Below are positions 1 through 64,000 of a stretch of DNA of 64,000 nucleotides, piece by piece; within the stretch, counting starts at the first letter, position 1, and every line of letters starts with the position of its first letter. The stretch is from the IMG/VR virus record IMGVR_UViG_3300008267_000039, positions 1 to 64,000 of that record, one strand, 5' to 3'. The translations under genes and the position numbers were made by a program. The notes under the pieces are model-generated. The model was not told the DNA's origin and did no database searches. It saw nothing but the letters and a program-made list of their open reading frames with translations. This DNA comes from a virus.

Positions 1-36
1 AATGTTTCGGAAACCATGTAGAATCTTCCCCATAGT

Positions 37-175
37 TTAAAAGATTGGTTGAAACAAAAGCAGAACTGGTTATTCTGCAACCCTTCTAATGCTTTAGTGG
101 TTTTTAGCACTAGAGGGGAATCCAAATCCCCTAAAGAGTTCTGTGGTGGTTCTCTTTAGGGGGTTTTTGTTTTTA
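37..175 (+). terminator. Structured RNA ending in an intrinsic terminator
   Basis: The terminator stem pairs 128-138 with 152-162 (11 bp) and is followed by a T run at 164-168. Upstream lie further hairpins: 60-65/73-78, flanked by 47-50/79-82; 95-99/108-112; and 114-119/127-132. The last of these uses bases that also belong to the terminator stem, so the two are mutually exclusive. The gene this terminates lies outside the window or is noncoding. No complete tRNA fold could be drawn. Confidence 0.6.
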
Positions 176-337
176 AATTCCATTTGCAATGTGTAGCGGA
201 ATATGCGATAGACTGCAAATGTTTTTTCCCCACCCCATTCATATTGGAAATACAAACAAAAACAAATCAATTCAAATATAATTGAGGAGTTCAGAATATA
301 CGCATTATTACAAACTCTGGATATTCTGCATATTCTG

Positions 338-403
338 GGCGTATAATTATAAGATGGGGAGTCTAGGCGTATAGTATTATGTTATGGGTATTGTAGGCGT
401 ATA
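338..403. repeat. Three direct GGCGTATA repeats
   Basis: GGCGTATA occurs at 338-345, 366-373 and 396-403, that is every 28-30 bp. An inverted GCGTATA is at 297-303, and a further copy lies 7 kb away at 7404-7411. The flanks are AT-rich and gene-free. The spacing of nearly three helix turns suggests protein binding; the function is unknown. Confidence 0.5.
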
Positions 404-424
404 TTAAAAAAGTTTATTTTTTTC

Positions 425-454
425 TTGACAGGAATATGATTTTTGTGGTAAAAT
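425..454 (+). promoter_or_regulatory. Sigma70-like promoter
   Basis: TTGACA, an 18-nt spacer and TAAAAT, preceded by a T-rich block. The 350 nt downstream of it, to 805, have no convincing ORF. That stretch holds only a weak inverted repeat around 574-603, so the transcript may be noncoding or a long leader. Confidence 0.5.
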
Positions 455-770
455 GATCCAAAGGGTCTTTGCATAAAATTAAATCTGGGCAGGCTCCGTC
501 CCCCTTCGCTTGGTTTTCGCGTTGACCCCTTCCTTTATTCTGGAAATATCATAGCAGAAGGGTATCCACATGGCAAGAAAAAAAATCAATTAAAACAAAA
601 AAAATTGATGTCTCTAAAATCGCTTAAAAATCGTTTGATTTATTTTTTAGGGGTAAGGGTGCGGAAAAGGGGTAAAACGATTCTAGGGGCATTTTAGAGC
701 AAACAAAAAGGAATTGGTTTTTTGTGGTATTTAAAAATGGATTGTTTTTTTAATGTGTGGAAGATTGTTC

Positions 771-799
771 TTGCAATGTGGGGGGATTTCTGGTTCAAT
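771..799 (+). promoter_or_regulatory. Early promoter of the 806 gene
   Basis: TTGCAA, 17-nt spacer, TTCAAT. Only 6 nt separate the -10 box from the ATG at 806, so transcription should start at the start codon. Confidence 0.45.
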
Positions 800-805
800 T
801 GGGGC

Positions 806-1030
806 ATGATTCAAACCACATTGCAGGAAATAAAAAAAGCATTTGATTCGGGTTTCAATGTCATTGCATCAATCAAATTGAATAGACTGGAACAGACCAA
901 AAAAGTTACAGGTCTTGAGTTTAATTCCTCTGGTTTCAAATTCAATCTGGAGAATGGATATTGCATCTTTGCGGCGGAAAGATGTTTTAACTACTACAAA
1001 GGGAATGATTTTTATCTCATTGAAAAATAA
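806..1030 (+). CDS. Small early protein of unknown function (74 aa)
   Basis: I do not recognise this protein. It is mixed alpha/beta with a central hydrophobic/aromatic stretch, no membrane segment and no clear motif. The open frame continues upstream to 722, but the ATG at 806 (MIQTTLQEIKKAF) is preferred because it lies directly behind a -35/-10 pair. The promoter region resembles that of the next gene (shared TTGCAATGTG and GATTTC), suggesting duplicated promoter cassettes. It is the first of a run of short plus-strand genes that look like host-takeover accessory genes. Confidence 0.55.
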   Translation: MIQTTLQEIKKAFDSGFNVIASIKLNRLEQTKKVTGLEFNSSGFKFNLENGYCIFAAERCFNYYKGNDFYLIEK

Positions 1031-1043
1031 ATTGATTTTTTCC

Positions 1044-1071
1044 TTGCAATGTGTGGGGATTTCCCTATGAT
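1044..1071 (+). promoter_or_regulatory. Early promoter with AT-rich upstream element
   Basis: TTGCAA, 16-nt spacer, TATGAT, preceded by an AAAAATAAATTGATTTTTTCC element at about 1023-1043. It leaves a leader of about 20 nt rich in AAACCACC before the ATG at 1099. Confidence 0.65.
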
Positions 1072-1098
1072 TCAAACCCTCAAACCAAACCACCACCT

Positions 1099-1251
1099 AT
1101 GACCATTGCACAACTCATAAACCATCTGAACACTATCGAGAACAAGGACAAGGAAATCCTATTCACCGATATTGCAACCAATTACAAATACAAAATATTC
1201 ACGATTGATAAAAAGAATGGGGACATCATCATCGAAGATACAGAGGAGTAA
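1099..1251 (+). CDS. Small early protein of unknown function (50 aa)
   Basis: Sequence begins MTIAQLINHLNTIENKDKEI. It is an acidic alpha/beta protein without a recognised domain. The start at 1099 is chosen over the upstream open frame because upstream codons overlap the promoter. There is no Shine-Dalgarno sequence; the leader is A/C-rich. It is 4 nt upstream of the next small gene, so the two form an operon. Confidence 0.55.
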   Translation: MTIAQLINHLNTIENKDKEILFTDIATNYKYKIFTIDKKNGDIIIEDTEE

Positions 1252-1255
1252 ACAC

Positions 1256-1396
1256 ATGAATGGTAAATTGATATTCAAAAACCTGCATGATCTTGCAGAG
1301 TTCATTGCACACTTGGAATACCAAAAGGTTCAGTCCAAGTGGATTGTTACAAGGCATCAGTATACCCAATGTTGGGAACTATGCTTTGAAGAATAA
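1256..1396 (+). CDS. Small early protein of unknown function (46 aa)
   Basis: Begins MNGKLIFKNLHDLAEFIAHL and ends ELCFEE. The helical segment and the aromatic C-terminus are typical of small phage proteins, but no family is recognised. It starts 4 nt after the preceding stop and so is probably translated by coupling. The next promoter begins 14 nt after its stop. Confidence 0.55.
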   Translation: MNGKLIFKNLHDLAEFIAHLEYQKVQSKWIVTRHQYTQCWELCFEE

Positions 1397-1410
1397 ATTG
1401 AAAAAAAAGC

Positions 1411-1439
1411 TTGCAAGGTTCCATCCTTTCTGGCATAAT
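1411..1439 (+). promoter_or_regulatory. Early promoter
   Basis: TTGCAA, 17-nt spacer, CATAAT, after an AAATTGAAAAAAAAGC block. Seven nt after the -10 box an ATG (1447) opens a short reading frame. Confidence 0.65.
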
Positions 1440-1446
1440 AGCTCCC

Positions 1447-1494
1447 ATGATTAAGGAATGGTTCCTTACTCATAACAAACCAAATCAAAAATAG
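1447..1494 (+). CDS. Leaderless upstream ORF (15 aa)
   Basis: Reads MIKEWFLTHNKPNQK and stops 6 nt before the ATG of the 178-aa gene, which also begins ATG ATT AAG. Its codons contain a 7-bp hairpin (1452-1458 with 1462-1468). The position right behind the promoter and next to the main start suggests a leader peptide or a translational coupler. It is too short to be sure it is translated. Confidence 0.35.
   Translation: MIKEWFLTHNKPNQK
1452..1468 (+). promoter_or_regulatory. 5' leader hairpin
   Basis: TAAGGAA / TTCCTTA with a TGG loop, close to the predicted 5' end of the transcript and followed by an AAACCAAA-type leader. It resembles the hairpins at 4084, 4459 and 5838. Confidence 0.5.
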
Positions 1495-1500
1495 ACAAAT

Positions 1501-2037
1501 ATGATTAAGATCAATGCAATAGATAAACTCCGCGATGCCACTAACAATGGTTGCCGCTTCATGTCGTTCCTTTACACCTCCAAGGGAACTGGCGAAACCA
1601 GCAAATACCAAATCAATTTTGGAATTGATTACCATGCCGCCTGTGCAGAGGACAAGGTAGCCTTGGAATCCTACACCCCACAGGATGAACTGGAACAGAC
1701 CGCAAAGGAAGAGATGCTCCAATCCTTAACCGAAACCCTCACCCTTGGGGTTTCATCCTCTTATACCAATGCTGACAAATTTGTTCCAATCGGAAAAGGA
1801 ATGCGTCAGCACATCGAGACAAACGAACTCTATGTGTGGGGATTCGTGGAGAATAAACAGCAGGTTGCACCTCCTACCAATCCCAAGAAGGAAGTGAAAT
1901 CCCGCCCACTCACTCTTGCAAAACGCTCGATTGAAAAGGCTTGCAATTTCAAACGCCTCAAGTTTGGGCAGTTCATTCTCAATCCCACAAACATTGCAGG
2001 AATTGCAACCTGTGGGGATCATGTTGAAATTCAATAG
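1501..2037 (+). CDS. Early protein of unknown function (178 aa)
   Basis: No family is recognised with confidence. The first ~60 residues (RFMSFLYTSKGTGETSKYQI) look like a small beta-rich fold. The middle is acidic (QDELEQTAKEEM), and the C-terminal 45 residues are basic with a short helix (RPLTLAKRSIEKACNFKRL), which could bind nucleic acid. No Shine-Dalgarno sequence precedes the ATG; the leader is ACAAAT. A terminator follows directly, so it is a single-gene unit with the leader ORF. Confidence 0.7.
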   Translation: MIKINAIDKLRDATNNGCRFMSFLYTSKGTGETSKYQINFGIDYHAACAEDKVALESYTPQDELEQTAKEEMLQSLTETLTLGVSSSYTNADKFVPIGKGMRQHIETNELYVWGFVENKQQVAPPTNPKKEVKSRPLTLAKRSIEKACNFKRLKFGQFILNPTNIAGIATCGDHVEIQ

Positions 2038-2048
2038 GTAGTGGTTAT

Positions 2049-2084
2049 GGGGCAATGGGGGTAACACCTCATTGCTCCTTTTCC
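2049..2084 (+). terminator. Intrinsic terminator
   Basis: Stem of 9-12 bp (2049-2057 with 2070-2078, extended by 2058-2060 with 2067-2069), then TTTT, directly after the 178-aa gene. Confidence 0.6.
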
Positions 2085-2233
2085 CATTTTCCCCTACTCT
2101 TGGGGGGAATGAAAACCATGAGAATCGCACTACATCTAGCCTGTCTTTTTAGGAATCCCAAATGCTGGAGGTTTTATATCTCTGGTATTTTGAGGGAGTT
2201 ATTCTAAAGACAAAAAATAAATTCATTTTTTCC

Positions 2234-2262
2234 TTGCAATCTTCGGGGAGATTCTTTAGTAT
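2234..2262 (+). promoter_or_regulatory. Early promoter with AT-rich upstream element
   Basis: TTGCAA, 17-nt spacer, TAGTAT, with AAAAAATAAATTCATTTTTT upstream. The ATG is 10 nt beyond the -10 box. Confidence 0.65.
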
Positions 2263-2272
2263 GTTTCCCGTT

Positions 2273-2518
2273 ATGAGCAATACCACCACCATCTGCGCCT
2301 CCAAAATCAAATGGAACAAAGGACATGGAACCACCAATGCAACTGATCTGTTTGGTTCTTGGAAAGCACCCCATGAGATCAAAGTCAAGTCACCATTAAC
2401 TGGAAAAATCAAAACCTTCTCCCTCGATCCAGAGGAAGCAATGAGTGCAGAATATTGGGATGGGGAATTTGTTATCCTTCGTTCTGGTAAACTCTCAATC
2501 GCAATCTGGAATTACTAA
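2273..2518 (+). CDS. Small early protein of unknown function (81 aa)
   Basis: Begins MSNTTTICASKIKWNKGHGT. It has a beta-rich pattern (EIKVKSPLTGKIKTFSL, EFVILRSGKLSIAIW) compatible with an SH3-like barrel, but no family is assigned. The 2273 start is chosen over the longer open frame to 2162 because that frame would run through the promoter. Confidence 0.55.
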   Translation: MSNTTTICASKIKWNKGHGTTNATDLFGSWKAPHEIKVKSPLTGKIKTFSLDPEEAMSAEYWDGEFVILRSGKLSIAIWNY

Positions 2519-2543
2519 AATGAAAAATAGATTCATTTTTTCC

Positions 2544-2572
2544 TTGCCAAGTAAACCACCATCTGCAATAAT
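2544..2572 (+). promoter_or_regulatory. Early promoter with AT-rich upstream element
   Basis: TTGCCA, 17-nt spacer, AATAAT, preceded by AAAAATAGATTCATTTTTTCC. Seven nt (ACCACCC) lie between the -10 box and the ATG at 2580. Confidence 0.6.
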
Positions 2573-2579
2573 ACCACCC

Positions 2580-2735
2580 ATGAAACTAAAAAGCCACCAA
2601 GTCACCAAGGCAATCGTTCGACTCTATGAGAAAGAAATCTCTGCACTCAAGATGGAGATTCGGATTCTCAAACTACGAGATGAACATGGTCTTTTACCCT
2701 TCTATCAAACCGCACTAGAAACAATCAAAAAATAA
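2580..2735 (+). CDS. Small helical early protein (51 aa)
   Basis: Begins MKLKSHQVTKAIVRLYEKEI. It is almost wholly helical and charged, a likely coiled coil, and its function is unknown. The start is fixed by the promoter 7 nt upstream. It is 5 nt ahead of the glycosylase-like gene and shares its transcript. Confidence 0.5.
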   Translation: MKLKSHQVTKAIVRLYEKEISALKMEIRILKLRDEHGLLPFYQTALETIKK

Positions 2736-2740
2736 CTCCA

Positions 2741-3325
2741 ATGATCAATCCAACCACCATCACCAACTACGACCGCAACCAAAGGGAACTGGAAGAATTT
2801 CTTATGTTCGCCATTATGGTTGCAGGAAAATCCGCCAAGCAAACCGCACAAAAATTGAATCTGTTTTTATCCAAAAGGGAAAACAATGAATCCCCCCTTG
2901 AATATGTAGATGCTCTACTACATGAGGAATTAGGTATCAATCTCGAACAGGCAATGCGAAATGTCCGCCTTGGGCAATATGGCAGACTCAAAAAAGCATT
3001 TGCTGGTATTCTCCAATTCCAAGGTCATCTGCATGAAGTCTCTGTGGAGGATTTGGAAAGCATTTATGGTATCTCTAGTAAAACATCGAGGTTTTTCCTC
3101 TTGCATTCAAGGCCCGATCAAAGATTGGCAGTATTGGATACCCATTTGCTTGCCCACATGAGAGAAGATTTGGGAATGGATGTTCCAAAATCAACCCCAA
3201 ATAAAAACAAATACAAGGTATTGGAACAAAAACTTTTGAAGGTTATAGATGAAAGTGGAAAGACCTTTGCGGAATATGATTTAGATGTTTGGAAATCTAG
3301 ATCACAAAAACTTAGCACCCTTTGA
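2741..3325 (+). CDS. HhH-GPD DNA glycosylase-like protein
   Basis: Probable base-excision enzyme of the helix-hairpin-helix GPD superfamily (endonuclease III / 8-oxoguanine glycosylase type). What is seen: a helix-hairpin-helix-like stretch at residues ~105-120 (LESIYGISSKTSRFFLL) with Lys114, followed by VLDTH containing Asp133. The spacing fits the family's catalytic Lys and Asp. At 194 aa it is near the short archaeal/phage forms. There is no iron-sulfur Cys cluster. It is translationally coupled to the 51-aa gene. Its last 24 nt overlap the end of the convergent HNH gene, so the HNH insertion may have replaced its original tail. The substrate is not known. Confidence 0.65.
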   Translation: MINPTTITNYDRNQRELEEFLMFAIMVAGKSAKQTAQKLNLFLSKRENNESPLEYVDALLHEELGINLEQAMRNVRLGQYGRLKKAFAGILQFQGHLHEVSVEDLESIYGISSKTSRFFLLHSRPDQRLAVLDTHLLAHMREDLGMDVPKSTPNKNKYKVLEQKLLKVIDESGKTFAEYDLDVWKSRSQKLSTL

Positions 3326-3979
3326 GCAATTTTCAGATGCCCATAATGGTTGTAAATTAGTGTAATGGAAACATTTTTCAATTTCAGTAATATTTGAAAA
3401 ATCAAATAATGCACAAGGCTTTATATGGTCAATGTGCCATTCACCATAATTATCCCAACTCATTCCCTTTTTAAATTTTAATTCTAAATACTTTTTAAGT
3501 GTAATCATATCACATCCAAGCATTTTTAATGTTTTTGGTTTAATATTAAAGGAATTAATTGATTTTAAACACCTCCAAAGTCTTTTCGATAAATTTCTCC
3601 TCATTCGATATGCTACATCATGTTTTCTTTTATTGTGATAATTAATTCTTTTCTTTCTAGTGTATTCGATTCGTTGATTAGCCTTTTCCTTTAATTTATC
3701 CTTATTTTCCAATCTGTATTTTTTATTATATTCTTTCATGTATGATTTTTTATCCCATTTTAAATCATCTGAAACTCTTTTATTATCGGCTTGACATTTC
3801 CTGCAACCATGACCCATAAGATGACTATTCGCCTCCTGCGCAAACTCTCCATGTTTTTTACAAATTATAGTAACTTTGTTTTTAGATAATGTGTAATTCG
3901 TTTTTGAGTAATCATATTTTTCACCATGACATATAATGGCATCTTTAATAAAATCTTCTGTATATTTTTTTAAACTCAT
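3302..3979 (-). CDS. HNH homing endonuclease with DUF723-type domain
   Basis: The N-terminal ~60 residues (FIKDAIICHGEKYDYSKTNY then HGEFAQ...GHGCRKC) match the DUF723-type DNA-binding domain found with phage homing endonucleases. A Lys/Arg-rich linker follows, and the C-terminal HNH core reads WHIDHIKPCALFDF ... NLQPLWASEN. The start at 3979 is chosen over the upstream codons to 4054 because TATAAATAA lies 4 nt before it. It is the only minus-strand gene in the early block and the only one there with a late promoter. Both facts point to a mobile insert. Confidence 0.8.
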   Translation of the reverse strand: MSLKKYTEDFIKDAIICHGEKYDYSKTNYTLSKNKVTIICKKHGEFAQEANSHLMGHGCRKCQADNKRVSDDLKWDKKSYMKEYNKKYRLENKDKLKEKANQRIEYTRKKRINYHNKRKHDVAYRMRRNLSKRLWRCLKSINSFNIKPKTLKMLGCDMITLKKYLELKFKKGMSWDNYGEWHIDHIKPCALFDFSNITEIEKCFHYTNLQPLWASENCSKGAKFL

Positions 3980-3983
3980 ATAA

Positions 3984-3992
3984 TTATTTATA
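3984..3992 (-). promoter_or_regulatory. T4-type late promoter of the HNH gene
   Basis: TATAAATAA on the minus strand. The last A of the TATAAATA box is 5 nt from the ATG. Confidence 0.7.
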
Positions 3993-4047
3993 CAAAGAAC
4001 CGAAAACTCTTTGTTTCTTTTTTCAACAATATTCTCAAAAATAAATC

Positions 4048-4076
4048 TCGACATTTCAATTCAATTAGAATACCAT
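4048..4076 (+). promoter_or_regulatory. Early promoter
   Basis: TCGACA, 17-nt spacer, TACCAT, behind a CAAAAATAAATC element. The predicted start falls at the base of the hairpin at 4084. Confidence 0.5.
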
Positions 4077-4083
4077 CCTTTCA

Positions 4084-4104
4084 AGATTGGAATGGTTCCA
4101 ATCT
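4084..4104 (+). promoter_or_regulatory. 5'-terminal leader hairpin
   Basis: Perfect 9-bp stem AGATTGGAA / TTCCAATCT with a TGG loop, then GAAAAACCACC. It is nearly the same design as 5838-5858. Confidence 0.6.
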
Positions 4105-4125
4105 GAAAAACCACCAACAAACCAA

Positions 4126-4284
4126 ATGAAAAAACTACTTAACTTCTTGTTTCCAATCAAGAAACGCACAACCTCGCTTCTTGCATTGTCGATTGAATCC
4201 TTCACCAATGAAACCCATCTTGAACAGATTTTCCGCCAAGGGAGAATCCATGAGTATTCCTACAAAGCAAGGTATCAAAAATGA
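4126..4284 (+). CDS. Small early protein (52 aa)
   Basis: Begins MKKLLNFLFPIKKRTTSLLA. A basic, hydrophobic N-terminus is followed by a polar tail (THLEQIFRQGRIHEYSYKAR). It could associate with membrane, but no family is recognised. The leader is A/C-rich, without Shine-Dalgarno. Its stop overlaps the next ATG (ATGA). Confidence 0.5.
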   Translation: MKKLLNFLFPIKKRTTSLLALSIESFTNETHLEQIFRQGRIHEYSYKARYQK

Positions 4285-4391
4285 AAACCATTGAATCCAT
4301 TTTCCTTCCCATTGTCTCATGTGCTTTTCTCTATTCCATGTTCTCTCTGGTCTTGGAACTAGGGAAATATATTGAGCATAATGGATTATAA
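4281..4391 (+). CDS. Single-pass membrane micropeptide (36 aa)
   Basis: Reads MKTIESIFLPIVSCAFLYSM and continues FSLVLELGKYIEHNGL. Residues ~7-27 form a clear hydrophobic segment. It is coupled to the 52-aa gene by an ATGA overlap, which supports translation. The function is unknown; small membrane proteins of this kind can act in superinfection exclusion or host inhibition, but nothing here shows it. Confidence 0.5.
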   Translation: MKTIESIFLPIVSCAFLYSMFSLVLELGKYIEHNGL

Positions 4392-4420
4392 AAAAGATGA
4401 AAAATAAATTCATTTTTTTC

Positions 4421-4449
4421 TTGTAAAGAATATGATTCCAGACTACACT
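4421..4449 (+). promoter_or_regulatory. Early promoter with AT-rich upstream element
   Basis: TTGTAA, 17-nt spacer, TACACT, behind AAAAATAAATTCATTTTTTTC. The -10 box is weak; the upstream element identifies the site. Confidence 0.5.
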
Positions 4450-4458
4450 TCTTCTCAA

Positions 4459-4479
4459 CGATTGATTAACCACCAATCG
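4459..4479 (+). promoter_or_regulatory. 5'-terminal leader hairpin
   Basis: CGATTG / CAATCG with a 9-nt loop, followed by an unstructured AACCAAACCAAAAACCACCACC leader up to the ATG at 4507. Confidence 0.5.
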
Positions 4480-4506
4480 CAATCAACCAAACCAAAAACC
4501 ACCACC

Positions 4507-5316
4507 ATGTCCAAACTATATACCAAGAACCTAGCATCATTTGTCAGCAAAAGAATCAGCAGAGTAAAAGTTGCCAATGGCATCAAAGAAACAATGAAAG
4601 AAGGTAGTGTTATTCACTATCTTGGAGGAACATCCACGCAAACCCCATTCGAGAATAAGTTCAAGAATAAGGGTGCAACCTTCGTTCGATACGAGAGAAT
4701 GAAGGCTATTGCCCCAAGTGGATACAACCAAGTCACATTCGACAAGCAAGGCAATGCCCACATTCCAGAGAAAGGTGAGAAGGGATACTTTGTGAATGAT
4801 GATTTTTTCAATTCATTCTTTGAGATCAACAGCAAGGTTACAGGAAACGAAACCCATCTGTGGCTTGATTTCTGTGGAATGCCCAAAACTGATTTGCTTG
4901 AAATGCTTTACTACACATTCCTCCATGAGGATGCTGTGAATTTCAAAAGCCTCTACCTCACATTCTTCTTGAAGACAAGGAATTGTGAAGATGTGAAGAA
5001 GAATCTATATTGCAATGGGGAAAAAACAATCGAAGAAAAATCCAATACCCTTTTGAATAAGTTCAAAAGCATGGCAGGAGAGAATGTCGATTGCGAAATT
5101 TTTGACAACTACATGAATGGCAAAAGCCCCATGTGTGTAATCAAATTAGAAAGGAGAGAAGAAATAGAAGATATGGCTAAAACAGCATCAGTTGAAAACT
5201 ATGTGAAATTGCACAAACGCGGATTCAGCAACAAACAAATTGCAATTTTCTGGAAGGCAGGAACCATGCAGATTGCAGGTTATGCCGCCAATGCAAAGCG
5301 CAAGAAAATGGTTTAA
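4507..5316 (+). CDS. Early protein of unknown function (269 aa), HTH-like C-terminus
   Basis: Begins MSKLYTKNLASFVSKRISRV. A central THLWLDFCGMPKTDLLEMLY segment (residues ~116-135), followed by a second strand (FKSLYLTFFLKT), resembles a Rossmann-type sheet. It could be a methyltransferase-like fold, but a glycine-rich cofactor loop is not obvious. The last ~40 residues (YVKLHKRGFSNKQIAIFWKA) look like a helix-turn-helix. The ATG at 4507 is chosen because of the ACCACCACC leader and the promoter position. A terminator follows directly, so it is a monocistronic unit. Confidence 0.6.
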   Translation: MSKLYTKNLASFVSKRISRVKVANGIKETMKEGSVIHYLGGTSTQTPFENKFKNKGATFVRYERMKAIAPSGYNQVTFDKQGNAHIPEKGEKGYFVNDDFFNSFFEINSKVTGNETHLWLDFCGMPKTDLLEMLYYTFLHEDAVNFKSLYLTFFLKTRNCEDVKKNLYCNGEKTIEEKSNTLLNKFKSMAGENVDCEIFDNYMNGKSPMCVIKLERREEIEDMAKTASVENYVKLHKRGFSNKQIAIFWKAGTMQIAGYAANAKRKKMV

Positions 5317-5339
5317 TAGGATTTCCCCCTAAATCCCCC

Positions 5340-5373
5340 AACCCCACTCTTGGAAACGAGGGTGGGGTTTTTT
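5340..5373 (+). terminator. Intrinsic terminator
   Basis: AACCCCAC / GTGGGGTT stem (5340-5347 with 5362-5369), then a T run to 5373. It ends the 269-aa gene unit. Confidence 0.75.
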
Positions 5374-5399
5374 GCATTAAAAATAGATTCATTTTTTTC

Positions 5400-5428
5400 T
5401 CGACACTCTCCACTCCTCTTGCTATGAT
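5400..5428 (+). promoter_or_regulatory. Early promoter without a following ORF
   Basis: TCGACA, 17-nt spacer, TATGAT, behind AAAAATAGATTCATTTTTTT. No ATG-led frame follows; the transcript is probably noncoding. Confidence 0.6.
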
Positions 5429-5434
5429 ACATCC

Positions 5435-5540
5435 ACAATAAAGCAAAGGGTGAGCCTCGAACCAAAAGACAGGGCGAACAGGATTGAAACTCCGAGGGTA
5501 GGGTCTCCAACCCTGCCCAAATAAAAAAATAAAGGGGCGA
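5435..5540 (+). ncRNA. Candidate small noncoding RNA
   Basis: The ~100 nt after the 5400-5428 promoter have no start codon. They end in a 9-bp hairpin (5496-5504 with 5510-5518, loop CTCCA), then an A/T-rich run without a T tract. A reverse promoter at 5541-5570 would read the same segment from the other side. No known RNA family or tRNA was recognised. The call rests on promoter plus structure only, and the 3' end is uncertain. Confidence 0.35.
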
Positions 5541-5570
5541 ATTGTATCATATTCCCTTGTGGGTTGTCAA
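5541..5570 (-). promoter_or_regulatory. Possible antisense sigma70-like promoter
   Basis: On the minus strand TTGACA, 18-nt spacer, TACAAT. It faces the candidate RNA at 5435-5540. Confidence 0.35.
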
Positions 5571-5615
5571 GCACCAAATGAAGAAAAATAGATAAAAAAT
5601 AAATTCATTTTTTTC

Positions 5616-5644
5616 TCGACATTTTCCAATCCATTCTTTATAGT
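5616..5644 (+). promoter_or_regulatory. Early promoter with AT-rich upstream element
   Basis: TCGACA, 17-nt spacer, TATAGT, behind AAAAAATAAATTCATTTTTT. Seven nt (CTTTCCC) separate the -10 box from the ATG at 5652. Confidence 0.7.
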
Positions 5645-5651
5645 CTTTCCC

Positions 5652-5780
5652 ATGATTACTACTACCAATGACAGCGAGATCAACTCCCTCTCTCAACTCT
5701 CCACAGAGGAACTGGAAGGATACGATACCTTCCTCTCTCTTTTAGATACCACAGAGTATCAAGGCGGATTCTCCGAATAA
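5652..5780 (+). CDS. Small acidic early protein (42 aa)
   Basis: Begins MITTTNDSEINSLSQLSTEE and ends EYQGGFSE. It is acidic and probably helical, of unknown function. Support for it being a gene comes from the strong promoter whose predicted start site is 1 nt before the ATG, and from codon use like its neighbours. It is the clearest leaderless early gene in the window. Confidence 0.5.
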   Translation: MITTTNDSEINSLSQLSTEELEGYDTFLSLLDTTEYQGGFSE

Positions 5781-5801
5781 AAAAATAAATTGAAAAAAGA
5801 T

Positions 5802-5829
5802 TTGCTAATTTCCAAATAGAATATAATAT
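5802..5829 (+). promoter_or_regulatory. Early promoter of the DUF932 gene
   Basis: TTGCTA, 16-nt spacer, TAATAT (TATAAT overlaps at 5822), behind AAAAAATAAATTGAAAAAAG. Confidence 0.5.
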
Positions 5830-5837
5830 CAATTTCA

Positions 5838-5858
5838 AGGTTGGAACAACTCCAATCT
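5838..5858 (+). promoter_or_regulatory. 5'-terminal leader hairpin
   Basis: AGGTTGGA / TCCAATCT (8 bp, one G-U) with an ACAAC loop, then GAAAAACCCAAACCAAACC. It shares the TTGGA..TCCAATCTGAAAAACC layout with 4084-4104. Confidence 0.6.
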
Positions 5859-5898
5859 GAAAAACCCAAACCAAACCTAAAATAGAAAAACCAAATAT

Positions 5899-6966
5899 AT
5901 GGCACACGGACTCCAACTCCCAATCGACAAAGTATACAGCACATCCGAATACGGATATTCATGGCATCAACTTGATACCATTGTTGACAAACCCTCCATT
6001 GATATCGAGGACATTAAAGAGATTCTTCCTCCGATCATCGAGGTTCAAGCGGCTGCAAAACTCTCTGATGGAACATATAAGGATATCGAAGGACGCAAAA
6101 TCCTCCTTGCTGATTATTCTGCTGTAAGGGATAATACAGACAACATGGAGGCACTTGTTCCTCTCCACATTCCAAAGAACTCTTACGGAGTTATTTCAAA
6201 TCAACAATGGTTTGAATGCTTGCAAAAATCCATTGCTGGAACAGATTGCAAGATCACTAGTGCAATGACAATCCATGGTGGATTGAAATTCATTGCCTCT
6301 GCAAAGGTTGGAGACAATGTGCTGGAATTGAAACGAGCCAATGGTTCCACGGATAAAATCCTCATGAATCTTATCTTTGCAACTTCACATGATGGCACAA
6401 TGTCTGGAATTGCATATGATTCTGGAGTGCGCCCAATCTGCCAGAATACATTCAATGCCAGCATTATGAGCAAAGGAGATATCAACTTGAAGGTTAGGCA
6501 CACTAAAAATTCTGATGTTGCAATTGAAAACCTTCCTGCGGTCTTGAATGCAATCCTCACAAATCGTGTGCAATTGAAAGAGGTCTTGGAATATCTCGAC
6601 TCCTGCAAGGTGGATCAGAATGATGCACTCGCAATGTGTGCTGGTTATTTCCTTCTTGATCAAGAGGAAAAGAAACTATCGACCCGTAGTCTCAACGCCG
6701 CCACAGAGATTGTCACTCTCTTCTCTCGTGGAGCAGGAAACAATGGGGAGACCTTGTATGACTTGTGGAATGGTGCAACTGATTACTGGACTAATGGTGA
6801 GGGAACTGGTAAGAAAGTTGACTCAACCACAAAGCGTTACAAAGCCGCATTCGGTTTTGCCGCCGATCACAAGCAAAGGTTCTTAGACCTCCTTGCTGAT
6901 TCGGATCGTCTCAATGATGCAAAAGAGATTGGGCGTGAAGCATTAGCCGAAGCACTCGCAAGCTAA
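5899..6966 (+). CDS. DUF932 family phage/plasmid-like protein
   Basis: Resembles the DUF932 (TIGR03299) family of phage and plasmid proteins. The N-terminus carries the usual aromatic SWHQLDTIVDKPSIDIEDI region, and the middle has the family-like IVPLH/GVISNQQWFE and GLKFIASAKVGD segments. The C-terminal part is helical, with an LYDLWNGATDYWTNGEGT stretch. At 355 aa it is within the usual range. The biochemical role of the family is not established; members are expressed early and often abundantly. It has its own promoter, a hairpin leader without Shine-Dalgarno, and a strong terminator. Confidence 0.75.
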   Translation: MAHGLQLPIDKVYSTSEYGYSWHQLDTIVDKPSIDIEDIKEILPPIIEVQAAAKLSDGTYKDIEGRKILLADYSAVRDNTDNMEALVPLHIPKNSYGVISNQQWFECLQKSIAGTDCKITSAMTIHGGLKFIASAKVGDNVLELKRANGSTDKILMNLIFATSHDGTMSGIAYDSGVRPICQNTFNASIMSKGDINLKVRHTKNSDVAIENLPAVLNAILTNRVQLKEVLEYLDSCKVDQNDALAMCAGYFLLDQEEKKLSTRSLNAATEIVTLFSRGAGNNGETLYDLWNGATDYWTNGEGTGKKVDSTTKRYKAAFGFAADHKQRFLDLLADSDRLNDAKEIGREALAEALAS

Positions 6967-6988
6967 CAGCAGGGACAGGATAGAATAG

Positions 6989-7025
6989 AAAAGGGGAGGG
7001 TATAAAAGCCCTCCCCTTTTCTTTT
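6989..7025 (+). terminator. Strong intrinsic terminator
   Basis: Perfect 12-bp stem AAAAGGGGAGGG / CCCTCCCCTTTT with an 8-nt loop and a T-rich tail. It closes the early block. Confidence 0.85.
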
Positions 7026-7656
7026 GCATTAGAATGGCATAGGATTCTTTGGGGTATCATTCCGCACCTCTGCTATTCCCCGCCAATCAAAATCAATTCT
7101 GGATCGTTTATGAGAGAAAGAAAAGGGTAATAAAATAGATTCGTTTTTCTATTATGAGTGTGGGGTATCTGATGTTCTTGCCTATCTGATGTAAAGACTA
7201 TTGGGAACTTGGCATGGTATCTGAATAGTTCCCCATGTGTGGGGAGCCTCCCGATATGGGGAACCCTCCCAATATGGCACGGGTTGTGCTATTGGGGAGT
7301 TGTGCAGGTTGGCACGATATGTGCTATTGGAGAAGCTCCTAATAGGTAAAGTGCTAATAGGGAGAATTTTGCAATAGGAGCGAGTATGAAAATTTGGATA
7401 ATAGGCGTATAAAAAAAATAGGGGTGGGGGTGTATGCCGTTTGGACTTTTTTATTATTTTCTCCACAAATTGGCCCATTGGCAAAATTCTGGTGGTTTCC
7501 ACAAAAAAACTACACTATTCTAAAATTCTATACATCCCAAGTGTAGAGTTCCCAATTCATGTAGTTTCCCCATGGGGGTGGGGGGTTGTTTTAAAACTCC
7601 AAATTTTATAAAAATTTTTTTTTATAATTTTTTCATGGATTTCCCTTATAGGAATT
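7026..7656. other. Gene-free regulatory region with repeats and dyads
   Basis: About 630 nt without a credible ORF. It holds direct repeats TATCTGATGT (7166-7175, 7183-7192), inverted repeats 7203-7209/7227-7233 and 7231-7235/7240-7244, and two GGCAC-N5-GTGCTA dyads (7276-7291, 7311-7326). A third half-site GTGCTAATAGGGAGA is at 7351 and a GGCGTATA copy at 7404-7411. The last 100 nt are very AT-rich. This could be an origin, an operator array or a transcription-switch region. Confidence 0.4.
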
Positions 7657-7684
7657 TTGACATTTTAAAAAAACAATATATAAT
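7657..7684 (+). promoter_or_regulatory. Consensus sigma70 promoter
   Basis: TTGACA, 16-nt spacer, TATAAT: both boxes are perfect. The ATG at 7694 lies 9 nt beyond the -10 box. Confidence 0.75.
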
Positions 7685-7693
7685 TAAAAACAA

Positions 7694-8401
7694 ATGAAAA
7701 GATTTAGTGAATATCTAAAAGAAGAATTATATGGTTGTTTTTTATTGGAGGGATTGTCGGCATCCTATGATGTTTCTAGACTTGTGGAGGAACTTAAAAA
7801 AACAATTGGAAATATTATAAAGGATATATCGTATACGGAATTACCACAAGAATTAAAAGAAACAAAATATGGTAATGTATTCACAATTGATATTAAATTA
7901 ATTTCTCCCTTAAGTATAATGGAAAAAGAAAAGGTTTCCAAGGTATTGGATTTTTTTGGTTATACAGAATCCATGATGTTTCTAAATCCTTTATCCCTCC
8001 AAATTGAACCGAGATATCCTGTTAAAATGAATGGTTTCTTGGAGAAAATGAGTGATTTGGAATTGTTTCATATTACAGAGAAGAAAAATTTTGATAAAAT
8101 TAACAGAATAGGACTTGTAACTAAGAAACCAAAAACATCTTTCTATCATCCCTCCAATAGAATATATTTTCTAACTATATTGAATAATAGTCAAAAAAAT
8201 AGTGTTTTAAATTCTTGGAGAAATGTTTTATCCAGAGACAAAGGATTGAAACCAAAAGACATGATTGTATTAAAAACTGTTTATAATCCCGACCATGATT
8301 ATTATTTTGATGATACCTCCAGTATTTTAAATCTTGGAGTTGTTGGTATTTTTTCCTTGAACAACGTTTTTCCAAAGGATTTGATTATAGAAGATATGTG
8401 A
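7694..8401 (+). CDS. ADP-ribosyltransferase-like protein with capsid-targeting-like N-terminus
   Basis: The N-terminus MKRFSEYLKEELYGCFLLEG has the amphipathic FxEYL motif and an LLE|G site (residues 17-20), like T4 capsid-targeting peptides cut by gp21. Residues ~123-141 (LELFHITEKKNFDKINRIGL) look like the 'HxT...I...GL' start of the ART/KptA/DarT-type NAD-binding fold, followed by a YFLT strand. Late residues are not diagnostic, so activity is inferred. Unlike other proteins with this signal, it sits behind a consensus early promoter. By analogy with T4 Alt it may be packaged and injected to modify a host target. Confidence 0.5.
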   Translation: MKRFSEYLKEELYGCFLLEGLSASYDVSRLVEELKKTIGNIIKDISYTELPQELKETKYGNVFTIDIKLISPLSIMEKEKVSKVLDFFGYTESMMFLNPLSLQIEPRYPVKMNGFLEKMSDLELFHITEKKNFDKINRIGLVTKKPKTSFYHPSNRIYFLTILNNSQKNSVLNSWRNVLSRDKGLKPKDMIVLKTVYNPDHDYYFDDTSSILNLGVVGIFSLNNVFPKDLIIEDM

Positions 8402-8426
8402 TATAAACTACCCATATATTGTGAAT

Positions 8427-8435
8427 AATAAATAT
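8427..8435 (+). promoter_or_regulatory. T4-type late promoter
   Basis: AATAAATAT, 4 nt before the ATG of the HNH gene at 8440. Confidence 0.6.
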
Positions 8436-8439
8436 CTCC

Positions 8440-8775
8440 ATGCTCTCAAAGATTAAGGACATTATTCAAGGTAAGGCTTCTCTTTCCTCTCCTTCCAGAT
8501 CTTCCAAATGGCCAAAGGTTAGAAAAAAACATCTGGAAAAAAATCCATGTTGTGCATTATGTGGAGCTACAAGCAAATTAAACGTCCACCACATAAAACC
8601 TTATCATTTGTTTCCTGAACTTGAACTAGAAGAGAGTAACCTAATTACCTTATGTGAGAACAAAAAGAAGGGAATCAACTGCCATTTGTTTATTGGGCAT
8701 CTTGGGAATTACAAGAATATAAACCCATGCTCCGTGCAAGATGCGGTCACATGGAATTGTAAACTTAAAAGTTAA
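8440..8775 (+). CDS. HNH endonuclease (111 aa)
   Basis: Compact HNH nuclease: KNPCCALCGATSKLNVHHIK holds the first Cys pair and the HH motif, ESNLITLCENKKKGINCHLF supplies the Asn and the second Cys/His set. The N-terminal 35 residues are basic (SKWPKVRKKHLEKN). This size and layout are common in free-standing phage HNH enzymes that act in packaging or as mobile nucleases; neither role is shown here. Its 3' end overlaps the convergent ASCH gene by 11 nt. Confidence 0.8.
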   Translation: MLSKIKDIIQGKASLSSPSRSSKWPKVRKKHLEKNPCCALCGATSKLNVHHIKPYHLFPELELEESNLITLCENKKKGINCHLFIGHLGNYKNINPCSVQDAVTWNCKLKS

Positions 8776-9175
8776 GTTTTCTAGATATTATTCCCTTGCT
8801 TGTTATTCTTACTGGTTCGTCCAATTTTACCACATCATATAATGGGTATCCATACTTGACCCCATCCTTTGGAATATCAAATTTACTTCCTTGTTGTACA
8901 AGATGTTTATCTTCATCTTTTCTGAATTCCTTTTCGTTTTCGTATAATTTCGGTTCCCCTACTGTACAGAAGCCAACAAGATATGCATTTCCTTTCCCTG
9001 TTCTTATTATTCCAACCCTTTCACCTACATATGCTTTTAAACTATTTTTGTTTCTGGTCTCAATTGTTTTCTCTCCCCTTAATATCTGACCAGTGAAATC
9101 TTGGATTTTATCATTGATGTTTATACCCATCTTTGCTTCCATGGATTCTAAAATATATTCCTTGAACGTAACCAT
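8765..9175 (-). CDS. ASCH-domain protein with capsid-targeting-like N-terminus
   Basis: Residues ~24-136 follow the ASCH fold: GQILRGEKTIETRNKNSL (the conserved GxKxxExR-like segment), then VGERVGIIRTGKG, YLVGFCTVGEP and YGYPLYDVV. ASCH proteins bind RNA and some are ribonucleases. The first ten residues, MVTFKEYILE followed by S, form the shared head-targeting signal with an ILE|S cleavage site. This suggests an RNA-binding or nuclease protein delivered with the genome. It has its own late promoter. Confidence 0.75.
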   Translation of the reverse strand: MVTFKEYILESMEAKMGININDKIQDFTGQILRGEKTIETRNKNSLKAYVGERVGIIRTGKGNAYLVGFCTVGEPKLYENEKEFRKDEDKHLVQQGSKFDIPKDGVKYGYPLYDVVKLDEPVRITSKGIISRKLNF

Positions 9176-9184
9176 TACAATAAA

Positions 9185-9193
9185 TTATTTATA
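9185..9193 (-). promoter_or_regulatory. T4-type late promoter
   Basis: TATAAATAA, 9 nt before the ASCH start. Confidence 0.7.
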
Positions 9194-9233
9194 GAGTTTT
9201 GTGATAAACTGTCGGAATATGACATTTTGAAAC

Positions 9234-9268
9234 AAAAAAAGCTCCCAAAGACTAGCTAAGGGAGCTTT
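9234..9268 (-). terminator. Intrinsic terminator of the fibre unit
   Basis: Minus-strand stem AAGCTCCC / GGGAGCTT (9239-9246 with 9260-9267), then seven T. It follows the 84-aa gene. Confidence 0.8.
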
Positions 9269-9280
9269 ATTAAGAGAAGA

Positions 9281-9535
9281 TTAAACTTCTTCAGAAGCCA
9301 CTGGAAGAAGAGCATGGAACTCTTCTTCAGAGATTTCTAATGCACCAGCTTTGATGAACTCTTCTGCAATCGCTGGCATTGCAGCAATCAAGAGATTACC
9401 TTGTTCATCCATTGGAGCATCGCTTGCAGGAGCAAACCATGTCTGAGCTTCGTTGGAAGGATAACCTGAAGCTTTGTCCATATTGTCTCTGATGGTTTCG
9501 TATGTTACTGAATTAGTTTTGAAGTATTTGTTCAT
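9281..9535 (-). CDS. Small protein downstream of a tail adhesin (84 aa)
   Basis: Begins MNKYFKTNSVTYETIRDNMD, with a TWFAPASDAPMDEQGNLLIA middle and an acidic end. Similar short proteins with 'TWF.PA' are often found beside phage tail-fibre genes, and a fibre-assembly or capping role is plausible. It is read with the LamG-type gene upstream (17-nt gap). Confidence 0.5.
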   Translation of the reverse strand: MNKYFKTNSVTYETIRDNMDKASGYPSNEAQTWFAPASDAPMDEQGNLLIAAMPAIAEEFIKAGALEISEEEFHALLPVASEEV

Positions 9536-9552
9536 AAGATTTTATTAATAGA

Positions 9553-10428
9553 TTAGATTGCCCATTTAGCAGAAAGATAATTCCATACATTCGTTCTTTG
9601 TTCAGCATTTAAAACGCTATTGTAAATTAAGAACTCACATACTCTGTTTTGAGGACCAAATGGTGACCAAGAAGCTGAGTTTAAGTAAATAACATCACTA
9701 GATGTATATCCAATTGCTGAAGGACTAGTATTCATTGTAGTAGAGGTGCTTGCACCATAGGTAAGATTTAAAGCGACTTCTGCAGAATTTGCGTATAATT
9801 TAGTACCTGTATTTGAAAAGCTTGTTGTTATAATCTGAGCAGTGTTTGCTGCTCTTCTGTAAGTGCTTGAAGCTAAACGCCTCTGAACACCATTTGAGTT
9901 AATAAGTATTATATATTCTCCTGACATCAAACCGGTGGTGCCAAACAAACCCAACCCCCTATACGCTCCTGCTCCAGAACCTGTATCATTTCCCCAAGCC
10001 CAACCAAACATACTGTTTGTGTCTGCTGCGGCAGCAGCAACTGGTTTAGCTACGTAAAATATAGTTGTGGCGCCTAAGGATTTAAAACCAGTAACGCTGC
10101 CGTTAATACCATCGTTTACTCCGTCAAAATATATTACGTTTTTACCATTTTGGTTTGAGGTATTGAGAACGGGACGAGCATTAGCTGTAGACTGAGTGAA
10201 ATGTCTATTATTTCCAGACTTATCAGCCCATCGAGCCACTGCAGAATTATTTGCAGTTACTAAGTTGCCACCAACAGTTGCATCATAGAGAGTTGATGTA
10301 TCCGCAGCATCCAACCAGAGTTGAAGACCAGAGATATCTATAGGAGCAAAAGCAGGAGCCTGTTGAGCCGTTTCAAAGATCGTTTTCCCTTGTATTTTTG
10401 TGTTACCTTGTAGTTTAATTAGTGCCAT
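9553..10428 (-). CDS. LamG/concanavalin-like tail adhesin
   Basis: 291 aa. After a ~30-residue N-terminal segment comes ISGLQLWLDAADTSTLYDAT and ARWADKSGNNRHFTQSTANA, then NVIYFDGVND: the typical opening of concanavalin A-like (LamG-type) lectin domains in phage fibres. It probably binds surface glycans as a receptor-binding or fibre-tip protein. It forms a two-gene unit with the 84-aa gene, apart from the main fibre array at 19-42 kb. Enzymatic activity is not indicated. Confidence 0.7.
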   Translation of the reverse strand: MALIKLQGNTKIQGKTIFETAQQAPAFAPIDISGLQLWLDAADTSTLYDATVGGNLVTANNSAVARWADKSGNNRHFTQSTANARPVLNTSNQNGKNVIYFDGVNDGINGSVTGFKSLGATTIFYVAKPVAAAAADTNSMFGWAWGNDTGSGAGAYRGLGLFGTTGLMSGEYIILINSNGVQRRLASSTYRRAANTAQIITTSFSNTGTKLYANSAEVALNLTYGASTSTTMNTSPSAIGYTSSDVIYLNSASWSPFGPQNRVCEFLIYNSVLNAEQRTNVWNYLSAKWAI

Positions 10429-10436
10429 AGTATATA

Positions 10437-10445
10437 TTATTTATC
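10437..10445 (-). promoter_or_regulatory. T4-type late promoter
   Basis: GATAAATAA, 8 nt before the LamG adhesin start. Confidence 0.65.
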
Positions 10446-10526
10446 AAAAAAAAAACGATTTTGTTCATATTTGAAACGAAAAAATTTCAGGGACATTTCA
10501 ATTCGGAGCTACAGGCGTTTTTCTTT

Positions 10527-10534
10527 CTAAATAT
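10527..10534 (+). promoter_or_regulatory. Late promoter variant
   Basis: CTAAATAT, 4 nt before the ATG at 10539; it also decides that start. Confidence 0.55.
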
Positions 10535-10538
10535 TAAT

Positions 10539-10772
10539 ATGCCAAAGGTTCCTGTTGATTTTCTAATTGGATTTTTGCTGGGCTGTGTTTTTAGTATTGG
10601 ATATTATGATGGAATTGTTTCCAGAGAATACAAGGAGAAGATCCAAAGGGCATCGGATGGTTTAAAACGTGCAGGGCAGGTGATTGATTCCAAGGAAGCG
10701 GAAAAACAAATCCTTCTTCGTTATATAGAGGAGATGAGAGCCTATGATGCCAAGGTTTTCAAGAACATTTGA
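10539..10772 (+). CDS. Membrane-anchored small protein (77 aa), spanin-like layout
   Basis: Begins MPKVPVDFLIGFLLGCVFSI: one N-terminal membrane segment (residues ~8-24), then a charged helical, probably coiled-coil, tail (ASDGLKRAGQVIDSKEAEKQ). This N-in topology with a periplasmic coiled coil fits an inner-membrane spanin (Rz-like), but no outer partner is seen nearby, so the role is open. Its 3' end overlaps the convergent nuclease-like gene by 14 nt. Confidence 0.5.
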   Translation: MPKVPVDFLIGFLLGCVFSIGYYDGIVSREYKEKIQRASDGLKRAGQVIDSKEAEKQILLRYIEEMRAYDAKVFKNI

Positions 10773-11250
10773 TTAGTTTCTTCAAATCGATTAAATCCTT
10801 TATCTTCATATTATAGGAATCTTCCTTGAATTCCATCCAGTTGCTCTTATCCACTTCTCCCTTTTTGTAGAGCCTTGCATTCTTGAAGAAATTCTCTTTG
10901 GATATAATCCCACATATCCAGCCTGTTTTGAAATCATCCATGATTCTTGTAAACACATAGTAGTCGCATTTTTGCTTTGTATTATATGCAGGAACACTAC
11001 AGTCGTATTCCGGTTTTGGTATTGATGTGCATTTCTTACTCTTTACATCAATCTTGAAATCACATTTCGTGATGTCAAAATCGTAAGTATTTTCTATCTT
11101 GGCTTTTAAAAAATCCGCCACCATGAACTCTCCAACAAAGCCTGTTAAGTTTCCATTTCCCTTTAAAATAGAATGTCTAAGGTGGCCCATTTCTTCGGCT
11201 TTCTTTTTTGCCTCTTCCACCCATTCTTCTTTGATTTCCACTTGAATCAT
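10759..11250 (-). CDS. PD-(D/E)XK nuclease-like early protein (163 aa)
   Basis: Residues ~36-74 show GFVGEFMVADFLKAK followed by CDFKIDVKSKKCT. The Glu in a helix and the D...DxK strand pair fit a restriction-endonuclease-like core. The rest has strands (YYVFTRI) and a GWICGIISKENF segment usual in such proteins. It may be a phage nuclease or a host-DNA degradation factor. It has a strong sigma70-type promoter, not a late one, so expression is early in the middle of a late region. Confidence 0.55.
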   Translation of the reverse strand: MIQVEIKEEWVEEAKKKAEEMGHLRHSILKGNGNLTGFVGEFMVADFLKAKIENTYDFDITKCDFKIDVKSKKCTSIPKPEYDCSVPAYNTKQKCDYYVFTRIMDDFKTGWICGIISKENFFKNARLYKKGEVDKSNWMEFKEDSYNMKIKDLIDLKKLIKCS

Positions 11251-11258
11251 TTTATAGT

Positions 11259-11287
11259 ATGATATAATGGTTTTGAAGATTTGTCAA
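11259..11287 (-). promoter_or_regulatory. Sigma70-type early promoter
   Basis: Minus strand TTGACA, 17-nt spacer, TATCAT. The start codon at 11250 lies 8 nt beyond the -10 box. Confidence 0.75.
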
Positions 11288-11289
11288 AC

Positions 11290-11297
11290 CTAAATAA
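11290..11297 (+). promoter_or_regulatory. Late promoter variant
   Basis: CTAAATAA, 4 nt before the ATG at 11302, back to back with the early promoter of the opposite gene. Confidence 0.6.
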
Positions 11298-11301
11298 CAC
11301 T

Positions 11302-11739
11302 ATGAACAAAAACAAAATGACACTGAGAGAAGTTTACAAGACAGTGGGGAGAACTCTTCTGGAACAATCTGAGAACGATTTTATGGCAGAAGTCGATGTG
11401 GATGTATACATGGAAGGCGATAGAGGTTACGATGAACCCCTGCTTGATGTTGTAGATAGAAAACTAAGAGTCGTTTATAATATAGATGTGGAATACCGCT
11501 CGTATGGTATCAAGGAAATAAATGCCATAAATTTTAAAATACTCCCATTTGAATTGGAAGATACGAATAGGGAAGAGTCTGAAGTTGTAATGACACAAAG
11601 GGAAGTCATTGATGCAAGTGGAATTAGAGTGGAACGTGATAGTGATTCCTCTTTCGGTTCATTCTATCCAAAAAAGATTGAACTTCGCATCGACAGGGAT
11701 GGAAATGTTCTTGTGGAAAGAAGCACGATTTATTTCTAA
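11302..11739 (+). CDS. Unknown protein with capsid-targeting-like N-terminus (145 aa)
   Basis: The N-terminal MNKNKMTLREVYKTVGRTLL followed by E|Q gives an amphipathic helix and an LLE|Q site, as in prohead-targeted proteins. The body is acidic and beta-rich (EVDVDVYMEGDRGYDEPLLD, VVYNIDVEYRSYGI), with no recognised domain. The stop overlaps the ATG of the following ART-like gene (TAATG), so the two are co-translated and may work as a pair. Confidence 0.6.
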   Translation: MNKNKMTLREVYKTVGRTLLEQSENDFMAEVDVDVYMEGDRGYDEPLLDVVDRKLRVVYNIDVEYRSYGIKEINAINFKILPFELEDTNREESEVVMTQREVIDASGIRVERDSDSSFGSFYPKKIELRIDRDGNVLVERSTIYF

Positions 11740-12212
11740 TGCGCGACAAAGATTCCATTATTCTAGAAGGTCTTTATGAGGATGTTTCCTCTGAAGATAA
11801 ATTCAAATACCCCTTAACTGTTTTTCACGGAACAGATAAAGAATCAGCCAAAGATATCTTGGAGAATGGTTTGAATATAAACAAATGCGAAAGAGGTTAT
11901 TTTGGAAAGGCATTCTATGTCACAACCGATGAAGAACTTGCAAGAAGCAATTATGCAGATTTCTCCGATGATGAAGATGGAGGCGTTGTTTTGAAGTTTG
12001 AACTAACTCCAATTTCAAGGGTCTTGGACTTAAGAGATTCGGAAGATTGGGATTATTATCAGAATTTAAAACATAAAGGAACGGAAATCGGACGTTATAT
12101 GGGCTTTGATGAATTTCCAAATATTATGAAAGAAAAAGGAATTGATGCATTATATGATAGATCCAACGATGCCTTTGCAGTTTATAACTTGGAAGCATTG
12201 AAACTTCACTAA
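11739..12212 (+). CDS. ADP-ribosyltransferase-fold protein with capsid-targeting-like N-terminus
   Basis: Begins MRDKDSIILEGLYEDVSSED, with ILE|G and LYE|D sites. Residues 28-45 (TVFHGTDKESAKDILENGL) and 53-62 (GYFGKAFYVT) show the HGT...GL...G.aFYvt pattern of the small toxin-like ART fold. The YDRSNDAFAVYNLEAL end is the usual final strand of these proteins. It could modify host protein or nucleic acid. Coupled to the unknown gene before it. Confidence 0.65.
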   Translation: MRDKDSIILEGLYEDVSSEDKFKYPLTVFHGTDKESAKDILENGLNINKCERGYFGKAFYVTTDEELARSNYADFSDDEDGGVVLKFELTPISRVLDLRDSEDWDYYQNLKHKGTEIGRYMGFDEFPNIMKEKGIDALYDRSNDAFAVYNLEALKLH

Positions 12213-12216
12213 ATAA
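12209..12216 (+). promoter_or_regulatory. Late promoter variant
   Basis: CTAAATAA, 4 nt before the ATG at 12221; it overlaps the stop codon of the ART-like gene. Confidence 0.6.
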
Positions 12217-12220
12217 ATTC

Positions 12221-13333
12221 ATGATTACTTTTAAGAAATACGTTGAACAGCTTTGCGAAGCCATTGATCCTGAAATGGGAACAATGCGCCCAATTGATTC
12301 TCAAAAACTTGTAGACTATATTAACAGGGTTGTGGAAAAGAAAAGAGTTGGAAAGATCGATCCGAAGACTCAAAAAGTAGACTATCTTCACATGCCACAT
12401 ATTCATCCTTCGATTGCCCAGAAGGTTCTGGTTTCCACTCCAGAAGGCGAAACAGTTGATCTAGAAGAGTTCAAAAAGATTTTATCAAAACGTCCAAGTG
12501 AACTTCTCCGTAAGAATGAGAAGATGCAAAAGAGTGCCACGGAACAAACCGTGTTCTATAATACAACTCTTCCTGCCTTGAAGGGTCTTGTTGTTGATGA
12601 AGATACTGGTGAATTTAAAATCGTGGATACCTGCCCATCGGCTGGTGCATGTCAACTCGTTTGCTATGCGAAGCACGGCTCTTATGTGATGTATCCCGAT
12701 GTTTCCATGTTCCAACACAAAACTCTCAATTATCTTTTCAATGATCCAGAGGGTTTCAAGGATCAAATGGAAGCGGAAATTAAACTTGCTAGTGTAAAGA
12801 ATAGGGGAAAGAAAGTCCAAATCCGTTGGAATGATTCGGGTGATCTGCTATCTCCAAAGTTTTTCAATATGGTAATGACAATCGCGGGAAATACTCCATT
12901 TGCAGACCATTACATTTATACAAAAGAAATTGCCCAAGCAAAGAACAATCCAAACATTCCAGATAATGTTATCTTTAATTTTTCTTATGGTGCAAGAAAA
13001 GAACAAGAGGCATTGATCGAACCAAAGAAAGATAAGGTTTCCTTTATTGTAAACATTCAAGATAATGTGAAAGAACCACTTCTTAATAATATTTCCAAGT
13101 TCAAGTACATTGATAGGGAGAATAAAAAATGGGTATATAAAAACCAAGATGCTGTAAAGGAAATCATTGCCCAAAGGTATGATGCTGATCCAAAATCGAT
13201 TCTCACGATTGATGAATTGAAGGACACGCCAAAGGGTGAAGTGGGAGAATACAACGTCATCGTAATGCCCGGCGAATCGGACCTGTCCGCCTCTCGCCGT
13301 GATGTAAGAGCAACTTATCTGATTATCCACTAA
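12221..13333 (+). CDS. gp88-like phage protein with capsid-targeting-like N-terminus
   Basis: 370 aa. Residues ~104-260 resemble the phage gp88 domain: KSATEQTVFYNTTLPALKG, then DTCPSAGACQLVCYAK with Cys138, Cys144 and Cys148, and RWNDSGDLLSPKFFN. The three clustered cysteines suggest a metal or Fe-S site, a family feature of unknown role. The first residues MITFKKYVEQLCEA carry the shared targeting motif and an LCE|A cut site, so it may be an internal head protein. Its stop abuts the ATG of the DUF5661-like gene. Confidence 0.7.
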   Translation: MITFKKYVEQLCEAIDPEMGTMRPIDSQKLVDYINRVVEKKRVGKIDPKTQKVDYLHMPHIHPSIAQKVLVSTPEGETVDLEEFKKILSKRPSELLRKNEKMQKSATEQTVFYNTTLPALKGLVVDEDTGEFKIVDTCPSAGACQLVCYAKHGSYVMYPDVSMFQHKTLNYLFNDPEGFKDQMEAEIKLASVKNRGKKVQIRWNDSGDLLSPKFFNMVMTIAGNTPFADHYIYTKEIAQAKNNPNIPDNVIFNFSYGARKEQEALIEPKKDKVSFIVNIQDNVKEPLLNNISKFKYIDRENKKWVYKNQDAVKEIIAQRYDADPKSILTIDELKDTPKGEVGEYNVIVMPGESDLSASRRDVRATYLIIH

Positions 13334-13567
13334 ATGCTTTCTTTCAAAGAATATATTCTTCTAGAGCAACTTTCAAAAGGAAAAACCTTGGAAGATATTG
13401 CAACATCGCACAATGTTGATGTGGAAGAATTGAAGAAAGAACTCTTGATGGGAATTGAAGTGGAGAAAGAACACACTCCTTCAGAAAAAATAGCATCTCA
13501 AATTGCCATGGATCACTTAACAGAAGATCCCGAATATTACAGCAAGTTGAAGCAAATTAGATTGTAA
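13334..13567 (+). CDS. DUF5661-like protein with capsid-targeting-like N-terminus (77 aa)
   Basis: Starts on the base after the gp88-like stop. MLSFKEYILLEQ is the targeting motif with an LLE|Q site. A short helix-turn-helix-like stretch follows (LEDIATSHNVDVEELKKEL). The remainder (GIEVEKEHTPSEKIASQIAM, then DHLTEDPEYYSKL) matches the 'EHT...A..IA.DHL.E.P.YY..L' pattern of DUF5661, whose function is unknown. Its perfect adjacency to the gp88-like gene suggests a functional pair. Confidence 0.65.
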   Translation: MLSFKEYILLEQLSKGKTLEDIATSHNVDVEELKKELLMGIEVEKEHTPSEKIASQIAMDHLTEDPEYYSKLKQIRL

Positions 13568-13604
13568 AAAACCCCTTGGAAGTTTTAATTCCCAAGGGGT
13601 TTAA
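13566..13604. terminator. Bidirectional terminator
   Basis: AAACCCCTTGG / CCAAGGGGTTT, 11 bp, loop 13580-13591. The A run on the left serves minus-strand transcripts and the T run on the right the gp88-DUF5661 unit. Confidence 0.75.
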
Positions 13605-13617
13605 TTGTTTCAAGTTA

Positions 13618-13827
13618 TTATTCCTTTTCGGAAACAAACTTGTATAGTTCTTCGGCTCTTGCGATGATGTCGCTTGTCTTCGGTGTCAATGCATCAATTG
13701 CACTGGCATCATCCAACATTCCGTGACTATTGCGAACAGTATCCAACTTGTGGTGATACTTGTCATATTCGTCACTATGCGCCATTTGAAGAACTTCCAA
13801 ACGGATTTCGTATGCGTTTTTGGTCAT
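13618..13827 (-). CDS. Small helical protein (69 aa) with a real Shine-Dalgarno
   Basis: Begins MTKNAYEIRLEVLQMAHSDE. It is helical throughout and resembles short conserved proteins of T4-like phages, function unknown. AAAGGAGG lies about 10 nt before the ATG, the only strong Shine-Dalgarno sequence I found in the window. A TTGACT / TTAACT pair at about 13852-13879 could be its promoter. It is followed by the bidirectional terminator. Confidence 0.6.
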   Translation of the reverse strand: MTKNAYEIRLEVLQMAHSDEYDKYHHKLDTVRNSHGMLDDASAIDALTPKTSDIIARAEELYKFVSEKE

Positions 13828-13878
13828 GTGTGTGTGTCCTCCTTTCTTAAGAAGAAGTTAACACGCTCTCTGAAAAAG

Positions 13879-13962
13879 TCAAATAGTCCAGAAATAATTC
13901 TTTGCAATTTCCCCAATACCCCAACCAATTGCATAGAACATAATAGCGTCAATAATCATCAT
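13879..13962 (-). CDS. Hydrophobic micropeptide (27 aa)
   Basis: Reads MMIIDAIMFYAIGWGIGEIA then KNYFWTI. It is a single hydrophobic segment with small residues, starting 1 nt after the stop of the GAF-like membrane protein, so it is probably co-translated. It could be a partner of that protein, such as an antiholin-like peptide; this is speculation from position and size. Confidence 0.4.
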   Translation of the reverse strand: MMIIDAIMFYAIGWGIGEIAKNYFWTI

Positions 13963-13963
13963 A

Positions 13964-14599
13964 TTATGCCTCCAAGTATCCCGCAAGGTTTGATGCTGCA
14001 ATAACAAGATTGTCGATATCTTCTTCTGTTATAACAAGATCGTTAATTACACCATCCAAGCAAAGAAATCCCACAAAGTTACCCTCAATATCCTTAATAG
14101 AAACACAGATAAAGCTGGAAACTCCCCTATCACCCCAAAAGTTTTGCATTGCAAATGACATTGGATCATCGGTCTTATTGACATTTTGAGTATAATAATG
14201 TCCAATTTCCATGAGCTTTTTAAAGAAAAGAGCAAATATAGAGGTTGGAATGTTTTGAGTATTGACTGATTCTGTTGCGACACCTTGGGTCACTACTTCA
14301 TATGTTGTGGAAAATCTTTGGAAACTTTTACCGGAATATGTTTTACCTCCGTTGTGGAATTCACCAATCCATACACGGTCACAATGATACTTCGACATTA
14401 TGTTTTTTAATTTAGAAGTAATCTGTTCATCTGTATGAATGGCCTCATTTTGATTTAAAGAATGCTTTACTTTTTTTGAATCATTTCTTTTTTTCAAATA
14501 ATATTGCATTAACTGTAATGTTATGGGTGATACCACGCCTGTTATGAGTGCCACTATGATAAGAGTCAAGTGGTATGTGTCGAAACTTATAAAATTCAT
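13964..14599 (-). CDS. Membrane-anchored GAF/PAS-like protein, possible T4-type holin
   Basis: 211 aa. Residues ~9-31 (YHLTLIIVALITGVVSPITL) are one membrane segment followed by KKRND. A soluble domain follows: ITSKLKNIMSKYHCDRVWIG, FHNGG, then SFICVSIKDIEGNFVGFLCL and a final helix (ITEEDIDNLVIAASNLAGYL). That is a GAF/PAS-like order. T4 holin T has the same size and plan: N-terminal membrane span, periplasmic sensory-like domain and final helix. Sequence identity is not evident, so holin is a hypothesis. Confidence 0.5.
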   Translation of the reverse strand: MNFISFDTYHLTLIIVALITGVVSPITLQLMQYYLKKRNDSKKVKHSLNQNEAIHTDEQITSKLKNIMSKYHCDRVWIGEFHNGGKTYSGKSFQRFSTTYEVVTQGVATESVNTQNIPTSIFALFFKKLMEIGHYYTQNVNKTDDPMSFAMQNFWGDRGVSSFICVSIKDIEGNFVGFLCLDGVINDLVITEEDIDNLVIAASNLAGYLEA

Positions 14600-14614
14600 G
14601 ATCTGCGTTGTCCA

Positions 14615-14624
14615 AGTATTTATC
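14615..14624 (-). promoter_or_regulatory. T4-type late promoter
   Basis: GATAAATACT, 15 nt before the ATG at 14599, one of the few late promoters with room for a leader. Confidence 0.65.
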
Positions 14625-14647
14625 GTGAGTCGCTTGACTTTTTTTAA

Positions 14648-14655
14648 CTAAATAT
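14648..14655 (+). promoter_or_regulatory. Late promoter variant
   Basis: CTAAATAT, 4 nt before the ATG at 14660. Confidence 0.6.
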
Positions 14656-14659
14656 TACT

Positions 14660-15016
14660 ATGGGGATGGTGAAAAATATGAATCCAAAAGATATGAATCG
14701 GAATAAACTTCGATACATTTTTCGCAGGGTTCTCCAGAGAATAAAAGAGAAGCCAGAGGGGTTCTTTAAATTTCGTAAGATGAGAGGAATCAGAGGTTTA
14801 TGGTGTGGGGGAGATATGATCGAAATAGACCACAGAAAGGAAATTGTTCCGACTATAATCCATGAAGTCTTGCACGATTTATATGAAACAAAAACAGAAA
14901 AATGGGTATACCATGTGGAGTCTAAGATCTCCCAAATTCTAAGACCATTTGATGTTTATAGACTTATGAATTCTTTCTTTTCCAAAATGGAAATTCCAAA
15001 AAGAAAGAAAAAATAA
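14660..15016 (+). CDS. HExxH putative metalloprotein (118 aa)
   Basis: Residues ~63-72 (IVPTIIHEVLHDLY) form an HExxH zinc-metalloprotease-type helix preceded by a hydrophobic strand (MIEIDHRK). Many small minimal peptidases and anti-restriction-type proteins have this layout, but no third zinc ligand is evident. The ends are very basic (NRNKLRYIFRRVLQRIKEK; KRKKK). Stop codons of this gene and of the orphan intein-like gene meet head to head at 15016/15017. Confidence 0.5.
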   Translation: MGMVKNMNPKDMNRNKLRYIFRRVLQRIKEKPEGFFKFRKMRGIRGLWCGGDMIEIDHRKEIVPTIIHEVLHDLYETKTEKWVYHVESKISQILRPFDVYRLMNSFFSKMEIPKRKKK

Positions 15017-16153
15017 TTAATTTATAGATCCCGACCAGAATGCTTTTTCATTCTGCATTGTATATAATGTTTTATTTGGGACTTTGATTTGGGTGATTGT
15101 GTTGCTTTGAGTTTCTATTTTTTCAATTTGAAGGAATCTTTTGTCCAAGTGGATGTTTTTTGTTGTGGCGATTGAGAGGAAATAGAGAGGTGCGCAGTTT
15201 TCAGCTTTTATAACCCTACCCTTTATTAAAAAATCTTTTTTAGGGATATGCATGTGCATATTTCCGCAACCGCCTGATTTTAATAATACTTCGTTGAAAT
15301 CTAACATCAATTGTTTGGACGTGGAGAAAATATCACGTTTACAATATGTTCCACAGTTTTGAGTGATTTTGCTAAATCTACCATCACCTAAATTATACCA
15401 ATACACCATTTCATTTAAAAGATTAGAAGAAAGGTTTTTAAATTCTTTTGGAATTCTTTTATTATAACAAATTGTTCCAAAATTTTCTCTCAATAATTTA
15501 CATAATCTAAAATCTTTTAAATAAAAGGTCGTTTTATCCATATCTTCACTTCTTTCTCTCCATTTCATTTCTTTTGGAAATCTCAAAAGCATTTCTCTTA
15601 TTTGATTTTTCACATCCTCTTTCTTTTGACATATAAAAACACCAGAATCATTTCCTTTATCTGTCCACCCTTCCGCAAGCCATATTCCCAAAAATTGTGC
15701 AAATGTTTTATAGTCAATATCTGTATCAATTTCCGGATCAATTAAATAATTTCCCTTTTTGGGAACATTTTTAAGTCCTTTTAATGTATAAAATTCTGGA
15801 CTTTTTACATTCCATAAACCGGATTTAGGAATATGGGAATGACTGTATTTTGTTCTATCGTTATAAATCTCTTCTATTGTTAGAAAATCTTGTTTATCAT
15901 ATCTATGTAAAACTAAAAATTTCTGATCAGGATTAAGAATAGTATTTATATTTCTACCTTTTATGCGAAAAACATATCCATTATGTGTTATTTCTTGCTT
16001 TTCTTGGACTTGTTGAATTTCTATTTCTTTGGTATTTGGATTTAATGTATAAACATTTTCACCTTTTTGAATATCTCTAGCATCTTTCCAACCTTCTTCG
16101 GAAAGAATTAAGGGAAAAATTGAAAATGATTCTATAGTTGGGTAATGCAGCAT
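15017..16153 (-). CDS. Orphan intein-like protein with LAGLIDADG endonuclease
   Basis: 378 aa. Residues 9-31 (SFSIFPLILSEEGWKDARDI) look like intein block A with Ser at position 1, and 70-82 (NTILNPDQKFLVL) like block B. Two dodecapeptide motifs, FAQFLGIWLAEG (151-162) and NEMVYWYNLGDG (247-258), mark a LAGLIDADG endonuclease. The end KAFWSGSIN resembles block G, finishing on Asn followed directly by the stop. So a whole intein is present with an 8-residue N-extein and no C-extein. It has its own late promoter. It may be a free-standing homing enzyme that escaped a host gene. Confidence 0.75.
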   Translation of the reverse strand: MLHYPTIESFSIFPLILSEEGWKDARDIQKGENVYTLNPNTKEIEIQQVQEKQEITHNGYVFRIKGRNINTILNPDQKFLVLHRYDKQDFLTIEEIYNDRTKYSHSHIPKSGLWNVKSPEFYTLKGLKNVPKKGNYLIDPEIDTDIDYKTFAQFLGIWLAEGWTDKGNDSGVFICQKKEDVKNQIREMLLRFPKEMKWRERSEDMDKTTFYLKDFRLCKLLRENFGTICYNKRIPKEFKNLSSNLLNEMVYWYNLGDGRFSKITQNCGTYCKRDIFSTSKQLMLDFNEVLLKSGGCGNMHMHIPKKDFLIKGRVIKAENCAPLYFLSIATTKNIHLDKRFLQIEKIETQSNTITQIKVPNKTLYTMQNEKAFWSGSIN

Positions 16154-16156
16154 GTA

Positions 16157-16166
16157 ATTTATTTAG
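16157..16166 (-). promoter_or_regulatory. Late promoter variant
   Basis: CTAAATAAAT, directly upstream of the orphan intein-like gene (3 nt to the ATG). Confidence 0.6.
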
Positions 16167-16187
16167 TTCTCGGGTGAACTAAGTCAA

Positions 16188-16862
16188 TTACATTACCTTC
16201 GAAATTTTTTGAAAGAATTCCATGATTTGGTCTTTCAAATAATCTTCCACATTTTTTCTTGGGAGTTTGGAGATGCGATCTTGAAATGAATCATAGGATT
16301 CTTCGAATGATCCATCTTCTGCAAGAACAAATTCACGTGATTCTAAAATACCATTAACAAATGCTTTAGGGCATGATGGATCAGCAACACAATCCACGCC
16401 GATCAATCTAAAATCGCTTACACGGTTTGTTCCATTGTAGTTTTCTGTGAGTTTTCCAAGAGCTTTTGTGGACATGCCAATACGAACACCGTCATCGATC
16501 AATGCTTGGACGATCATTCCACATGGTGTTGAAAGAATTTTAGATCTTCCAATATATGTGTTGCCTTCATTTTTTAATTCTGTAACCAAATGACAAGCTC
16601 TGTCTAAATTAATCTCCGGTGCAGAATTATGGTTCAATTCTCCGAGTGATCTCTTTGCATTAATCATCTCATTAGTATAACGCTGAACTTCTCTGCGCAT
16701 TTCTTCACGATCATAAATACGTTTGTTCTTGTTGACCTCTTCACACATCATATAAGGTCCAGCTACATAATAAGAAGGCTTGGCCCTGTTGTTTGCTTCT
16801 TCTTTAATGATTTCGAATTCCTCGTTATCAGCGTATTGATCAACTAATAGTTTAAATGCCAT
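16188..16862 (-). CDS. 21: Prohead core protease, gp21-like
   Basis: 224 aa, close to T4 gp21. Family features seen: RSLGELNHNSAPEINLDRAC with the putative catalytic His, and VRIGMSTKALG with the Ser loop, between strands YIGRSKILSTPCG and FRLIGVDCVADPSC. gp21 matures the T4 prohead by cutting scaffold, capsid and internal proteins after (L/I)xE. The N-terminus (residues ~10-30) is acidic, as expected for self-processing. It is the likely processing enzyme for the shared N-terminal signals in this window. Confidence 0.85.
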   Translation of the reverse strand: MAFKLLVDQYADNEEFEIIKEEANNRAKPSYYVAGPYMMCEEVNKNKRIYDREEMRREVQRYTNEMINAKRSLGELNHNSAPEINLDRACHLVTELKNEGNTYIGRSKILSTPCGMIVQALIDDGVRIGMSTKALGKLTENYNGTNRVSDFRLIGVDCVADPSCPKAFVNGILESREFVLAEDGSFEESYDSFQDRISKLPRKNVEDYLKDQIMEFFQKISKVM

Positions 16863-16872
16863 ATGTTTTATT

Positions 16873-16880
16873 TATTTATA
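16873..16880 (-). promoter_or_regulatory. Perfect T4 late promoter
   Basis: TATAAATA, 10 nt before the gp21 ATG. Confidence 0.8.
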
Positions 16881-16885
16881 GTGAT

Positions 16886-17350
16886 TCACAAAATTCCAAG
16901 TTCTTTTTCTGTAATAATTGTAAATTCATAGTCATATTTTGAGCACCAAGCCCTTGCGCTTGCCCATTTTGCCTGATTCTTTAGGTAATTTAAATTCTCG
17001 TAAATTATTGTCTTCTTTTGTTTTCTACCATGATCAATTGTTTTTGGATCTATGGTTTGCCTGTGTGGTTTTACTTCCACAAGATATTTTTTTAATACTC
17101 CATTTACTTTCATTTTTATTGCAACATCTGGAAAATATACAGAAGTTTTTTCTGTTACTGGATTTTGATATTGTATTGCGATTCCCTCTGAACTCCATTC
17201 AATTACATCTTCATTTGCATCACACCAACGAAATAGTTTCAATTCCCAAGAAGAAAGAAACCTTGGATAGTCGTTGCCCCTATATTTTTTCTCGTTTACT
17301 GGTTTATAAATTCCTTGTCGGAATTTTTTGTTAATCGATGTAAGTTTCAC
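16886..17350 (-). CDS. 4: Head-completion nuclease, gp4-like
   Basis: 154 aa. The opening FRQGIYKPVNEKKYRGNDYP and the segment FLSSWELKLFRWCDANEDVI, followed by VYFPDVAIKM and KYLVEVKPH, match T4 gp4, a TnsA-like PD-(D/E)XK protein. The catalytic set is Glu (SWE), Asp (FPD) and E-x-K (VEVK). In T4 it completes the filled head. Its start overlaps the end of the papain-like gene by 20 nt, so it is probably translated by coupling; no late promoter of its own is visible. Confidence 0.8.
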   Translation of the reverse strand: MKLTSINKKFRQGIYKPVNEKKYRGNDYPRFLSSWELKLFRWCDANEDVIEWSSEGIAIQYQNPVTEKTSVYFPDVAIKMKVNGVLKKYLVEVKPHRQTIDPKTIDHGRKQKKTIIYENLNYLKNQAKWASARAWCSKYDYEFTIITEKELGIL

Positions 17351-17810
17351 TTATGGAATAAAATATTTCATCTGGTCTATCGCTTTCAGTTGTTTGTATC
17401 CCATTGTTTGATAATATTATTTTAACAAAACTCCCACAATTAACCGCTTTTTTATTTTTATCTTTTATATCGCAAACAATTTTATCAGGAACATTAATCA
17501 TAAAAGGTAGATTGATTTCATCATATAATTTATGATTTTTAGCCTCTATTTTTGATTTGGGCATATTGAATAATTTTTCAATATCTTCAAATTTATATTT
17601 AACTGGAGGCATTGGTTCCTTTCCATCTTTCGTATATCGATGACCACTCATATCTTTCATTATTCCATTTTTAAGAACAAATCCTATATGGTCATAGTCC
17701 CAACCCTTTGGCGTGTATGGTGATTTCATAACAAATATAGTATTCGAAAAATCGCCTATATTTTTTTCATTTTCCTCCAATATATAATTTACTAGATTAT
17801 TAAATTTCAT
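17331..17810 (-). CDS. Permuted papain-like protein with capsid-targeting-like N-terminus
   Basis: 159 aa. MKFNNLVNYILEEN shows the shared N-terminal motif with ILE|E. GWDYDHIGFVLKNGIM (His ~42) and NKKAVNCGSFVKIILSNNGI (Cys ~128) fit a permuted NlpC/P60 (YiiX/LRAT-type) fold, in which His precedes Cys. Such enzymes cut amide or ester bonds, for example in peptidoglycan or lipid. A packaged hydrolase could help DNA entry. The start is 10 nt after a TAAATAG late box. Confidence 0.5.
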   Translation of the reverse strand: MKFNNLVNYILEENEKNIGDFSNTIFVMKSPYTPKGWDYDHIGFVLKNGIMKDMSGHRYTKDGKEPMPPVKYKFEDIEKLFNMPKSKIEAKNHKLYDEINLPFMINVPDKIVCDIKDKNKKAVNCGSFVKIILSNNGIQTTESDRPDEIFYSISETYID

Positions 17811-17820
17811 TATTTTATAA

Positions 17821-17829
17821 CTATTTATT
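17821..17829 (-). promoter_or_regulatory. Late promoter variant
   Basis: AATAAATAG, 10 nt before the start at 17810. Confidence 0.5.
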
Positions 17830-18028
17830 TTTCCAAACTTTTTAGCATTTCTAGTAATTCCCTCGCTGCTTGGTCTGGCGAAATCATGGGGTGCAATCCA
17901 CCTGAAATATAATCCGGTTCTTTCTGGGGTGCATGATGATTGAGAATTTCCGTCATCTGGGAAAACATATCATTCAAACCCTTTTGTGGCTCGTAGTTTC
18001 CTTCAAATTGAACTCTTCCACCAAACAT
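17825..18028 (-). CDS. Small protein of unknown function (67 aa)
   Basis: Begins MFGGRVQFEGNYEPQKGLND and ends with a helical SPDQAARELLEMLKSLEK. Position between the neck-like gene and the head genes suggests a virion or assembly factor. No family is recognised. AATAATAAACA precedes the start but does not match the late box well. Confidence 0.5.
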   Translation of the reverse strand: MFGGRVQFEGNYEPQKGLNDMFSQMTEILNHHAPQKEPDYISGGLHPMISPDQAARELLEMLKSLEK

Positions 18029-18049
18029 AAGTTGTTTATTATTAAAAAA

Positions 18050-19066
18050 TTACCCAACGCAGAACAAAATTGGGTCACTAGAACCCATCCCAGCGGATGC
18101 ACCAGTGAATAATTGTTGTTCTAGGGAATCTTTTTCTTTTAAACCTTGGGATAATAGATCGTTATAGTTAATGACTCCACCTCCGAATAATGGAGCACCA
18201 GTATATTTTCCTCTAACATTACCAATCGAAATCTTGGTTAGTGCTAGGGCATATTGATATACCCATGGTTCTTTAATAATATCAGCCAGAGGTCTTTCTA
18301 CATAACAAGAAACAGCACCCCAGAATCTAGATGGAGATGAACCCATTTTAGGTTGCGGTGTGATTCTCATGTATTGGGTTCTCTCATCGAACTGAATATC
18401 ACGTCTCAGTGCAAGGAGTTTTTCTCTATCTTCCAACCAGTTTTTAAGAATGTGCCAAGAAACTAGATCGAACCCATAGTTGCCCATGGAATAAGAAAAG
18501 TAAGTTTGCTGGGCCATTGTTTGTTCAATTGTAAAGAGAGTATTGACACCTGTGGAAGATCCTTCTTCAAAATCTGTTACAGAAATAACTTTTCTATAAC
18601 TGTCCATCATGTAGTCATAGGAATTAAGAAGATCAAGAACTGGTTTTCCCACACTGTTTTGTTTTGCAACTTGATAAATCCAAGGAGCATTCGGATCACC
18701 AATAACCATCTTGCCAATAGTGTATGCTTTTTGAATATCTTTGTTTGGGTTTTCAATTTCCAGTCTTGCATTGAAATCTCTGGAAAGGGAGAACAATACA
18801 TCAAGTCTTATTCCCTTGTCTTTTTCATAGAGTTCAGAATCAAATACAAGATATTCCCTAGTATAACCTGCAAATCTTGTGAACATTTCCGATGCAATGG
18901 AAATAAACTCATTTAATTGATCTTCATGTACCTCCAAATTGATCATTGGAGCACCAAGGCTTCTACATATCCTTTGACCAACCCTCTCATAGCTATCCAT
19001 GATGCTATTGAGGTTGCTACTGAAAAAAGAAGAGACGGGTAGAGATGTTGTACAATCCAATGCCAT
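18050..19066 (-). CDS. Virion protein, possible neck/connector (gp13-like)
   Basis: 338 aa. The C-terminal third (AVSCYVERPLADIIKEPWVYQ, then ALALTKISIGNVRGKYTG and FGGGVINYNDLL) has the 'W...YALAL.K...G' and Gly-rich pattern seen in T4-superfamily neck proteins. The N-terminal half is helical. It would then join head and tail. Sequence evidence is a pattern, not a clear match, so other structural roles remain possible. It has its own late promoter. Confidence 0.5.
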   Translation of the reverse strand: MALDCTTSLPVSSFFSSNLNSIMDSYERVGQRICRSLGAPMINLEVHEDQLNEFISIASEMFTRFAGYTREYLVFDSELYEKDKGIRLDVLFSLSRDFNARLEIENPNKDIQKAYTIGKMVIGDPNAPWIYQVAKQNSVGKPVLDLLNSYDYMMDSYRKVISVTDFEEGSSTGVNTLFTIEQTMAQQTYFSYSMGNYGFDLVSWHILKNWLEDREKLLALRRDIQFDERTQYMRITPQPKMGSSPSRFWGAVSCYVERPLADIIKEPWVYQYALALTKISIGNVRGKYTGAPLFGGGVINYNDLLSQGLKEKDSLEQQLFTGASAGMGSSDPILFCVG

Positions 19067-19073
19067 AATATTA

Positions 19074-19082
19074 ATTATTTAG
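19074..19082 (-). promoter_or_regulatory. Late promoter variant
   Basis: CTAAATAAT, 7 nt before the start at 19066. Confidence 0.6.
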
Positions 19083-19110
19083 TGGCAATGTTGAAAAGAA
19101 TCAAAAGGGT

Positions 19111-19521
19111 TTAACGGAGAATTTCTGGCCAAGTGGCTTTAATTTCTTCTAAAGTATCTGGAAGTTCTGTTTTAGTGACATCTCGAAGAGCTTGTTTATT
19201 AGCGGCTATTTCTTTTTGTAAGGTTGTGTTAACAGATTCCACCGCCTTCATAAAGTCTACATCAAGAGCAGCTAGGAGAGGAGTCCTTGCTCTTCTATAA
19301 TGTTCTAGCCAGATTTCTTTTGCTTTTGAGATGTTTACTTTGGCTCCTATTTCTTGGTCAAATTCATAAGCATCAAAAAAGGTTTTGTCGATGTTTAAAG
19401 ATTCCACAATTTTGTAGGGAGTATTAGGAGGAACTGTGTCACTAACTACAACATCAGTGTTTTTTAAACAAGGAAAAACGACCGAGATGTTATCACTTTC
19501 TTTATATATTATGTAGTTCAT
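19111..19521 (-). CDS. Tail-fibre assembly-like protein (136 aa)
   Basis: After a beta-rich half (NYIIYKESDNISVVFPC) comes SKAKEIWLEHYRRARTPLLA, then LDVDFMKAVE and NKQALRDVTKTELPDT. The 'R..R..LL..LD...........K..LRD' order matches phage tail-fibre assembly/chaperone C-termini. It lies 3 nt upstream of no other gene of its kind and directly after a fibre gene, so it probably folds or attaches one of the fibres at 19.5-22.7 kb. Confidence 0.6.
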   Translation of the reverse strand: MNYIIYKESDNISVVFPCLKNTDVVVSDTVPPNTPYKIVESLNIDKTFFDAYEFDQEIGAKVNISKAKEIWLEHYRRARTPLLAALDVDFMKAVESVNTTLQKEIAANKQALRDVTKTELPDTLEEIKATWPEILR

Positions 19522-19524
19522 GTT

Positions 19525-19986
19525 TTAATAAAAAATAACGTTTACGTCTGTTACATCATTATAATTTCCTCCGCCGCCGACACCAGTATCGCATCTCAAG
19601 GTTATAGAATTTGTTGTTCTTGAAGTTATAGACCCGTATAGCGGATAGCCGCCTGAAGTATTGAATCCTGCTGTTATTGAAACTGGTCTTCCTGTAACAG
19701 TAAATGGAACAGTTACTACATATCGTCCACTACTTCCTGCTGTCACTCCTGTAACATTAAAATTACTGTTTATCGAAACTATCTGTGAACTACTTGCATT
19801 AAAATTCACCCAAGCTTTGGCAGAGGCAGGAGAAGCACTTAAACTTGTACCAATCCAAGTAGACCCATCGTAACCCAAGACTTGTCCATTACTTGGAGAC
19901 GCTGGTTTTGCAATAAAAGTATTTGCACTTGTTATTGTGCTTGCATCGTTAAAAGTAATACCTGCGGAGTCGATTGTTGTTGGCAT
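19525..19986 (-). CDS. Short tail-fibre protein (153 aa)
   Basis: Gly/Ser/Thr-rich: a TIDSAGITFNDASTITSANT start, QVLGYDGSTWIGTS, and a beta-strand C-terminus with GGGGNYNDVTDVNVIFY. This is the make-up of trimeric fibre tips. It is 3 nt from the assembly-like gene. The receptor is not predictable. Confidence 0.6.
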   Translation of the reverse strand: MPTTIDSAGITFNDASTITSANTFIAKPASPSNGQVLGYDGSTWIGTSLSASPASAKAWVNFNASSSQIVSINSNFNVTGVTAGSSGRYVVTVPFTVTGRPVSITAGFNTSGGYPLYGSITSRTTNSITLRCDTGVGGGGNYNDVTDVNVIFY

Positions 19987-19992
19987 ATGATA

Positions 19993-20001
19993 TTATTTAT
20001 C
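19993..20001 (-). promoter_or_regulatory. T4-type late promoter
   Basis: GATAAATAA, 6 nt before the ATG at 19986; it overlaps the end of the next fibre gene. Confidence 0.6.
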
Positions 20002-20650
20002 CTTCGTAAGCTATATTAATTGTTCCAGCATCAAATGTATCTGTTCCGTTTACTGTGGTAATGCTGATACGGTCGAGCGTTGATGTTAGCGATTTGATTC
20101 CATTAATTGTTGATGTTGTATTAGTCGAATCTTCAAATGCTGATCCACTTATAATCCAATCATTTGAATTAATATTTATCATTGAAATAGTCCCATATCT
20201 TAAGTGCGCTGCACCATTACCTGGAACCGTAATTCCATTAGTAGGTGATGTTAATGAACAAAGATTGGTTCCTGATATGTTTCCAGATACAACAATATAT
20301 CCAGTTGATTCTACTCCACCAGAATCACCGATTCGAATTTGAACTTCACTTGTTCCATTAGTACTAACACCATTTAATATTACGGTAATCCTCTTCACCC
20401 AACTTGGAATTCCAGTAAAGTCAACAGCAGTTCCAGATGCAGTTTTTGCGGTGGCAAGCGTCAAAGAACCCCCTGCGGTAAGCAAACCAGTTAAATTTCC
20501 TGTAACATTACCAGTAACATTACCAGTAACATTTCCAGTTAGATTTCCAATAATTTCACTTTCCGTAATAGTAGCGGCAGTAGTGCCATTTACCTTCAAA
20601 TAACCTTGCGGTGAAATTGGATCATTTTGTAATGTAAGTGATGTTGCCAT
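19997..20650 (-). CDS. Tail-fibre protein, tandem copy A (217 aa)
   Basis: Begins MATSLTLQNDPISPQGYLKV. Residues ~35-56 are repeats of the unit GN(V/L)TG, typical of fibre shafts. The following domain starts GTAVDFTGIPSWVKRITVIL and ends FDAGTINIAYEG. It is a full-length paralogue of the neighbouring 20661-21314 gene, identical in length. The two differ mostly in the middle of the distal domain, consistent with diversification after duplication. Confidence 0.7.
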   Translation of the reverse strand: MATSLTLQNDPISPQGYLKVNGTTAATITESEIIGNLTGNVTGNVTGNVTGNLTGLLTAGGSLTLATAKTASGTAVDFTGIPSWVKRITVILNGVSTNGTSEVQIRIGDSGGVESTGYIVVSGNISGTNLCSLTSPTNGITVPGNGAAHLRYGTISMININSNDWIISGSAFEDSTNTTSTINGIKSLTSTLDRISITTVNGTDTFDAGTINIAYEG

Positions 20651-20656
20651 GTGTTA

Positions 20657-20665
20657 TTATTTATC
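20657..20665 (-). promoter_or_regulatory. T4-type late promoter
   Basis: GATAAATAA, 6 nt before the copy A start. Confidence 0.65.
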
Positions 20666-21314
20666 CTTCGTAAGCTATATTAATTGTTCCAGCATCAAAT
20701 GTATCCGTTTCATTGATTGTAGTAATGCGAACTCTATCAAGTGTTGATGTCAATGACTTGCTTCCGTTAATTCTCGTTGTAGTATTACCAATATCCTCAA
20801 CTCCTGATCCGCTTATAATCCAATTATTTAAATTAATATTTATCATTGAAATAGTTGCATATCTTATGTGTGTTGCAAGAAGACCCGCTACAATAATTCC
20901 GGTAGTATATCCAAGTAATGAACAAGTGTTAGTTCCAGTTATGCCTCCGTTTGCATTACTATATCCAGTTGATTCTACTCCACCAGAATTACCGAGTTGA
21001 ATTTGAACTGCACTTGTTCCATTAGTACTAACACCATTTAATATTACAGTAATCCGCTTTACCCAACTTGGAATACCAGTAAAGTCAACAGCAGTTCCAG
21101 ATGCAGTTTTTACTGTTGCGCGAGTAAGTGATCCTCCAGTGGTGAGTGAACCAGTTAAATTTCCTGTAACATTACCAATTAAATTTCCTGTAACATTTCC
21201 AGTAACATTACTGGTAATGCCGCTTTCCGTAATAGTAGCAGCAGTAATCCCATTGACCTTCAAATAACCTCGATCCAAAATTGCATCATTTTGTAATGTA
21301 AATGAGGTTGCCAT
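20661..21314 (-). CDS. Tail-fibre protein, tandem copy B (217 aa)
   Basis: Begins MATSFTLQNDAILDRGYLKV, with a GNLIGNVTGNLTG shaft and the same distal domain as copy A. Even the 10-nt gap and the promoter in front of each copy are duplicated. Differences cluster at residues ~120-165 (surface loops of the presumed tip). Confidence 0.7.
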   Translation of the reverse strand: MATSFTLQNDAILDRGYLKVNGITAATITESGITSNVTGNVTGNLIGNVTGNLTGSLTTGGSLTRATVKTASGTAVDFTGIPSWVKRITVILNGVSTNGTSAVQIQLGNSGGVESTGYSNANGGITGTNTCSLLGYTTGIIVAGLLATHIRYATISMININLNNWIISGSGVEDIGNTTTRINGSKSLTSTLDRVRITTINETDTFDAGTINIAYEG

Positions 21315-21320
21315 GTGTTA

Positions 21321-21329
21321 TTATTTATT
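21321..21329 (-). promoter_or_regulatory. T4-type late promoter
   Basis: AATAAATAA, 6 nt before the copy B start. Confidence 0.6.
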
Positions 21330-21645
21330 CTGGTTTGTTTGGAAATGCAACTTCTTCTGGTTTGGAAAATGCTTGTGGAATGTCTCTGAGAGCTTGGCGA
21401 TATGTTAACCATGCTTCTTTAGAAGGCTTTGGATTTGCATCAGAAGCAACAGACCAGTCAGAGTCTTTTAAAAGAACATCGCGCTGGCTTCTAATTTGTT
21501 CCCAAGTAGGAGGATAAACCTTGTTCAACCACGCTACATACTCTGGATTGTCAACGGACATTTTCTCCCCGTTCTCTGCGTGAGTTGCAGAACCCGTGAT
21601 CTCTCCGTTCTCATCCCTATATACATATACATATACAAATTCCAT
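21325..21645 (-). CDS. Tail-fibre assembly chaperone (106 aa)
   Basis: YPPTWEQIRSQRDVLLKDSD, then WSVASDANPKPSKEAWLTYR and QALRDIPQAF are the classical 'IR..RD.LL..SDW....D......W..YR..LRDIP' signature of phage tail-fibre assembly proteins. The N-terminus is beta-rich (EFVYVYVYRDENGEITG). It probably helps one of the surrounding fibres trimerise. Confidence 0.8.
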   Translation of the reverse strand: MEFVYVYVYRDENGEITGSATHAENGEKMSVDNPEYVAWLNKVYPPTWEQIRSQRDVLLKDSDWSVASDANPKPSKEAWLTYRQALRDIPQAFSKPEEVAFPNKPE

Positions 21646-21646
21646 A

Positions 21647-22000
21647 TTATTTTAGAATGTAAAAGATTGAAAATCTAGCCAAAGCAAGTGCTGAAGAACC
21701 TCCTGAAAAATTAGCTGATGTCGATAATTTAATTCCGTTTGGACAATCTATTCCAGATGCAATTTGATTGAGTCCTGCATCGGGATAATTTGGGTACGTT
21801 GTTCCAATAATAATTGGAGTACTTCCGTTTTTAATTTGGAAATCATAGTAGTAATTAGTGGTATTGGTCGCTCCGGTGATTAATCCTCCAGCATGATAGC
21901 CAAGTAAAATAGCAGGACTTGCAGTGATTACGGAATCTGTAACTCCTCCAGAAATTACGGAAGTTTCAGCAGGACGAAGAAGAAAAGATGATAGTGTCAT
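21647..22000 (-). CDS. Small fibre-associated protein (117 aa)
   Basis: Begins MTLSSFLLRPAETSVISGGV and is rich in Ser, Thr, Gly and Ile with short beta stretches (NYYYDFQIKNGSTPIIIGTT). It is probably a fibre tip or head-fibre subunit. It has its own late box. Confidence 0.5.
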   Translation of the reverse strand: MTLSSFLLRPAETSVISGGVTDSVITASPAILLGYHAGGLITGATNTTNYYYDFQIKNGSTPIIIGTTYPNYPDAGLNQIASGIDCPNGIKLSTSANFSGGSSALALARFSIFYILK

Positions 22001-22004
22001 AGTT

Positions 22005-22012
22005 TTATTTAG
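22005..22012 (-). promoter_or_regulatory. Late promoter variant
   Basis: CTAAATAA, 4 nt before the start at 22000. Confidence 0.6.
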
Positions 22013-22342
22013 TTAAGCGTAGATTTGCCATGTTGATCCATTGTAGATGAGAGTAATATTCGCACCTTGAATATCGCAAATGAGGTTTTCGGAAAGGCCA
22101 TTGATTGTATTTCCGTTCCTTGCAATTGTGAGATTGTTCGTGTCCCAAGTATTAAACTTGTCAGCAAAAGTAATTGCCTCGTTAGTCGCTGGTGTAGTTG
22201 GGAGCGTCAATGTAATCACTCCAGCAGATGTGTCTGCCATGATGTGCTGACCAGCATAGACTGTTGAGCTTGTACTAACAGATACCCAGCTTTGAATCGC
22301 TGGTGTTGAAATTCCTGTTGTTCCGTTTAGTGTAATTGGCAT
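22013..22342 (-). CDS. Short fibre protein (109 aa)
   Basis: Begins MPITLNGTTGISTPAIQSWV and has the motif GVITLTLPTTPATNEAITFA and LTIARNGNTINGLSENL, ending SWQIYA-like (GSTWQIYA). This form is common as the C-terminal tip of many phage fibres, here as a free protein. No late box; it follows the 105-aa gene closely. Confidence 0.6.
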   Translation of the reverse strand: MPITLNGTTGISTPAIQSWVSVSTSSTVYAGQHIMADTSAGVITLTLPTTPATNEAITFADKFNTWDTNNLTIARNGNTINGLSENLICDIQGANITLIYNGSTWQIYA

Positions 22343-22355
22343 AAAAAAATATCTT

Positions 22356-22673
22356 CTAAATTACAGTCCATGTTGATCCTGCTGGAACTGTTACGCTTAC
22401 TCCAGCAGCAACCGTAACTGGTCCCACTGTCATTGCATTTTTGTTATTTGTGACAGTATAATTTTGTGTTACTGTTTGGGAATTTTCCCAGAAAATTTTA
22501 TCGTTTCCTCCACCAGTTGGATAAATCGAACCAATTTGAGCACTCAATTCACTTCTGAGTGTTCCATAGGTCCATTTTCTTTCTCCACCGGATTCGTTTT
22601 TTTCGTATCCGACGAAATAAGCTGATGTTGGTATTGTTGATGATGGTGAAAAATCACTGAAATCGACGGCCAT
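22356..22673 (-). CDS. Short fibre protein (105 aa)
   Basis: The N-terminus (FSDFSPSSTIPTSAYFVGYE, GERKWTYGTLRSEL) resembles that of the 508-aa fibre at 24844-26370, so both may dock to the same partner. The C-terminus (AMTVGPVTVAAGVSVTVPAG) is the usual beta-helix cap of phage fibres. Confidence 0.6.
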   Translation of the reverse strand: MAVDFSDFSPSSTIPTSAYFVGYEKNESGGERKWTYGTLRSELSAQIGSIYPTGGGNDKIFWENSQTVTQNYTVTNNKNAMTVGPVTVAAGVSVTVPAGSTWTVI

Positions 22674-22680
22674 ATACTTT

Positions 22681-22688
22681 TATTTATA
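22681..22688 (-). promoter_or_regulatory. Perfect T4 late promoter
   Basis: TATAAATA, 7 nt before the ATG at 22673. Confidence 0.8.
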
Positions 22689-22717
22689 TTCGAGCATTCA
22701 CTTTTTCAAAAAAAAAA

Positions 22718-24793
22718 TCAAAAAGGATTCATATTTTCTCCATCGAATCCTTGGACTTGATAATCCTCAAATGTCACAATTCCTTTCAATGGATAAATGT
22801 CCGCTCCATCTATTTCAGTTATTTGAACTCCATCAATCAAAGTCACTATTCCAGCACCCAATACAACGTTTGTGGGAGTAATTGATGGCGTGGGAGTTGG
22901 GGATGTTCCAATTGTTGGTGTAACAGTTGGAGTTACTGTGACAGTTGGAGTGGGAGTGGGAGTTGCAACAGGAGTTGCCGTTGGAGTTGGCCTTAACAAA
23001 GGAGCGGACAATGGTGGGCAATATAGATTATAAATTTCTATAAAATCATTTTCCACACTTTCGGAAAAAGGAACACCCACTGCAAGAATATCTCCAAAGA
23101 TGTTGAGTTGTGTTCCATAATTTCTTTCTCCATCAAGTAGAGAAACAGAAGTGGGATAATATATTGTTCTATTTGTAAAATATCCAAATTGATCTTTTTC
23201 CAGCAAATATACTTTACCTTGGTTTGCCACTTCCAGTAAAGGATAATCGTCCAAATAAAATGTTTCAAATGGTGCGGATATTGCAGCGCGTTTTCCAGAA
23301 ATTTTAACGGAATATCCAAATGCACCAGACAATGTATCCATGTTGAAGTATTGCCCCATTTCGGAAATAAGAATCCATTCTTTACTGACAGGAGATAATA
23401 CATAATGGAAAGCCTCTCCTTGATTGTTTCCAGCAATGTATCTCTTCTCCCCAAATGGAGCACCAACAATCATTTCATTGTCGTTTTGGATACTCATGGA
23501 ATACCCAAATCCCCTTGCACCACTATAAGGTGGATTTATAGTTTGATGGTATTGGTATCCGAAGTCTGGATCTTTTTTGAAAGAAACTATTTTATCATCT
23601 GTGGAATAAGAGAGAAGATAATTCTCACTCATTTCAATATTTGTTCCAAGTCCAGTTACTGTGGAATTAAATGTCTGGTAAAACCTCCAAGTACCAATTG
23701 TGGAAAGAACATTTGATTCCGTGACATAATTGTAAACGTGATGGTTTTCTCCAGTGGAGGAAGATGCAATAACAAGAGTATCCCCATATCCTGCACAGGA
23801 AGTAATATCATCACTACTTATTGGAAGAGTAATTGTATTTTGTCTTATTGTCTTGTTTCCAAGAAATTCATATATGAGGAGTTTATTATCGGATTTTGCA
23901 AATATTAAATTCTCATGGTAATTTAATATTTTTAAAGGGTTTGTGCTTCTAAATTGTTGACTTTTTACAAAATCTTTTCCATTGTATTTGTATATATTGA
24001 ATCCCTTTTCTTGAGGGGATGCGATCCATTTTCCATTTGATGGAAGTCTATTTCCTTTTAGATTTGCTTCTGTGTTTATATCTTGGACACAGACTGTGTT
24101 TATTTTTTCCTCTTTCTTTGCGGGAAATCCTGCAACGTTGAATTGTTTTACATTGAATCTACTATGTTGATCTAAGGAAGTATAGAACAATCCGACCTTG
24201 ACTGACTTTTTATCATATACTGGAAGGTTTGTTTCAAGTACTGTTGTGAATTCCTTTTGGTTATCTTTTTTTACTTGAACCCTCAATTGGCTCATGCACT
24301 TGGAAAAAACAACTCTTGCTTGTTTATAAACAACTTCTTCTCCTGTGGAAGTTAATTGTTGGGATATTGTAAAATCTTTTGAATATTGTAGATTTTCAGT
24401 TTGTTTAAGAACTTTATAATCGTTTCTTATGCCGTCTCTAAGACAAATGGAATTTGCAGTTGTATGTTCCACACCTTGGACATAAGGTGTTCTTTTTGCA
24501 AAAATGCCATTTATATCAAAACCAATTCCATATACAGCCGCTTCCAGACCCTTTAATGTGGGTTCATTGCATTCTCTTGATTCACTTGGAGTATAGGCGA
24601 GGCTATATCTAATTCCCCCACCTCTTGGCTTGTCATTGATGCTTTCAAATAGAGCTATGCAAAATCCACAACTCGGAGTATCATCTATGTTGTATAAGGA
24701 ATAATCAACACTGATTATGATATCATGGTGAGTATCTAGTGCCTGATCGTTCCAAAATTGAACAAACTTTTCTGTTGATTCGTTTTGTTGCAT
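22718..24793 (-). CDS. Propeller-like adhesin with Pro-Thr linker and VTF tag (691 aa)
   Basis: Residues ~1-240 form an unrecognised domain with several Cys. Residues ~240-590 have the repeat pattern of a beta-propeller (DDITSCAGYGDTLVIASSST; GFGYSMSIQNDNEMIVGAPF, FGYSVKISGKRAAISAPFE; the FG-GAP-like 'GAPF'). A Pro-Thr linker follows, and the last ~48 residues carry the tag GIVTLIDGVQITEIDG...[20 protein letters not shown]. The tag is nearly identical in DNA to that at 36118-36657. It is probably a surface-exposed tail or whisker protein. Confidence 0.65.
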   Translation of the reverse strand: MQQNESTEKFVQFWNDQALDTHHDIIISVDYSLYNIDDTPSCGFCIALFESINDKPRGGGIRYSLAYTPSESRECNEPTLKGLEAAVYGIGFDINGIFAKRTPYVQGVEHTTANSICLRDGIRNDYKVLKQTENLQYSKDFTISQQLTSTGEEVVYKQARVVFSKCMSQLRVQVKKDNQKEFTTVLETNLPVYDKKSVKVGLFYTSLDQHSRFNVKQFNVAGFPAKKEEKINTVCVQDINTEANLKGNRLPSNGKWIASPQEKGFNIYKYNGKDFVKSQQFRSTNPLKILNYHENLIFAKSDNKLLIYEFLGNKTIRQNTITLPISSDDITSCAGYGDTLVIASSSTGENHHVYNYVTESNVLSTIGTWRFYQTFNSTVTGLGTNIEMSENYLLSYSTDDKIVSFKKDPDFGYQYHQTINPPYSGARGFGYSMSIQNDNEMIVGAPFGEKRYIAGNNQGEAFHYVLSPVSKEWILISEMGQYFNMDTLSGAFGYSVKISGKRAAISAPFETFYLDDYPLLEVANQGKVYLLEKDQFGYFTNRTIYYPTSVSLLDGERNYGTQLNIFGDILAVGVPFSESVENDFIEIYNLYCPPLSAPLLRPTPTATPVATPTPTPTVTVTPTVTPTIGTSPTPTPSITPTNVVLGAGIVTLIDGVQITEIDGADIYPLKGIVTFEDYQVQGFDGENMNPF
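22866..22995. repeat. Pro-Thr coding repeat
   Basis: Imperfect GTTGGAGTTG-type repeats (minus-strand code PTPTVTPT) forming the linker of the 691-aa protein. Confidence 0.7.
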
Positions 24794-24804
24794 TGCGCCT
24801 TTTT

Positions 24805-24813
24805 ATTATTTAA
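24805..24813 (-). promoter_or_regulatory. Late promoter variant within a hairpin
   Basis: TTAAATAAT inside the inverted repeat CGCCTT...AAGGCG, 11 nt before the start at 24793. Confidence 0.45.
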
Positions 24814-24843
24814 GGCGTTGGATTGTTAATTCAAAAAATATAG

Positions 24844-26370
24844 TTATTTATTTTCCAAGACTTGTACGCGAACTTGAAGTTCTTCGTTTTCTGCTTTCAA
24901 TTCTTGAACTGCTTTGATGAGAGGCCCAATCAATTCGCTATAACCAATAGAGAGAACATCGTCTCCACCTTTTACGGAGTGATCTTGGAAGCCACCAAAA
25001 TCAATACCTTTAGCGTCAAGAACTGCTTTCACTTCTTGAGCAATCAATCCATGATGGAATCGGCTGCGCTTCTTGCTGCCATCGTGAGTGATGTTGGCAA
25101 GTTTTACATCTTCAAGCCATTTGTCTTTAGCAACAACATAAGCATTGTAAGCTGCAAGTTCTTCTGCATATTTAGCTTTATCTTCATCAGAAGCGTCTTC
25201 TTTAAGTCCTATTGGTTTAGCAACAAATTTAGGTGCTTCTGGACGATAGTCCTCACGCATATCCCACTTAAAGTCAACTGGGCGAAGCGAATTTACAAAT
25301 TCAAGGCCAAGAGTTGTGTCACGAATATCAGCTTTATCTCTGATGTCAGAACGATTTTGGACAGCGCCATATGCATAAGTTGTTGTTGCGGAATTGCCAA
25401 GCTGAACTTGGTTTGATCCTGTTACTTGAGCATTATATCCAACCCCAGAACTATTAACTCCAGTTATATTATTATCAATCGCACCAAACCCAATTGCCGT
25501 GTTTTGATTTCCTGATGTATTCCCACCAAGTGCATTATACCCAACTGCCGTATTAGTGTCACCGCCTATATTGGCTTGAAGCGCAAGCATCCCAACTGCG
25601 GTGTTATTGGTTCCAGTTGTGTTATCATTAAGTGCAGCACTTCCAACTGCTGTGTTGTTGACTCCAGTTGTGTTAAGTAATAGTGCGCTTCTGCCAACTG
25701 CTGTGTTGTCTGTTCCAGTTGTGTTTGTGGAGAGTGCATTTACACCAACTGCGGTGTTGTCGACTCCAGTTGTGTTGTTAAGAAGTGCCTGTAATCCAAC
25801 TGCTGTGTTGTTGGTTCCAGTGTTTGACCGAAGGGCGCGTTTTCCAATTGCTGTGTTATTTATACCAGTTGTGTTGTTGTAGAGTGCGCTTACCCCAACT
25901 GCGGTGTTGTCTGTTCCTGTTGTGTTGTTAAGAAGTGCCTGTAATCCAACTGCTGTGTTGTCGACTCCAGTTGTGTTGTTAAGAAGTGCCTGTAATCCAA
26001 CTGCTGTGTTGTTGGATCCGGTTGTGTTAGAAGGCAGTGCAGAAACTCCAATTGCCGTGTTGTTTATTCCAGTTGTGTTTGATTGAAGTGCAATTCTTCC
26101 AACTGCCGTGTTAGATGTTCCAATTGTATTAAGTTCAAGCGCAGACTCTCCAACTGCGGTGTTGTTGATTCCAGTTGTGTTTGCGGCGAGCGAAGTAACA
26201 CCAAAAGCGGTATTGTAATTACCAATATCGTTTTTTCTAGTTACGGTATTTGCAATTGTTGAAACAGTCCAACGTCTTTCTCCGTTTAATGCGGCTTCAT
26301 CGTAACCGACAATGAAATCGTCCGGTGCGGCTGCTGCTGATAATGTGAAGTCTGATAATGTAGATGCCAT
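24844..26370 (-). CDS. Long tail fibre with NTAVG repeats and S74 chaperone domain
   Basis: 508 aa. The N-terminus (FTLSAAAAPDDFIVGYDEAA, GERRWTVSTI) is shared with the 105-aa fibre. Residues ~55-320 are some twenty repeats of 'NTAVGxxALxxNTTG', a YadA-head-like left-handed beta-roll. The C-terminus begins RSDIRDKADIRDTTLGLEFV and contains LRPVDFKWD and RSRFHHGLIAQEVKAVLDAK: a peptidase S74 intramolecular chaperone that self-cleaves at the Ser of the SD motif after trimer folding. It ends in a coiled coil (ELKAENEELQVRVQVLENK). Confidence 0.85.
   Translation of the reverse strand: MASTLSDFTLSAAAAPDDFIVGYDEAALNGERRWTVSTIANTVTRKNDIGNYNTAFGVTSLAANTTGINNTAVGESALELNTIGTSNTAVGRIALQSNTTGINNTAIGVSALPSNTTGSNNTAVGLQALLNNTTGVDNTAVGLQALLNNTTGTDNTAVGVSALYNNTTGINNTAIGKRALRSNTGTNNTAVGLQALLNNTTGVDNTAVGVNALSTNTTGTDNTAVGRSALLLNTTGVNNTAVGSAALNDNTTGTNNTAVGMLALQANIGGDTNTAVGYNALGGNTSGNQNTAIGFGAIDNNITGVNSSGVGYNAQVTGSNQVQLGNSATTTYAYGAVQNRSDIRDKADIRDTTLGLEFVNSLRPVDFKWDMREDYRPEAPKFVAKPIGLKEDASDEDKAKYAEELAAYNAYVVAKDKWLEDVKLANITHDGSKKRSRFHHGLIAQEVKAVLDAKGIDFGGFQDHSVKGGDDVLSIGYSELIGPLIKAVQELKAENEELQVRVQVLENK
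25430..26210. repeat. NTAVG-coding repeat array
   Basis: Degenerate tandem units of about 42 and 69 bp that encode the fibre shaft. Some neighbouring units are identical over >30 bp, so slippage or recombination could change shaft length. Confidence 0.7.
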
Positions 26371-26377
26371 ATATTTT

Positions 26378-26385
26378 TATTTATA
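26378..26385 (-). promoter_or_regulatory. Perfect T4 late promoter
   Basis: TATAAATA, 7 nt before the ATG at 26370. Confidence 0.8.
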
Positions 26386-26416
26386 TCTAAAGTTTCTTTT
26401 TTTTTAAAAGAAATTA

Positions 26417-27364
26417 TCAAAAAGGATCAAGTATTTCTCCATCAAATCCAAACATCTGGAAATCTTCAAAACTAACTATTCCTCTATCTTTTAATGGATA
26501 TATGTCTTGACCACCACCCAATTCTCTAATCTGAATCCTATCTATAAGAGTTACAATGCCTTGACCATAAATTGGAGTTGGTGTTGGCGTTGGAGAAGGA
26601 GGTGATACAAGTTGATACAAAGATGATTTTCCATGCAAATATTGACCATCCGATAAAAATTGAAATTTTCTTAAAAATATTCCGCTTGATGTGTTATATG
26701 TATTCTGATCGCTTGGAAATTTATATTTTGCACTATTAAATGTAACTTGAACGGGATTACTACTCGCATCCATCATCAAAACAAAATGATATATGCCTCC
26801 CTTTTTATTTCCACTGAAATCTGAAATATACGAATCTGTATCTGTTATATATGTTGTTACTTGACCCGCACTTAAATCCAACACAATGTTCAACGGATTG
26901 CTTGGATATATAAAATCATTCTTGAATGTTTTTTGTCTTGTTGATTCTTGAACCTTGTTTGTATACATCGTATTTTCGTTGTATACAGCATTCCAATAAT
27001 CCAGATTGGCGCATAATGTTAAAAAGGTGGATTGATAATTCGCGGAAAGTGGTTTTAATTTGTTATATACAGTCCAATATTCATTCCAAAATGCACTGTT
27101 TGAACAAACCGTTGTATATGTTGTTAAATATTTTTCCCAAGTTGCGGAATTTGAATTTGTTATACTATATGCACTCCACCAGTCATAACTATCCGTTTTT
27201 GCAATAAAATTTCCATCTATTGTGTAAAGATCGTTATAAAATATTCCTTGAAAAGGAAATTGCAAAGAAGCAATCGGATCTTTTGCCGACTCAGGATATC
27301 CAAAAGATGATACCGTGTGGTGATTGCTTCTGTGAAAATTGTTGTGGAAAATGAGGTTGTTCAT
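26417..27364 (-). CDS. HFHRS/DPIAS-family virion protein with VTF tag (315 aa)
   Basis: The N-terminus FHNNFHRSNHHTVSS and KDPIASLQFPFQGIFYN is shared with the next gene upstream (27371-28372). The middle has ~15-residue repeats ending in 'NSA.W' (YTTVCSNSAFWNEYWTVYN), then QESTRQKTFKNDFIYPSNPL and a beta-sandwich. A short Pro-Thr linker leads to GIVTLIDRIQIRELGGGQDI and GIVSFEDFQMFGFDGE. The function is unknown; it is probably an accessory fibre of the baseplate or whiskers. Confidence 0.6.
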   Translation of the reverse strand: MNNLIFHNNFHRSNHHTVSSFGYPESAKDPIASLQFPFQGIFYNDLYTIDGNFIAKTDSYDWWSAYSITNSNSATWEKYLTTYTTVCSNSAFWNEYWTVYNKLKPLSANYQSTFLTLCANLDYWNAVYNENTMYTNKVQESTRQKTFKNDFIYPSNPLNIVLDLSAGQVTTYITDTDSYISDFSGNKKGGIYHFVLMMDASSNPVQVTFNSAKYKFPSDQNTYNTSSGIFLRKFQFLSDGQYLHGKSSLYQLVSPPSPTPTPTPIYGQGIVTLIDRIQIRELGGGQDIYPLKDRGIVSFEDFQMFGFDGEILDPF

Positions 27365-27370
27365 GTCTCA

Positions 27371-28372
27371 TTATTGGAATCCAATCAAATTATCCCCACT
27401 TCCGAAAAATACTATTGGGTCATTATCGACAAATGTTGTAATTTGATTCGACGGAGTTGGAGTGGGTGGAAATAAGATCAAATTATCCCCACTTCCGAAA
27501 AATACTATCGGATCATTGTTAACAAACGATATGACTTGATTCAACGGTGTTGGTGTTGGAGTGGGTGTTTTTGTTGGAGTTACTGTTGGTGTTGGAGTTG
27601 GGCTAACGGGAATTAGATTTGTTTTATAAAATTCCCCATACATGAAATAGGAATCGCAGAGAAAATTGAATATCGTGGTTCCAGATAATGCGAAATTTAT
27701 ATCTGTTGCAATATTAACTCCAACAGGAAACAAATAGTTGCTCTCAAAAGTCAAACTATATCCCCCAGATGGGGAACCTTGCACAACATATAAATTATAC
27801 AATCCACCATTTTTCATTGTGGAAGGAACTGGGTTTTTAATTGTGACGTTTCTATCAAGAGTTAAAAATGCAACTTGTGCGATATCCAAGTTCCAATCTA
27901 CCGTATTATCGCCATTGATTGTTAAATTATATCCACTGAATGTTTTTGATCTTGTGTTTTCTTGGACTCTGTTAGTATAGAGAACATATTCATTAGCCCA
28001 ATTTGCACTGTTTGCACACACTGTGGTATATGTCGAACTCCAATTTGCAGAATTTGCACACAATGTAGAATATGCACTGAAGCCCTTTCCCCAATTCGCA
28101 CTATTAGCCTTTACTGTGGTGTATGTTGTTCCAATTGAATCCCAATTGGAAGACAATGAACAAACTGAGGCATATGTACTATACCATTCATAGGAATTTG
28201 TGGGGATTTCATACGACCCTTGTTGATCTGTTAAGATATTATAAAAAATACCATTGAATGGTTCTTGCTGGCTCGCAATCGGATCAATGCCTTGATCCAA
28301 CACCGATGCACTGGACAAGGTGTGGTGCGATGATCTGTGAAATTTGTTGTGAAGTCTAAAAAAACCAGCCAT
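27371..28372 (-). CDS. HFHRS/DPIAS-family virion protein with VTF tag, paralogue (333 aa)
   Basis: Paralogue of the 315-aa gene: KFHRSSHHTLSS, IDPIASQQEPFNGIFYN, then four 'YTTVCANSANW'-type repeats, QENTRSKTFSGYNLTINGDN and a beta-sandwich. The Pro-Thr linker is followed by two copies of a tag unit (ISFVNNDPIVFFGSGDNLI and TTFVDNDPIVFFGSGDNLI) separated by another PTPTP. Their DNA has a 32-bp exact repeat. Confidence 0.6.
   Translation of the reverse strand: MAGFFRLHNKFHRSSHHTLSSASVLDQGIDPIASQQEPFNGIFYNILTDQQGSYEIPTNSYEWYSTYASVCSLSSNWDSIGTTYTTVKANSANWGKGFSAYSTLCANSANWSSTYTTVCANSANWANEYVLYTNRVQENTRSKTFSGYNLTINGDNTVDWNLDIAQVAFLTLDRNVTIKNPVPSTMKNGGLYNLYVVQGSPSGGYSLTFESNYLFPVGVNIATDINFALSGTTIFNFLCDSYFMYGEFYKTNLIPVSPTPTPTVTPTKTPTPTPTPLNQVISFVNNDPIVFFGSGDNLILFPPTPTPSNQITTFVDNDPIVFFGSGDNLIGFQ
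27384..27508. repeat. 32-bp exact direct repeat encoding the tag unit
   Basis: 27384-27415 equals 27477-27508; it encodes the 'VFFGSGDNLI' part of each tag unit. Confidence 0.8.
27545..27605. repeat. Pro-Thr coding repeat
   Basis: GTTGGTGTTGGAGT-type repeats; minus-strand linker of the 333-aa protein. Confidence 0.6.
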
Positions 28373-28376
28373 AATG

Positions 28377-28385
28377 TTATTTATT
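28377..28385 (-). promoter_or_regulatory. T4-type late promoter
   Basis: AATAAATAA, 4 nt before the ATG at 28372. Confidence 0.65.
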
Positions 28386-30216
28386 AATTAAAGGGTAACA
28401 GAGGATCGTTGCTGTCAAATCTCACAATATCCGATGAATTGATAAATGTTACAATTCCTTTTTGCATTTGAGTAAAGAGAAATAGAGGATCGTTGCTGTC
28501 AAATCTCACAATATCCGATGAATTGATAAATGTCACAAGCCCTTGTTGTCCTTGAGTTGGAGTTGGAGTTACGGTTGGAGTTGGTGTTGGAGTTTCGACA
28601 TCAATATTCGCATAGTAATCCAAAGAATTGTCCAAATCAACGAAATCTAATGTTTTTTCTTGGAGATCGTAAAGTTTTTCAAATTCCCTGTTTATTACAG
28701 AATATTGGAAGTTTTCATTCACTCCAATAACAAAATCTGTTTTATATTGCAATGGTTCCAAATTGAATATAAATTTGTTGTAGATTTTTCTAATATCTGT
28801 AATTGAACCGAAATCCCCGTCTTTTCTTATTAGGTTGTAGTAAATATTATTTTTTAATACATCCAAATTTTTTGCGATTTTCTTGAAATTCTTTTCATAG
28901 ACCCATGCTTGGTTCCATTCGTTTCTCTTTACTAAAATTTCATCTCTTGAATAAACATCAAAATCATCATTTCCAAGAACACTTATCAAATCGAGTTCAT
29001 CTTCATAAATTAAAATTTGATAAGCATTTGCGGTTGAATTCCAAGTATAAATGTATATATTGTCAGATGAAAAGGTTTTGGTTGCTGTGGTAAACCATTT
29101 GAATTCCGAATTGTTTCCAAAGTCCGAAACATTTTTTCTTCCTATAATTTCATCCTTTCTATATTCCCACTTTTTAATAAGTGCCTTGTCTGTCAATATG
29201 TAAATTATATCATTCTCGTATTTGCAAAATTCCAAGTCCAATATGATTTCATTATCATATAGAACGGATGAGAGAGACTGGAAAGAATTCAATGTGATTT
29301 GGTAATTTTCCAAATTCAAATCAAATACATAATAACCATCTTTCGTTATACCATAAATTGTATTTTCATCCTTGAATTTGATATTTTGAAAAGATGTGAT
29401 GTTCTTATAAAGAGTTAATAGTGTTTTATAAGAAAGAAAATCTAAACTGGAATCATAGAGTTTCAGTATTTTATTACCATAATCTTCTACAAGAATAAAT
29501 TCCCCATATGTCGCCATATTTGTGGGAGTTTCAAATTTTATGGAATTGTATCTTTCACCTTGACCTCCCACACTGTCTTGCAAAAACAATCTTCTTCCAA
29601 ATGGGGATGATGGTGATTTGAAAATATTGTCATTGGAAAAATATGTTTCCAAATCATATTTGTATATCGTGTCCAGTTTTTCATCCGATACACAAAGATA
29701 TTTGTCATTGAAAACGGAAATGTCACTTATCTTTTGAAATTTCAATTCACCGGAAATTGGATCAACGGTTGAAACAATATTCGGGCAAACTTGGCAAAAA
29801 TTATTATTTCCGTAATATCTTAGGACATTAATAGCGGACAAACAGTTGATAAAAAAGTAATAAGAATCACCATCTTTATAAACTGTGGCATTTTTCGCAT
29901 TATCCAAATTTCCAAATCCAGCATCCGCAAAAGGAGATGAATTTGTGAAATCTTGATAGATTCCAATATCTGTCCCAGTGACTCCAATAAATCCAGTATA
30001 TGTTGTTGGAACTTCAAAATTTGCAACAAAACATCTGCTGTACAAATAAAGAAAATTATCATAGAGATATGATAATTTCATGTTAAATGCCTTATAATAA
30101 GACAACTCATTTGGTTGGATCAAATATTCGATCTTAAAAGGCAATGCATCATTGACATTCAACCTTCTATCATAGTTGAAATTACTCTTTGAAAATTCTG
30201 TCCTGATGCTTGTCAT
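28384..30216 (-). CDS. Propeller-like virion protein with duplicated VTF tag (610 aa)
   Basis: Residues ~100-420 carry repeated strands of a propeller (DKYLCVSDEKLDTIYKYDLE, YGEFILVEDYGNKILKLYDS, NTIYGITKDGYYVFDL, DIIYILTDKALIKKW). The C-terminus has [12 protein letters not shown] and two copies of GIVTFINSSDIVRFDSNDP. Its ATG overlaps the stop of the 1104-aa gene (ATGA), so the two are co-translated and probably form one structure. Confidence 0.65.
   Translation of the reverse strand: MTSIRTEFSKSNFNYDRRLNVNDALPFKIEYLIQPNELSYYKAFNMKLSYLYDNFLYLYSRCFVANFEVPTTYTGFIGVTGTDIGIYQDFTNSSPFADAGFGNLDNAKNATVYKDGDSYYFFINCLSAINVLRYYGNNNFCQVCPNIVSTVDPISGELKFQKISDISVFNDKYLCVSDEKLDTIYKYDLETYFSNDNIFKSPSSPFGRRLFLQDSVGGQGERYNSIKFETPTNMATYGEFILVEDYGNKILKLYDSSLDFLSYKTLLTLYKNITSFQNIKFKDENTIYGITKDGYYVFDLNLENYQITLNSFQSLSSVLYDNEIILDLEFCKYENDIIYILTDKALIKKWEYRKDEIIGRKNVSDFGNNSEFKWFTTATKTFSSDNIYIYTWNSTANAYQILIYEDELDLISVLGNDDFDVYSRDEILVKRNEWNQAWVYEKNFKKIAKNLDVLKNNIYYNLIRKDGDFGSITDIRKIYNKFIFNLEPLQYKTDFVIGVNENFQYSVINREFEKLYDLQEKTLDFVDLDNSLDYYANIDVETPTPTPTVTPTPTQGQQGLVTFINSSDIVRFDSNDPLFLFTQMQKGIVTFINSSDIVRFDSNDPLLPFN
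28400..28533. repeat. 50-bp exact direct repeat encoding the tag unit
   Basis: 28400-28449 is identical to 28484-28533. It codes for VTFINSSDIVRFDSNDP of the two tag copies. No synonymous change has accumulated, so the copy event is recent or the repeats are homogenised. Confidence 0.85.
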
Positions 30217-33200
30217 AAATTTTTAATATTTGTGAGAGAGTTTGAAACGTTATAATCTCCTTCCAGTACAAGAGGTTTTGCTATAGTATTAAGCCATTCA
30301 AATCCCAAAAGTTTTCCATAAAATGGAAGGAACTCCTCAATTCGTGTTGAAATATAATCTTCCATGTCTTTTTGGATATTTCTATCCACAATTCCGGAAT
30401 TCAAAACAGTGAATTTGAAACTTCCACTCTTGTACATTGGAACATTGAAATTGAAAAGTTTGTCCATGCTGTCGATAAAGCTTCTTGTTCCGGATGGCAT
30501 ATTGTATTTCAAATCATTTGGAGGGTTAATCTTACAATAAAAATAAAGAGATTCAAACTCATCCAAAAACTTGTTGATAATAAAGTTTTCTTTTAATTTC
30601 AGTTTGGAACAAGTGAAATCACTCTCATCTTTCATATATTGAAATGCAGGAACACCGTTGAAATAGACATTTGCACCATAATATAGTCTTTCATTGAATG
30701 TTTTGGAAAGAATGTATTTTCTTGGTTCAAAATTCACGGTTCCATACAATCTTCCGTCCAAATAGAATTTCGCAACACCCTTATAACAATCAATGCTGAA
30801 AACAAAGTGCCTGTATCCTGTTGCAAGATCATTTTTATCAATAATAAAAACAACATCTGTAAAATCTTCAATATTGAGTCGATTTAAAATTCTCACCTTG
30901 AAGTGATATGTTTTTTCGTTATAGGTCGCACTCAAGCATTGAATGTTGTGATTGTAGTTTGAAATATCCAAATTGTTCTGAATCAAATCATACTTTTGAT
31001 TTAATTTAATAACTTTTTGATTATATTTTTCATCCAGTTGAATGACATATGATGCACTTAAATTTTGACAAAATACATTTTTGAATTTTCTTAGTTCACC
31101 ATATTCGAATTTTTCACAATAACTTATTTGTTTTGCACTTAGGGAATATGCACTAAGTGATAATGTGAATGCACGTTTCAATTCATCTTGTTCGTATTGG
31201 AGGAAATCACTTCCAGAAACAATATCGATTTTTTCATCTTTTGTTACTCCAAAACAATCTATATTTTTATTCAGTGTGATTAGAGAAGAAATAGAACTTA
31301 AAGTTGTGGAATAAGTTTTAATCTCATTGGAAGAGAGATAATAGATGTTTGTGTTTCTAATGACTGGTTGTTTTCCATAAACCTTGTAAAGGTTTTGATT
31401 GTTATCTACAAGCAATTCAAAAGAGGAACCAACATCAATTGATGTTTTTTCCACTACAACCGATGCATTGTTTGAGTTCAAATCAACTGCTGCAATTCCA
31501 TTTGATGTTGCGACATAGAAATAATTTTCATCATTTGTTGTGGAAAATACTTGATCTGTTGGTTGAAGGGATAATATATCCGCAATAGCTGAATTGGAAT
31601 CGACAATTGTTCCCCTCAAGTTCAATTCAATCAATCTAAAATCTTCTGCAACAGCATGGATGTTTTCAAAACCATTTCTTCTCGCTATCCCAACAATTGA
31701 ACAGAGGCTCATATTCTCTGTGGAAAGATCATCAATTTTTTTAAAATTATTGTTTAGAATTGAAATGGTTGTATCGTCTTTTTTTAGAATATTATATGGT
31801 GTTGTTAAAATATAATTATAGAAGCCAAATCCATTGTTTACATAATTTCCAAATATCAGGTTTCCGCTTGGAACACTCCAATCTTCTTTTTCCAAGAAGA
31901 ATGAAAATGTTGCAACATTTTGGTCAAAGTTCTTGTTGGATTCCACGAATCCAAATGTTTTACCATCAAAAGTGTATTCTCCTGTTTTATTTTCTAATTC
32001 TAAAAAATTTGTTTTTCTGTATGCATCTAAATCGGTGTGCAAAATTTTAGATGAAAGGGACTCAACTATGAGATTTTCGTAATCGTTTTGACCCAAGTGC
32101 ATGTAGGCATAGTAACAACCTTTTTCAAAGGTAAGACTGCTTTTGACATCGGAAACGTCTTCTTTCAAGTCCAAACAATCGAAACTATTTTTATATATGA
32201 TTTCTGTTGCAGTCGCGGATAATGCAACATAAGGAGTTGTTTTGGATGGTTTATAGTAACGATCCATCCAAATTGGTCTTGTATTCGGGTTTCCAGCGGA
32301 CAACCAAGCACATAACCATTGACCCGTGTTTTCTTCGCTTGGATTGGAATATGGGGAGGTATTACGGTAATCTTTAAGTTTTTTCCAAATCTTATCACTG
32401 TTTAAAGGACAATTTCCACCAACAGCACCAGATTCCGCGAGTTTACTGGAATTAACATTCAATTTTTCGTATGGATATATGTCATGGGGTACGTGAAAAT
32501 ATGTCGTCTTTCCGCTTTTAAAAACAAATGGAGTCGTATATGCGGAATATCCCAAGTTGATTTTATCGTACCCTTCATTTCTATATCCACCTGTAAAAAT
32601 ACTTTCGTATTCTTTTAAATTGGTTTCATTCTCTCCGAGAAATACGTTTCCCCTGCTTTGATCGTTCTCTTGGTTTAATTGATTTTTCAATGTCATCACA
32701 TTGACAGGAAGAGAAGAAACAATCGAATTGATTGTTGTTGTAAAAAGTTGATTGTTTTTTACATCAAAATGACTTCTTGTTTTGCTGACTTCCAAATTAT
32801 TTTGATTGAAAGTATCATTATACGATACCCAATTGTTTACATTTGACATTCCATCTACTTCTTGTTTTCTTTTTATATAAAAATTGTTATCATTTGAAAA
32901 CGCGGAAACGTATGTCATTAAAAGATCGCTGTTCTTTTTTTTGATCGCATAATTTCCAATTTTACTTTGAACGTAGAAAATTATTCCGTTTTCATTTAAA
33001 ATATAATTCAATTCGGTTGGATAATTGTCTATATTCGTTGCAGTTAAACATATCATTTTAACAGAACTTAGTGCAAGAGAATAAGCAAGTATATATTTTA
33101 AATTATTTTTTTCGTGATAAATTTTACATTTATCATCGTTCAAAAAATCGACTTGGAATATGTTTTTTCTTCCCAAATCTTCAAACAATCCATTGACTTT

Positions 33201-33527
33201 TACATTTTCCCCATCATTTATCCAAAATGTTGCATTATTATTAAATGCACCAGTAGAACTGGAATATATGTATGCAAGTTCATTTTGACCATCCAATGTT
33301 TCGTGTTTGAAGTCCAAAAATCCACTGAGATTATCATTTCTGGATAAAATTGTTACAGTGTAATTGTTTGTCTTAATATCTTTTGTATTTTTAAAACTCG
33401 GAATGATATTGTAATTTAAATTCCCATCAACATTCAATTGAATGTTTTTAATATCCATATTATCATCAAATGGATATTCCACATTCATTGTATCGTAACT
33501 TTTGTCTGAAATGAATCTTGTAAGCAT
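30213..33527 (-). CDS. Large baseplate/adhesin protein with LamG-like domain (1104 aa)
   Basis: Mixed-domain virion protein. Residues ~880-975 (VVFIIDKNDLATGYRHFVFS, DCYKGVAKFYLDGRLYGTVN) form a LamG/concanavalin-like sandwich. The C-terminal ~150 residues (MEDYISTRIEEFLPFYGKLL, GFEWLN) look like a baseplate-anchoring end. Its long N-terminus is beta-rich and unrecognised. It is co-translated with the 610-aa propeller. Its late promoter is 22 nt upstream. Confidence 0.6.
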   Translation of the reverse strand: MLTRFISDKSYDTMNVEYPFDDNMDIKNIQLNVDGNLNYNIIPSFKNTKDIKTNNYTVTILSRNDNLSGFLDFKHETLDGQNELAYIYSSSTGAFNNNATFWINDGENVKVNGLFEDLGRKNIFQVDFLNDDKCKIYHEKNNLKYILAYSLALSSVKMICLTATNIDNYPTELNYILNENGIIFYVQSKIGNYAIKKKNSDLLMTYVSAFSNDNNFYIKRKQEVDGMSNVNNWVSYNDTFNQNNLEVSKTRSHFDVKNNQLFTTTINSIVSSLPVNVMTLKNQLNQENDQSRGNVFLGENETNLKEYESIFTGGYRNEGYDKINLGYSAYTTPFVFKSGKTTYFHVPHDIYPYEKLNVNSSKLAESGAVGGNCPLNSDKIWKKLKDYRNTSPYSNPSEENTGQWLCAWLSAGNPNTRPIWMDRYYKPSKTTPYVALSATATEIIYKNSFDCLDLKEDVSDVKSSLTFEKGCYYAYMHLGQNDYENLIVESLSSKILHTDLDAYRKTNFLELENKTGEYTFDGKTFGFVESNKNFDQNVATFSFFLEKEDWSVPSGNLIFGNYVNNGFGFYNYILTTPYNILKKDDTTISILNNNFKKIDDLSTENMSLCSIVGIARRNGFENIHAVAEDFRLIELNLRGTIVDSNSAIADILSLQPTDQVFSTTNDENYFYVATSNGIAAVDLNSNNASVVVEKTSIDVGSSFELLVDNNQNLYKVYGKQPVIRNTNIYYLSSNEIKTYSTTLSSISSLITLNKNIDCFGVTKDEKIDIVSGSDFLQYEQDELKRAFTLSLSAYSLSAKQISYCEKFEYGELRKFKNVFCQNLSASYVIQLDEKYNQKVIKLNQKYDLIQNNLDISNYNHNIQCLSATYNEKTYHFKVRILNRLNIEDFTDVVFIIDKNDLATGYRHFVFSIDCYKGVAKFYLDGRLYGTVNFEPRKYILSKTFNERLYYGANVYFNGVPAFQYMKDESDFTCSKLKLKENFIINKFLDEFESLYFYCKINPPNDLKYNMPSGTRSFIDSMDKLFNFNVPMYKSGSFKFTVLNSGIVDRNIQKDMEDYISTRIEEFLPFYGKLLGFEWLNTIAKPLVLEGDYNVSNSLTNIKNL

Positions 33528-33548
33528 TTTGGAAAATGTCCCTAGAAA

Positions 33549-33556
33549 CTATTTAG
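33549..33556 (-). promoter_or_regulatory. Late promoter variant
   Basis: CTAAATAG, 21 nt before the start at 33527; the longest late leader here. Confidence 0.5.
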
Positions 33557-34632
33557 ATGAACGTTTCCAGTTCTGATCCACCAAAGCGAATAACATTTCC
33601 ACCATTAACAAATGTAACAATGTTGGGATTGAATCCTGTAATGAATGGATACATGTCTTGATTCGCAAAAGATACTATCTGATAATCTTCAAAGCTAACT
33701 ATTCCCTTGTCTGTCAATGGATAAATGTCTTCCCCTCCACCGAGTTCTCTCATTTGTATTTTATCCACAAGAGTCACAATACCCTTATCATATACAGGTG
33801 TTGGTGTGGGACTTGGCTGCGGTGGAATGACGGGATTTACATTTACAGGTGGAATTGGAATCTGTATTGTCGTTGTAGAAATTTGTTGCAACAATCCAAT
33901 ACCAAGAGGAATTGCAAGTGGTGCTTCAGTTGCGAATGGTAATTGTTGAACAGTTTCTTCCAACTCAAATTTCAATGAAGTTGAAATGTTTGTGAGTATT
34001 AAATCATCCTGTAAATTATCATTTACAAACAATAATACATTTGATGATTTTTTGTAAAAAGGAACAACCTCAACTATTGTTTTATCCTTATAAGAATCAA
34101 AAATACCACATTGAACAGAAGTTAAAGGAATTGTTATGTTTACAACATTTCCATCCTCATAATAAATTTCAAACTTGGGATAAAACAAAGTATAAAATTC
34201 TTCACTTGGATAGTAGGTAGATTGTATTGAACTTAATACTGGATAATACAATTGACTATTTTGTATTTTTGAATCAAACGTTTGTGATTCCAATCCATTA
34301 TCTGGATTAAAAATGAGTTTGATTATTTTAGATTCTGTCTGATCAAACTCTGATAAATCAAAAGTAACATCTGAATTACAAAAAACATAGTGACCCTCCA
34401 GAATTAATTCATTTTCGGGTAAATCATCATATGCCAATTCAGTTTGCCCACCGCTTAAATATTCTGTAAAAATTGTTGCGATTTCTCCACCAAATACGCT
34501 TGTTGGGTAAAAAAACGACAAAGGTGATGCCATCGGATCAAGCAAATATCCACCATGCAAAACGTTATAAGTGTCCGATGCGCTGAATGGTGATAGATAT
34601 GTGCCTGTGACAACAATGGTCAACGATGTCAT
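33553..34632 (-). CDS. Virion protein with triple VTF tag (359 aa)
   Basis: The N-terminus has 'LLDPMASPLSFFYPT', similar to the DPIAS motif of the 315/333-aa proteins. The middle (residues ~60-240) is a beta-rich domain. A proline-rich linker (VNPVIPPQPSPTPTP) precedes three tag units: GIVTLVDKIQMRELGGGEDI, GIVSFEDYQIVSFANQDMYP and IVTFVNGGNVIRFGGSELET. This is the largest number of tag units in one protein here. Confidence 0.6.
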   Translation of the reverse strand: MTSLTIVVTGTYLSPFSASDTYNVLHGGYLLDPMASPLSFFYPTSVFGGEIATIFTEYLSGGQTELAYDDLPENELILEGHYVFCNSDVTFDLSEFDQTESKIIKLIFNPDNGLESQTFDSKIQNSQLYYPVLSSIQSTYYPSEEFYTLFYPKFEIYYEDGNVVNITIPLTSVQCGIFDSYKDKTIVEVVPFYKKSSNVLLFVNDNLQDDLILTNISTSLKFELEETVQQLPFATEAPLAIPLGIGLLQQISTTTIQIPIPPVNVNPVIPPQPSPTPTPVYDKGIVTLVDKIQMRELGGGEDIYPLTDKGIVSFEDYQIVSFANQDMYPFITGFNPNIVTFVNGGNVIRFGGSELETFI

Positions 34633-34635
34633 ATG

Positions 34636-34644
34636 ATTATTTAA
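34636..34644 (-). promoter_or_regulatory. Late promoter variant
   Basis: TTAAATAAT, 3 nt before the ATG at 34632. Confidence 0.5.
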
Positions 34645-34660
34645 TAGATTGGCGATAGAA

Positions 34661-36091
34661 TCACGACCAACCTATGAATTGACTTTCAAATCCAGCGGAT
34701 GCAATTAAAGTTAAAGTTGTTCCAATTGGATACATGTATTCACAATAATCATTGCAATATATACAGTTATTCTCATCTAACAACACATAACCATAACCTG
34801 ATCCTGTTTTATCAATTGAAAGTATGGCATAGATTGAATCATCACATAAATTAGCAGAAAATACAGTCCCGCTTGTTGAATAAACGTTTAAATACAGGAT
34901 TTCGTTATCAGGATACGTTGGTCTAACAACATCAACTTTAAATTCTTCGCTACCTATGTAAAAATTGGAAATTTCATAAACTTTATTTGAAACACTCAAA
35001 TATTGAAATTCTGTTCCATAATTTAAAATAAGGTCACTTACGTTATCTTTAACATTAATTGCGGAACAACCAATGAAAAAATTAACATTGTTATATGACT
35101 CCCAATCGAATTGAATCACATATTTTCCAATTTTATTGATTTGTAAAACATCGGAATTTGATGCAAAAACATAATTTAAACCATTTTCATCGACGTTTTC
35201 TACGATTTTTAATTTATAATCATCTTTTCCACCAAGATATGCCGCTTTATTTGAAATTCCTCTCACATAATAAGGCATTTCTGGATTGGAATAATTATTG
35301 TCCAATATATAGTAAAAAGGCTTCAACAATATCGGAGTTTCCGATATAAATGTATTATTTTCAGATTGATAATATAATTTTTCACTGACAACAAATGGCA
35401 ATGCATTCACATTTCTGGCCATATATGTCAGATTGAATTCATTCAATACAGGATTTTTCTTGAACGATCCACCCACGTATTCAAATAAATTTATTTCAGG
35501 AAGATCGCCCAAAGATGTGGAGAGAGAATAAACTCTGGTGTCCGTGTCATTAAGTGGATATATTTTTTTATAATCCACTTTTTTCACATCTGTTGCATAA
35601 ATCTCAGGTATGATTTGTTTATAGTTTGAAGATGAGAGAGAATTTTTTTGGGTCGTTAAAAAAACCAAAAACATTCTTTGGAATTTTTCATCGTACCAAG
35701 GATTGATGAAAACATCCAAATATTTGCTGACTTCTCCTTTTTTCTTATAAAATGGTTTTGTATTTGTATTTTTAAATACATTTGTTTCAATATCATACAA
35801 ATAAGAGTCACTGACGACATAATTATCTGTTTCTATGACAAATATGTTGTTTATCAGGAAAAATTTTAAACTTTTATTTTCAACTTCTTCTTTTACAGTA
35901 TTTGGATATTTGAAAAAAATAGAGGAAAGAGTATCGACAATGTTGTTCGTTTTCCCATGGTAATTGTTTCTAACAAATATTTTACCCTCAACCACATTTT
36001 TTCTTTGATACAAAGAAACGTTTTGCGGCTCCCTTTCTTGGAAAACTGTATTTGAGTCGGAAATTAATCCACCATCATTCAACATTGACAT
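34661..36091 (-). CDS. Virion protein ending in an InlB B-repeat-like domain (476 aa)
   Basis: Residues 1-410 are unrecognised and beta-rich. The last ~70 residues (GSGYGYVLLDENNCIYCNDY, CEYMYPIGTTLTLIASAGFE, SQFIGWS) match the bacterial InlB B-repeat pattern 'G.G.V......C...C...Y..GT.VTL.A.A...S.F.GWS', seen in surface adhesins. Unlike its neighbours it has no Pro-Thr linker or tag. It could be the truncated form of a longer tagged protein; the next gene downstream starts with its own leader. Confidence 0.6.
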   Translation of the reverse strand: MSMLNDGGLISDSNTVFQEREPQNVSLYQRKNVVEGKIFVRNNYHGKTNNIVDTLSSIFFKYPNTVKEEVENKSLKFFLINNIFVIETDNYVVSDSYLYDIETNVFKNTNTKPFYKKKGEVSKYLDVFINPWYDEKFQRMFLVFLTTQKNSLSSSNYKQIIPEIYATDVKKVDYKKIYPLNDTDTRVYSLSTSLGDLPEINLFEYVGGSFKKNPVLNEFNLTYMARNVNALPFVVSEKLYYQSENNTFISETPILLKPFYYILDNNYSNPEMPYYVRGISNKAAYLGGKDDYKLKIVENVDENGLNYVFASNSDVLQINKIGKYVIQFDWESYNNVNFFIGCSAINVKDNVSDLILNYGTEFQYLSVSNKVYEISNFYIGSEEFKVDVVRPTYPDNEILYLNVYSTSGTVFSANLCDDSIYAILSIDKTGSGYGYVLLDENNCIYCNDYCEYMYPIGTTLTLIASAGFESQFIGWS

Positions 36092-36094
36092 ATT

Positions 36095-36103
36095 ATTATT
36101 TAA
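36095..36103 (-). promoter_or_regulatory. Late promoter variant
   Basis: TTAAATAAT, 3 nt before the ATG at 36091. Confidence 0.5.
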
Positions 36104-36117
36104 TGGTGAACGCTAAA

Positions 36118-36657
36118 TCAAAAAGGATTAACATTTTCTCCATCGAATCCTTGGACTTGATAATCCTCAAATGTCACAATTCCTTTCAATGGATATATAT
36201 CTTCACCATCTATTTCAGTCATTTGAACTCCGTTAATCAAAGTTACTATTCCAAGACCCATAATTGTCTGAGTTGGAGTTACTGTAGGAGTGACCGTTGG
36301 AGTCGGCGTTGGAGTAACTGTTTTAGTTGGAGTTATGCTTGGTGTTGGAGTAACAGTTGGAGTTATTGTATTAGTTGGTGTTATGCTTGGAGTTGGAGTA
36401 ACAGTTGGTGTTTGAGTATTGGCTGGAGTCTGAGTTATGGTTGGAGTTATGCTTGGTGTTGGGGTAACTGTTGGAGTTATTGAAGTTGTTGGAGTTACCG
36501 TTTGAGTCGGTGTTGGAGTAATAGTCGAGGTTGGAGTTATCGTTGGAGTGACGGAAGATGTGGGGGTCTGAGTTGGCGTTGGAGTTAACTTGAAAAAGTT
36601 ACAACAGACCTTAACATTCCCCCTAATTTCAACTGTCAAATCATTTGTTTCAATCAT
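36118..36657 (-). CDS. Pro-Thr rod with VTF tag (179 aa)
   Basis: After 26 residues ([20 protein letters not shown]), residues ~27-131 consist of Pro-Thr repeats ([20 protein letters not shown]), then the tag [20 protein letters not shown] and [20 protein letters not shown]. Its ATG overlaps the stop of the 613-aa gene, which itself ends in a Pro-Thr tract without tag. The pair could be one split protein, or the rod could attach to it. Extended (PT)n segments are stiff and could be glycosylated. Confidence 0.65.
36235..36585. repeat. Long Pro-Thr coding repeat
   Basis: About 350 bp of imperfect GTTGGAGTTAC/GTTGGTGTTGG-type repeats; the plus strand gives spurious Ser/Trp-rich frames. Confidence 0.8.
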
Positions 36658-38495
36658 GGTATTTCACTGGAAGTTGGTGTGACTGTTGGTGTCGGAGTTG
36701 TAGTCTCGGTTGGAGTATTCGTTAAGGTTGGAGTTGGCGTAGAAGTGCTTGACGGTGTGACAGTTGGAGTTGGGGTAGGTGTCGGTGTTAATTCTTCTGT
36801 TGGTGTAACAGTTGACGTGATTGTCGGTGTTGGAGTTGGCGTAGAAGTGCTTGACGGTGTGACAGTTGGAGTTAAAGTATTTGTCGGAGTTATGCTTGGG
36901 GTTGGTGTGGGGGTGGAATCCGGTGTCGGTGTTGGGGTTTGAGATGGAGGAGGTGTTGGGCTTGGTGCTATTCCAGTCTTAAAATAACTTCCAACTTTTT
37001 TATAAAGACCAAACTCATTAGAAGATTCATCACAGTACCAATCGACCACTACTCCTTCATCTAACAATAATTCTTTTTTATCTTCTTCTATTGGGAAGCC
37101 ATTTAAATCAAATGATCCATCCCAAATGAAATTTTTATCTCCTTTCCAAAATGTGACATTATCCGTTACTTTTGCTATTCCTTCGGTTGATACTTTTGTA
37201 TTTTGTTGTCTGCTTTGATAACCATAAAAAAGTTGATTGTAATTATTACTCAATACATCATTGAACCTATAACCATTTGAAATTTTTGTTCTATTCCATT
37301 CAACATCTATCAAATAAACGAGTGGTACATTTTCATTTTCTTGACCAGATGTGTAAATTGTATTTCCAATTTTATTTGGATCTGGGAAAATATAAATTTT
37401 ATCTCTATCAATTTTAGAAGAATCAATTTGATATGCTTTCTTTGGTGTATTATAAATTAGAATTCCTTGGTTTTGAGGAACAAAAAATCCACCAACTTCA
37501 TATATGCTATAAATGTTTTCCAACGATTCCGTTAAAATTGTTGTTGCAAAATGTTTGTTTAAATATTGCCCATCAAATGAATTGGAATCAAAAAGCAAAC
37601 CGGAAACACTTTTGTTTTCCGAATTTGTGGAAAGATAATAAAAATTTGTTCCAATAAACTTTGGATAAAGTGATTTGAAAATATTTATTTTTAAACTATC
37701 CTGACCATTTTGAATGTAATCGATAAAATCTCTTGATTTCAAATATTGTAGTTCAGTTCCACTTAAAATTGGATTATATGTAAAATTAGAAATATATGAG
37801 GTTTCTGAATTTTTCAAATAAAATGGATAAGCTGATATCGCATCAACAATTGATTGTTTAATGTTTATGAAAATATTTGGATCTATTTTATTTGTAAATG
37901 TATGTTCCGTATTTTCAGGATTATCGTAAAAAATATCCGAATCGGAGTATGTTTCAACTATGGAAACGTCAAAGTTTGTATGAAAAGATGATAATTGTTT
38001 TCTATTTGTTCTTAAATTGTTATCAATATAGTCATAAACAAGTTTTTTAACAATAGTCTCAACACCGAAGTTACTACCCTTTAGATTGTATTTTATGAGG
38101 CTGTTTTTTACTTCTTTTCTCTTGTCACTATAATACAGGGAAATTTGTTTTAATTTTTGAATGAAAAAAGGAATAATGATATCCAAATCGGAGTCGTCAT
38201 TGAAGTCGGCATTTAATATAAACCTTTTCTCTTCTTCTGTGGAAAAATTCAAAGTGATTTCCCGCATCAAATTCACATAGGCATCTCTGACAATGGCATT
38301 TTCTTCTGATTTTTTAAGATTCTTTTTACTTGCCCAAGTGTTTACGTATTGTTGATATGATTTAAGTTGTTCATTCACATCAATATTGGAAAAATTCTGA
38401 TATTGCATGAATGCAAGAAAAGAATACGGTGAATCCCAATCCTTTGGATTTTGGGAATCGTTTACAATACTGTATGGTAGAAATGAAAACACCAT
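36654..38495 (-). CDS. Baseplate-associated protein with Pro-Thr tail (613 aa)
   Basis: Residues 1-150 are helical and charged ([20 protein letters not shown]). The middle is beta-rich ([40 protein letters not shown]), and residues ~520-613 are Pro-Thr repeats. The stop overlaps the ATG of the rod gene, so translation continues into it. A ribosomal frameshift or stop read-through would fuse the two, but the reading frames differ. The gene lies directly behind the PKD-NHL protein. Confidence 0.55.
36665..36955. repeat. Pro-Thr coding repeat
   Basis: About 290 bp containing a nearly exact duplicate of a ~45-bp block (GTTGGAGTTGGCGTAGAAGT at 36728 and again at 36831). Confidence 0.75.
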
Positions 38496-38505
38496 GTTCG
38501 TTCAA

Positions 38506-38513
38506 CTATTTAA
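38506..38513 (-). promoter_or_regulatory. Late promoter variant
   Basis: TTAAATAG, 10 nt before the ATG at 38495. Confidence 0.45.
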
Positions 38514-38546
38514 CATAATGTGAGAGAAATCCTATAGGTTTTTAGC

Positions 38547-41500
38547 CTATGGGACGCAAGTTGCTTTTTCGCTGTCACCAATCAACTTCAACCCTTTATA
38601 AAATCCATAAGAGATGATCTTGTCCATAAATCCACCAAATTTCGACCAATCGTTGAAAGAAGATTGGGATGGTGCGATAGTTGTGAAATCCGAATCGAAA
38701 TTAATGATATTGTCTTTTAGTTCCAATGTTTTATTTGGAACGTGTTCATAAAATTTATAATATTGTGATATTTCAGATCCCGATTGTTCTCTTGTTCCTG
38801 TTACAAGATTCCACCCCCAATTATAATTAACACCTGATAATGGAACGCTATCCCCATAATTGTAACTATCTACAACTGTATTCGTAATAAGTTGATATTT
38901 TTCAGAAAACAATTCATAAGTCACAATAGGTTGCCCTGCGATAAAATATCCATTGTTTATATCAATTTCTCTTCCAAGATTGTTATTCTCTAGGTAAGTA
39001 TAGGCCGACAATGCAAAGTTTCTGTTATATGAATTCGGTGTCCCAAAGAGTCTTTTGTGGCAAATCGAAAGAAGATCAATCGCCCTTCTAATGGAAGGAG
39101 GATATGAATATAGATATTCATTTAAATCCGTTCCAGTTTCATCCGCAAAAGAAATAAGTTGTTGGATATTGCACGTTTCTATATCGGAATTATTTGCAAC
39201 AAAATTTGAAATTTTTTCATATATAACTTTACCAATTTCTTCGATATTTTCATTTTTACCCAAAATTTGACCGATAAAATCATCAAGTAAAACCTTTCTA
39301 TCAAACAATGATTCTTGGAGAATATATGATTTAATTTGGGTCAGATAATCGAATTCTTCTCCATATTTTATAACTGTCGGAGATGGATTTAGAATATCAA
39401 AATAAGTACTGAGTCCTGTTATAATTCTTGGTTCAGGAATTTCAGTTTTTATGAATTTATTGATCCATCTAAATCCGGTCCAATCTCCCAGAACAGCATA
39501 AACAGCTTGCATGTTTTGAATTGGCCTGAGACTTAAATCTCTTAATTTTTCAGAAGGAAGTCCGGAAAGCGGAAGTGAGAGATTGTTGGTATCGGCAAAA
39601 TAAAGAAGACCGTCCACATTGTTGACAACCCAAAGCTCACCAGAGGAGTCCACGGCTATTCCTCCGATATCTTTTATATAATAGTTTTGATCACCTAAAG
39701 ATCCAAATATATAATCACTTTTTACTTTTGTAACAGAGTTTATTTTAGAAATGGTGTTTGTTTTATGGAGAACATATACATTCTGATTGGAATCAATGCT
39801 CATCGTTCCAAGTCCCTGAATTCCTCTTATTGTTGTTTTATCAAAAGTAATCCCATCTATGAAATAAACCAAATCATCCCTTTCGGAATTAATTGAAGAG
39901 GATTGATTTATGTTTTCAATTCCAACCCAAATATTTTTATTTGCATCGATTATGATTTCTTGAGGAACTTCTAGTGAATTAAAATATATCGCATTTTCAA
40001 ATGTCCCATCGTTTTTGAATTTACAAATGAAATTGGATAGAGGATGCGTGTATGCAATATAAACATTGTTATCGAAATCCACGTCAATACAGCTTGGTAT
40101 TATTGTATTTTCTCCAGCGAATCCTTGATAATTTAAATAATCGTTTGAATCGTAAATCTCCAAATTTTCAAAAGGTGGACGATAGAGGACACTGACAATA
40201 TCTGTTCCATAATTTATTTTCATTGCGGAGGTTGCGTCCGCCAAACTGACATATGCATTTCCGTTTTTATCGGTTGCACACCATACAGGAGAAGACATTC
40301 CGTAATCGTTTAAGAACGAATGTGGAACAGGGGCCAATGTTAGGTCTGGTTGATATTGCATCGACGATAATGCCATTGTTGATACAATGTTTCCATCCAC
40401 ATCTGTCTTGAAAATTCTTTCGTTGTCCGCATCCAATATAAAAACTCTGTTTTCTTTATTATTGTCTAGATATTTCAATGGAGAAAAGCATATATGCATA
40501 TTCGCCGTTGAAGTTTCAGACAAAGTTGAAAGATTTGTATCGTAATAAAATTCAATATCGGAAGTTGCACAATGATCGAAAACATTAAGTTTTTCGTATC
40601 TCTTCACCTTTGGTAATCCAATTTGTGCTAGAAATCCATAAATTGTGAAATTTTTGGAGATAGGTGTGTCTTGGATTTTTAGAGTCGCGGATATTGCAAC
40701 TGTAGTGGATTCACATGGAAGTTTAACTGTTCCAGCGAAATATGGGGAATTATTATATTGTGGGACTTTATTGTTTTTTTCAAACAATGCATCAGTTAAT
40801 TCAACTGGTGGTAAATCGGTGTTTATATATTTCACCAATTTGAGATTTACATCATTTAAATTGTTGTTGAATGTTCCGCTGTGAAAATTATAAATCGGAT
40901 CATATGTTTTCACAGTATAGTTTTCCGAATCTTTGAATGTAAGGACAAATGGAATTTTTGTTTTTGTCCATTTTATCGGATACACGTCAAATGGATAAAG
41001 AATTTGACCGGAAAGGCTTCCAATTGTGGAGTTGGTTCCTTCCACGGATATTCCGTTACTTGTAATTCGTAAATTATCTGCGGAATTGAAAATGGATTTC
41101 AATACTTGACCAGACCAAGGGAGATTGAAATAACCTTGATCTAATTTCTTAAAAATGTTTTGAAGATTGTTTCTTTCTATATCTTTATCATTAAAATTTT
41201 TAGAATCAAAAGATGCATAAATAATATCAACTTCATTTGAGGGATTTCCTGATGTTTTTTGATCTACGAAATAAACATAATCTATTCCGAAATTTGTACC
41301 ACTTGATCCTACAAATGATGAGCCATCGACTTCTTTGTTATGGAAATTTAGTTTTATACTCCAATCCCCATCTATTGGGCCAGTTGTATATGGGACGGCA
41401 TAAACAGAAACAGAATCGGTTTTTGTGCTTTCCACAAGTTTACTTTGGAGGTAATTATTATCGTTTGTAAAAACATTTACAAATCCATGATAGGCTTTAA

Positions 41501-42038
41501 GGTGGCTATATTTGTTGGAATAATAAGAGGAAAGTCCCATGTAATCACTTTTGCTTCCAGACACATACAGATTGATCGTATAATTGTTATCTTTTAAAAA
41601 TTCTTCGTTTTGCCAAGAATTGTATCTTGTGACAATTATTTGATTGCTTGGTTTTCCGGAGGGAAGGAAATAAGAATTTCCGTCAGGATTGAGGGGGTGT
41701 AGATATACGTAATCTGGAAAAATATTCGATGCCGTTAAAGTTTCTTCCAAAGATATAATATAAGATTCTCCGTTTTTATCAAAAATCGTTGCACTTACAT
41801 TGTAAAGATCTGGAAACTTGTAAAAATGTTTAGCGGATGCTCCCGTGTATGTTGTACCATCTCCGAAATCCCAAACTACAACATCATTTGAATAAAAGGA
41901 TCTATTTGTGAAATTTCCACTCCAGCTTAGTGAAAAATAAAAACTAGTGGCATCAACGGTATACGATTCAAAAGACTCCGGAGCCTTTATATCATCAAAT
42001 ACTTTGCAAATTATTTTTACATCCGATGCGGAGATCAT
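38547..42038 (-). CDS. PKD + NHL-propeller baseplate protein (1163 aa)
   Basis: Residues ~35-95 (DVVVWDFGDGTTYTGASAKH, FYKFPDLYNVSATIFDKNGE) form a PKD Ig-like domain. Residues ~530-860 form an NHL/YncE-type propeller (NRVFILDADNERIFKTDVDG, NNVYIAYTHPLSNFICKFKN, QNVYVLHKTNTISKINSVTK, GELWVVNNVDGLLYF). The C-terminal ~250 residues (SICHKRLFGTPNSYNRNFAL) probably anchor it to the baseplate. It starts 1-2 nt after the gp6 stop, so gp6, this protein and gp25 share a transcript. Confidence 0.65.
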   Translation of the reverse strand: MISASDVKIICKVFDDIKAPESFESYTVDATSFYFSLSWSGNFTNRSFYSNDVVVWDFGDGTTYTGASAKHFYKFPDLYNVSATIFDKNGESYIISLEETLTASNIFPDYVYLHPLNPDGNSYFLPSGKPSNQIIVTRYNSWQNEEFLKDNNYTINLYVSGSKSDYMGLSSYYSNKYSHLKAYHGFVNVFTNDNNYLQSKLVESTKTDSVSVYAVPYTTGPIDGDWSIKLNFHNKEVDGSSFVGSSGTNFGIDYVYFVDQKTSGNPSNEVDIIYASFDSKNFNDKDIERNNLQNIFKKLDQGYFNLPWSGQVLKSIFNSADNLRITSNGISVEGTNSTIGSLSGQILYPFDVYPIKWTKTKIPFVLTFKDSENYTVKTYDPIYNFHSGTFNNNLNDVNLKLVKYINTDLPPVELTDALFEKNNKVPQYNNSPYFAGTVKLPCESTTVAISATLKIQDTPISKNFTIYGFLAQIGLPKVKRYEKLNVFDHCATSDIEFYYDTNLSTLSETSTANMHICFSPLKYLDNNKENRVFILDADNERIFKTDVDGNIVSTMALSSMQYQPDLTLAPVPHSFLNDYGMSSPVWCATDKNGNAYVSLADATSAMKINYGTDIVSVLYRPPFENLEIYDSNDYLNYQGFAGENTIIPSCIDVDFDNNVYIAYTHPLSNFICKFKNDGTFENAIYFNSLEVPQEIIIDANKNIWVGIENINQSSSINSERDDLVYFIDGITFDKTTIRGIQGLGTMSIDSNQNVYVLHKTNTISKINSVTKVKSDYIFGSLGDQNYYIKDIGGIAVDSSGELWVVNNVDGLLYFADTNNLSLPLSGLPSEKLRDLSLRPIQNMQAVYAVLGDWTGFRWINKFIKTEIPEPRIITGLSTYFDILNPSPTVIKYGEEFDYLTQIKSYILQESLFDRKVLLDDFIGQILGKNENIEEIGKVIYEKISNFVANNSDIETCNIQQLISFADETGTDLNEYLYSYPPSIRRAIDLLSICHKRLFGTPNSYNRNFALSAYTYLENNNLGREIDINNGYFIAGQPIVTYELFSEKYQLITNTVVDSYNYGDSVPLSGVNYNWGWNLVTGTREQSGSEISQYYKFYEHVPNKTLELKDNIINFDSDFTTIAPSQSSFNDWSKFGGFMDKIISYGFYKGLKLIGDSEKATCVP

Positions 42039-42039
42039 A

Positions 42040-43872
42040 TTATTCTATGACAATGTTTCCTTTCAAAACATCATAATTACCATAATAAGGTGCCTTGAAA
42101 AAAGGAAGAATGAGTGATTGATTGATAATTTGAATATCTTCCTCTGGTGCGGAATAAACGGGATTGAAAACCATCAAGCTTAATCCATTCACATTGATCT
42201 TTTGACCATTTACGGTTCTTTCCGTAGAAAAGGATTCTATTCCGTTTATACCGAGCAAACCAGTGTTTAATGTATCAATTTGAATTGTTTTTCCAAGACT
42301 TTGATTGTCAAAGAAATTTTTAAAAACATTGACTATATTTTCAACTATCGAATTGTTGCTGATAAATGATTGGTTTCTTTTTTTGATAATTAGTTTTGTT
42401 TCAGATATAATCTCCGGATAAAGTCTTGTATTGTTTATTTCATCGGATGATGCAATGCCGATTCCAACTTCAATGTAGACCGGATCTTGAAAAACAATTT
42501 CTGACGTGAGAATCTTCAAGGGATTCAATGCATCTTTTATTCTATTTTTCAAACCAACACTCAAGAATTTATTGAAATTGGCGGTTTCATTTTGAGGAAT
42601 CTTAGGAATACAATAGCAATTCACATTGTTAAAATTACATGAATTTGAGAAATTGACTTGATTGAACAAGATGCGGCTATCCAAGTTTGGCTCGGATAAT
42701 CCGATCTCGTTCAAATATTGCAAATGACCAGATACATAGTCATTGTTGTTGACGACTTTAACATCTTGAATCAAATTTGAAAAATTGTTTTTAATGTAAT
42801 TTTCAAAATCTGTCGAATTTATAAGTCGATATTGAGTTTTGTAAGTATTTCTTGCATTGTTTTTAATGCTTTTAGAATCTTCTTGATATGTAAATTTGGA
42901 AGAAGGGAGAGAATTTGTGAAATTCAATTGAGCAGCTTCGCTTAAATTCAATATTTTTATTCCTGTCGGCCTGATTTGATTCATTATATCGGAATAAAGT
43001 TCCGTATCATAGGTGAACAATCTAGATCCGTTCAGTACATTTGGCCCAGCTTCACCATTAGGCCCATCGCTTTTTAGATAAAAAACAGAAACAAAATCAC
43101 CTTGGCTTAGTTTTTTTCCAGTAACACCGTTTCCAAATTTAATCGTATATCTTTGGTTTTCATTCAATCGTAATTCATAGGATTCCGAAAGAGGGTTTTC
43201 CAAATATAAACTATTCACGTTCTCGTATTGTTTCCAGAGATTGTTTCCGGATTTTACATAAACATGAACGTGGTTATGGTCGATCAAGTCATTGTTCCCG
43301 TCTATATCAGTGGAAACGATATTAAATTCCTCAAATTCTTCACCTGTAGCAAGATATATCGGATATTGAACAAATGAACCTTGATAAAGCAATGCGGATT
43401 CATTTAGGTCATTCAATACTTCAATTCCGCTTGTTGATTTGGAGAATGTAATGTCTTCTGTGAATGAATAATTAACATCATTTATTGCAAAATATGCATA
43501 TCTTGGAATTGTGTAAATTCCTTGGGATAAAACATCGCTTGCAACAGCTGAGAATGAAACAACGGATGTTTGGATACCAATCGGATTATAGTTGAGAACT
43601 TTAACAATTCTATTCACATTCTCATAAAGTTGGGCATTTGTGAAGGATGCTTCATTTGCTGTCCTGTTCAAATAAAATAGAAGAACATGGTAGCTGTATG
43701 CGATGACATCTAGTAAGCTATTGAAGTTGGAGCCTTCAAATATTTGATCGGTGAAAACTCCACCATCAATTAACCTTTGTTGCATCAGGGTTTTAAGCGA
43801 AGTAGCATCAAATGCCGCATAGCTATTGAATGATAAAGGAAAATTTTGATTTGTTATTTCGTTGTCAGCCAT
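42040..43872 (-). CDS. 6: Baseplate wedge protein gp6 (baseplate J-like)
   Basis: 610 aa. The segment NFNSLLDVIAYSYHVLLFYL, followed by NRTANEASFTNAQLYENVNR and NYNPIGIQTSVVSFS, is the diagnostic start of T4 gp6 and its relatives. Later QRYTIKFGNGVTGKKLSQGD and YLKSDGPNGEAGPNVL fit the family core. gp6 forms the wedge ring of the baseplate with gp53 and gp25. The order gp25-gp6 in one transcript is as in other T4-superfamily phages. Confidence 0.9.
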   Translation of the reverse strand: MADNEITNQNFPLSFNSYAAFDATSLKTLMQQRLIDGGVFTDQIFEGSNFNSLLDVIAYSYHVLLFYLNRTANEASFTNAQLYENVNRIVKVLNYNPIGIQTSVVSFSAVASDVLSQGIYTIPRYAYFAINDVNYSFTEDITFSKSTSGIEVLNDLNESALLYQGSFVQYPIYLATGEEFEEFNIVSTDIDGNNDLIDHNHVHVYVKSGNNLWKQYENVNSLYLENPLSESYELRLNENQRYTIKFGNGVTGKKLSQGDFVSVFYLKSDGPNGEAGPNVLNGSRLFTYDTELYSDIMNQIRPTGIKILNLSEAAQLNFTNSLPSSKFTYQEDSKSIKNNARNTYKTQYRLINSTDFENYIKNNFSNLIQDVKVVNNNDYVSGHLQYLNEIGLSEPNLDSRILFNQVNFSNSCNFNNVNCYCIPKIPQNETANFNKFLSVGLKNRIKDALNPLKILTSEIVFQDPVYIEVGIGIASSDEINNTRLYPEIISETKLIIKKRNQSFISNNSIVENIVNVFKNFFDNQSLGKTIQIDTLNTGLLGINGIESFSTERTVNGQKINVNGLSLMVFNPVYSAPEEDIQIINQSLILPFFKAPYYGNYDVLKGNIVIE

Positions 43873-43873
43873 A

Positions 43874-44347
43874 TTAGTTAAAATAGTATCCAGATTCAGC
43901 CAAAGTTCCCTTTACCTGCAATCCTTTAATATTTAATGAGGGAACCGATAAAAACAGGTCTATTGTGTATTGTTGATTATCATAATCCGTTGTTATGTTT
44001 ATATTGTCCACGGTCACTCTCGGTTCAAACTTTGTAATTCCTTTAATAATTGTATCTCCAAGCATTCTCGCATTTTCTGCGGTAATTCCTGTAAAAAGAT
44101 AATATAGAAGATTTAAACCAAATATGGGATTAAGAATTTTTTGGCCAGGTATCGTAGTGAAAATATTAAAAATACTGTTTTTTATTGCCGCCACATCGTA
44201 ATCGACAACAATATCTCTTTGCTCCTTGAAATTATTTAAAGGGTTTGTTTTCGTGTAATCTATCGTCAAATCCACCTCTAGATCTTTATATGTATAATCC
44301 CTTTCTTTTGGGAACTTGTTGAGTTCTGTGATTACAATGGATGCCAT
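43874..44347 (-). CDS. 25: Baseplate wedge protein gp25
   Basis: 157 aa. NSIFNIFTTIPGQKILNPIF, then GLNLLYYLFTGITAENARML and ITKFEPRVTVDNINI (with the conserved EPR motif) identify the gp25/lysozyme-like sheath initiator fold. It joins the wedge to the first sheath ring. It starts the wedge transcript, 1-2 nt before gp6. Confidence 0.9.
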   Translation of the reverse strand: MASIVITELNKFPKERDYTYKDLEVDLTIDYTKTNPLNNFKEQRDIVVDYDVAAIKNSIFNIFTTIPGQKILNPIFGLNLLYYLFTGITAENARMLGDTIIKGITKFEPRVTVDNINITTDYDNQQYTIDLFLSVPSLNIKGLQVKGTLAESGYYFN

Positions 44348-44351
44348 AGAA

Positions 44352-44360
44352 ATATTTATG
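44352..44360 (-). promoter_or_regulatory. T4-type late promoter
   Basis: CATAAATAT, 4 nt before the gp25 ATG. Confidence 0.65.
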
Positions 44361-44388
44361 GAAAAATATCGAAATCGTCAACGCTAAA

Positions 44389-44397
44389 TATAAATAA
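44389..44397 (+). promoter_or_regulatory. Perfect T4 late promoter
   Basis: TATAAATAA, 8 nt before the ATG at 44406; a CTAAATAT overlaps at 44384. Confidence 0.7.
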
Positions 44398-44405
44398 TTG
44401 TAATC

Positions 44406-45023
44406 ATGGGTAAATTCACAAAATTATACGAGTCCGCAATTCAACGTTTCACCAGAGGTGGATTGCTTGTTGGTGATTTGGTAAAAATCAAAGAAGGAGC
44501 ATATGGTGATGATTTCTTTAAGAAACAAAGTGGAAATTATGTTGAAAAGCTGAAAAGTTTCGCCAATAGCGGACTTAATATCAGAGTTTCCAGCATTAAG
44601 ACCGTGCGCCCCTCCTACCAGCCTGGTAACGTCTACAACGAGGGCGGTGAGTTTATCGTGGATATTGTGCTAGAGAAGGCACCGGGTCTCTATTATGACT
44701 TCATCACCGTTCCAATGCACATCTTGGAACACATCGACACTGGTGTAAATCTTGCACCAGTTCCAGATGCCCTCCGTTACGATGACAGATCATCAACAGA
44801 TGTAAATGAACTTGGTTTGGCTAAAAAGGGTGCAGAAACCATTCTAGATCCATATCGTCAAACCAGAACCGCTGATTTTGGAGACGGTAAAGATACAAAA
44901 ACACGCACAGAACTTGGAATGGACAATATCAAAATCCCATCTAAGCCTTCTGAAGACGCTAAAAGCCCCTCAGTTTATTCTCCGCAAAAGGACTATACCA
45001 AGAATTATCTTCCTAAAAAGTAA
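44406..45023 (+). CDS. Virion-associated protein with possible targeting N-terminus (205 aa)
   Basis: MGKFTKLYESAIQRFTRGGL resembles the shared signal with an LYE|S site. Residues ~19-105 (GLLVGDLVKIKEGAYGDDFF, FIVDIVLEKAPGLYYDFITV) look like an SH3/KOW-type barrel. The C-terminal 90 residues are polar and disordered. Similar proteins occur in marine T4-like phages without known function. Codon use is more GC-rich than its neighbours around 44600-44760. Confidence 0.55.
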   Translation: MGKFTKLYESAIQRFTRGGLLVGDLVKIKEGAYGDDFFKKQSGNYVEKLKSFANSGLNIRVSSIKTVRPSYQPGNVYNEGGEFIVDIVLEKAPGLYYDFITVPMHILEHIDTGVNLAPVPDALRYDDRSSTDVNELGLAKKGAETILDPYRQTRTADFGDGKDTKTRTELGMDNIKIPSKPSEDAKSPSVYSPQKDYTKNYLPKK

Positions 45024-45024
45024 T

Positions 45025-45963
45025 TTAGTTTTCTAAAATTCCACCAAGGGCTAGAATCAAACAATAAAAGTTGATCTCTTGGTCAACGACAAATGCGGAT
45101 TTGTACATGTATTCTCCAATTGCAACAAGCCACATTTTTTTCTTTGCTTCGGTAAATGTATTGTTCGTTTGAGTATCGCAGACGACATCGAATAAACCTT
45201 TCATTAATAGAGAATAATCGCCTTTAAAATCCGTTTCATTCTCAATGATATATTTGCGGATTTCTATTTCCCTTTTCTTAAAAAGAAGTTCTAAAATCCT
45301 ATCAACGAAATTATCAACCTTGGAAATATCTGGAATCGTTAAAATGCCATTGATGCAATATTTCTGAACCTCATTGATTGTTTTCCTGATGTCGGGATAA
45401 TGTTTCTTGATCGTATGTCCCAATTTTATTCTATTGGAATCGTCCAGTTTAATGCTCTGGCTCTTTAGTATAAAGCCAATTCTTTTAACAATTAAATTAA
45501 TGGGAGCGGAAAGTTGAATCGTTTGACATCTGGATTGTAGAGGAACAATGACATTATGAATGTAGTTGGAGGTTAAGATATATCTACAATATGCTGCATT
45601 TTCCTCCATTGTATTTCTCAAGCCTCTTTGTGCTGCGGGTGAGGCTGAGTCAATTTCATCTAAAAATACAATCTTCTTTTTACCATTGAAACTTTTAGTT
45701 TTACTGAAATTTGTGATCGTGTTTCTGACTTCATCAATTCCAACTTCTGCACAATTTAAAAACAAGTCCTCTGCATCCAGTGCGGTAATTAGAATTTTAC
45801 CAGTAGTTGTTTTTCCTGTTCCAGCGTTTCCATAAAATAAAAGATTTGGAATTTCATCATTCTTGATAAAATTCTCAATAATGTTTTTATCACTTTCACA
45901 CAATACCAAATCTTCAATATGTTTAGGTCTATATTTTTCAGACCACAATCCGTTTACATCCAT
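45025..45963 (-). CDS. 44: Sliding-clamp loader ATPase, gp44-like
   Basis: 312 aa, as T4 gp44. KYRPKHIEDLVL at the start, Walker A GNAGTGKTTTGK, Walker B IVFLDEIDSA, sensor 1 LTSNY and the SRC motif LQSRCQTIQLS are all present. gp44 with gp62 loads the gp45 clamp on DNA, needed for replication and, in T4, for late transcription. It follows dUTPase by 3 nt and shares its early promoter. gp62 and gp45 are not in this window. Confidence 0.95.
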   Translation of the reverse strand: MDVNGLWSEKYRPKHIEDLVLCESDKNIIENFIKNDEIPNLLFYGNAGTGKTTTGKILITALDAEDLFLNCAEVGIDEVRNTITNFSKTKSFNGKKKIVFLDEIDSASPAAQRGLRNTMEENAAYCRYILTSNYIHNVIVPLQSRCQTIQLSAPINLIVKRIGFILKSQSIKLDDSNRIKLGHTIKKHYPDIRKTINEVQKYCINGILTIPDISKVDNFVDRILELLFKKREIEIRKYIIENETDFKGDYSLLMKGLFDVVCDTQTNNTFTEAKKKMWLVAIGEYMYKSAFVVDQEINFYCLILALGGILEN

Positions 45964-45966
45964 AAA

Positions 45967-46425
45967 TTATTTTCCCGTTGAACCGAAACCATTTGACCCC
46001 CTTTGAGTTGGAACTGTTTTTCCCCACTCGACTCCGAAGTTTGTGATAGAATATTTTACAAGAATCTGTGCCGCTCTTTCTCCCGCCTTGATGGTATAAT
46101 TTTCATTTGAGAAGTTGAATAACAAAATCCCAAGCTCACCTCGAAACCCAGCATCTACTATACCGGAAAAACAGAAAATACCATGTTTAAATGCCAATCC
46201 TGAACGAGATTCAACTTTGATCCAATATCCTTCATCCAAAAATGCCAGTTTCAATCCAACTTTTACAACTGCTGAACCTTTTGCTTCAATTGTTTGATCT
46301 TCTACTGCAAACAAGTCCCAACCCTCGTCATTTGGGTGTGCTTTTTTTGGAAGCTGGGCATTGGGATGAATCTTTTCAAATACCATTTTTGGTTGACGCA
46401 TTTCTTCTAGGATTGATTTTGTCAT
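45967..46425 (-). CDS. dut: dUTPase
   Basis: 152 aa, a trimeric dUTPase with all five motifs: DEGWDLFA, ESRSGLAFKHG, GIVDAGFRGELGI, GERAAQILV, RGSNGFGSTG. It hydrolyses dUTP to dUMP and pyrophosphate, keeping uracil out of phage DNA. It has a strong sigma70-type promoter and is co-transcribed with gp44. The MTKSILEE start even places an ILE at residues 5-7, but this is probably chance. Confidence 0.95.
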   Translation of the reverse strand: MTKSILEEMRQPKMVFEKIHPNAQLPKKAHPNDEGWDLFAVEDQTIEAKGSAVVKVGLKLAFLDEGYWIKVESRSGLAFKHGIFCFSGIVDAGFRGELGILLFNFSNENYTIKAGERAAQILVKYSITNFGVEWGKTVPTQRGSNGFGSTGK

Positions 46426-46431
46426 GCTGGA

Positions 46432-46459
46432 ATGATAGCATGGCTTTTCCGCCTGTCAA
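46432..46459 (-). promoter_or_regulatory. Sigma70-type early promoter
   Basis: Minus strand TTGACA, 16-nt spacer, TATCAT. Only 6 nt separate the -10 box from the dUTPase ATG, so the mRNA should be leaderless. Confidence 0.8.
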
Positions 46460-46461
46460 AT

Positions 46462-46469
46462 CTAAATAA
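46462..46469 (+). promoter_or_regulatory. Late promoter variant
   Basis: CTAAATAA, 8 nt before the ATG at 46478; divergent from the dUTPase promoter. Confidence 0.55.
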
Positions 46470-46477
46470 TCAAACGC

Positions 46478-46984
46478 ATGAGTAATCAACTAACGCCCTT
46501 ATCTGGATTCTTGGGTTCCAATGATTTAACTGATAAATTGAAACAAACCGTTGGAGTAATCAGTACAAAAGCGAAAGAAAACAAAATAAATCACAGTGAG
46601 GATTTGGAGGATTTTATTTTAAGAAATTCCAAGGAATTGGTTGAAGTCGGTATTGATGCGATTCACGAAATCAAAGAAACCGTAATGCTCAATCCTCAAT
46701 CTGATGAAGTTGAATCTTTGGCAGAGATTTTCAAGGGCGTATCCACTGCAATGAATATTTTAAAAGATATTCAAATCACCAAAATGAAGATCAATACGAC
46801 CAAGGAAATAAAGGAAATGGATATTCAAAGCAAGAAGCAACAATTGGAAGAAATTTCTGATACTCCAACCGGAATGAGAATGACAAGGGATGAAATCTTT
46901 AAGCTCCTAAAAGACAACGGTGATATCGTGGATGCGGAGATTATCACTCCTGCATCTTCGGGAGGAAAGGATTCCCCGCAATAG
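46478..46984 (+). CDS. 16: Terminase small subunit, gp16-like
   Basis: 168 aa (T4 gp16: 164). Central segment FILRNSKELVEVGIDAIHEI, then DEVESLAEIFKGVSTAMNIL, followed by a helical KMKINTTKEIKEMDIQSKKQ, shows the R-N...E.A.L...T..N.IL pattern and helical hairpin of T4-type small terminases. The C-terminal TRDEIFKLLKDN is typical too. It would recognise DNA and regulate gp17. It is separated from gp17 by 10 kb and is on the opposite strand, unlike T4. The 3' end overlaps a hub-region gene by 41 nt. Confidence 0.6.
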   Translation: MSNQLTPLSGFLGSNDLTDKLKQTVGVISTKAKENKINHSEDLEDFILRNSKELVEVGIDAIHEIKETVMLNPQSDEVESLAEIFKGVSTAMNILKDIQITKMKINTTKEIKEMDIQSKKQQLEEISDTPTGMRMTRDEIFKLLKDNGDIVDAEIITPASSGGKDSPQ

Positions 46985-47777
46985 GTTGCTTCACAGTTGG
47001 ACCATAAAGACTGGAATTTACAACCGTGTCTCCTACTTTTGTGGGGATTTTAATACTTGGAGCACCAGTCTGAACATTGTTCGTTGCTGGTTTGAATCTA
47101 AAGTTATCCATGACGTATTTTGCATTGTCACCCATCAGCTTTTGAATCTTGCTCATGTATTCTGTTGCAATTTTTCCCATTCTTTTTGGAAACTCATAAT
47201 CACCAACAAGAGGTTGACCATGTGATGCTGTCGGTGCAGCTACTTTTGGAATAACAGGTCCAATTGATCTGTCCTTGCATATTCTAATTCTTGCCATTTT
47301 TGAGGCATACAATGCTAGATCGGCACTATTCACGTTTTTCGGCAATGTTCCCATGTTGCAAGGGACTTTTTGATTCAATGTTCCAACTGGTGGAAGACTG
47401 TTTGGCGTGAACCAATTTAAGGAGTTAACAACCCCATTCATGCAATCAAATGCATAGTTTTTATCCAATGATTTCAGCGGACCTTGTTCAAGAACCAGTG
47501 CTTTTGCTTCAGGAGAAAGCCGATTCTTGTAAAATTTCTTAAACCAATCTTGAAATGGGGTTGGAAGTGAAGGCAATTGACCGTCCAACTTTCTAAAGAA
47601 ATTTGCAATATTTTGATTTCTTCTTGTGATGTTGGAAGTCATCGTAGTTTTAAGTTCTATGATGAGATTCAAAGTCTCTTCCCCAACGCTTTCGAATTGT
47701 TTATAAAATTCGGGAGAAACCGTTTTGGTTAAAGGGTCGATTGCCTGATAAAGTATATTTCCGTCAATTGAGTTCAT
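46944..47777 (-). CDS. Baseplate hub-region protein (277 aa)
   Basis: Not recognised by family. An all-helical first half (EETLNLIIELKTTMTSNITR) is followed by a Pro-rich second half (PVIPKVAAPTASHGQPLVGD). It overlaps the hub protein upstream by 4 nt (ATGA), so it belongs to the hub transcript. It could be a hub assembly or cap protein. Confidence 0.5.
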   Translation of the reverse strand: MNSIDGNILYQAIDPLTKTVSPEFYKQFESVGEETLNLIIELKTTMTSNITRRNQNIANFFRKLDGQLPSLPTPFQDWFKKFYKNRLSPEAKALVLEQGPLKSLDKNYAFDCMNGVVNSLNWFTPNSLPPVGTLNQKVPCNMGTLPKNVNSADLALYASKMARIRICKDRSIGPVIPKVAAPTASHGQPLVGDYEFPKRMGKIATEYMSKIQKLMGDNAKYVMDNFRFKPATNNVQTGAPSIKIPTKVGDTVVNSSLYGPTVKQPIAGNPFLPKMQE

Positions 47778-49450
47778 TTCATTCCAGCGAAGTTTTGTTT
47801 TTCAGAAGAAGAAGATTTTGTACCATATATGTGATTATAATACATACCTTTTTTAAATTCATGAATAACCATTGTTGTGAAATATTTACCTAGAAGATTC
47901 TTGTCGTGTTCATTTGACAATTGATTATCCGTTCTGTTCACATTAAAAAATGTACCGGATTTTCTCCTTGTCAATCCTTTTACTCTAAAATATATAGCAG
48001 TGTTCTTGAACACAGATGCAATAAGAGCCTTGTTTCTTCCAGAATTTAATTTTTGAAATTGTTGACCTGTTCCTAGACCGGACTGATATACGTGTTGAAC
48101 GTTTTTATTTTCTTCTCTTAATTGATTCTTTGGTAGAACATCGTACATTTGAGAGTTGGGAGAATCCGATAAATTTTTAACGTTATCTTTGAATATTGAA
48201 TTTGTTGAATTTTTGAAATTATTGGATTTTATGGAACATGTAAAAAATCCACTTGGATCGTAAGAATGTACAAAATGCGTGGATATGTCTTTTTGAACAA
48301 TATCAGCATCGGCTTTTAAGAACGAATAGTTTTCAATGATATTGTAATTCACGGCATTGAAAGAATTTGGAGAATTGGTTGAGCCAAAATTAATCGGACT
48401 TCCCAAACCAGATCCAGCTGTATCTTGTTTGCTTAGATAAAAATCCTCACTTAGGCTTCTACCTCCACCCAATCCAACAAGTCCAGCCAAACCGGATGCA
48501 ATTGCACCCAAGCCTCCCCCACTTCCTTTAAACATGGAATTTTGCAAATAAACTGTAATTGGAATAAATGTGTATTCTTCAGTATATCTCGTTTTTTTGA
48601 GAATGCATGGAACATAGTCATATCCCTTTTCACTGACATGATATTCTATCAAATATTGAAGATCATCAATTGCCTTATATCCAGCATTTGTATGGTATTC
48701 TAAGAGAGAACCACCCTTGTCCCATTCAGAAGATGCTTTGAATCCAGCGGTTGTTATCTTGTTCAAGCATTTATCTAAAAGAGCTTTAATAATATCTCCA
48801 GTATATCTCTGAAAACTATCTGTATTTTTTACTTTTTTTTCAGATGTTGTTTTATCTGATAATGTCGTTGTGGCTTGCTGCTGTGATCCCGCCGCACCAC
48901 CAGATGCACTATCTTTTATTGGAACATCCGAACTACTGAAGTGGGAATCGACTTCATTTAATAATTGATAATCAACGTCCCAGAAATACAGTCTTTTATA
49001 TTTCACGCCTTTGTCTTCGGTCATCTCTTCCTCGATTTTATATATGGAAAAAGTATATTTTAAACAAAATTCCTCTCTGTCTTGTTCCGATACAGAATTC
49101 ACGCAAGTATCGTCTTGTTTCATTTGAGGCATGATTTCCACTTGAAGATAATCTCTACCATCTCCACGGAAATTATAGGGCTTCACTTTGCTTGCACCAT
49201 CAATTCCGTTAAAACTTTCTATGACATCTTGACTGTCATTGAAAACCAAATATCCATAAGAAAAGAAATATCTCAAATCATCCACGATTTTAAATTCTTC
49301 AATAGATGCATATGTTAATCCCATTTTGGTTTCACCATTATATAGATAAACATCGAAAATATAATTGTTATCTCCTATCTGAACAACATTTCCAGACGCT
49401 CCACTTTCGTCCCCCCTTGTAAAATTTGATAAAACGCTTTTAAGACTCAT
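47774..49450 (-). CDS. Baseplate hub protein, probably gp27-like (558 aa)
   Basis: Residues ~30-190 are beta-strand pairs of the kind in tail hub proteins (NYIFDVYLYNGETKMGLTYA, YFFSYGYLVFNDSQDVI, KLYFWDVDYQLL-like strands). Later residues (GDIIKALLDKCLNKITTAGF, YLIEYHVSEKGYDYVPCILK) fit the second hub domain, and KYFTTMVIHEFKKGMYYNHI the C-terminus. A Gly-rich loop sits at ~300-325. The position between gp53 and the tube genes supports a central hub role. Confidence 0.55.
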   Translation of the reverse strand: MSLKSVLSNFTRGDESGASGNVVQIGDNNYIFDVYLYNGETKMGLTYASIEEFKIVDDLRYFFSYGYLVFNDSQDVIESFNGIDGASKVKPYNFRGDGRDYLQVEIMPQMKQDDTCVNSVSEQDREEFCLKYTFSIYKIEEEMTEDKGVKYKRLYFWDVDYQLLNEVDSHFSSSDVPIKDSASGGAAGSQQQATTTLSDKTTSEKKVKNTDSFQRYTGDIIKALLDKCLNKITTAGFKASSEWDKGGSLLEYHTNAGYKAIDDLQYLIEYHVSEKGYDYVPCILKKTRYTEEYTFIPITVYLQNSMFKGSGGGLGAIASGLAGLVGLGGGRSLSEDFYLSKQDTAGSGLGSPINFGSTNSPNSFNAVNYNIIENYSFLKADADIVQKDISTHFVHSYDPSGFFTCSIKSNNFKNSTNSIFKDNVKNLSDSPNSQMYDVLPKNQLREENKNVQHVYQSGLGTGQQFQKLNSGRNKALIASVFKNTAIYFRVKGLTRRKSGTFFNVNRTDNQLSNEHDKNLLGKYFTTMVIHEFKKGMYYNHIYGTKSSSSEKQNFAGMK

Positions 49451-49832
49451 TTTTCAATTTGGTTAAAACGGCTCTTACGAATTGAGGGTATAATATCTTC
49501 AATTTCGTTCCAGCCTGTGGAAATTCCATTGGATTGTTTATTTTATTTACAACCATCATAAGCCACCACAAATCCATTGTTCTATATTCATTGTAACTTA
49601 TAGCAGTCCAAGGCATGGATCTGTCCATTTGTATCTCATAAAAAGAAGACGGATCTAATTCGTCCAATATGTATACGGAAAAAGAAAGCAAATTGTAAAA
49701 ATATTGAGAATCTTCGGTTAAATACATTTTGAAGAAATTTTCATATTGATAATCGCTAAGTCTAGGAAGACTTAATACGTTTTTTTGGTAATCACCAATT
49801 GCTGAAATTCCATCTGTATAAGAAGTTATCAT
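49440..49832 (-). CDS. 53: Baseplate wedge gp53-like (LysM-type) protein (130 aa)
   Basis: MPWTAISYNEYRTMDLWWLM, VVNKINNPMEF and GTKLKILYP follow the 'W..IS...Y....LWWL....N.I.NP......G..LKI..P' pattern of gp53 and LysM-type wedge proteins. It links wedge to hub. It overlaps the hub gene by 11 nt and is overlapped by the upstream gene by 4 nt. Confidence 0.7.
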   Translation of the reverse strand: MITSYTDGISAIGDYQKNVLSLPRLSDYQYENFFKMYLTEDSQYFYNLLSFSVYILDELDPSSFYEIQMDRSMPWTAISYNEYRTMDLWWLMMVVNKINNPMEFPQAGTKLKILYPQFVRAVLTKLKNES

Positions 49833-51151
49833 TTTCTAACCTGTGTTGTTTTGTTTGTTTTTTGTGAAATATCGTTAAGATTATCATTGTTAAGCTCTCT
49901 TCGGAATCCGCTCAAGAAATCATCAATAATTCCAACACCAGAACTTTCTAAAACATTTACTTTGTTTTGTTTTTCAAAAAGCATATGGTAAAGGAAATTC
50001 CTGCTTTCTGCAATAAGAGATGATAATTGTATACTAACCACATATGCGTCCGGTATAATAGTTTGTATTCTGGATGTGCCACCATTTGCACTTGGAACAT
50101 TTACATAATAGCTTCTTCTGGAACCCATGAAATCCACGGAAAGAGAACTCACATATGCATATGGCATATATTTGACGCCCGGTATCATGACCTCGTACAG
50201 ACAAGGAGGTTCTATTAAGTCCCTGCTTTTTCTGTTTGGTCTATTTTGATAAACAAGCATGTATATCAATTGCCAATTTCTTTGAACGTCTTCAAATGTG
50301 GCCCAGCCTGTATTGATTAGCGGAAAACTAAAGGCCAATCTTTCTCCGGATGCTCCGAATTGATAAAACTGCGGTTTCTCAATGTAAATACCCGGTTCCA
50401 TGATGTTCATTGAGGTCGAAAGTCCATAAGCCAATCCTTCGGCGGTTTTTGCACCAGCCGATGCAAGTGCTCCAAGTCCCATGGTTCCGGTTAAAACTTT
50501 ATCATCGCTTCCAAATGCATTCGAAACAGCGTGTGCCGCATTGCTGAAATAAGGCATTTTATATACAAATTTTGTATCTTCCGTGATATATAACCCTTCA
50601 TATGGGGCTAGAACATCTGACGATGCGGATTCAGCCGTTAATGCTCCCAATATGCCCGATGCACTCTTTCCTGTGATTGTTTGAAGGATACCGGAACCCA
50701 TGAACCCCTTACCAAAGTTGGATGCTGCTCCTACAATTTTTTGTCCTATTCCCGTAACCGCTCTGCCAACGGTATTATTTAAAAAATTACCAAATGCACC
50801 AGACCCAGCCGATGTTGATACTAAATTCGCAAGCCGTCCCGTTGCCTCTCCTCCTTTTTCACTGGCAATTGCACTATAATATGCCAATTGTGCAATTAAT
50901 GAATTTGTCTTAAGTCTTTTTTCTTTCAGCATTACAGCAGGAATGTCTTGTCTACTGCTTAACTGCGAATTTGTCCAATAGAATCCGTTAACCACATCTA
51001 TCATTCCAGCAGAATCTCCCGTTATTGAATCATTTTTAAGAAAATTCTTAGATAAAGATAACGAAAGACCTCCTCCAGCAGGTACTAATTTTGGAGATCC
51101 AGATGGGGTGTTGCAATCGGAATTTGATTGAAATCTAAACAAATTTTTCAC
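49829..51151 (-). CDS. Baseplate tube-cap protein, gp48/gp54-type (440 aa)
   Basis: The N-terminal half is low complexity (Gly/Ser/Ala). The C-terminal half (WQLIYMLVYQNRPNRKSRDL, PPCLYEVMIPGVKYMPYAYV, PDAYVVSIQLSSLIAESRNF) has the tube-like fold of T4 baseplate-tube junction proteins, with a conserved 'P..Y.V.IQL..L'. The start codon is GTG, chosen because a CTAAATAAT late box precedes it by 5 nt. Confidence 0.6.
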   Translation of the reverse strand: MKNLFRFQSNSDCNTPSGSPKLVPAGGGLSLSLSKNFLKNDSITGDSAGMIDVVNGFYWTNSQLSSRQDIPAVMLKEKRLKTNSLIAQLAYYSAIASEKGGEATGRLANLVSTSAGSGAFGNFLNNTVGRAVTGIGQKIVGAASNFGKGFMGSGILQTITGKSASGILGALTAESASSDVLAPYEGLYITEDTKFVYKMPYFSNAAHAVSNAFGSDDKVLTGTMGLGALASAGAKTAEGLAYGLSTSMNIMEPGIYIEKPQFYQFGASGERLAFSFPLINTGWATFEDVQRNWQLIYMLVYQNRPNRKSRDLIEPPCLYEVMIPGVKYMPYAYVSSLSVDFMGSRRSYYVNVPSANGGTSRIQTIIPDAYVVSIQLSSLIAESRNFLYHMLFEKQNKVNVLESSGVGIIDDFLSGFRRELNNDNLNDISQKTNKTTQVRK

Positions 51152-51155
51152 TTCA

Positions 51156-51164
51156 ATTATTTAG
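51156..51164 (-). promoter_or_regulatory. Late promoter variant
   Basis: CTAAATAAT; it decides the GTG start at 51151. Confidence 0.6.
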
Positions 51165-52276
51165 AGGTATGATCCGATGTTATTAGCTTTCAATTCAAGC
51201 CCTTTTATCCCAACAAAACCGTTAATTGGAGCATTTGACCTTAAGCTTTCCCTATATTCCTCTATATAATTCTTTTGCGGAGTTTTCGGTTTATCTTGAA
51301 CATCGGATGCACCTTGCGGTTGAGGTTGTTTGGGAGCCTCGGAAGGTTCCTGTGGTTTTTCTTTTTGTGGTTCTGAACCGCCTTTGTTTATTCCTTGTAT
51401 AGCGTTTAATACAGACTCGAAACCTTTACGCATTTCTTCGGATAAAGATGAAACATCACTTCCTGTTTCTTTTGTTTTTTCTTCCGATTTTGAAGGAACG
51501 GAGGAACTATCGACTTTTTCCATATTCGATATTGGATTTTGATTTGTATTTGAAGTTTCCTTGATTGGAACATCTGAGACCTCTTCTTTAACAACCTCTT
51601 CTTTTGGAGTGCTTAAAAACTCTTCCTCTTCCTTAACAACCTCTTCTTTTGGAGTGCTTAAAAACTCTTCCTCTTCTTTAACGGCTTCTTCTTTTGGAGT
51701 GTTTTCTTTTTCTATATCTTTTTCCTGTTCTTTTGATTCAACGACATTCGATTTTTGATCATTCAACGCCATATTCAAAATCGTATTTTTGGTTTCGAAG
51801 TTTACATTTTTTGAATTTTCTGTTTTATTTTCGTTGAAAATATTATTGATTGTGGATTTTATATTGTCTTCTTTTTTTTGCTTTTCAACATTAAGATCCG
51901 CTAGTTGTTTTTCAATTTGAGATATTTTCGAAGTTATAAGTTTATTAGAATCTTCCCCAATTTTCCCTTCTTCTGTTTTATTTGAAAATTCTTTTTTAGC
52001 ATCTTCTAGTTCTTTAATTGTTTGATTGTATTCTGTTACGTATTTTTTATTCTCAACAATTTGATTGTAATAATTTTGAATATTCTCTTCATTTACGGTT
52101 ATATTGTTTTTTTGAAGATGTGCTTTCAAATCATCCAAAGTCATTTCTTTGTTCTCCGGAACAATATTTTCTTCGGATTGATTTTCTGACGATTCCATTC
52201 CAGAACCTTTATTTGCCGATGATATATTGATCTCATCCGCTATTCCGAAAACATTTTCTGGAGCATTTTTTTCCAT
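51161..52276 (-). CDS. Charged coiled-coil protein with KEEVVKEEEEFLS repeats (371 aa)
   Basis: Residues ~40-150 are a long coiled coil (NQTIKELEDAKKEFSNKTEE). Residues ~190-240 carry three near-identical copies of STPKEE(V/A)VKEEEEFL. The C-terminus is Pro/Gln-rich (GSEPQKEKPQEPSEAPKQPQ) and ends in KGLELKANNIGSYL. It lies between the hub and gp26-like genes where T4 has gp29 (tape measure), but at 371 aa it is short for that. It could be a scaffold for hub assembly or a divergent tape measure. Confidence 0.5.
   Translation of the reverse strand: MEKNAPENVFGIADEINISSANKGSGMESSENQSEENIVPENKEMTLDDLKAHLQKNNITVNEENIQNYYNQIVENKKYVTEYNQTIKELEDAKKEFSNKTEEGKIGEDSNKLITSKISQIEKQLADLNVEKQKKEDNIKSTINNIFNENKTENSKNVNFETKNTILNMALNDQKSNVVESKEQEKDIEKENTPKEEAVKEEEEFLSTPKEEVVKEEEEFLSTPKEEVVKEEVSDVPIKETSNTNQNPISNMEKVDSSSVPSKSEEKTKETGSDVSSLSEEMRKGFESVLNAIQGINKGGSEPQKEKPQEPSEAPKQPQPQGASDVQDKPKTPQKNYIEEYRESLRSNAPINGFVGIKGLELKANNIGSYL
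51560..51710. repeat. 51-bp tandem repeat within the coiled-coil gene
   Basis: About three units of TCTTTAACAACCTCTTCTTT plus the following 31 bp; the first two are nearly exact. They code for the KEEVVKEEEEFLSTP repeats. Confidence 0.75.
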
Positions 52277-52280
52277 TTCA

Positions 52281-52290
52281 ATTATTTATT
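52281..52290 (-). promoter_or_regulatory. T4-type late promoter
   Basis: ATTATTTATT on the plus strand (AATAAATAAT), 4 nt before the ATG at 52276. Confidence 0.65.
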
Positions 52291-52941
52291 GTTAAGAAAC
52301 ATGTCCATTTCCTTCGGACTCATTTCATATATTTCGGAAAGAAGAAAACTATAATCCTTTTTAAGTATCTTTATTTTCTTATAAAGATTTTTAATATTTG
52401 TTGAATAAACGAGCTTTAAAAAGTGGAAAAGACTGTTATCAAAGCAATTAAAATATATTTTTGGTACATTTTTAATTATTTCTGGAACTTCAAACATAAT
52501 AATTTTATTTTCTTCTATATGTTCCTTTATCTCTTCTATGTTTTTTCCAGTTTCTTTTAATATATCATTCGCATCGGAATAATATAGATATCGTGGAATT
52601 GTGAAGTTATCAAAATTATATTTTTTAGACTCTTTAATAACATTCTTTAAAATTACCTCATATGTTATTGGATTTAAATCTTCATCTTTCGCTGATAATT
52701 TCAATATGGGTTCAAGGTATTCACAATTCAAATGCATTAAAATTACAAACTTGTCTAAATTTGTTAAATTCTGGCTATTTTTCAATGATTTTTGACAAAT
52801 TGATTCAAATGTTTCATTTGTATTTTCAAAATCTTTATTAATAATATAAGAGTTTAATTGAAAATAATCTCCAAAGCAAAGTTTGTTTATTTTTAATTCT
52901 CTACCAATGCTCGGAATGTGGCATTTTGTGAAAAAATCCAT
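52282..52941 (-). CDS. Baseplate hub assembly protein, gp26-like (219 aa)
   Basis: The start HIPSIGRELKINKLCFGDYF, followed by SLKNSQNLTNLDKFVILMHL, follows the 'iPs.g....i..l...dy..l.......l...DKf.lL..lR' pattern of T4 gp26-type baseplate proteins. The rest is helical and Lys-rich. It begins 6 nt after the gp54-like stop and belongs to that transcript. Confidence 0.6.
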   Translation of the reverse strand: MDFFTKCHIPSIGRELKINKLCFGDYFQLNSYIINKDFENTNETFESICQKSLKNSQNLTNLDKFVILMHLNCEYLEPILKLSAKDEDLNPITYEVILKNVIKESKKYNFDNFTIPRYLYYSDANDILKETGKNIEEIKEHIEENKIIMFEVPEIIKNVPKIYFNCFDNSLFHFLKLVYSTNIKNLYKKIKILKKDYSFLLSEIYEMSPKEMDMFLNNK

Positions 52942-52947
52942 AAAATC

Positions 52948-53889
52948 TTAGAAAAATCCTGAGATGTTTTGTGGGAAATTTCCATTGTTCTTTCCACCTT
53001 GTAATGGACTAATTCTCGAAAAATTCCCATTGAATGCACTTGAAATTTTATCTATAATATTAGGGAGAGGTAGATAAAGAGAATTGGATAATGCATAATC
53101 AGTATATGTCCAATTTGTTGATATGGTGGGTGCTGCGTTAGGCTCGTCGTATCCAAGCGTTTTAGTTTCAACAGATGTTGGAACACAATTGAAAAAAGTC
53201 CAAACTTTTCTAGGTATCATTGAAACATTTTGAAATGTTCTCGTATATTGTAAAACATATACTGTGGATTTAACGTTTCTTGAGTCTCTTTTTGTTCTTG
53301 TATCGTTTTCCCTTGCAACAAAACCGAAATGCTCGGCTGCGATAACCCAAGGTCTAATTATAAAGTCTGAGAATGAAGTGTTTGTCTCCAAGAAAGATAT
53401 ATTCAATGTACTAGCTGGGGTTCTACCATTGGAGAGGATGCCTGGTAAAAACCCCCTTGCATTATCAACATTCGCAGTTGTCGTTTGCATCGTCTCACTT
53501 GGAAGTGTGACGCTTTGGGCAAATAAACAACCATTTACTTTCTGGAATCCATAAGATGTCAACAAGTTCTTGGCTTGATCAATGTTATAGTTTTTATAAT
53601 CTCCGCCAGTTCTTTCCAATCCTTGAAGAATGTTGGTATTGATGCATTGTGGAAATGGTTGAATGAGTACAATCCATTGAGATTGAAGCGGTATTGCTGT
53701 TAACCAAGATTCGAGTTGAAGAAGAAAGTAATCTCTAGTGGAAATTAACGGAGCACCTTGAATATTAAACCCAAAAAGCTCTCCAATTTGAGGTTGAGTC
53801 AAAGGATTTCTTCCGGAGAATACTCCTCCGATATTATCTTTAATGCCGTTTAATGCATTATTAAATGCATCGCTTAATCCAGATCCCAT
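52948..53889 (-). CDS. 54: Baseplate tail-tube initiator, gp54-like (313 aa)
   Basis: Size as T4 gp54 (320). DYFLLQLESWLTAIPLQSQW, VLIQPFP and FAQSVTLPSETMQTTT, then NISFLETNTSFSDFIIRPWV and YVLQYTRTFQNVSMIPRKVW, show the tube-like beta fold seen in gp54. It would cap the baseplate and start the gp19 tube. The late promoter is 4 nt before the ATG. Confidence 0.65.
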   Translation of the reverse strand: MGSGLSDAFNNALNGIKDNIGGVFSGRNPLTQPQIGELFGFNIQGAPLISTRDYFLLQLESWLTAIPLQSQWIVLIQPFPQCINTNILQGLERTGGDYKNYNIDQAKNLLTSYGFQKVNGCLFAQSVTLPSETMQTTTANVDNARGFLPGILSNGRTPASTLNISFLETNTSFSDFIIRPWVIAAEHFGFVARENDTRTKRDSRNVKSTVYVLQYTRTFQNVSMIPRKVWTFFNCVPTSVETKTLGYDEPNAAPTISTNWTYTDYALSNSLYLPLPNIIDKISSAFNGNFSRISPLQGGKNNGNFPQNISGFF

Positions 53890-53893
53890 TTGA

Positions 53894-53903
53894 ATTATTT
53901 ATG
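53894..53903 (-). promoter_or_regulatory. T4-type late promoter
   Basis: CATAAATAAT, 4 nt before the ATG at 53889. Confidence 0.7.
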
Positions 53904-53917
53904 GGGGATTATGTGTT

Positions 53918-54469
53918 TTAACTACCTCTAACTTCTCTCCAATAGTGATAGGCAAGTTTAACGTTGAAGCTCAATACTCCACCAGTTCCTTCTGACATTG
54001 TATATGCCAAAGGACCGACATCTCTGATGCTAACACCAACCAGTTGATATTGGTTGACCTTTTCAAAGTTAACATCAAGTTGAACGAGATCAATTGTTGA
54101 ATTTTGGGTTGGGGTTAGATAATTCCCTGTGCTGTTGGCATCGTTGAAAGTATCATTGGTCCATTGAAGGAACTTCTTTCTGAGATCGGAGTTGGCACTG
54201 CAATAGAAAGCAATTTCATAGCCCTCGGAACCTGGATACGTTGCAAGACCGGGTATATTGAAGGTCAGCCCCATATATTTCGTTGGAACGTTTCCAATCG
54301 ATCTAGCGGGAAGTGCTGCTGTTTTTGCATAAACAAGATCGTTTTCATCAAATGTTATTGATGTTCCTTGTGGGGTGATGTTTAAGAGTCTAAATTGGAC
54401 ATCACGTGCGAAATCTCGCTCTGATGCTACTCTGTAGAAGTCTTGAATGGTTTGTTTTGTTGCGGCCAT
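53918..54469 (-). CDS. 19: Tail tube protein gp19
   Basis: 183 aa (T4: 163). The start TIQDFYRVASERDFARDVQF, RLLNITPQGTSITFDENDLV and YAKTAALPARSIGNVPTKYM, then GLTFNIPGLATYPGSEGYEI are the familiar gp19 features. The protein polymerises as hexameric rings inside the sheath. It lies directly downstream of gp18. Confidence 0.9.
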   Translation of the reverse strand: MAATKQTIQDFYRVASERDFARDVQFRLLNITPQGTSITFDENDLVYAKTAALPARSIGNVPTKYMGLTFNIPGLATYPGSEGYEIAFYCSANSDLRKKFLQWTNDTFNDANSTGNYLTPTQNSTIDLVQLDVNFEKVNQYQLVGVSIRDVGPLAYTMSEGTGGVLSFNVKLAYHYWREVRGS

Positions 54470-54479
54470 AGTATTTTAA

Positions 54480-54488
54480 TTATTTATT
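54480..54488 (-). promoter_or_regulatory. T4-type late promoter
   Basis: AATAAATAA, 10 nt before the gp19 ATG; it overlaps the gp18 stop. Confidence 0.65.
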
Positions 54489-56901
54489 ATCCTCCGATTA
54501 GTTCATCGAAATTCGTTCCAGTTCTGGTTGCATAGAAGTTTACAAGGATAAACTCTGCGGTTCTTACTGGTTGAATGTAGATATCAATTTTAAGCTCGTT
54601 ATTGTCGATTACATCAGGTGTATTGTTCAGTTCAGAACAAACGATTCGATAATCATAGACACCTTCAGTGTTCTTGGCATTTTCGAAAATAGGAGCAAGA
54701 ACGTTGACAACTTGGGTTCTTGTAAAGAGAGTATTTGGCTCGAATACAAAGAACTTGGCTGTTTGTTTTGTTGCTTTTTCCAAATTAAGGAACAAGCGGC
54801 GAACGTTAATGCGATCAAAAGCTGAAGGTTTCTTCAAGAGTGTTTTTTGACCAAAGATTACGAATCCTTCATTCGGGAAGAATGGAACTGGATTCATGGA
54901 AATCTTATAAAGTTGATCACGTTGCTTTTGTTTTGGATAGATGGCAAGATCATTGACTCCAATCAGAACGCCGCGAGTAAAACCAGCGGGTGCTGACCAA
55001 GGTTGGAAGTTTGAATCTGTGTTTGCCATTGCTGAACCAGCGAATCCTGAGAAAGGAATCCAAATTTGGCGATTGGTTTGGGGATCTAGAACTTGCGCCC
55101 ATGTTGCATAAGTTGTTGCATAGGAGCAATTGGTTGTTCCAAATTGATGTCTCAAAGGCCAATAAATGTGCTGGGAGAAGTTGGTTGTAACATAACCAGC
55201 GGCGTTTGGGTCTGGATCGTTACCAGCATTTGGGGACCAGAGTTTTTTGGTATTAATGACCTTACTATTGGCACCTTGAACAAAAATATTTCTAATAGGA
55301 TCAAGTACAACCAAAAAGTCTTTTCTTACTTTTTCAGCATAGTTAATGAGGATGTTGGAAATGGCAGTGTAGTTTCCACGGATTCTTAGACCATCATCAT
55401 TTAGGTTTTCGGAATTTGTGGTATAGAATGCGGAGAGGGCATTGAGAGGAGTGCTCTCAACATACTCACCAGCGGATAGATAGCTAGTATCATTCGTGAA
55501 TCCCGATTGCTCGATTGCATTTACATAAATAGTGCCAAGTCCACCTTCCAAGGCAAGGTCGATTGGGTAAAGTTCATCACTTTCAACAAGCTCAAGAGCG
55601 CGATCCAATTTCTTTGGAAGAGCACCGATGGTTTTGTTTACTGTAACGGTATTGTTGTAAACGCCCAGAGGGAAAATGGCATCGGCATATCCATAAACCG
55701 ATGCAATTGATGTAACGGTTGCGGATGGTGCTCCAACTCTTGCGACGAAAGAGGAAAGGGTATCAACGTAACCGGGCACGGTGTACATCGTCTCCAATTG
55801 TTTTGTCAAAAATCTGACTTTTTTGATAGGAATTCCGCTGTCATCCAACCAAGTTTCGGTGAATCGGTTGCTGAGATAAGGATTAACGAGAACATTGATA
55901 TTAGCAGAGTCTTCTGCAATTCTCGCAAGGTTGAATGTTCTGGCAGCACCACCATTTTGATCTCCAACTTGTCTGTGGTAATCGAATGATCCAGTATAGT
56001 TTTCGGTCAATACATAATCGAGAGAAATGGTATCTGGAGTAAAGATGCTTTGGCGAAGCTTGAAAACCGCAAGCGATGCACTGTCTTGATATGCTGTTTC
56101 GCTGATATCAAACTTGGAAAGGTTTTCCATGACTTCGGAAATTGAATCGCCACTTCCAAATTTGGTCGCAGAAAGGGAAAAATTGAGACGATTCTTCGGA
56201 ACTGTTGTATAGGTTGAAATGGAATCCAAGGATGATTGGATACCTTGAACTCTGAGAACCGAATCAAATGGAGTTGCAGGGTTGAAGTTGCTGTTATCGG
56301 CAAAACCAACATAGTAACCTTCGAATTTGTTGTTTACAGTGGTTTGGGATTTATTAAGAACAATAATGGCGGAATCACCAAGTGTATTATATTCAAAAGA
56401 ACCAGATGCAGTTGGAGTATTTGTCCAATTGATATTTCCTTCAATGATGCTTTGATATTGTTCCGCACTGAGTTCAACGTGGGTTGGTTTACCAACGAAA
56501 TAGGTTTGGGCATCCGAGAGGCTTGTAGAGGCGGTTGGAAACGATGGGCTTGCCATGTTAGCCGAGAGAGCCTTAACAGGGTAGGCAAGAGCACTATATC
56601 TCCAAGAAGCGAATCCATCGCCCTTGTCATTACCATATGGAAGGCGGGTTACCAACAAGCGGCCTGGCGAGGAATTTACAACATTCTTAACGGTGTGGTA
56701 AAAATAACGCTCCGCTGCATTTGTTGGTGATCCGTAAATTTGTTCGAATTCAGAAATGCTGGTCGGTTGAAGAACCTCATCAATTGGGCCTTGGGCTGCG
56801 AAACCTGCAATAAAAACAGAAGTTCCTTCAATTGTAACGGGTCTTAGTGTAAGGTCGATTTCTTTGATTTCGACGCCTGGTGATTGAATTGTTCTTGCCA
56901 T
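54487..56901 (-). CDS. 18: Tail sheath protein gp18
   Basis: 804 aa (T4: 659). RTIQSPGVEIKEIDLTLRPV, SVFIAGFAAQGPIDEVLQPT and SEFEQIYGSPTNAAERYFYH are the sheath N-terminus. YPKQKQRDQLYKISMNPVPF, FDRINVRRLFLNLEKATKQT and the strand FILVNFYATRTGTNFDELIG form the conserved C-terminal domain that links sheath subunits. The extra ~145 residues lie in the variable surface domains. It forms the contractile sheath. Confidence 0.95.
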   Translation of the reverse strand: MARTIQSPGVEIKEIDLTLRPVTIEGTSVFIAGFAAQGPIDEVLQPTSISEFEQIYGSPTNAAERYFYHTVKNVVNSSPGRLLVTRLPYGNDKGDGFASWRYSALAYPVKALSANMASPSFPTASTSLSDAQTYFVGKPTHVELSAEQYQSIIEGNINWTNTPTASGSFEYNTLGDSAIIVLNKSQTTVNNKFEGYYVGFADNSNFNPATPFDSVLRVQGIQSSLDSISTYTTVPKNRLNFSLSATKFGSGDSISEVMENLSKFDISETAYQDSASLAVFKLRQSIFTPDTISLDYVLTENYTGSFDYHRQVGDQNGGAARTFNLARIAEDSANINVLVNPYLSNRFTETWLDDSGIPIKKVRFLTKQLETMYTVPGYVDTLSSFVARVGAPSATVTSIASVYGYADAIFPLGVYNNTVTVNKTIGALPKKLDRALELVESDELYPIDLALEGGLGTIYVNAIEQSGFTNDTSYLSAGEYVESTPLNALSAFYTTNSENLNDDGLRIRGNYTAISNILINYAEKVRKDFLVVLDPIRNIFVQGANSKVINTKKLWSPNAGNDPDPNAAGYVTTNFSQHIYWPLRHQFGTTNCSYATTYATWAQVLDPQTNRQIWIPFSGFAGSAMANTDSNFQPWSAPAGFTRGVLIGVNDLAIYPKQKQRDQLYKISMNPVPFFPNEGFVIFGQKTLLKKPSAFDRINVRRLFLNLEKATKQTAKFFVFEPNTLFTRTQVVNVLAPIFENAKNTEGVYDYRIVCSELNNTPDVIDNNELKIDIYIQPVRTAEFILVNFYATRTGTNFDELIGG

Positions 56902-56906
56902 ATTAG

Positions 56907-56915
56907 TTATTTATA
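56907..56915 (-). promoter_or_regulatory. Perfect T4 late promoter
   Basis: TATAAATAA, 5 nt before the gp18 ATG. Confidence 0.85.
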
Positions 56916-56952
56916 TTTTTTCAAGAACGTTTTTTGAAAAAATGATCAAAAA

Positions 56953-57531
56953 TTATTCTTCTGGCAATAATTCCGCCTCAAATTGGTGATAGGCATACTG
57001 AAACGATGATTCCATTTCACTAGCATCTCTATCCGAATAACCTATTCCACCGAGATTTACAGGAAAACAATGATAAAAATTAAATTTTATAACGTTTTTA
57101 TTATATTCATCCCTACCATAAACTGAAATTGTAGTTTGGTAATCTGGCATTAAACCCTTAGATGGAATCGGGGTTTTATATATTCCTTTTTTTCCATCGT
57201 TGAAACAGTTTAACCATCTATATAATACCCAATAGTTGTTGAAAAGATTGTCCACCGTGAAATTCACAGTCATATTTTCAAATGCAGGACGTGCAAATGT
57301 TGTGACTTTTGGAACTTGTCCACCGTATGGAACATTTGTGGAAGGTATATTAAGTGCTGGAATTACTGTTCCATAAAGAGAATATTGAACAGTATCTGGC
57401 ATTACTTTATTATTTCCTCTTTCCAGTATGGATTTTTCCGGTTTCAAAATCTTCGGAAGATCAAAGACCATAATGAATTTGTCTTTTCTTTGCTTGTTGA
57501 ATGAAGATTGGAAAATGGACAAGTTGGACAT
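56953..57531 (-). CDS. Tail tube-like protein (192 aa)
   Basis: SIFQSSFNKQRKDKFIMVFD, QYSLYGTVIPALNIPSTNVP, GGQVPKVTTFARPAFENMTV and NFTVDNLFNNYWVLYRWLNC have the strand order and N-terminal layout of gp19-type tube proteins. It lies between gp17 and gp18, not where gp19 stands. It may form a terminal ring of the tube or act as tail terminator. Confidence 0.6.
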   Translation of the reverse strand: MSNLSIFQSSFNKQRKDKFIMVFDLPKILKPEKSILERGNNKVMPDTVQYSLYGTVIPALNIPSTNVPYGGQVPKVTTFARPAFENMTVNFTVDNLFNNYWVLYRWLNCFNDGKKGIYKTPIPSKGLMPDYQTTISVYGRDEYNKNVIKFNFYHCFPVNLGGIGYSDRDASEMESSFQYAYHQFEAELLPEE

Positions 57532-57536
57532 GTTAA

Positions 57537-57545
57537 CTATTTATT
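57537..57545 (-). promoter_or_regulatory. T4-type late promoter
   Basis: AATAAATAG, 5 nt before the ATG at 57531. Confidence 0.65.
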
Positions 57546-59736
57546 AAAAATTATAATCCTTCGTGAAAACATCCCAACCATCTTTTTTCAGGATTTCGTA
57601 ATCCGGTATGTTGGAAAATTCGTCTTTTATTCCAATCGGATCACTAAAAACAGTTGGAAGTGGCATAAATGCCTGACCATCTTTTTCGTTGACATATATA
57701 TTACTCGGAGAAACAATGTCAGTAATTCCATAATCTATTGGTTTTATTTTAAGGGGTCTCTGATTGTCATCCATTGCAATCATCTCATAATATCTTTTGC
57801 AGATATCGTTGAGAAAAACGGCAGTTGCCCAGACAAGGGCCATAACCCTGTCATCTAAAGTATTTGCTGTTCTACCACTCCACGTTCCATTTGGGTGTCG
57901 AATGAAGTCCTTGATTTCATTTAGGGTTTTAATATCCCTTATTTTGATACTTCTCATTTCGTTGAGAAAATATCTCATATTTGTAACGGCTTCGATTTTT
58001 GAATTGAAGTGGCTAACAATACCTGCCTTGTTGTTGACTTTGAATTCATTTGCAACAACACCTCTTGTTCCCCAAGTTACGACATTTTCATAACCATAGT
58101 TCATTTTTAAAGAATCGATAACTTGTGCTCCACATCCGTTTCTTTCAACGAGAACTGGCGGTCTTCCCCATTGTTGTAGGAGATCGTGTAATTTTTGGGC
58201 GAAATAATATGGAGATATTTTCTTTGTATAATAGACCGCATCTTGTGTGATGTTTGTAAGGTCTGTGATGTTTAGAATCTGACATACTGTGGCATTTTGA
58301 TTCAATCCCTCTCCTACGTCCACACCAATAACATAGTGACATTTTTCATTTGGTTCATCCCATACCACATATTGACCATCATCGAAAACATATTCTGGGT
58401 CTTTGCATCCAGATTCAAGCATTTTATAAACATCCTCGTCAATTGGAATTTCACCAGATGCTAAGAATGCATTTTCGAATTCTTGTGCAAAAAGTTCTCT
58501 TGAACCAATCGTTCTCATGGTTTCTGCTTTCCATTTTTCGTCTCTATTTGGAACTTCCCACCAATCCACTCTTTCTGGATGCCATCCATTCCAACCATCT
58601 CCTTTTTTATTGGAATCTTCCCAAAGGTTGTGAAAAAGATTTCCTATGCCTTTTGGTGTGGATGCGACAAGAATTTTGGATTTTTTTGCAGATGAAATAA
58701 TTGGATAAACTGATGCCCAGAAATCGGATAATAATCCGCTGTCAATATGCGCAATTTCATCAACCACAAGCACATTTACAGATTCGCCACGACCCGCATC
58801 ACTACTTGTTGTTGAAATACCAATAGAAGAGCCATTGGAAAGCATGATATTTGTTTGACCATATTCCACAGCACCAGCCTTAATAAAATTTGGCATCATT
58901 TCAAATGCTGTTTTAATTCTTTTGAGAATCATTTTTGCAGTTTGTTCCTTGTTTGCGACAACAAGAATTCTTTGATCTTCTTCAAAAAGAGCAACCCAAA
59001 GAGCATAAATTGTCATCAAAGTTGTGTTTGATGTTGCAATGTTTGTTTTTCCACAGAGAAATAAACTATCCTTGGAATCCACAGTAATGCAACGGACTGG
59101 AACGGATTCCACTTCTTTAATGGAAACAATATTATCAAAATCCCTTTGTTCCGGATTCAATTCAGTGTTTTTACATCTTGGAATTTTGTGGAATATTTTA
59201 CTATCCACAATTTCTTGTGTGGTTTTAACAGAACCTGAATTTTCTTTTTCTGAAATTGTAAACCAACGATGATCCGCATCTGCAACAATCTTTTCTCCAT
59301 TTTCAAATTCTATTTCGTAACATTTTCTATCATGTAAAATATCATGGGCTTTGACAACATTACAGGGATTTCCATCGAGACCAAAAACAACATCTCCGTC
59401 TTTTAATTCTCCCATTGTTGTCCAACCGTTTGGGGTTTTAATTGGAGTATCCAGTGCCAATGCTTTTCCTATCTGTCTAGAAGCCAACAAAATGTTGAAT
59501 CTATTTTCGCTCAATGCCTTCAAAATTCTTTTTTGAAACTTGTGTAATTTAATTTTCTGTCTACCTTCATCCACATTGATGATATAAAAGTAATTGCTTG
59601 CAAAGTGTAGAATATTTTTTCTACATTTCGCAATCTCCTTGATCATATCAGGAGTGTAATCGTATTCCGTCTGTGCTGTGGGAAGGTTTGTATTCCCCAA
59701 ATAAAATTTTTCTTTTGGACCTTTTTTTGCTGCCAT
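57544..59736 (-). CDS. 17: Terminase large subunit gp17 containing an intein
   Basis: 730 aa; 584 after splicing (T4: 610). The ATPase Walker A reads SRQIGK-[intein]-TTLMTIY, split between Lys91 and Thr238. Walker B is VNVLVVDEIAHID. The nuclease domain has IGVDVGEGLNQNATV, PVLVERNGCGAQVID and NTLDDRVMALVWA with the acidic residues. gp17 cuts concatemers and drives DNA into the prohead. It must be spliced to be active, because the intein separates the P-loop Lys from the Thr that binds magnesium. Confidence 0.95.
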   Translation of the reverse strand: MAAKKGPKEKFYLGNTNLPTAQTEYDYTPDMIKEIAKCRKNILHFASNYFYIINVDEGRQKIKLHKFQKRILKALSENRFNILLASRQIGKALALDTPIKTPNGWTTMGELKDGDVVFGLDGNPCNVVKAHDILHDRKCYEIEFENGEKIVADADHRWFTISEKENSGSVKTTQEIVDSKIFHKIPRCKNTELNPEQRDFDNIVSIKEVESVPVRCITVDSKDSLFLCGKTNIATSNTTLMTIYALWVALFEEDQRILVVANKEQTAKMILKRIKTAFEMMPNFIKAGAVEYGQTNIMLSNGSSIGISTTSSDAGRGESVNVLVVDEIAHIDSGLLSDFWASVYPIISSAKKSKILVASTPKGIGNLFHNLWEDSNKKGDGWNGWHPERVDWWEVPNRDEKWKAETMRTIGSRELFAQEFENAFLASGEIPIDEDVYKMLESGCKDPEYVFDDGQYVVWDEPNEKCHYVIGVDVGEGLNQNATVCQILNITDLTNITQDAVYYTKKISPYYFAQKLHDLLQQWGRPPVLVERNGCGAQVIDSLKMNYGYENVVTWGTRGVVANEFKVNNKAGIVSHFNSKIEAVTNMRYFLNEMRSIKIRDIKTLNEIKDFIRHPNGTWSGRTANTLDDRVMALVWATAVFLNDICKRYYEMIAMDDNQRPLKIKPIDYGITDIVSPSNIYVNEKDGQAFMPLPTVFSDPIGIKDEFSNIPDYEILKKDGWDVFTKDYNF
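59026..59463 (-). mobile_element. Class 3 mini-intein in gp17
   Basis: 146 codons (protein residues 92-237). It begins ALALDTPIKTPNGWTTMGEL without a Cys1 and ends NIATSN, followed by Thr. The WCT set that defines class 3 inteins is seen: Trp67 (ADADHRW), Cys125 (VPVRC) and Thr144 (IATSN). These positions nearly equal those in the mycobacteriophage Bethlehem DnaB intein. There is no endonuclease domain. Confidence 0.9.
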
Positions 59737-59741
59737 TTCAA

Positions 59742-59749
59742 ATATTTAG
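59742..59749 (-). promoter_or_regulatory. Late promoter variant
   Basis: CTAAATAT, 5 nt before the gp17 ATG. Confidence 0.65.
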
Positions 59750-59777
59750 AACGAGTTTGAAAAAATAAAACGAAATC

Positions 59778-59785
59778 TTAAATAA
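59778..59785 (+). promoter_or_regulatory. Late promoter variant
   Basis: TTAAATAA, 6 nt before the ATG at 59792. Confidence 0.5.
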
Positions 59786-59791
59786 TTCAAA

Positions 59792-60274
59792 ATGGAAATG
59801 TTTTCAAAATATTCAAAGAATGATAATGCAATGTGCGGTCTTTTTGGAAAGTTTTCAGAAAATTTTGAAACTATTAATTCGACAGTCATAGGTGTGATCA
59901 CTCAAGAAGAATATTTGGGTGTTAGATTTTTAATAGATTGTATAGATGATAGGTTTTTTTCCGATGAAAATTTAATTGATTATTTTGAAAATTTCGTAGA
60001 AAATATTTCTTTCAAATCCATAACATCTGTGAAATTTAAAAATTACAACGAAAAAGACGATATTGAACTTCTTGTCAAAGAAATCATGCAATATAGTGAA
60101 GAAATAATAAATCAAAACGAAACGATTGCGATAGAGATACCAACAACAGATAATAAAACATTTGATTTGAAAACAAATTTCTCAAAAACCTTTATTTCAA
60201 CTAACCAAAAAAACAAAAAAATTCTATTACTAACAAACAATAAATCTTTAATTGAACTTTATGAAAAAATTTAA
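59792..60274 (+). CDS. Unknown protein (160 aa)
   Basis: Begins MEMFSKYSKNDNAMCGLFGK; acidic alpha/beta with short hydrophobic strands (ITQEEYLGVRFLIDCIDDRF, KILLLTNNKSLIELYEKI). No family is recognised. Its start lacks the (L/I)xE signal. The end overlaps the start of the next gene by 14 nt. Very AT-rich (mostly A/T at third positions), like the following gene, which may point to a separate origin. Confidence 0.5.
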   Translation: MEMFSKYSKNDNAMCGLFGKFSENFETINSTVIGVITQEEYLGVRFLIDCIDDRFFSDENLIDYFENFVENISFKSITSVKFKNYNEKDDIELLVKEIMQYSEEIINQNETIAIEIPTTDNKTFDLKTNFSKTFISTNQKNKKILLLTNNKSLIELYEKI

Positions 60275-60848
60275 TACTTTAGTCAAAAAATTGTTGTTAA
60301 ACGAAGCTCCTATGTTTTTTGAGAAAATCTTACCAATAAATTTAAACGATGAATCAAAAAATGAAGAAATTGTAAAGAGTTGTTTTAAAAATGGAGAAAA
60401 ACTCAATTCATTTGAAGGTAGAGATGTTTACAAAAATATCATCAGTCAAAACTATTATTATTTTTGTTTTATTCAAAACGATGTAGCTGATGCATATGTT
60501 GAATTTTCAATAGATGGTGACGGGATAATGAATAGCGGAACCGTTGTACAAAGAAAATCCGAAGATACTAAAGGTTTTTTGAGGCGAGTTTTTTTAAATT
60601 ATTTTTCACAAAGTTTCCCTAGTGTAACGTTGGATCAAGTTGCAAATACGTTAGGTACAAATTTTTTCAAAAAACTTTTAAATGAAGCGAATAAAAAAGG
60701 ATTTAGAGCAACCGTTTTCAATAATAGAACAAAAGAAGAAACAGATTACATAGAAGAAGATTTTGAAAAATATTGGGCTGGCCTGAGCCATATAAAAGAT
60801 AAAAAACCAAATCCAACTAATTTGGTTTTTAAAATATATTTCAAGTAG
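60261..60848 (+). CDS. Unknown protein with capsid-targeting-like N-terminus (195 aa)
   Basis: The ATG at 60261 is preferred to the TTG at 60252. MKKFNTLVKKLLLNEAP gives an amphipathic basic helix and an LNE|A site. The body (ADAYVEFSIDGDGIMNSGTV, TKGFLRRVFLNYFSQSFPSV) has strand-helix patterns slightly like a GNAT fold, but no signature is present. Overlap with the gene upstream implies coupled translation. Confidence 0.55.
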   Translation: MKKFNTLVKKLLLNEAPMFFEKILPINLNDESKNEEIVKSCFKNGEKLNSFEGRDVYKNIISQNYYYFCFIQNDVADAYVEFSIDGDGIMNSGTVVQRKSEDTKGFLRRVFLNYFSQSFPSVTLDQVANTLGTNFFKKLLNEANKKGFRATVFNNRTKEETDYIEEDFEKYWAGLSHIKDKKPNPTNLVFKIYFK

Positions 60849-60872
60849 TTTGTTATTTTTGCACATCAAAAG

Positions 60873-60881
60873 CATAAATAA
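60873..60881 (+). promoter_or_regulatory. T4-type late promoter
   Basis: CATAAATAA, 9 nt before the ATG at 60891. Confidence 0.65.
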
Positions 60882-60890
60882 ATTCAAACT

Positions 60891-61742
60891 ATGATGAACA
60901 GAGCAAAATCAATCAAAGACATCGGTGATATCTACCGTGCAATGCAACAAGCCAGTGCAGCAGTTGCTGGACAGCTTAACGAATCAGTATCCAATAGCAA
61001 GAAGAGCCAAAAAGTCAAGGCCAAATTCCCAAAGGATACATTTAAAAAATCTGAAGAGACTGTAAAAGAACCTTCGACATTTAAAAAGGGCGGACCAAAA
61101 AATGTAAAAAATCTCGCCAAGGCAAAGAAAAATGAAAAATTTTCACAAAAAACCAAAAAAGTTGTGAAGGAAGATATAAATAACTTTATGAGCATATTTG
61201 ATAAACTCTACGAAGATGTCATGAAAAATGACGAACTAAATCTAAACACAGGCATTGGAATGGGACCGGAAGGTTCTGCTGGAGATGTCGAAGACCTTGG
61301 TATGGACAGCGATGTCGATACCGACTCTGAAGGCGATGAATCTCCAAAAGACATGCTTCAAAAGGCAATCGATCTCCTTCAAAAAGTAGCCGATTCAATG
61401 GGCGAAGATGAAGGTGAAGACAGCGATCTCGAAGACCTCGGCGTTGAAGATAAAGACGAAGACGAAGATTACGAAGACCAAGACGATCAAGATGAAGATG
61501 ATGGTATGTATGAAACCACCGACATCGAGAAACTTCCTGATTCGGCTGGTCACAAGCTCCAAAAGGGAATGGATGCCGCTGGAAACATCAAGGCTTCTTC
61601 TGGTAAAGCCAATGCATCAGTAACCGATACTGTCGGTATCGAGACTGGCAAGCACCCAATGGATCACAAGTCAGAGCTTACCAATCCTTCCAAGAACAAA
61701 GTTGGAAGCCTCAAGACTGGTAAATCCCTCTTTGATCAATAA
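60891..61742 (+). CDS. Probable prohead core / internal head protein (283 aa)
   Basis: Three regions: a helical start with QLNE|S (residues 28-32), a Lys-rich segment (residues ~35-95: KKSQKVKAKFPKDTFKKSEE) and a very acidic segment (residues ~130-205: EDSDLEDLGVEDKDEDEDYE). The C-terminus is polar. Such charge-segregated proteins are typical for T4-like prohead core and scaffold (gp67/gp68/gp22 type). It sits near gp23 and has a late promoter. It would be cut by gp21. The exact counterpart is not known. Confidence 0.5.
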   Translation: MMNRAKSIKDIGDIYRAMQQASAAVAGQLNESVSNSKKSQKVKAKFPKDTFKKSEETVKEPSTFKKGGPKNVKNLAKAKKNEKFSQKTKKVVKEDINNFMSIFDKLYEDVMKNDELNLNTGIGMGPEGSAGDVEDLGMDSDVDTDSEGDESPKDMLQKAIDLLQKVADSMGEDEGEDSDLEDLGVEDKDEDEDYEDQDDQDEDDGMYETTDIEKLPDSAGHKLQKGMDAAGNIKASSGKANASVTDTVGIETGKHPMDHKSELTNPSKNKVGSLKTGKSLFDQ

Positions 61743-61766
61743 GATTCTAACGACATATTAAAAACA

Positions 61767-61803
61767 AGAAAACCCCTTGGGATTACCAAGGGGTTTTTTA
61801 TTG
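61767..61803. terminator. Bidirectional terminator
   Basis: AAAACCCCTTGG / CCAAGGGGTTTT with a GATTA loop, then TTTTTT on the plus strand and a run of T on the minus strand. It separates the convergent core-protein and endonuclease genes. Confidence 0.85.
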
Positions 61804-61810
61804 TGGGGAA

Positions 61811-63367
61811 TTATTGGGGAATTAGTTCGTATTTTAAACTTCCACAGTCGTAGATTCTCTTGTATCCATTCATTACCATATTTTCTCTTTCAGATAATGC
61901 GGGGTCGAAGTTTTCAAGTTTCTCTGCCAAGAATTGTTTTGCAAATGCAAACCTGTGGAATCTTTTTCTACAAGTTTTATCCACATACCAATAATTAACA
62001 TCTGTTTTTTTAACAAGATTAAAATTAAGCCTCTCATATAATTCACCATTTGACCATCTTCTATCACAAAAGCTCATTACTTTTTTTGGTGCATAATTCT
62101 TGATAAAACGAGATAATAGTTTCTGTGCTCCACCATTTATTGTAACATTTCCCATAGAACAAAATCTGGTCAATTCGTATTCACCTTCTTGTAGGTTTTG
62201 GCCAAGTGCTTTTCTGGATTTGGAAAATGTCATAACAGATAGAAGTCTTTTTCCTTTGAACAATCCAAGTCTAATAGATGCGATATCTGCACCCTGTAGA
62301 TGGTATTTGTTTAGGAATTTGGATGATGTTTCGTGACTAATTGGTTCAATGTGACAATCTCTTGCATTTACTCTTACTTTATTAAGTCCAAAAATACTCC
62401 TCAATCTATTTTCAACTTGTCTTGGTTTTGATTCAATTTCATCTTCAAATATGTGAATTAATTTTATTCCCAATTCTAGGCACATTTCAGTCTTCATAAG
62501 ATGATATCCTTTATCCTTTTTTTCATCACTGTGCCAATGTAAACCATTACATTCTATTGCAATATTATGTGAAGGAATTTTAAAATCCAACTCGAATTTT
62601 TTCAATGTCATTTTGTCTCTTTTTATATGTGCGATACCATATCTTTTTAGAAAATCCTCAACAAAGACTTCAATGCTTGTTCCGCTTTTATCGCACAACT
62701 TACATCTTATATCGTAATTATTGTTAAGCCAGTGAAGGAAAATATTTCCACAATTTTTACACTTCCATTCGTATTTTGGACCGTAATCATGTGCTCCTTT
62801 ATATTCATCAAATGTAAACAATGGAATGAGCTTATTATATCGATTTGGAAGATTGCTGAAATATCTTTTCTTAATAGCGAGTCCTGTTTTATCTCCAACA
62901 TATGGTCTTACGATATCGCCATTTTTTAACCTTTCTTTATACTCATCCGTTTTGCAATAATTATCCACACCATATTTCGTCAAATTGGTTTGTTTAATCT
63001 TTTCCATTCCATACTTTGATGCAAATACATTCTCTGCTCCATATTTTTCCAAATTGGTTTTTGATGCTTTTTCTTTAATGTGATCATTGTCAGCAAATCT
63101 GCAAGGATTACTACAATATGTTTGAAATCTCAATTCCGTTGGATTAAATTTAACATCTTTTCCGCACATTTTACATACTGGTTTTTCTAGAATATCATTT
63201 ATATAACAGAAAACTTTTAATGAAAAAGGTTCGGTTATCCAAGGAATGGTTGATTCGATTAATTCATATGCTTCTTTTCCGAAGTTTTCTATAAACATTT
63301 TAGGTTTAAGAAACCGTGTTGTGCCTTTGTATTTTTCGTTTAGAAATGTGATTATTTTTTCTTTCAT
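61811..63367 (-). CDS. Free-standing homing endonuclease (Vsr/EDxHD-like nuclease)
   Basis: 518 aa. The N-terminus has a zinc finger (VCKMCGKDVKF ... YCSNPCR) and repeats of the 'K.TNLEKYG..NV' kind (residues ~104-150) found in phage homing endonucleases. A second zinc finger WKCKNCGNIF...IRCKLC follows at ~202-226. The nuclease core is FELDFKIPSHNIAIECNGLH, then WHSDEKKDKGYHLMKTEMCL and GIKLIHIFEDE (residues ~258-310). The C-terminus (~320-518) probably binds DNA. The ATG at 63367 is preferred over the TTG at 63373. It lies downstream of gp23, a common homing target neighbourhood. Confidence 0.8.
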   Translation of the reverse strand: MKEKIITFLNEKYKGTTRFLKPKMFIENFGKEAYELIESTIPWITEPFSLKVFCYINDILEKPVCKMCGKDVKFNPTELRFQTYCSNPCRFADNDHIKEKASKTNLEKYGAENVFASKYGMEKIKQTNLTKYGVDNYCKTDEYKERLKNGDIVRPYVGDKTGLAIKKRYFSNLPNRYNKLIPLFTFDEYKGAHDYGPKYEWKCKNCGNIFLHWLNNNYDIRCKLCDKSGTSIEVFVEDFLKRYGIAHIKRDKMTLKKFELDFKIPSHNIAIECNGLHWHSDEKKDKGYHLMKTEMCLELGIKLIHIFEDEIESKPRQVENRLRSIFGLNKVRVNARDCHIEPISHETSSKFLNKYHLQGADIASIRLGLFKGKRLLSVMTFSKSRKALGQNLQEGEYELTRFCSMGNVTINGGAQKLLSRFIKNYAPKKVMSFCDRRWSNGELYERLNFNLVKKTDVNYWYVDKTCRKRFHRFAFAKQFLAEKLENFDPALSERENMVMNGYKRIYDCGSLKYELIPQ

Positions 63368-63375
63368 ACACAACT

Positions 63376-63403
63376 ACCTTATCGCCACCTTTAATTTTGT
63401 CAA
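63376..63403 (-). promoter_or_regulatory. Sigma70-type promoter of the homing endonuclease
   Basis: Minus strand TTGACA, 16-nt spacer, TAAGGT; the ATG is 8 nt downstream. Confidence 0.6.
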
Positions 63404-63419
63404 ATGATTATTTTAGAAC

Positions 63420-63456
63420 AAAAAAAGAGAGCCAAGAATTTCTTCTTGACTCTCTT
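63420..63456 (-). terminator. Terminator after the major capsid gene
   Basis: Minus-strand stem of 5 + 6 bp (63427-63431/63450-63454 and 63433-63438/63443-63448, one mismatch, TTTC loop on the plus strand), then a T run. Confidence 0.75.
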
Positions 63457-63477
63457 AGAGTTTTGCCTTGACTTCTA

Positions 63478-64000
63478 TTAGAAGTAGACCGAAGTGTTCG
63501 CGGGTGTAAACCCTTCACCGAGACCTGCTAACAGAATAGTATGGTAATACAGGTTGGCTCCGAAGATATTGTCAACAACACCATAGCGGGTCATAAGACC
63601 AACACGTGGGCTGAAGTCATTCGGTCCAATTGTCCTTTGGATCATCACGGGGATGTAAGGGCAATAGATAATACCAGTATCGTAGAACTCTGGGCCTTTG
63701 TAACCAAGTAGTGCATATTCGACGCGATTTGCGCGAACTTGCCCTGGTGAAAGGTAAGTTGAACTACGACCTTGCTCAAATTGAGCTTCTGTACGAGTAT
63801 CACGGTAAACATTGAACCTTCCTCCGAGATTACCAACCTTTGCGACACCGACAGGCTGAGTATTTACATTACCTTGGACAGGTACCCACTGAAATTCAGG
63901 GAGCATCTCAAGGATGGCAGCAACACGAGGAGTGCAAACGATGAAGTTTGCTGCACCACGGCGGTTGCGGATTGCAATACGGTTAGCTTCGATGATCAAA
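63478..64000 (-). CDS. 23: Major capsid protein gp23, C-terminal part (partial)
   Basis: About 173 residues of the C-terminus; the gene continues beyond the window edge. ANRIAIRNRRGAANFIVCTP, VAAILEMLPEF, then GKVGNLG-like (VAKVGNLGGRFNVYRD) and ALLGYKGPEFYDTGIIYCPY, IPVMIQRTIGPNDFSPRVGL and MTRYGVVDNIFG are hallmark features of T4 gp23. The fold is HK97-type, forming the hexamers of the head. Its N-terminus, not visible here, should be cut by gp21. Confidence 0.92.
   Translation of the reverse strand, partial: LIIEANRIAIRNRRGAANFIVCTPRVAAILEMLPEFQWVPVQGNVNTQPVGVAKVGNLGGRFNVYRDTRTEAQFEQGRSSTYLSPGQVRANRVEYALLGYKGPEFYDTGIIYCPYIPVMIQRTIGPNDFSPRVGLMTRYGVVDNIFGANLYYHTILLAGLGEGFTPANTSVYF

Follow-up and report, generated by a model that had tools for sequence, protein, structure and literature searches.

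A class 3 mini-intein in the Walker A motif of a T4-type large terminase, and empty, mini and full-size alleles of the same site in related phages

The gp17 gene and its insertion

The window analysed here comprises the first 64,000 nucleotides of the 64,060-base IMG/VR virus record IMGVR_UViG_3300008267_000039. It contains the large terminase gene of a T4-type phage (gp17) as a single open reading frame of 730 amino acids, which matches Pfam Terminase_6N and Terminase_6C as well as terminase families of the phrog collection (Table 1). Residues 92–237 of this frame are an insertion between the Lys and the Thr of the Walker A motif (SRQIGK^TT). An earlier note on this DNA, made from the letters alone, had proposed such a split of Walker A; the upstream residue is indeed the Lys of LLASRQIGK, Thr+1 follows downstream, and the boundaries given there proved exact to the base. 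Removal of the insert in silico yields a protein of 584 amino acids that aligns without gaps across the P-loop with T4 gp17 (SRQIGKTT vs SRQLGKTT) and matches 3ezk (T4 gp17) with a phmmer value of 9e-54. A second, uninterrupted gp17 had been named as a finding that would speak against the proposal; none was found in the 64,060-base record, which holds this one gp17 only and is possibly a fragment.

Table 1. Features of the gp17 locus and free-standing genes considered in the text, in window positions
Feature	Position	Strand	Remarks
gp17 open reading frame, 730 aa	57544-59736	-	
N-extein, residues 1-91, up to ...LLASRQIGK (Walker A as far as Lys)	59464-59736	-	
Class 3 mini-intein, 146 aa	59026-59463	-	
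C-extein, 493 residues and stop	57544-59025	-	First residue Thr+1 (59023-59025)
Ala1 (block A position 1, no nucleophile)	59461-59463	-	Ala in 54/59 relatives
His65 (block B:10)	59269-59271	-	59/59 relatives; aligned with MchDnaB1 His65 (PMC7664689)
Trp67 (block B:12, W of WCT)	59263-59265	-	59/59 relatives; aligned with MchDnaB1 Trp67
Linker, residues 96-111, where the LAGLIDADG domain was lost	59131-59178	-	By comparison with full-size inteins of L003-L006, L010, L014, L019, L020
Cys125 (block F:4, C of WCT, predicted first nucleophile)	59089-59091	-	59/59 relatives; aligned with MchDnaB1 Cys124
Thr144 (block G:5, T of WCT)	59032-59034	-	58/59 relatives; aligned with MchDnaB1 Thr143
Ser145 (block G:6, replaces usual penultimate His)	59029-59031	-	Ser 16/59, His 43/59
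Asn146 (block G:7)	59026-59028	-	59/59 relatives
Endonuclease VII/HNH-like ORF	3302-4054	-	
Short HNH protein ORF	8440-8775	+	
Hint-like and LAGLIDADG protein, no exteins	15017-16153	-	Adjoins prohead protease gene
EDxHD/Vsr-like homing endonuclease	61811-63373	-	phrog_3339, E 8e-110; beside gp23

Class assignment and predicted fold

Taken alone, the insert gives full-length matches to MchDnaB1 and MsmDnaB1, class 3 inteins with crystal structures (6rix, 6riy, 6bs8; phmmer E ~1e-26), and the next-ranked matches are class 1 gp41-1 intein entries at 6e-05 and 0.0016. Because this insertion recurs at that codon boundary in many independent contigs as well, chance can be ruled out. Position 1 holds no Cys, Ser or Thr; Trp at B:12, Cys at F:4 and Thr at G:5 are all present, as are His65 at B:10, Asn146 at G:7 and Thr at +1. 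The active site of MchDnaB1 consists of Cys124, His65, Thr143 and Trp67 (PMC7664689), and His65, Trp67, Cys125 and Thr144 of the insert fall one to one on these residues, that is, within blocks B, F and G and not outside them. Ala1, Trp67, Cys125, Thr144 and Ser145-Asn146 before Thr+1 were thus identified correctly in the earlier note, and its class 3 call is upheld by this alignment of the WCT triad and by conservation in 59 relatives. These are distinct inteins from viral contigs that were found partly via conserved stretches of the window intein, which makes them relatives and not a random sample; their C-terminal ends were located by a motif search requiring the block F Cys and the final Asn.

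The same alignment bears on a class 2 route, in which Thr+1 would attack directly and the WCT residues would be incidental. Ala1 would be compatible with class 2 as well, but the three WCT positions are all filled and are kept in 58–59 of the 59 relatives. On this conservation the class 2 mechanism was rejected, and hardly any credence is left for it.

A penultimate His at G:6, typical of inteins although not defining, is absent, and Ser145 stands in its place. Lack of conservation and loss of the penultimate His have been reported for phage inteins (PMC5050341). Ser145 could slow Asn cyclisation, although 16 of the 59 relatives also have Ser at this position.

With only 6 rows in the alignment, AlphaFold gave a weak model of the intein (pLDDT 73.6); a 42-row alignment raised the pLDDT to 96.3. 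The predicted model has the HINT fold, and its best structural matches are class 3 DnaB inteins (6bs8 of M. smegmatis: Z 22.4, rmsd 1.2, 125/125 residues). Membership in class 3 nevertheless rests on sequence and not on this structural comparison; structure alone does not give the class, because several class 1 inteins outrank the AceL NrdHF intein, which belongs to class 3.

Purifying selection and proposed splicing

Compared with its closest mini-intein, that of contig L002, the window intein shows a dS of 0.46 and a dN of 0.034 (dN/dS 0.074), close to the dN/dS of 0.035 and 0.054 of the exteins in the same pair. About 12 of the 43 changes between the two inteins are nonsynonymous, where ~79% would be expected without selection (binomial P 8e-13). 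The intein is under purifying selection. This result bears on the idea of a dead insertion. The contrasting published case is the intein of Arthrobacter Arth_1007, reported to be a pseudogene (PMC3196547). Ser at G:6 and the missing endonuclease would fit such decay. However, selection on the intein itself is strong, the catalytic residues are all intact, and the P-loop that the insertion interrupts belongs to a gene that is normally essential. A dead insertion was rejected on dN/dS and appears extremely improbable.

Given this purifying selection, the intein almost certainly splices. Continued splicing is the natural explanation because the insert parts the P-loop Lys from the Thr in a normally essential ATPase, and it is a sound inference that packaging would be fully dependent on splicing. 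For the chemistry, we infer from the conserved residues that the HINT domain would fold within the gp17 precursor and that the Lys-Ala bond would be attacked by Cys125, aided by His65 and Thr144, after which the N-extein would be held as an internal thioester. The N-extein would then pass to Thr+1, and cyclisation of Asn146 would free the intein. The exteins would rejoin as an intact Walker A (SRQIGKTT), and the packaging ATPase would be active only after splicing.

Allelic states and loss of the endonuclease

The 146-amino-acid intein lacks an endonuclease domain, whereas its full-size relatives carry LAGLIDADG. This comparison bears out the claim that it is a mini-intein with no endonuclease; having no homing endonuclease of its own, it is not a homing intein. 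Among relatives from viral contigs, the gp17 site is empty in L007, L008, L009, L013, L015 and L017, whereas a mini form of 140–146 amino acids is present in the window, L002 and L016, and a full-size LAGLIDADG form of 342–354 amino acids in L003–L006, L010, L014, L019 and L020. The linker that replaces the endonuclease is common to the three minis, and these form one clade in a tree of the 59 inteins (support 98/93), with support of only 85/82 in a DNA tree. Mini forms overall require at least four separate changes on the 59-intein tree; the three further losses are seen in L028, L031 and L037, with different junctions. The endonuclease has thus been lost at least four times at the gp17 site. 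The mini-intein of the window would be a deletion derivative of a full-size intein with LAGLIDADG at that site, and in spite of having no endonuclease it would be kept, since any imprecise removal would destroy the P-loop.

The empty alleles also bear on a conditional form of splicing, set by redox state or temperature, through which the intein would hold back packaging, by analogy with a proposal made for its homologue in M. smegmatis DnaB. One of the nearest relatives with a solved structure has been reported as a sensor of oxidative stress (PMC6195587), Cys48 is kept in 57 of the 59 relatives, and for phage inteins a modulatory effect has been ascribed to loss of the penultimate His (PMC5050341). 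Cys34, Cys97 and Cys137, however, are variable among the relatives, and the occurrence of empty alleles in close relatives makes a required regulatory role unlikely. Such a switch is considered improbable here.

Recombination and gp17 mosaicism

Empty, mini and full alleles are intermingled in a tree of the exteins (7 changes vs 7.4 with shuffled labels). The tree rejects a clade of the window, L002 and L016 (p-AU 0.0018) and one of the window and L002 (p-AU 2e-40); it averages over a mosaic gene, and this conflict indicates recombination but not its direction or trigger. The window and L002 are closer to each other at synonymous sites of the intein than at those of the exteins (Fisher P 0.0015). 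The mosaic structure of gp17 is apparent in the window copy: one stretch of its exteins is near-identical to L003, and other stretches are near-identical to L010. A tract of 137 nucleotides with one difference to L010, a full-size allele, spans the N-junction into the intein, against a divergence of ~10% overall between the window and L010. By contrast, L004 and L014 share nearly the same full-size intein (dS 0.039), while their exteins have diverged further (0.18–0.34), a pattern that is the mark of recent homing or conversion.

Occurrence of the mini lineage in several gp17 backgrounds is consistent with ordinary recombination, and because gp17 is mosaic and the trees conflict, homologous recombination would be sufficient for movement of the mini allele; the intein would pass between phages by homologous recombination through gp17. 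Taken together, the 146-amino-acid segment is very probably a functional cis-splicing class 3 mini-intein that arose from a full-size ancestor by deletion and was moved by homologous recombination.

A further reading, put forward tentatively and rated as possible though doubtful, is that the mini-intein might serve as a transmissible resistance allele. It would fill GK^T and so remove the target of the LAGLIDADG enzyme of co-infecting full-size alleles, and it would spread in the phage population by homologous recombination, to which cuts made by those enzymes in empty alleles might contribute.

Free-standing nucleases of the window

Several free-standing genes of the window encode nuclease-like proteins (Table 1). 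The Hint-like and LAGLIDADG protein has near full-length relatives, at 31–34% identity, in Nitratidesulfovibrio phage SRB7757 and in a huge uncultured phage. The C-terminus of the EDxHD protein shows a Mom-like match (Pfam E 9e-6, just under the cut-off). The gene for the latter is present in L004, L014, L015, L019 and L020, whose gp17 is full or empty, and was not found in L002 (mini) nor in L007, L013 and L017 (empty); its presence is independent of the gp17 intein state.

The earlier note had suggested that LAGLIDADG and HNH enzymes of the window could act in trans on the intein. In such collaborative homing, the LAGLIDADG, endonuclease VII-like or EDxHD enzymes would cut intein-less gp17 and so mobilise the mini-intein. 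Arrangements of this kind are known in phages (PMC10448857), and the EDxHD gene lies ~2 kb from gp17. Against this, the orphan LAGLIDADG protein is only marginally similar to the LAGLIDADG form of the gp17 intein (E 0.011 in a single pairwise comparison, with the top score over the Hint part), and the EDxHD gene neighbours gp23 and not gp17, with an occurrence unlinked to intein state. A target resembling the gp17 junction was not found elsewhere in the window. With marginal similarity, no recurring target and no co-occurrence of the EDxHD gene, the suggestion of trans action found no support and is regarded as very unlikely.

Relation to known inteins

The closest characterised systems are the mycobacterial class 3 DnaB mini-inteins MchDnaB1 (145 amino acids, 6rix/6riy) and MsmDnaB-1 (139 amino acids, 6bs8). 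They share with the window intein its size, fold, WCT residues and His65, have no endonuclease, are ~40% identical to it and are inserted after the Lys of a P-loop GK, in MsmDnaB-1 at GVGK before Ser (PMC5222942). They differ in their host protein, a helicase, and in having Ser at +1 and a penultimate His, where the window intein has a terminase, Thr and Ser. The TerL1-a inteins of mycobacteriophages (PMC5050341) likewise interrupt the P-loop of a phage large terminase between Lys and Thr, although that terminase is of the terminase_1 family, whereas the window intein resides in a T4-type gp17 and has no endonuclease. At the same site of T4-type TerL, inteins with class 3 residues occur in gp17 of Escherichia phage ECD7 (Krischvirus), Synechococcus phage B23 and Klebsiella phage fENko-Kae01, with ~50–55% identity to the window intein in the splicing domain; unlike it, they are full-size and carry a LAGLIDADG endonuclease and a penultimate His. 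Closer still are the full-size inteins of L003, L010 and L014, which have the same site, ~75% identity in the splicing domain and a penultimate Ser as in the window, together with a LAGLIDADG endonuclease of ~210 amino acids that is missing in the window.

K^T insertions in the P-loop of terminases have been called classic (PMC5050341), and class 3 mini-inteins have already been characterised (PMC5222942). LAGLIDADG motifs were reported in 82.5% of 1701 surveyed class 3 inteins (PMC7891396); the remaining ones are presumably mostly small. Class 3 inteins at this gp17 site exist in deposited genomes (e.g., ECD7 and B23), often unlabelled. Insertions at K^T, TerL inteins, class 3 mini-inteins and a penultimate Ser are therefore already published, and the window intein itself is one more case in a large, well-known family. 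What is new is the occurrence of an empty site, a mini form of the 146-amino-acid type or a LAGLIDADG form of 342–354 amino acids at one site in close relatives. This three-state polymorphism is less usual than the window intein, as are the split inteins with nuclease reading frames at other gp17 sites in relatives (below). The allele set within one uncultured T4-like phage group comes close to a snapshot of the homing cycle predicted by theory, and raises the question of what lets endonuclease-free inteins persist: drift, recombination or a block on homing.

Apparent split inteins at other gp17 sites

In L014 (6492–7700), L015, L016 and L017, gp17 is broken near Walker B by an apparent naturally split intein. 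Its N-half follows ..DEIAHIE and its C-half has a start ATG of its own; between them lies a nuclease reading frame with a Tn7 TnsA-like domain (Pfam E 7e-8, L014 tested). The same intein is unbroken in L010 and L013. Both this split intein and the one in Walker A are present in L014 and L016, where gp17 would require two splicing events, one in cis and one in trans.

Another split-intein site, ..N^C or similar, lies just before Walker B in L031 (5813–8282), L047 (3412–5910), L073 (6239–9444), L077 and L011. In L031 and L047 the gap contains an apparent GIY-YIG-type reading frame, recognised by eye (YIYQITNLINGKIYIGIHK); L073 has an EDxHD-type frame there. Later in gp17, L049, L082 and L093 have a split-intein site at ..EF[NE]^C, with no reading frame between the halves in L082 and one in L049.
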